This document shows, piece after piece, positions 1 to 15,468 of a DNA stretch of 15,468 bases. The position numbers and the translations under genes were made by a program. Numbering within the stretch: the first letter of the stretch is position 1; the number at the start of each line of letters is the position of its first letter. Location of the stretch: the NCBI GenBank assembly GCA_011049365.1, contig DSBD01000070.1:1-15468 (forward strand), written 5' to 3'. Source of the DNA: Candidatus Vogelbacteria bacterium (GTDB lineage: Bacteria > Patescibacteriota > Minisyncoccia > Phycocordibacterales > XYD1-FULL-46-19). The notes under the pieces are model-generated. The model searched no databases and was not told where the DNA came from. It was given only the letters and a program-made list of their open reading frames with translations.

Positions 1-104
1 GCTTTCAAAAATTCACAATATTTATCTCGACGACCAAACCAACGCGAACGCCAATCGCGAATTATTCCTAATCTATGTGAATATGGATGAACTATATGAG
101 TCAT
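1..104 (-). CDS. rpsC: 30S ribosomal protein uS3, N-terminal fragment (runs off window)
   Basis: The gene starts with ATG at 104 and continues past position 1, so only the first 34 codons are visible. The translation begins MTHIVHPYSHRLGI and continues RDWRSRWFGRRDKY, matching the start of bacterial uS3 (VHP..RLGI..RDW.SRWF). uS3 binds the 16S rRNA 3' domain in the small-subunit head and lines the mRNA entry channel. The start lies 2 nt after the rplV stop, in the normal rplV-rpsC order of the S10 operon. The MTH..HPY..R opening, in place of the usual MGQKVHP, is a form I associate with Patescibacteria. No Shine-Dalgarno sequence precedes the start (AAATAATTATG). The identity is firm; the rest of the gene cannot be judged. 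Confidence 0.95.
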   Translation of the reverse strand, partial: MTHIVHPYSHRLGIIRDWRSRWFGRRDKYCEFLK

Positions 105-106
105 AA

Positions 107-439
107 TTATTTATCTTTTTCTGACAACTCTACTTCAACATGACTTGCCCTCTTGCGAATAATTGATGCTCGACCCCGGGAATTAGCTAATCTTCTTTTC
201 AAAGTCATACCTTTATCAACTCTAATATCTTTGATAATCAAATTATCGGGTGATTCTTGATTAATATTGGAAGCATTATCGCTAGCTGATTTTATTAATT
301 TCTTCAATGGTTGAGAAGCTTTTTTATCAGTAAAACTCAAAACCGCCAAAGCCTCGGAAACTTTTTTACCCTTAACCAACCGAGCCACTAATCTGACCTT
401 CCGCGGAGCTTGACGATAATTTTTTAGACTAGCTTTCAT
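107..439 (-). CDS. rplV: 50S ribosomal protein uL22
   Basis: This 110-residue protein matches the usual length of bacterial uL22. The N-terminal KNYRQAPRKVRLVARLVKGKKVSEAL is the conserved RxSPxKxRLVxxLIRGKxVxxAL signature. The C-terminal half (GMTLKRRLANSRGRASIIRKRASHVEVEL) is the beta-hairpin region that reaches into the peptide exit tunnel. uL22 binds 23S rRNA and helps form the tunnel constriction. The gene lies 9 nt after rpsS and 2 nt before rpsC, so it is co-transcribed with both. The ATG at 439 has no purine-rich ribosome site before it, only an A/T run. No truncation or odd residue is visible. Confidence 0.97.
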   Translation of the reverse strand: MKASLKNYRQAPRKVRLVARLVKGKKVSEALAVLSFTDKKASQPLKKLIKSASDNASNINQESPDNLIIKDIRVDKGMTLKRRLANSRGRASIIRKRASHVEVELSEKDK

Positions 440-448
440 AATTTATTA

Positions 449-784
449 TTATTTCTTAGTGGCTTCTTTAGCGGCTCGAGCAGCAGCAATTTCAGCCTCT
501 TTTTTCTTTTGCTCTATTTCTTTTTGCATTTTACCGCCATGCCTTATAAATTTACGAGTTGGTGAAAACTCGCCTAATCGATGGCCGACCATTTCTTCAG
601 TTACAAAAACTTCTACATGACTTTTGCCATTATGAACTCCGAAAGTAAAACCAACCATTTCGGGACTTATTTGGCTTCTTCTAGCCCAAGTCTTGACAAC
701 GCCAAGATCAGCCGGTTTCCGACCGGTAATTTTTTTTAATAATTTTTCATCCACATAGGGACCTTTTTTAAGTGATCTTGGCAT
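449..784 (-). CDS. rpsS: 30S ribosomal protein uS19, with Ala/Lys-rich C-terminal tail
   Basis: The protein opens [19 protein letters not shown] and contains [29 protein letters not shown], the standard uS19 core. It binds the 16S rRNA 3' domain next to uS13 in the head of the small subunit and contacts the A-site finger. At 111 residues it is longer than the ~92 typical of the family. The surplus is a charged tail from about residue 88 ([19 protein letters not shown]), predicted helical and rich in Ala, Lys and Glu. The gene follows a 147-nt gap after rplB that holds a good promoter, so rpsS-rplV-rpsC may be a separately boosted transcript. The ATG at 784 is the only sensible start. Confidence 0.97.
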
Positions 785-931
785 ATTTTATAACACTAAC
801 AAAAAACAAAAGCCTATCGGGCTCAAAAGTAATCCTAGCAAATTCTAGGGGTTGGTGTCAAATATAAAACTTAGAGAATCTTATATGTTTCTGAACTTAT
901 ATATATACCTTAAGACAAACCCGAAAATTGA
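785..931 (-). promoter_or_regulatory. rplB-rpsS intergenic region with internal promoter
   Basis: This 147-nt gap is unusually long for the block. On the minus strand it holds a perfect -35 TTGACA (856-861), an 18-nt spacer and a -10 TAGGAT (832-837) preceded by TGC, an extended -10 feature. A start near 825 would give a leader of about 40 nt. That leader contains AGCC-CGATA-GGCT, a short stem followed by a T-rich run, which could act as a weak attenuator. The spacer also carries the inverted repeat CCTAG/CTAGG. The function as a promoter for rpsS-rplV-rpsC is inferred from sequence only. Confidence 0.6.
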
Positions 932-1768
932 TTATCTCTTGGTTTTTCTTCTAGATTCTATGAATTTGTCAGAATATTTATTTTTTCTCCTAGTTTTTAC
1001 ACCATAGGCTTGTTTGCCTTGGCGAGTTTTAGGACCGCGCCTTAAACCAATTCCCTGACGGCCCTCACCACCACCATGAGGATGATCAACAGGATTCATA
1101 GCACTTCCTCTAACAGTTGGTCTAATACCTCGCCAACGACTGCGCCCAGCTTTACCCCAATTGATTAATTTCCATTCCTCATTAGAAACAGCCCCAATGC
1201 TAGCCCAACACTTGGCATTTATTTTTCTTATTTCCCCAGAAGGTAATTTTAATAAGGTTTGGCCGGAGTCAGTACCCAAAACTTCAGCATAATTACCGGC
1301 TGAACGGCAAAGACGAGCTCCAGACAAAGGTTTTGTTTCAATATTAAAAATAAAAGTTCCGGTCGGTATTTTAGCTAGTGGTAAACGATTGCCAACTTTA
1401 ATATCAGCTTTGGCTGAGGTTGAAAATTTGTCCCCAACTTTCAAAGACTGGGGTAGTAAAACATATCTTCTTTCACCATCACTATAACAAACCAAGGCTA
1501 TATGGCCTGACCGATTAGGGTCATATTCAATCGTTTCAACCTTGGCTGGAATATCAATTTTATCATATTTAAAATCTATCTCCCGCCACAACCTTTTGTG
1601 ACCACTGCCTTTGTGACGAACAGTTATTCGTCCAGCATTATTACGGCCAACAGCTCTTTTGCGCCCAGAAGTTAATTTTTTATGAGGCTCGCTGATAGTT
1701 AAAAGACCACGGTAATTTATTCCGGACATTCCTCTTCTAGCTGGTGTATGGGGAGAATATTTTTTCAT
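932..1768 (-). CDS. rplB: 50S ribosomal protein uL2
   Basis: The 278-residue protein has the full uL2 architecture. The N-terminal OB-like part contains GRNNAGRITVRHKGSGHKR (residues 41-59), and EYDPNRSGHIALV follows at 81-93. The C-terminal RNA-binding region contains RGSAMNPVDHPHGGGEG, with His229 in the position known to matter for peptidyl transferase activity in the family. uL2 binds 23S rRNA and is needed for subunit association. The gene lies 10 nt after rplW in the standard rplC-D-W-B order. The N-terminus (MKKYSPHTPARRGMSGINY) is a little divergent but keeps the P-T-P-x-RR feature. No Shine-Dalgarno sequence is present before ATG 1768. Confidence 0.98.
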   Translation of the reverse strand: MKKYSPHTPARRGMSGINYRGLLTISEPHKKLTSGRKRAVGRNNAGRITVRHKGSGHKRLWREIDFKYDKIDIPAKVETIEYDPNRSGHIALVCYSDGERRYVLLPQSLKVGDKFSTSAKADIKVGNRLPLAKIPTGTFIFNIETKPLSGARLCRSAGNYAEVLGTDSGQTLLKLPSGEIRKINAKCWASIGAVSNEEWKLINWGKAGRSRWRGIRPTVRGSAMNPVDHPHGGGEGRQGIGLRRGPKTRQGKQAYGVKTRRKNKYSDKFIESRRKTKR

Positions 1769-1778
1769 AATAATATAT

Positions 1779-2087
1779 TTAAACTAAATCAATTGTCTGA
1801 CCCGGTGCTAAAAATATTAAAGCTTTTTTCTTTCCCGATTTAATACCAAAATTACCACGCACCGAAACCCGACGGGCTGGCAAATTAACAATATTTATTT
1901 TAAGTGGTTTCTTGCCAAACCTCTCTACAAAAGATTCTCTAATCATCACTTTATTAGCAAAAGCTGGAACCTCAAAAACATATACCGGATTACTAGACAT
2001 AGCCGAAGTTGTCGCTTTTTCGGTAATAAGCGGTTTTTTGAGGACAAGCATTCTTTTATTTTGAGTTCTAAAATTTTTCACTTCCAT
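1779..2087 (-). CDS. rplW: 50S ribosomal protein uL23
   Basis: The 102-residue protein carries the uL23 landmarks LKKPLITEKAT (residues 16-26), YVFEVPAFANKVMIRESFVERFG, a VNLPARRVSVRG loop and the KKALIFLAPGQTIDLV C-terminus. It binds 23S rRNA domain III at the exit tunnel, where trigger factor and SRP dock in well-studied bacteria. It starts 1 nt after the rplD stop and ends 10 nt before rplB, so it is tightly coupled to both. The length is normal. ATG 2087 is chosen because it directly follows the upstream stop and gives the expected N-terminal extension before the KPLITEK motif. Confidence 0.96.
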   Translation of the reverse strand: MEVKNFRTQNKRMLVLKKPLITEKATTSAMSSNPVYVFEVPAFANKVMIRESFVERFGKKPLKINIVNLPARRVSVRGNFGIKSGKKKALIFLAPGQTIDLV

Positions 2088-2088
2088 A

Positions 2089-2754
2089 TTATTTTTCTAA
2101 GCGACTAAGTAAATTTTTAACTGACTGCTCAGCCGATAAGACAATTAAATAATCATATTTTAAAGTGTCTACTAAGTTAAGGTCAGAAATCGGTAAAACT
2201 TTAATAGTAGAAAAATTCCTGAAACCAAGATAAATATCTTTGTTTAATTCAGGAATAAGAATCAAACCCCTTTTTCCTTTGTCGTAAACTAATTTAGCAA
2301 ATCCAGCTTTAGATAAATTAATCAAAAAATCTTTAGCTTTTTTGGCTGGTAGTTTTTGTTCTAAGAGAGAATCTATAAATATAATTTCGCCATCATGTTT
2401 TTTGGCTGATAAGGCAACTTTTAGAGCCTTAATTTTCATTTTTTTATTTATCTTTTTGTCATAACTTCTCTCTAAAGTTGGTCCATGAGTAACACCGCCA
2501 CCAATCCAAATTGGTGAACGATTTGAACCATGTCTGGCTCGACCGGTTCCTTTTTGGCGCCAAGGCTTACGTCCTCCACCGGCCACATCTCCTCGTCCTT
2601 TGACATAAGCAATATTTTGTCTAGCTCTAGCATTTTGAGAAGTTAAAACTTGGTGAATAAGGTCATTAGACCAAGGCAAGCCAAAAACCTCATCAGTCAG
2701 AGATATTCTGCCAACTTCTTCGCCTTGCTGATTGTAAACTTTCTCCTCAATCAT
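2089..2754 (-). CDS. rplD: 50S ribosomal protein uL4
   Basis: The 221-residue protein contains the diagnostic uL4 loop [23 protein letters not shown] followed by [11 protein letters not shown], the extended arm that reaches the exit tunnel. [16 protein letters not shown] follows, and then a globular C-terminal domain. In E. coli uL4 also represses its own operon, but I see no recognisable S10-leader hairpin here, so that control is not claimed. The gene starts 4 nt after the rplC stop and is followed 1 nt later by rplW. ATG 2754 gives a normal N-terminus ([19 protein letters not shown]). Nothing is broken or missing. Confidence 0.97.
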
Positions 2755-2758
2755 AATT

Positions 2759-3391
2759 TTAAGCCCTGATTTCTAATAGTGTCCCTCGTCGACCCGGTAC
2801 TGCCCCTTTAATAAACATCTCTCCAATTTTAGAGTCAATTTTAACAACTTTTAAATTTTTAATTGTTATTCTGTTCCCGCCCATTCGGCCAGCCATTCTT
2901 TTACCTTTCATAACTCTCTGAACCCCTCCAACACCAATTGAACCCGGCTCTCTTTCTGAATGTTTTTGGCCATGAGTTCTCGGACCACCGGCAAAATTAT
3001 GACGCTTAACAACGCCTTGAAAACCTTTTCCTTTAGAAGTACCACTAACAATAATCTTATCACCTTCAGAGAAAAAATCACCACTAATTTCTTTACCAAT
3101 CGGCCACTTGTCTAGTTCTTCTTCCGGGCAAGATATTTCCCTAATAAAACGCCAGGCCTGATCATTTTTTTGATTAGTAACTGATTTAATTTGTCCTAGC
3201 TTGGGTTTATTAAGAACCTTTTTATTACAAGTATCAAAAGCAACCACTAAGGCAGAATAACCGTCTTTAGGTTTCGTTTTATAACCAACAACAACCATCG
3301 GTAAAAGACGAACCACCGTACCAGGTAAAACTCTTCCTTGGTCATCAAATATCTGAGTCATTCCTTGTTTTTTAGCAAATATCTTTTTCAT
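2759..3391 (-). CDS. rplC: 50S ribosomal protein uL3
   Basis: From ATG 3391 the protein is 210 residues, starting MKKIFAKKQGMTQIFDDQGR, the expected uL3 opening. An in-frame TTG at 3403 would add only four residues (MILF) and is not needed. The signature region GTSKGKGFQGVVKRHNFAGGPRTHGQ and the QRVMKGKRMAGRMGGNRITIKNLKVV stretch are present. uL3 is an early 23S rRNA binder that reaches toward the peptidyl transferase centre. AGAGGA lies about 15 nt before the ATG, one of the very few purine-rich ribosome-site candidates in the window, though it is farther away than usual. A short hairpin precedes it, between rpsJ and rplC. Confidence 0.97.
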   Translation of the reverse strand: MKKIFAKKQGMTQIFDDQGRVLPGTVVRLLPMVVVGYKTKPKDGYSALVVAFDTCNKKVLNKPKLGQIKSVTNQKNDQAWRFIREISCPEEELDKWPIGKEISGDFFSEGDKIIVSGTSKGKGFQGVVKRHNFAGGPRTHGQKHSEREPGSIGVGGVQRVMKGKRMAGRMGGNRITIKNLKVVKIDSKIGEMFIKGAVPGRRGTLLEIRA

Positions 3392-3409
3392 AAACAATAT
3401 CAATAATCC

Positions 3410-3436
3410 TCTAAAAAGACCAGCCCCTTTAGCCGG
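3410..3436 (-). terminator. Possible attenuator hairpin between rpsJ and rplC
   Basis: On the minus strand the 61-nt rpsJ-rplC gap contains CCGGC (3432-3436) that can pair with GCTGG (3420-3424), with one G-U pair and a 7-nt loop. TCTTTTT follows at once. This has the shape of a weak intrinsic terminator inside the operon. Because essential genes follow, it would act at most as a partial attenuator or an RNA-processing or stability element. The five-pair stem is short and could be chance. Confidence 0.35.
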
Positions 3437-3452
3437 AAAGAATTAAGTCCCT

Positions 3453-3815
3453 TTAAAGCATTTTTACATCTATATTAACACCGGATGGTAGATTTAAATT
3501 AGTTAAATTTTCTATAACTTTGGGTGAAGGATTCAATATATCAACCAATCTTTTATGAATCCTCATCTCAAATTGTTCTCTGGAATCTTTATTTACGAAA
3601 CTACTGCGATTGACAGTATATTTCTTAATTTCCGTTGGCAGAGGAACAGGACCACTAACTTGCGCATCATAGCGAGTTACTGTATCAATTATTTGCTTAA
3701 TACTGGCATCAAGAATTTTATTTTCATAAGCCGACACGCGAAGACGAATTTTTTGAATTTCGTCAGGTTTTTTTTCTTGTTTCTTCTTGCTTTTATTTTT
3801 TTCTTTAGTCGGCAT
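3453..3815 (-). CDS. rpsJ: 30S ribosomal protein uS10, with Lys-rich N-terminal extension
   Basis: The uS10 core runs from KIRLRVSAYENKILDASIKQI through QVSGPVPLPTEIKKYTV, the SSFVNKDSREQFEMRIHKRLVDI loop and a final VNIDVKM. The core is the normal ~100 residues. Before it lies an extension of about 20 residues rich in Lys, Glu and Gln (MPTKEKNKSKKKQEKKPDEI), giving 120 in all. uS10 sits in the 30S head and in other bacteria also pairs with NusB in antitermination. The gene follows tuf by 27 nt, the common str-S10 junction. ATG 3815 is the first start after the tuf stop. No internal ATG precedes the core, so the extension looks real. The upstream sequence shows no Shine-Dalgarno site. Confidence 0.96.
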   Translation of the reverse strand: MPTKEKNKSKKKQEKKPDEIQKIRLRVSAYENKILDASIKQIIDTVTRYDAQVSGPVPLPTEIKKYTVNRSSFVNKDSREQFEMRIHKRLVDILNPSPKVIENLTNLNLPSGVNIDVKML

Positions 3816-3842
3816 ATTATTACATTCTGACTTAGTTATAAA

Positions 3843-5036
3843 TTATTTTATTACTTTAGTTACAACTCCAGCTCCAACAGTTCGGCCACCTTCTCGAATA
3901 GCAAATCTTTGTTGGTCTTCAAGGGCAACTGGAGCCACTAATTTAACTTTAAAAGTAACTGTATCGCCAGGCATAACCATTTTCACGTCATCATTAAGAG
4001 TTACTTCGCCAGTTACATCAGTAGTCCTAATGTAAAATTGTGGCTTATAACCTGTGAAAAAGGGAGTATGACGTCCACCTTCTTCCTTGCTCAAAATATA
4101 GACTTCAGCTTCAAATTCAGTATGAGGAGTAACGCTTCCAGGTTTAGCTAATACTTGACCTCTAGTAATGTCCTCTTTCTTAATACCTCTTAATAAAATA
4201 CCCACATTATCACCAGCCATACCTTCATCCAAATCTTTATTAAACATTTGGACACCGGTGACTGTGGTTTTAGAGTTGGGGCGAATACCGACTATTTCTA
4301 TTTCTTCACCAATTTTAACTTGACCTCTTTCAATTCTTCCAGTAGCCACTGTCCCTCGGCCCTCAATTGAGAAAATATCTTCAACTGGCATAAGGAAAGG
4401 TTTATCAATATCTCTAACTGGTTCCGGAATATACTCATCCATAGCATCAGTTAATTCAACAACTTTTTTAATCCACTCATCATCAGCCGTGGTGGCTTCC
4501 AGAGCTTTTAGGGCTGAACCCCTGATGACCGGAGTATTCTTACCATCATATTCATATTTATCCAAAAGGTCACGGACTTCTTCTTCTACCAAGTCAATCA
4601 ATTCCGGATCATCAACCATATCTACCTTATTTAAGAAAACTATAATCTTTGGCACACCAACTTGTCTAGCTAAAAGAATATGTTCTCTAGTTTGAGGCAT
4701 AATACCATCAGTGGCAGCGACCACTATTATAGCGCCATCCATTTGAGCCGCACCAGTAATCATATTTTTAATATAGTCAGCATGTCCTGGAGCATCTATG
4801 TGAGCATAATGTCTCTTTTCTGTCTCATATTCATTATGAGACAAAGCAATAGTAATACCACGCTCTCTTTCTTCTGGAGCATTATCAATTTCGTCAACTT
4901 TACGCATTTTGACCTTCTTACCAGCTAAATTCAAAGAATGAAGAATAGCTGCGGTCAAAGTAGTTTTACCATGGTCAACATGACCGATGGTACCAACATT
5001 AACATGAGACTTTGATCTTTCAAATTTTTCCGCCAT
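3843..5036 (-). CDS. tuf: Translation elongation factor Tu
   Basis: EF-Tu delivers aminoacyl-tRNA to the ribosome using GTP. From ATG 5036 the protein is 397 residues, the normal length, and begins [20 protein letters not shown]. The G1 motif GHVDHGKT is at 18-25. The switch I RERGITI, the switch II DAPGH (Ala where E. coli has Cys) and NKVDMVDD for guanine recognition follow. Domains 2 and 3 end with [15 protein letters not shown]. An in-frame TTG at 5084 would add 16 residues unlike any EF-Tu start and is rejected. The gene is separated from fusA by a 230-nt leader with its own promoter, a terminator and structured RNA, and leads into rpsJ. The start context is A/T-rich with no Shine-Dalgarno sequence. 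Confidence 0.98.
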
Positions 5037-5219
5037 AATAATATTTTTACTTAAATTATTAACTATTTTTCCCGGACCGAACAACCCGGAAACGGCTCTT
5101 GGCCGATTTTTTAAAATTACTTGAAACCCTTTTTTAATCTCTCGGCTCGGAAATACGAAAATAAGCTTTCATATCACTCCCCCTTCTACGTCGCCGGCAA
5201 AAAAACACACCTTTAGTGT
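5037..5219 (-). other. Long structured 5' leader of tuf
   Basis: If transcription starts near 5219, tuf has a leader of about 180 nt. In minus-strand order it holds three parts. The first is a ~54-nt element (5141-5194) that recurs near the right end of the window. The second is a hairpin CGGC-CAAGA-GCCG (5093-5105). The third is a CCGG...CCGG stem region (about 5071-5090) close to the start codon. No open reading frame with family resemblance lies within it. Such a leader suggests post-transcriptional control of EF-Tu or a stability element. That is an inference; I do not recognise a known riboswitch or r-protein binding site. Confidence 0.5.
5141..5194 (-). repeat. Dispersed structured element, copy 1 (in tuf leader)
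   Basis: Read on the minus strand the element begins GCGACGTAGA, continues with GAGTGATATGAAA, forms an imperfect hairpin and ends ATTTCCGAGCCGAG. The copy at 15381-15435 shares the first 10 and last 14 bases exactly and GAGTGA.ATGAAA in between, while the hairpin interior differs in sequence yet still pairs. In this copy the hairpin pairs GATAT with GTATTTC and GAAA with TTTC, with one mismatch and a small bulge. Conserved unpaired flanks around a variable stem fit a structured RNA. A mobile REP-like repeat is the alternative. Confidence 0.6.
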
Positions 5220-5225
5220 ATTTTT
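5198..5225 (-). terminator. Intrinsic terminator after fusA
   Basis: On the minus strand a stem pairs 5216-5225 (AAAAATACAC) with 5201-5210 (GTGTGTTTTT), ten pairs with one U-G, around loop TAAAG. The run continues as seven T residues in total (5199-5205). It sits 42 nt past the fusA stop and is well placed to stop fusA read-through. The tuf promoter -10 lies immediately upstream, so tuf transcripts would begin inside the 5' arm and escape the terminator. Confidence 0.65.
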
Positions 5226-5253
5226 ATCTTAACAAAATCAAGATAATAGTCAA
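5226..5253 (-). promoter_or_regulatory. tuf promoter
   Basis: The -35 is TTGACT (5248-5253), the spacer is 16 nt and the -10 is TAAGAT (5226-5231), placing the start near 5219. The -35 lies 14 nt after the fusA stop codon. It is one of the better sigma70-like matches in the window and gives tuf and the S10 genes an independent supply of transcript. Confidence 0.6.
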
Positions 5254-5266
5254 GTTTTTCACTGGG

Positions 5267-7411
5267 CTATTTATTCCTAGAATCAATTATCTCCTTAGCC
5301 ACATTCTGAGGAATGATGGCGTATTCATGAAATTCCATTGTGAAGGTTCCTCGCCCCTCAGTCATTGAGCGTAAAGTAGTGGCATAACCAAACATTTCCG
5401 ATAAAGGAACTTTAGCTTTAATAACTTTCAAATTGCCCCTTTCTTCCATACCCTCTATTTGTCCTCGCTTGGAACTCAAATGTCCGGTAGCATCACCCAT
5501 AAAATTATCCGGAACAACAACTTCAACTTTCATTATTGGCTCTAATAATACCGGCTTAGCTTTTCTACAAGCTTCTTGAATAGCTAATGAACCAGCCATT
5601 TTAAAAGCCATCTCCGAAGAATCAACTTCATGGAAACTACCATCATATAAATCACAAGATACATCAACCATCTGATAACCAGCTAGAACGCCTCGAGATA
5701 ATCCTTCTTTTATTCCTTTTTCAACTGCCGGTATATACTCTTGAGGAATAACTCCACCTTTGATTGAATTAATAAATTCAAAATGTTCTTCTCTTTTAAC
5801 ATTTTTGGGCTTTTTGTTATCATCAGAATCTTTCTTTAGTGAAGAAACCTTTATCCTAATATGACCATATTGTCCCCGCCCGCCTGATTGTTTAATATAT
5901 TTACCTTCAGCTTCGGCCTCACTAGTAATTGTCTCTTTATAGGCAACTTGAGGTTGACCAACATTAGCTTCTACTTTAAATTCTCTCTTCATTCTTTCTA
6001 CTAAAATATCTAAGTGAAGTTCTCCCATTCCGGAAATAATCGTCTCCAAAGTCTCTTCGTCGGTTTGAATTTTAAAAGTCGGGTCTTCATCAGATAATTT
6101 TCTCAAAGCCAAGCCCATTTTCTCTTGGTCAGCTTTGGTTTTAGGTTCAATTCGCAAAGAAACCACCGGTTCAGGAAATTCTATTTGGTCAAGCAATATC
6201 GGAGCATTTTCAGCACACAAAGTATGAGAGGTTTTCGTATTCTTCAAACCAACAATAGCCGCTATTTCTCCGGCATAAACTTTTTTTACCTCTTCGCGAT
6301 GATTGGCGTGCATTCTAACTATTCGTCCAACCCTTTCTTTCTCTCCCAAAGTAGAGTTATAAACATAACTACCGGCCTCAATGACTCCTGAATAGACACG
6401 AGTATAAGCCAATTGACCGACAAAGGGGTCACTTTGTAATTTAAAAACTAAAGCTGCTAACGGCTCATTGTCATCAGCTCGTCTAGTGGCTTCTTCGTCA
6501 TTTTTAGGATTAATACCAATCATTGGAGGTATATCAACCGGTGAAGGCAAATAATCAACAACTCCATCAAGCAACAACTGAACTCCTTTATTCTTAAGAG
6601 CTGACCCACAGAAAACCGGTACTAATTTATTACTTATCACCGCTTGACGCAAAACTTTTTTCAAATCAGCTAAAGATATCTCTTGGCCATCCAAATAAGT
6701 ATTCATTAGGTCTTCATCATTTTCAACTATTTTCTCTATGGTTTCTGCTCGACAACTTTTAGCTTTAGCCAATAATTCTTCCGGGATATCTTTTTCAATT
6801 ATCTCATTGCCCATATTGCCCTCAAAGAGATAAGCCTTCATTGTTAATAAGTCAATCACCCCTTGATGTTTATCATCCTCTCCCCAAGGTATCTGCATTC
6901 TAATGGCATTCTTGGTTAAACGACCTAGAATAGTTTGAAAAGAATGGTCAAAACTAGCTCCCATTCTATCTAATTTATTAACAAAACATAGTCTTGGTAC
7001 TTTGTATTTATCAGCTTGGCGCCAAACAGTTTCTGATTGGGGTTCTACTCCAGCCACTCCATCAAAAACAACCACCCCGCCATCTAGAACCTTTAAAGAC
7101 CTTTCAACTTCGGCGGTAAAATCAACATGTCCGGGAGTATCTATAATATTGAGACGATGAACTTTTTCTTCATCTCCTTGAGCATAAGTCGGAACCCAAA
7201 AAGCAGTCGTTGCCGCCGAAGTAATAGTAATACCTCGCTCTCTCTCTTGGTCCATCCAATCCATAATAGCTTCACCTTCATGAGTTTCGCCAATTTTATG
7301 AGAAACACCAGTATAATATAAAACTCTTTCACTGACAGTAGTTTTACCGGCATCAATATGGGCAATAATACCAATATTTCTAACTTTAGCTAAGGGATAA
7401 TCTCTAGACAT
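5267..7411 (-). CDS. fusA: Translation elongation factor G
   Basis: EF-G catalyses GTP-dependent translocation and, with RRF, ribosome recycling. The 714-residue protein begins [29 protein letters not shown] (18-26) is the P loop, and [16 protein letters not shown] and NKLDRMG follow as the other G-domain motifs. Domain II, the GMGELHLDI segment of domain III, the domain IV tip region SGGRGQYGH and [19 protein letters not shown] of domain V are all present, so the protein is complete. Domain IV carries a short charged insertion ([17 protein letters not shown]) compared with the E. coli form. The gene lies 31 nt after rpsG. A terminator and a tuf promoter follow it. ATG 7411 fits the family start, with only A/T-rich sequence before it. 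Confidence 0.98.
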
Positions 7412-7442
7412 TTTATAGACTTTAATTAATTAAAATACTTTT

Positions 7443-7928
7443 TTATTTCTTATTCCTGCCAACCCAGCCAAAATGAGCAAAAGCTCTGTTGGCCTCAGCC
7501 ATTTTATGAGTGTTCTCTCTCTTTTTAACAGCTTCTCCTTCACCTTTTGAAGCAAGAATTATTTCTTTAGCCAACCGATCAGCCATTGGACTGCCTTTTT
7601 TAGCTTTAGCTGAATCAATAATCCACTTTAAAGATAAATATAATTGTCTTTCAGGACGAACTTCATAAGGAACTTGATAATTGGCGCCACCTACTCGCCG
7701 AGAACGAACTTCTACTTGCGGACTAGTATTTTTTATAGCTTCTTTAAAAATTTCTACCCCGGGGGTTTTTGTTTCTTCGCTAATTTTCTTTAAAGTCTCG
7801 CGAACTATTTTTTTGGCAAGATTTTTCTTACCCCTTTCCATAATATACTTTATAAGCTTATCCTCCTCAGGAGTCTCAGCGTCACGAGCCAATTGATTTA
7901 AATTCAGCTTTTTTACCTTTCCACGCAT
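7443..7928 (-). CDS. rpsG: 30S ribosomal protein uS7
   Basis: The 161-residue protein has the uS7 features: KLIKYIMERGKKNLAKKIVRETL near the N-terminus, then NTSPQVEVRSRRVGGANYQVPYEV, the conserved beta-ribbon that contacts the E-site region. KRENTHKMAEANRAFAHFGW closes it. uS7 nucleates assembly of the 16S rRNA 3' domain. The length is close to the bacterial norm of ~156. The gene lies 8 nt after rpsL and 31 nt before fusA, the classical str operon order. ATG 7928 gives MRGKVKK, a usual opening. E. coli-type uS7 feedback on the rpsL-rpsG junction is unlikely here because that spacer is only 8 nt. Confidence 0.97.
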   Translation of the reverse strand: MRGKVKKLNLNQLARDAETPEEDKLIKYIMERGKKNLAKKIVRETLKKISEETKTPGVEIFKEAIKNTSPQVEVRSRRVGGANYQVPYEVRPERQLYLSLKWIIDSAKAKKGSPMADRLAKEIILASKGEGEAVKKRENTHKMAEANRAFAHFGWVGRNKK

Positions 7929-7936
7929 GCTTTTAA

Positions 7937-8356
7937 TTATTCTTTACTTTTCTCTTTCTTGGCACCATATAAGCTACGACCTTGTTTACGATTAACAACT
8001 CCGGCAGTATCCAAAACGCCCCTAACAATATGATAACGAACACCCGGCAAGTCTTTTACTCTTCCGCCTCGTAATAAAACAACACTATGTTCTTGAAGAT
8101 TATGACCAATACCGGGAATATAAGCTGTGACTTCCATCCCATTAGTCAAACGAACACGAGCAATCTTTCTTAAGGCCGAGTTTGGCTTTTTGGGTGTAGT
8201 TGTTTTAACCTGTAAACAAACACCTCTTTTAAAGGGTGAATGATAGGAAACAGTCTTATTCTTCAAAGAATCAAAACCGCGCGATAAGGCCACGGCGTTG
8301 GACTTTTTCTCAACTTTGCGACGACTTTTTTTAACCAATTGATTTATTGTTGGCAT
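7937..8356 (-). CDS. rpsL: 30S ribosomal protein uS12, with internal insertion
   Basis: uS12 sits in the decoding centre and controls accuracy. [13 protein letters not shown] (residues 52-64), [19 protein letters not shown] and [12 protein letters not shown] are all standard. The lysines whose substitution gives streptomycin resistance elsewhere are unchanged (TPKKPNS and GRVKDLPGV). Compared with E. coli, about 13 residues are inserted between residues 24 and 43 ([18 protein letters not shown]), so TPKK is at 54 rather than 41 and the total is 139. I believe similar insertions occur in other candidate-phyla bacteria, but cannot check. The gene opens the str block, 64 nt after the M50 peptidase gene, and has an 8-nt spacer to rpsG. 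Confidence 0.97.
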
Positions 8357-8365
8357 ACGGGGCTT

Positions 8366-8394
8366 ACTTTAATATATTTCATCAAAAAAAGCAA
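8366..8394 (-). promoter_or_regulatory. Possible rpsL operon promoter
   Basis: In the 64-nt gap between the M50 gene and rpsL, TTGCTT (8389-8394), a 17-nt spacer and TAAAGT (8366-8371) form a sigma70-like pair. The start would fall within a few bases of the rpsL ATG, giving a nearly leaderless message, as seems to happen for recJ and the HIT gene. TATATT, overlapping at 8371-8376, is an alternative -10. The match is modest and the region is A/T-rich, so confidence is low. Confidence 0.35.
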
Positions 8395-8420
8395 ATATAT
8401 TTCTCCATTTTTAATTAAAG

Positions 8421-9044
8421 TTAGAAAATAAGGCCACCCAAAGCACTCGGTAATATAAAATTCAAAATCAGGCCGACCAAAACAAAAAAATAGTTGAAGA
8501 TAAAAAGGAAAAGGAAAATAAAAACCAAGAACCAATTTCTCTCCAGCCATTCAATTACATATTGATATCTCCAGGGGATTAAAGCTGCCAATATTTTGGA
8601 ACCATCCAAAGGAGGTAGGGGTATTAAATTAAACATTGCTAAAATAAGATTAATAGCCACGGCATAGACCACTAAACTAATAACCGCCAACGGTAAAATA
8701 TCAAGATATAGTAGAAAAGTAAAAAAAGCCACTAATGACAAATTAGCTAGAGGTCCGGCCAGAGCTACTAAAGCCGGGCCGAAGCGACCACCACGCAAAA
8801 GATAAGGATTAAAAGGCACCGGCTTAGCCCAACCAAAAATCAGATCACCCGGCAACATAATCAAAAGAAAAGGCACAATAATAGAACCTAAAGGGTCAAT
8901 ATGAACTAGAGGATTTAAAGTTAAACGACCCTGCAATTTAGCTGTTGGATCGCCTAAATATAAAGCCATATAACCATGAGCCAACTCATGCCAGATAACC
9001 GATAAAAGTAATATTAATAATAAAAAAATTAAAGATAAATCCAT
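8421..9044 (-). CDS. M50 (site-2 protease-type) membrane metallopeptidase
   Basis: This 207-residue, strongly hydrophobic protein has the zinc motif HELAHG (H19, E20, H23) in its first membrane segment. NLIPLPPLDG (139-148), with Asp147, provides the third zinc ligand as expected for the family. GPLANL at 97-102 is also typical. Four to six membrane segments are visible. There is no PDZ domain, so it resembles the short FtsX-free Rip/YwhC-like M50B peptidases rather than RseP. Enzymes of this type cut membrane-embedded substrates such as anti-sigma factors or signal-peptide remnants; the substrate here is unknown. The gene lies upstream of rpsL in the same direction and is divergent from rpmB, whose promoter begins at this gene's start codon. 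ATG 9044 is the first usable start. Confidence 0.9.
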   Translation of the reverse strand: MDLSLIFLLLILLLSVIWHELAHGYMALYLGDPTAKLQGRLTLNPLVHIDPLGSIIVPFLLIMLPGDLIFGWAKPVPFNPYLLRGGRFGPALVALAGPLANLSLVAFFTFLLYLDILPLAVISLVVYAVAINLILAMFNLIPLPPLDGSKILAALIPWRYQYVIEWLERNWFLVFIFLFLFIFNYFFVLVGLILNFILPSALGGLIF

Positions 9045-9045
9045 T

Positions 9046-9073
9046 TTGACTTGCCAAATAGAGTTTTTATGAT
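9046..9073 (+). promoter_or_regulatory. rpmB promoter
   Basis: TTGACT (9046-9051), a 16-nt spacer and TATGAT (9068-9073) form a good sigma70-like promoter on the plus strand. Transcription would start near 9080, giving a leader of about 34 A/T-rich nucleotides before the rpmB ATG. The -35 lies 2 bp from the divergent M50 start codon, so the M50 gene's own promoter must overlap this one. A -10-like TATCAT is present on the other strand. Confidence 0.6.
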
Positions 9074-9113
9074 AACATAAAATACTGATAAATTAAAATA
9101 ATTTAATCAATTT

Positions 9114-9308
9114 ATGAAAACTTGTTATTTATGTCAAAAAGGTAGTGTGGTAACCGGTGGGTACTCTAATAGAATTAGAGCTACCAAATATAATCCGACT
9201 GGCAAGAAAAGAAAGAAGCCTAATTTACAATGGGCCTTTTTAGAAGATGGCCAAAGAAAGCTTATTTGTTCTTCTTGCCATAAAAAAATGGCTCTTTCTA
9301 AAGACTAG
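9114..9308 (+). CDS. rpmB: 50S ribosomal protein bL28, zinc-binding form
   Basis: The 64-residue protein has the bL28 pattern: CYLCQKGSVVTGGYSNR at the N-terminus, a basic segment TGKKRKKPNLQWAF (the usual KRxFxPNLQ block) and a C-terminal KLICSSCHKKMAL. Four cysteines (C4, C7, C52, C55) form two CxxC pairs, so this is the zinc-binding C+ form. bL28 binds the 50S near the E site and is among the late assembly proteins. The gene stands alone on the plus strand with its own promoter, not next to rpmG as in many bacteria. Its TAG stop overlaps the stop of the convergent hydrolase gene. No Shine-Dalgarno sequence precedes ATG 9114. Confidence 0.9.
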   Translation: MKTCYLCQKGSVVTGGYSNRIRATKYNPTGKKRKKPNLQWAFLEDGQRKLICSSCHKKMALSKD

Positions 9309-10177
9309 AAATTACAATTATGACAAATAATTTCCCGGCCATCACTGGTCATTTTTATGCTACCCAACTCATAAGTACCTAACACTTGAGCTCCTACCCC
9401 CGATAGGATATCTAAAACTTCCTGATGAGGATGGTTATATCTATTATCCACTCCGGCCGAAATCACCGCCCAAGTAGGAGCAACGGTTTCAATAAATCCC
9501 GGCCAACTACCAGTTCTGGAGCCATGATGAGAAACTTTCAAAACATCAGTTTGTAAATTAGAACCATCTAAAATTACTGCCTCTCTTTCTGAACTATGAG
9601 TCGCATCACCGGTAAAGAGAAAAGAATTTTCTCCGTAAGAGAGACGGGCAATAAGAGAAGATTCATTTAAATCAGAAAAAATCCGACCACTCGGCGGATA
9701 GAGAATATCCAGATAAGCGCCCCGACCCAAAACTATTCGCGCCCCTCGGGATAGACGATGTATTGGCGTTCCTTTGGATTCTAAAGAATCAAGTAAGCAA
9801 CGATAAGCTATCGGTAAATCGGCAATTTCAACATCAGCTTCTATAAAAGCTAAAGGTGAATGATGGTTAATTAAATCTAAAAAACCACCATAATGGTCTA
9901 AATGAGGATGACTAACAATAAATAAATCAATATTTTTGGACAAAAACGGCAAAAAGGGGCTCAAAACTGAATTAATATTTTTATCTGCTCCGGCATCAAG
10001 AAGAATTTTATGACCGGCGGGTGATTTAATAAAAATAGCATCACCTTGACCAACATCTAAAAAAACAATCATTAAGTTTCTATTAGATGAATAATGAACA
10101 GTTGACCAAATTAAAACAAGGACAAAAAGACAAAAAATCAACCCTAACCATCTAATTTTAATTTTTTTATTTTTCAT
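9305..10177 (-). CDS. Membrane-anchored metallo-beta-lactamase hydrolase, ComEC C-terminal domain type
   Basis: From ATG 10177 this is 290 residues. A basic start and one membrane segment (about 10-27) act as an uncleaved anchor. Outside the membrane is a metallo-beta-lactamase fold: DVGQGDA (41-47), the metal motif HPHLDH (90-95), FTGDA (187-191), KVSHHGS (214-220) and NRYNHPH (245-251). This order, especially DVGQGDA and SHHGS, is that of the domain at the C-terminus of ComEC, thought to degrade one strand of incoming DNA. The separate comEC gene nearby lacks that domain, so the two probably act together. An in-frame TTG at 10183 would add two residues. A strong hairpin lies just before the start, and the stop overlaps that of rpmB. 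A general DNA- or RNA-hydrolase role is the alternative. Confidence 0.88.
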   Translation of the reverse strand: MKNKKIKIRWLGLIFCLFVLVLIWSTVHYSSNRNLMIVFLDVGQGDAIFIKSPAGHKILLDAGADKNINSVLSPFLPFLSKNIDLFIVSHPHLDHYGGFLDLINHHSPLAFIEADVEIADLPIAYRCLLDSLESKGTPIHRLSRGARIVLGRGAYLDILYPPSGRIFSDLNESSLIARLSYGENSFLFTGDATHSSEREAVILDGSNLQTDVLKVSHHGSRTGSWPGFIETVAPTWAVISAGVDNRYNHPHQEVLDILSGVGAQVLGTYELGSIKMTSDGREIICHNCNF

Positions 10178-10181
10178 TTTC

Positions 10182-10212
10182 AAAAACCGCCCTATCAGCT
10201 AGGGCGATTTTA
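10182..10212. terminator. Strong bidirectional terminator hairpin before the hydrolase start
   Basis: CGCCCTA (10188-10194) and TAGGGCG (10200-10206) form a perfect 7-bp stem around a 5-nt loop. On the minus strand AAAAT precedes it and GTTTTT follows. On the plus strand CAAAAAC precedes it and ATTTTAATT follows. It looks like an intrinsic terminator for the three small-protein genes, but it ends only 10 nt before the hydrolase ATG. Confidence 0.75.
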
Positions 10213-10238
10213 ATTGCTAAAAATTCAAAACCGCCCCT

Positions 10239-10430
10239 TTATTGCTGTTCAGCTAAAGCTTGGTTAATAAAAGCTACCACTTGTTCAGTTCGCCCTCGCA
10301 AAACAGCTATCCTGTGACTATTAGAATTATAGACCGAAAGCATATAATAGTAGAAAAATCCTTGGGCTAGAAAAATAACCACCAAGAAGGCGACTACAAT
10401 TCCTATGATACCTTTTTTATTTTTCATCAT
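10239..10430 (-). CDS. Small single-pass membrane protein, paralogue 1
   Basis: I do not recognise this 63-residue protein. It has a basic N-terminus (MMKNKK), one hydrophobic segment (about 8-29, GIIGIVVAFLVVIFLAQGFF) and a short polar tail ending VVAFINQALAEQQ, predicted helical. It aligns with the two neighbouring genes: the same Lys-hydrophobic-Gln-aromatic layout, an R-x-x-x-L turn and a V-x-F-[IL]-N-Q-A ending. By the positive-inside rule the tail should face outward. The gene is last of the three, 33 nt after paralogue 2, and is followed by a terminator and then the ComEC-type hydrolase. It has no lipobox or type IV prepilin cleavage site. The position suggests a part in DNA uptake or the cell envelope, but nothing proves it. 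ATG 10430 has no Shine-Dalgarno site. Confidence 0.75.
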   Translation of the reverse strand: MMKNKKGIIGIVVAFLVVIFLAQGFFYYYMLSVYNSNSHRIAVLRGRTEQVVAFINQALAEQQ

Positions 10431-10463
10431 AATATTTTAATAATTAATATTGTTAAATTTAAC

Positions 10464-10661
10464 TTATTGATTTACCTGAGCGGTGGCTTGATTCAAAAAA
10501 TCTACAATTTGACCAACAGAAGCATTAAGCACTTCCAAATCAATTCGGTTTTGAATTAAGGCCGGCCTTAATCTTTGAATAGCATAAGCTTGATAGAAAA
10601 AAATAGTAGCTATCACGCCAATGATTAAACCAATTATCAAATCTTTTTTTACTTGAGTCAT
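10464..10661 (-). CDS. Small single-pass membrane protein, paralogue 2
   Basis: The protein is 65 residues: MTQVKK, a hydrophobic segment (about 8-28, LIIGLIIGVIATIFFYQAYAI), then an outward-facing helical tail with RPALIQNRIDLEVLNASVG and the ending IVDFLNQATAQ. It is the closest of the set to paralogue 3, sharing the IGxxxGxxxTxFxxQxYxI pattern and ALIxxR. No known domain is apparent. The gene lies between its two paralogues with spacers of 29 and 33 nt and the same A/T-rich start context, so all three probably come from one transcript. The heptad-like spacing of hydrophobic residues in the tail would permit pairing with the neighbouring paralogues; that is speculative. Confidence 0.75.
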   Translation of the reverse strand: MTQVKKDLIIGLIIGVIATIFFYQAYAIQRLRPALIQNRIDLEVLNASVGQIVDFLNQATAQVNQ

Positions 10662-10690
10662 AGTTATTATAAATAATTAATCTTTTAAAA

Positions 10691-10951
10691 TTAGTCTTCT
10701 TGGTCAAAGAATAAATTGTTTTCTTCTTCCATGATTGGCATCATCTGGACATCCTGTTCAGTCGGTTGTCCCTCTTCGGGAGCTCGAGTTAAAAATTGCT
10801 CTACCTCCTCAACTGTCTGTTCTAAGTCAGCAATTACTCGTCGATGAGATATTAACCCTGCCTGAAAAGAATAGATGGTGTAAACTTGAAAAACAAAAGC
10901 TGTTAAAATAATACCTAGGGCAATTCCAACAATAAGATTGTTTTGTTTCAT
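10691..10951 (-). CDS. Small single-pass membrane protein, paralogue 3, with acidic tail
   Basis: This 86-residue protein is the longest of the three. The shared part runs from MKQNN through a membrane segment (about 6-27, LIVGIALGIILTAFVFQVYTI) and a helix HRRVIADLEQTVEEVEQFLTRA. About 28 extra residues follow, very acidic and with several Met and Gln, ending NNLFFDQED. I do not recognise the family. The gene is first of the three, 17 nt after the comEC stop, and an extended -10 promoter sits within the last codons of comEC. The acidic tail could bind a basic partner or metal, but that is a guess. The start at ATG 10951 is well placed relative to the comEC stop. Confidence 0.75.
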   Translation of the reverse strand: MKQNNLIVGIALGIILTAFVFQVYTIYSFQAGLISHRRVIADLEQTVEEVEQFLTRAPEEGQPTEQDVQMMPIMEEENNLFFDQED

Positions 10952-10968
10952 AAAAATAACAAATTAAC

Positions 10969-12519
10969 CTATAATTTTTTATTATAACACTTTTTTCCCT
11001 TTATTATAATTGTGGATAAGTTTAATCTTTTTCTAATAACCATAATCACTATGATTAAAAGTAATAGACTAGAAAAAATATTCCACTGAGAATTTTGATA
11101 ATTGGTTAGAAAATAAAAAAGATTAACTAACTGAACTACTACAGATAATAAAAAGTAACTGATAACAGCCGGTATAAAAGCTAGCCATTGTCCTAAAAAA
11201 TTAGGTGGAATGATGTAAATTAAACCGGTTAAAAAACCAAAAAAAATAATTAAAGGCGCCAAAGGAACAACCGCTATATTAGCCGGCCAGGACCAAATGC
11301 TTACCCCACCAAAAAATAATAAAAGAGCAGGGAAAATAATGCTATAAACTGCCAAAAAAGCCGCCGTGTTATCTTTAAAATTAAAATTATCAGGCAAAAA
11401 ATCTATTTTTCTTTTCCAAAAATCACCTAGCAAAACCAAACCCGTCGCCGCCAGAAAAGAAAGTTGAAAACCTCGGTCATAAAGAAGAGCTGGTGGAGAT
11501 AAAAAAGAAAGAAATAATAAAACTGCTAATAAAATATAGAAAGACTTTTTGGGTCGGCCAAAAATAAACAATATTCCAGCCAAAACAGCCATTAAGCCGG
11601 CCCGCCAAGCTGAAAATTTAAAACCGGTTAAAGCAATAAAAAGAAAAATAATTCCGGAAGTTGAGAGAAGACGAAAGGTTGGTTTGAGAAAATAAAATAA
11701 ACTAAATAAAGCCGTAGCAATTATTTGTAGATGATATCCAGAAACGACAAATAAATGAGCCAAGCCAACCTGCGAAGCAATTTGCCTATTCTTCTCAGGC
11801 AATCTATCCCCTGAACTCATTCCGGCAAAATAAGAATAATGTGGTTCCGGTAAATATCTTTTGGGGCCGGCTAACAAAGATTCTTTTAAAGAAGATAGCC
11901 AAGAACAATAATGCCAGGATTCTTGCTCACTTTTTTCAAAAGTGGCAAAAGAAATAGTATAAGCAATTTTTCGACCGGCTAAATATCTATCATAAGCAAA
12001 AAGTTTTCCTTGTTCATCAATAAAAGCTTGTGGTCTGGCTAATTTACCATTTATCTCCAAATATTGCCCGCAAGAAAAATCAACATTTTCACCCCTGGTG
12101 CTAACCAATACTTTAGCTTGAGAATTAGTTGGCTGAAAAACAAAGCGACAATAAAAATTTTGACATTCAGGAGAAGAAATTACCTGACCTGATAAAGAAA
12201 TTTTTTGCTCCAAAAAACCTTCTAAAAAAGAATCTCTAATTCCGGCCTCAAAAATAAAACCTCGACCCAAACCAATAGTAAAGAAAATTAAAAAGATAGC
12301 CAGCCAAAATATAAACCTATATTTAAGAAAAAAACCAATTAACCAAAACCCGACCAGCCAGACTAAAAACAAAACAATAATTAAAAAATTAAAAGAAAAA
12401 TAATAAAAAGCCAACAGGCCGGATAAAAAACCGACAACGACCAACGGAATAATATAAGGAAAAACAATTCGTCCGCCGTAAAAATATTTTTCATTTACCT
12501 GCTTCGTCCAGCGCTTCAT
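10969..12519 (-). CDS. comEC: ComEC/Rec2 DNA-uptake channel, membrane part only
   Basis: ComEC moves single-stranded DNA across the inner membrane during natural transformation. The 516-residue protein begins with several membrane segments (to about residue 90) and then a soluble OB-like region (about 104-200, with ISLSGQVISSPECQNFYC..), as in the DUF4131 domain. The Competence domain follows, with VGLAHLFVVSGYHLQII (251-267), a close match to the family's AHLLAISGLHVG. At least eight further membrane segments run to the C-terminus. Full-length ComEC is usually 700-800 residues with a C-terminal metallo-beta-lactamase domain. That domain is absent here but encoded 0.8 kb downstream. ATG 12519 lies 29 nt inside rnhA, and no later Met suits the start, so the two genes overlap and are probably translationally coupled. 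Confidence 0.92.
   Translation of the reverse strand: MKRWTKQVNEKYFYGGRIVFPYIIPLVVVGFLSGLLAFYYFSFNFLIIVLFLVWLVGFWLIGFFLKYRFIFWLAIFLIFFTIGLGRGFIFEAGIRDSFLEGFLEQKISLSGQVISSPECQNFYCRFVFQPTNSQAKVLVSTRGENVDFSCGQYLEINGKLARPQAFIDEQGKLFAYDRYLAGRKIAYTISFATFEKSEQESWHYCSWLSSLKESLLAGPKRYLPEPHYSYFAGMSSGDRLPEKNRQIASQVGLAHLFVVSGYHLQIIATALFSLFYFLKPTFRLLSTSGIIFLFIALTGFKFSAWRAGLMAVLAGILFIFGRPKKSFYILLAVLLFLSFLSPPALLYDRGFQLSFLAATGLVLLGDFWKRKIDFLPDNFNFKDNTAAFLAVYSIIFPALLLFFGGVSIWSWPANIAVVPLAPLIIFFGFLTGLIYIIPPNFLGQWLAFIPAVISYFLLSVVVQLVNLFYFLTNYQNSQWNIFSSLLLLIIVIMVIRKRLNLSTIIIKGKKCYNKKL
10981..10989 (-). promoter_or_regulatory. Extended -10 promoter for the small-protein genes
   Basis: On the minus strand TGTTATAAT gives a perfect TATAAT (10981-10986) with a TG one base upstream, at the end of comEC. 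No good -35 is visible 17 nt away. A start near 10974 would give a 23-nt leader to paralogue 3. The area is A/T-rich, so chance occurrence is possible. Confidence 0.4.
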
Positions 12520-12919
12520 TGACTAATTTATCAGCCAATTTATTTTCTTCTCTTCTAATATAACTGAAAGATAAATGGGGGAAATCTTTTACTCGCAAAT
12601 TCCAAATTTTCATAAACATCGGCCAAAGTCTTTCCTCTTTAATTTGATATTGACCATTTAATTGTTTAACCACTAATTCCGAATCCAATTTAAAATCAAA
12701 ATCTGTCTTTTGACATTTCTCTTTACCTAGTTTTCTTCGCGCCAATTCCAAACCCAAAAAAACCGCTTGATATTCCGCCTCATTATTTGTCGCTCGGCCA
12801 ATATATTTTTTGGCTTTGGCTAAAACTTTATCACTAAAATCAAAAAGCACCGCTCCGATCCCAGCCGGACCAGGATTACCACGCGCTCCGCCATCAGTTT
12901 TAATAATATATTTTTCCAT
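12491..12919 (-). CDS. rnhA: Ribonuclease HI family protein
   Basis: RNase HI cuts the RNA of RNA-DNA hybrids. The 142-residue protein begins MEKYIIKTDGGARGNPGPAG and carries all four catalytic acids: D9 in TDGGARGNPGP, E47 in TNNEAEY, D79 in KLDSELVV and D130 in ENKLADKLVN. There is no N-terminal hybrid-binding domain. The TDGGARGNPGPAG form and lack of the basic handle region resemble the short RnhA/YpdQ-type of Gram-positives and candidate phyla rather than E. coli RnhA. The gene follows recJ by 65 nt, across an inverted repeat, and overlaps comEC by 29 nt, so it belongs to a DNA-processing operon. It stops with TGA, which argues for the standard code. ATG 12919 fits the family start exactly. 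Confidence 0.92.
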   Translation of the reverse strand: MEKYIIKTDGGARGNPGPAGIGAVLFDFSDKVLAKAKKYIGRATNNEAEYQAVFLGLELARRKLGKEKCQKTDFDFKLDSELVVKQLNGQYQIKEERLWPMFMKIWNLRVKDFPHLSFSYIRREENKLADKLVNEALDEAGK

Positions 12920-12923
12920 TTAT

Positions 12924-12972
12924 CTTTGAATTACGGAACTACTCGCTAGGCAATCAGTTTCATAATTCAAAG
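12924..12972 (-). repeat. Inverted repeat in the recJ-rnhA spacer
   Basis: CTTTGAATTA (12924-12933) and TAATTCAAAG (12963-12972) are perfect 10-bp inverted repeats around 29 nt. Inside them GGAACT and AGTTTC can add six more pairs with one G-U. No T run follows on either strand, so it is not a typical terminator. The arm nearest rnhA ends 4 nt from its ATG, so the hairpin could affect translation initiation or protect the message. Confidence 0.55.
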
Positions 12973-12984
12973 TAATTATAACTC

Positions 12985-14679
12985 TTAATCAAGCAGGGGA
13001 CAAATATCCAATAACCTTAAGCGCAATTCACCACTAGACCGAAAAAAATTTTTCTCTAAATTGGCTAAAATATTGACCTTCTGACCAATTTTAAAAGATA
13101 ATTTATTACCAACGAAAAACTTAATCGCCTTAATTTGTTTATCTTTATCTTTTAAAACTATTTCCAAATGCTCTTGACCCGAACCAAAAAAACGAGAATC
13201 AACTATGGTTAAATTCCTAAATAAAAAAACTGGACGAGGATTAGCTTGACCAAAAGGAGCGCATCTGTCAACTTGTTTGTAAAAACTCTCGGAAATATCT
13301 TCCAAATTTAATTCTTCATCATAAGTTATTTCCGGTAGATAAAAATCTTTTTGGCAAACAGAATCATTTAATTGTTTATTTAAATCCTTCAATTTACCAA
13401 CCGGTAAAGAAAAACCGCCAGCCGAATAATGTCCACCTAAATCGGAGAAAAAGTTTAAACCTCCCGCTTCTTCCATTAAAGCTACTACATCTTCTTCGCC
13501 GGTTCCTCGACAAGAACCTTTTATCTCTCCAGCGCCATTTTCTGCCCAGATAAAGACCGGGCGATTATATTTTTCAACCAATTTGGAAGCCGCTAAACCT
13601 AAAACCCCGGGATTCCAGTCTTTATGACCAATAACTAAAACATCCGGTAATTCATCGGTCGAGAAAAAATTATCGGCAAAAGCCAACATCTCATCAACAA
13701 ATCCTCGGCGGTCTTTATTTAATTTTTCCAATTGACTACTTATCTGCCCGGCTTCACTTACCGAAGAAGTAGTCAGAAGTCTATAAGCCAACAAACCATG
13801 ACTTAAACGACTGGCCGCATTAAGACGTGGAGCAATTGAAAAACTAACATCTTCCGCTTGTAGAAAATTGATATTTAATCTTAAAGACTTAAACATTGCT
13901 TTTAGACCCGGTCTTTTGGTTTTAGCCAGAACCGTCAAACCAAAATAAGTCAAAATTCTGTTCTCATCTTTAAGAGGCACCATGTCACCAATAGTAGCAA
14001 TGGCCACTAAATCTAAGAGCCACTTCTCCCAACCTTCAACTAAGCCAAAATCTCGATGAGCTAAAACAGCTTGAACAAATTTAAAAGCCACCCCAGCACC
14101 AGCTAATTCTTTAAAAGGATATTTATCACCTTTTTGCCATGGGTCAATGATGTATTCTGTTGGTGGAAGCTCCTCGCCGGCTAAATGATGGTCAGTAATA
14201 ATAACATCTAAATCATTTTTTCGAGCCAAGCTGACAGCCTGATTAGACTTGATTCCACAATCAACGGTAATTAATAACTTAAAATCTTGTTTTAAAAAAT
14301 TAGCCATCTGTTCTTCATTTAAGCCATAAGATTCACTATAACGGTCAGGAATATAGACTTCATAATTACTGTAGCCAATTTTATCTAAAAAAGATGAGAT
14401 AATGGCTGCTCCCGGCACACCATCAGCATCATAATCGGCAAAGATAAGTATTTTCTCCTTATTATCTAATCCAGCCAAAAACCTTTTAACACTTTTTTTA
14501 ATATTTTTTAATAAAAGGTGGTCATAAAGCCCTCGGCTATAATCAGGATTAAGGAATTTTTCTATTTCCAGCTCATTACTAATACCCCGGTTAGCCAGTA
14601 TTCTCAACAAAATTTCCGGATATTTATCCCTCAGACTATTGTCTACATCAAAACTTATCGGTCGCCAATTGTTTTTCAT
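12985..14679 (-). CDS. recJ: Single-stranded-DNA exonuclease RecJ
   Basis: RecJ is a 5'-3' exonuclease acting on single-stranded DNA in recombination and mismatch repair. The 564-residue length is typical. DHH-family motifs are in order: ADYDADG (81-87), ITVDCG (137-142) and TDHH (162-165), then ATIGDMVPL. The DHHA1 part contains NPGVLGLAASKLVEKYNRP, GSCRGTG and the glycine-rich GGHYSAGGF. A C-terminal OB-like domain follows (about 450-564). The motif is DYDADG where many RecJ proteins have DFDADG, which should be neutral. The gene leads a minus-strand run with rnhA and comEC, consistent with processing DNA taken up from outside, and is divergent from the HIT gene. Its promoter places the transcript start only a few bases before ATG 14679. 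Confidence 0.96.
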   Translation of the reverse strand: MKNNWRPISFDVDNSLRDKYPEILLRILANRGISNELEIEKFLNPDYSRGLYDHLLLKNIKKSVKRFLAGLDNKEKILIFADYDADGVPGAAIISSFLDKIGYSNYEVYIPDRYSESYGLNEEQMANFLKQDFKLLITVDCGIKSNQAVSLARKNDLDVIITDHHLAGEELPPTEYIIDPWQKGDKYPFKELAGAGVAFKFVQAVLAHRDFGLVEGWEKWLLDLVAIATIGDMVPLKDENRILTYFGLTVLAKTKRPGLKAMFKSLRLNINFLQAEDVSFSIAPRLNAASRLSHGLLAYRLLTTSSVSEAGQISSQLEKLNKDRRGFVDEMLAFADNFFSTDELPDVLVIGHKDWNPGVLGLAASKLVEKYNRPVFIWAENGAGEIKGSCRGTGEEDVVALMEEAGGLNFFSDLGGHYSAGGFSLPVGKLKDLNKQLNDSVCQKDFYLPEITYDEELNLEDISESFYKQVDRCAPFGQANPRPVFLFRNLTIVDSRFFGSGQEHLEIVLKDKDKQIKAIKFFVGNKLSFKIGQKVNILANLEKNFFRSSGELRLRLLDICPLLD

Positions 14680-14688
14680 ATAGGAAAT

Positions 14689-14717
14689 AGTATAAAGGGT
14701 ATTAAATATTGAGGCAA
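14689..14717 (-). promoter_or_regulatory. recJ promoter, near-leaderless
   Basis: TTGCCT (14712-14717), a 17-nt spacer and TATACT (14689-14694) form a good sigma70-like promoter. Only 9 nt separate the -10 from ATG 14679, so the message would carry a leader of roughly 0-4 nt. No Shine-Dalgarno site could fit. Confidence 0.6.
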
Positions 14718-14748
14718 ATTGATAATAATTTAATTTTTGATATCTTTA

Positions 14749-14757
14749 TGCTAAAAT
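14749..14757 (+). promoter_or_regulatory. HIT gene promoter, near-leaderless
   Basis: TGCTAAAAT is an extended -10 (TAAAAT at 14752-14757 with TG upstream). The -35 region is weak. Seven nucleotides separate the -10 from ATG 14765, so transcription should begin at or next to the start codon. Confidence 0.5.
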
Positions 14758-14764
14758 CAAAGTT

Positions 14765-15184
14765 ATGGAAAAGGAATGTCTATTTTGCCAAATAGCATCC
14801 GGTCAAATACCGGCTGATAAAGTCTATGAAGATGAAACTTGGTTGGCTTTTTTAGATATTAGACCGGTTAATAAAGGTCATCTACTTTTAATTCCCAAGG
14901 AACATTATCGCAATATTTTTGATTTGTCAGATGAAGCCTTAGATAAGCTCGGACGGCCCCTAGCTAAATTGGCTCAAGCGGTTAAAAAAGCTTCTCAAGC
15001 TGAAGGTGTTAATATTATTATGAATAATGAACCGGCCGCTGGTCAGATAATCTTTCATGCTCACTGGCATATTGTCCCCCGTTTTTCCGATGATGGCCAT
15101 CGTCATTGGGCTGGAAGAAATGATGTTTCTAAAGACGAATTAGCCGAAATGGCTGAAAAAATAAAAGGAATTCTAGGAGAGTAG
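14765..15184 (+). CDS. HIT (histidine triad) family nucleotide hydrolase/transferase
   Basis: The 139-residue protein begins MEKECLFCQIASGQIPADKVYEDE, the usual HIT/HINT opening with the CxxC pair (C5, C8) of zinc-binding members. RPVNKGHLLLIPKEHYRNIFDL follows. The catalytic triad is FHAHWHIVPR (H98, H100, H102), giving the HxHxHxx signature. Family members hydrolyse adenosine phosphoramidates or dinucleoside polyphosphates; which substrate applies cannot be told. Length and residues are normal, with an extra RFSDDGHRHWAGRNDV segment after the triad. The gene is divergent from recJ with 85 nt between starts and probably leaderless. It stands alone on the plus strand, and no clear terminator is seen before the repeats that follow. 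Confidence 0.93.
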   Translation: MEKECLFCQIASGQIPADKVYEDETWLAFLDIRPVNKGHLLLIPKEHYRNIFDLSDEALDKLGRPLAKLAQAVKKASQAEGVNIIMNNEPAAGQIIFHAHWHIVPRFSDDGHRHWAGRNDVSKDELAEMAEKIKGILGE

Positions 15185-15242
15185 ATCACTCTAATCTTAT
15201 ATTTCATAACTTAATTTGTCTAATCTTGCTTTTTTTTGATTT

Positions 15243-15330
15243 TTGATACTATAGTATCAATATTTATACTAATTTTGAGACTATAGTATCAATATTCGTA
15301 CTAAAATTGAGATTAATATAATAATATCAA
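15243..15330. repeat. 32-bp tandem repeats built on an 18-bp palindrome
   Basis: Three units start at 15243, 15275 and 15307, exactly 32 bp apart. Unit one begins TTGATACTATAGTATCAA, a perfect palindrome. Unit two has one change (TTGAGACTATAGTATCAA). Unit three is decayed (TTGAGA...ATATCAA). After the palindrome, units one and two share AATATT and TACTAA. The 32-bp step, about three helical turns, would place bound dimers on one face of the DNA. On the plus strand TTGATA (15243-15248), 16 nt and TATACT (15265-15270) also read as a promoter overlapping the first palindrome. Confidence 0.7.
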
Positions 15331-15374
15331 CAAAAAAAATATAGTCCCTCGGGACAAACCCTGAAGGACTATAT
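15331..15374 (-). terminator. Intrinsic terminator for a gene beyond the right edge
   Basis: On the minus strand ATATAGTCC (15366-15374) pairs perfectly with GGACTATAT (15339-15347), nine pairs, with a further short inner stem of the CAGGG/TCCCG type. An unbroken run of eight T residues then follows (plus-strand A run at 15332-15339, whose last base is also in the stem). This is a strong intrinsic terminator for minus-strand transcription entering from the right, convergent with the HIT gene. Its core sequence recurs at 15445-15468. Confidence 0.7.
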
Positions 15375-15468
15375 TAGCTCCTCGGCTCGGAAATGAAAAT
15401 GTAAAAACATTTTCATTTCACTCACTCTACGTCGCTAATATATGCCCTCGGGACAAACCCTGAAGGAC
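15346..15468. repeat. 24-bp direct repeat, 99 bp apart, ending at the window edge
   Basis: The 24 bases at 15346-15369 recur identically at 15445-15468, where the window ends. Each copy is self-complementary in part (CCCTCGGG and GGGACAAACCC). Between them lies the second copy of the dispersed structured element. The period of 99 bp may be the start of a longer tandem array. Ending exactly on a repeated sequence is also what an assembly break would look like. Confidence 0.65.
15370..15442 (-). repeat. Dispersed structured element, copy 2, with nested stems
   Basis: The outer arms TATATTAGC (15370-15378) and GCTAATATA (15434-15442) pair perfectly over 9 bp. The inner arms GAAATGAAAATGT (15390-15402) and ACATTTTCATTTC (15407-15419) pair over 13 bp around AAAA. 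Between the two stems lies a large internal loop, whose sequences on the minus strand (GACGTAGAGTGAGT and CGAGCCGAGGA) contain the parts conserved with the copy at 5141-5194 in the tuf leader. Both copies have the same orientation. Here it would lie in the 3' region of an unseen minus-strand transcript, just before its terminator. Confidence 0.6.

Follow-up and report, generated by a model that had tools for sequence, protein, structure and literature searches.

The window analysed here, a stretch of 15,468 nucleotides from a draft genome of Candidatus Vogelbacteria (contig DSBD01000070.1 of assembly GCA_011049365.1), carries two copies of a palindromic sequence on its minus strand. The question raised by this locus is whether the palindrome serves its neighbouring genes as a structured RNA or has spread between genes as a mobile repeat. 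The first-pass annotation had described it as an undescribed RNA motif and had named a REP/MITE-like mobile palindrome as the main alternative.

One intact and one decayed copy of a covarying hairpin

Both copies lie where the annotation had placed them, on the minus strand at 15.4 kb and at 5.1 kb, the latter with its conserved core at 5141-5194 (Table 1). In the 15.4-kb copy, sequence and fold agree on a 9-bp outer stem (TATATTAGC/GCTAATATA) around the conserved bases and on a 13-bp inner stem (GAAATGAAAATGT/ACATTTTCATTTC), as had been described; the MFE of this copy is -28.3 kcal/mol (z -6.4) and was matched by none of 200 shuffles. The conserved ends are common to both copies. Aligned to the covariance model R1, the 5.1-kb copy, whose stem had been described as interrupted, has a wholly broken outer stem and has lost some inner pairs. 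R1 was built from alignment A2, which contains the 15.4-kb copy and not the 5.1-kb one, and scores them at 86.3 bits (E 3.4e-24) and 37.7 bits (E 1.9e-9), respectively. Because the 5.1-kb copy reaches only 37.7 bits with its outer stem broken and folds no better than shuffled sequence (z +0.8, equalled by 158 of 200 shuffles), the window holds one intact and one decayed member of the same family.

Table 1. Hairpin features of the window, in positions counted from its first nucleotide.
Feature	Position	Strand	Basis
H1, intact hairpin unit	15370..15442	-	sequence, fold, R1 86.3 bits, 16/16 modelled pairs covary
H1 outer stem arms	15434-15442 and 15370-15378	-	
H1 conserved loop strands (GACGTAGAGTGAGT and CGAGCCGAGGA)	15420-15433 and 15379-15389	-	
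H1 inner stem arms	15407-15419 and 15390-15402	-	
H1 apical loop	15403-15406	-	
H2, second hairpin after H1 (TATAGTCC..GGACTATA)	15340..15373	-	sequence
T8 run after H2	15332..15339	-	sequence
Partial second H2 copy, cut by contig end	15443..15468	-	sequence
Decayed H1 copy, spacer between fusA-like and tuf-like genes	5131..5201	-	sequence, R1 37.7 bits
Terminator-like hairpin ACACTAAAGGTGT + T7, directly upstream of decayed copy	5199..5219	-	sequence (putative terminator)

The intact hairpin, H1, is followed by a second one, H2, whose first 4 bases are also part of the H1 outer stem; folded together, the two reach -44.8 kcal/mol (z -7.0). From its sequence, H2 with its T8 run looks like an intrinsic terminator. 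Since the contig breaks off in a cut copy of H2 that precedes H1, the window appears to stop inside a tandem H2-H1-H2 array. Downstream of the gene next to the 15.4-kb copy, which is convergent with it and was read by eye as a HIT-family protein, lies that copy itself (the fusA, tuf and HIT-family names used here were all read by eye from ORFs). Between the HIT-like gene and the hairpin, at 15241-15312, there is also a tandem repeat with a 32-base unit (2.2 copies, 87% matches).

The two copies belong to a larger set in the source genome. The union of three pattern searches over the draft (435,211 bases in 73 contigs, 83% complete) yielded 33 copies, of which contig ends truncate 3. The pattern ATTTCCGAGCCGAG has 12 exact matches in this 435-kb genome versus 0 for the reversed-pattern control, and the left half of the element matches 25 times with up to 3 mismatches versus 0 for its control, which places the repeat far beyond chance. 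Four kinds of inner stem occur among these copies, some of which stand in tandem (for example at L026 and L029). Contigs C2, C3, C8, C11, C14, C19, C23, C36, C48 and C52 of this draft have a copy no more than about 85 bases from an end, and three contigs (C14, C23 and C48) cut through one. As contigs end at or in copies, assembly probably fails at the repeat, and the genome probably has more copies than were counted.

Covariation was assessed in two alignments. A2 comprises 35 of the 68 copies listed, all 35 of 69-74 nt, and leaves aside 17 further copies from the source genome and 16 others (15 longer or shorter ones, plus L043). In these 35 chosen copies all 16 base pairs show two-sided compensatory change and 93.6% of cells are paired; none of 500 shuffles reached A2 on any measure, and sliding the pairing partner by 1-3 columns lowered pairing to 37-56%. 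A3, an alignment fitted to the model, draws on 26 loci for 28 matches, all different from the A2 rows, with 95.5% of cells paired; 6 of 500 shuffles reached its number of pairs with two-sided change and none reached the other measures. The conserved loop and variable paired stem seen by the annotation are thus borne out by compensatory changes in both A2 and A3, and the lack of such changes, which it had named as evidence against a structured element, was not what we found (16 of 16 pairs). The sequence of the inner stem varies widely between genomes. In A2 the core CGACGTAGAGYGAG / CGAGCCGAGGAG does not vary, a constancy that is partly by construction, since both A2 and a wider set of 145 copies were found with core patterns (with up to 2 substitutions for the wider set). 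Matches to R1 are not bound to the exact core; elsewhere in the phylum some of them retain it, and others have a looser version, roughly GAGYGAG ... CGAGC.

The mismatches mark the given strand as the one whose fold matters. Among 121 distinct stems we counted 39 G·T versus 11 A·C mismatches (p 9e-5, with related stems not independent) and 23 others; if neither strand were favoured, transitions should yield G·T and A·C equally often, so the excess of G·T indicates that one strand folds. This asymmetry would also fit RNA, as well as single-stranded DNA. Covariation this strong exceeds what a REP family would lead one to expect, and it could reflect selection for a function.

When the H2 forms of the 145 copies were sorted by regular expression, 113 stayed unclassified, and no conclusion is drawn from this sorting. 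A tail similar to AAGACGAAGTGCTTTTAT recurs after H1 in L043, L045, L064, L067, L132, L134 and L163 and could form a small hairpin.

Distribution across Patescibacteria and placement between genes

The exact pattern was found in 5 of 60 other genomes, all five from other families of the same order, and in 0 of the 15 genomes of the source's own family. The covariance-model search over further genomes, which the annotation had proposed as a check, reached more widely: with the source genome included, R1 matches 93 of 297 genomes and 66 of 166 genera of the order at E≤0.001, among them two other genomes of the source's family, and 31 of 379 genomes drawn from the phylum at E≤1e-5. Copy counts per genome from the two surveys, which took in up to 16 and up to 13 candidates respectively, are lower bounds. 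The distribution is patchy even inside genera, for example in genus g76, and the surveyed Patescibacteria genomes measure about 0.4 to 1.5 Mb. In genome_contigs, the exact pattern matches at least 115 stretches, many of them chance matches lacking a palindrome; 34 palindromic copies in 33 loci were obtained from the matches listed. Among the 23 of these loci listed with an organism name, 21 have names that we take to be those of Patescibacteria lineages and 2 are given simply as 'bacterium'.

The annotation's remark that the element is no riboswitch class it recognised agrees with Rfam, of which no family matches the window at gathering level; in 14900-15468 no hit at E≤10 approached gathering level. 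The searches made also gave no match to a known repeat family. An origin in phages or plasmids was rejected: the exact pattern hits 28 IMG/VR stretches, of which those listed had stems of 9 pairs or fewer, and blastn against phage and plasmid records gave no match. In the open-access literature we found no title on such repeats among the papers listed and no occurrence of the core sequence as text, which leaves its absence from print unproven.

The copies lie mostly between genes, with 123 of 139 loci outside mechanical ORFs of at least 80 aa and 16 inside. A downstream gene no more than 600 bases away shares the strand of the copy in 54 loci and has the opposite one in 51 (p 0.85), which is the near-random orientation that the annotation had named as speaking against an RNA; an upstream gene within the same distance is co-oriented in 66 loci versus 43 (p 0.035). 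The spacers are co-directional in 59 cases (34 ++ and 25 --), convergent in 23 and divergent in 12. When 466 proteins encoded near 123 copies were clustered, no recurrent partner gene was found, the largest cluster covering 5 loci, and the clusters listed read by eye mostly as housekeeping genes. A Y1-like transposase gene lies near copies in 3 loci, 323 to 1192 bases away.

The reading as an undescribed RNA motif thus holds in part: the hairpin is undescribed and shows the compensatory change of a structured RNA, but a tie to a transcript is not supported; the hairpin has unrelated neighbours and lacks the consistent orientation and gene association that would go with such a role. The link to the tuf leader that the annotation had drawn is not supported either: the 5.1-kb copy is decayed and sits behind the terminator-like hairpin and T-run between the fusA-like and tuf-like genes. 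A leader RNA of tuf or of other genes was rejected in view of the orientation of the copies, the decay of the 5.1-kb copy and the lack of a gene association. What the surveys define is an undescribed hairpin family, dispersed between genes in many tiny Patescibacteria.

Boundaries of the unit and differences between sister genomes

To locate the ends of the unit we used the flanks of 118 of the 145 copies, the rest being without context, containing N or standing behind another copy. Upstream of the outer stem, TTA occupies positions -7 to -5 in 107-112 of the 118 copies per position and is followed by T (104) or C (9); from -11 outwards the preference is near background, which gives a sharp left boundary at TTAY. 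Across all 145 copies, near-repeats from the source genome included, this fourth flank letter pairs with an internal base of the element (T-A 121, C-G 11, other 13). TTTAC is also present downstream, at the apparent 3′ end, in 8 of the 12 C-type copies listed (L079, L080, L091, L135, L143, L162, L208 and L411), as judged by eye without a control or a T-type count. Terminator-like hairpins (MFE ≤ -8) are moderately enriched upstream: 38 of the 118 copies have one, and four control windows gave 21-27 of 118.

We then compared seven genomes of one genus (f56/g69), with G218 as the reference. By blast, 17 copies with their surroundings from six sister genomes (among at least 41 matches there) were set against 14 element sites of G218, and none of the 17 shares a site with those 14. 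The elements match one another; 9 of the 17 sister copies have no other match to the G218 sites, and for the other 8 the flank matches imply a distance of at least 567 bases between the place of the sister copy and the nearest G218 copy. At one site, a spacer between convergent genes with a terminator-like hairpin, the element is present in G293 right after the T-run, while G218, G138 and G182 have a terminator-like hairpin and no element, and G070 carries a sequence that is similar to the second hairpin (G248 and G271 fall outside this comparison). At another site the element is present in G218 and absent from five sisters (G248 excluded owing to a contig end). These empty-site alignments are between species at ~70% nucleotide identity, too low to place the insertion bases or a target duplication.

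G218 also has its rpmH-like and dnaA-like genes separated, with an element on each side (L279, 3430-3900 and 15850-16450); five sisters keep the two genes adjacent without an element.

Competing explanations and candidate enzymes

We think it probable that these copies form a short, non-autonomous family of mobile hairpins in Patescibacteria, REP/MITE-like in behaviour, because a covarying fold occurs here together with many copies, tandem arrays, patchiness, intergenic placement, site differences between sisters and a TTAY boundary. The annotation's alternative of a REP/MITE-like palindrome therefore fits better than an RNA tied to a transcript, although two features of REPs, a GTAG at the foot of the hairpin and a flanking RAYT gene, were not found in what was examined. 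The unit starts at a TTTAY site, and one strand folds into an outer stem (4 bp in the model, up to 9 bp in the window), the asymmetric internal loop CGACGTAGAGYGAG / CGAGCCGAGGAG and, above it, an inner stem of 12-13 bp with a largely free sequence; a second hairpin or hairpin cluster often follows H1, with TTTAY or TATAT as the apparent end of the unit. A trans-acting enzyme may read the internal loop while the strand is single and folded, and may move the unit into T-rich TTTAY sites, much as happens with IS200/IS605 and REP elements. Some H2 hairpins with their T-runs could terminate transcription; this or any other transcriptional effect would be a side effect of the landing site. A mechanism on single-stranded DNA (HUH-like) is our best inference, since an enzyme that reads the internal loop on single-stranded DNA explains the strong constraint on the fold most easily, as with TnpA_REP, which reads REPs as single strands (PMC8266576).

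The main rival is a structured RNA (a 3′-UTR element, a processing site or a small RNA) that multiplied, with selection acting on the hairpin and its internal loop. We regard this as possible, if doubtful: the compensatory changes in A2 and A3 and the tolerance of G·U over A·C on one strand suit it well, as do the terminator-like H2 with its T-run and the co-orientation of the upstream gene (66 of 109), such as a transcribed 3′ element would give, but the even split of downstream genes, the unrelated neighbours, the tandem arrays, the patchiness within genera such as g76 and the presence or absence of the element at orthologous sites do not.

A variant of the mobile reading, which we consider unlikely, is a new class of self-guided single-strand hairpin that would recognise its target by base pairing, through the internal base and the variable letter of TTTAY, and whose enzyme would be one not yet linked to known transposase families; sequence immediately following H1 is able to pair with the TTTAY of either side, left or right.

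MITEs of the IS200/IS605 type are non-autonomous ends of Y1 HUH elements whose hairpins are read on one strand, with a short T-rich target beside the left end, of which TTAC and TTAT kinds exist. The Patescibacteria element resembles them in the T-rich flank directly 5′ of its left hairpin (TTA, then T or C) and in the possible internal pairing with the target letter, for which a guide role is putative. It differs in that no autonomous Y1 copy with the same ends was found in the Y1 loci examined, and in that both of its ends seem to carry TTTAY. Other arrayed or modular repeats offer looser parallels, namely attC, which forms arrays of imperfect palindromes, and BOX and ERIC, which are modular intergenic repeats; the arrays recall the former and the modular intergenic layout the latter, but the attC core sequences were not seen in the element.

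A classical REP moved by a RAYT (TnpA_REP) transposase is quite improbable. With GTAG REPs, as portrayed in PMC3733652, PMC8266576 and PMC6006769, the element shares an intergenic, dispersed, palindromic and clustered occurrence and spacers that are mostly co-directional or convergent, a distribution that PMC3733652 gives for REPs; in these sources E. coli REPs are recognised as single strands folded into stems with conserved mismatches. A REP is, however, a palindrome of about 20-40 bp (PMC3733652), with a GTAG or GTGG on the 5′ side of a fully paired basal stem, at 0-2 nt from it (PMC6006769). The unit described here is at least 73 nt long, with an internal loop of 14+11 nt, an outer stem and a free, covarying inner stem; a GTAG is present in its conserved loop, but 7 nt from the foot of the inner stem and enclosed by the outer stem, and it is lost in distant members such as L414, L416 and L419. 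REPs usually have more than 100 copies per genome (PMC2817692); the copies counted here number tens at most, with 33 in the incomplete source draft and, in other genomes, lower bounds from up to 16 candidates each. The CGTC-tagged REPs of PMC3733652 are similar as palindromic repeats with no dedicated transposase gene alongside, and differ from the element in length, in the internal loop and in the CGTC tag, which the foot of its folded strand lacks.

The survey for Y1 transposases bears on the same point. PF01797 matches 182 of 297 genomes of the order, 68 of 93 carriers of the hairpin versus 114 of 204 non-carriers (odds ratio 2.1 without correction for descent, p 0.005), an association that leans towards a Y1 partner. 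Against this, no PF01797 match was found in 25 of the 93 carriers, including G115 (at least 15 copies) and G053 (at least 11 copies), and in 51 Y1 loci, a part of the total, R1 detected a strong copy at L238 and a weak one of 25 bits at L278, with no others. RAYT genes were not flanked by the element in the loci examined. Of 20 Y1 loci that were fetched, six (L261, L262, L266, L272, L276 and L278, all from Patescibacteria) have GGGGWSAS motifs on both sides of the Y1 gene, as a text motif without a chance control, and the element core lies within the stretch in one (L278). The flanking-motif layout resembles the TIRYT arrangement described in PMC3733652. In view of the PF01797 survey, the R1 search of Y1 loci, the repeats round three Y1 genes and the GGGGWSAS motifs, a RAYT partner is unsupported despite the association. 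Among 10 high-copy carriers, IS110 (PF01548) matched in none and reverse transcriptase (PF00078) in one, and both were rejected as partners. The search for a mobilising gene, by Y1, IS110, reverse transcriptase and neighbour clustering, thus found none.

In the source genome the sole Y1 match is a fragment with a stop, on L038 (C28). This contig, which also bears a 392-aa ORF that reads by eye as OmpP1/FadL-like, probably contaminates the bin, as Patescibacteria would not be expected to encode an outer-membrane protein.

That the hairpins are a family of bidirectional or intrinsic terminators kept at gene ends is highly improbable: convergent spacers outnumber divergent ones (23 versus 12) and H2 has a T-run in the window, but the H1 internal loop has no evident role in termination, no T-run follows H1 in the window, three sister species keep the terminator-like hairpin of the convergent site without the element, and hairpins of this kind already stand upstream of 38 of 118 copies.

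If the hairpin is mobile, its occurrence in about a third of the order genomes searched, at species-specific sites, would point to a shared mobile system, and the repeat would account for some broken assemblies. The hairpin offers a bait for finding the nuclease that would read it. Covarying hairpins in Patescibacteria genomes are not automatically riboswitches. It is also of note that G218 carries a second dispersed repeat, at about 11790-11970 of L287, which has matches in all 6 of the 6 sister genomes searched.
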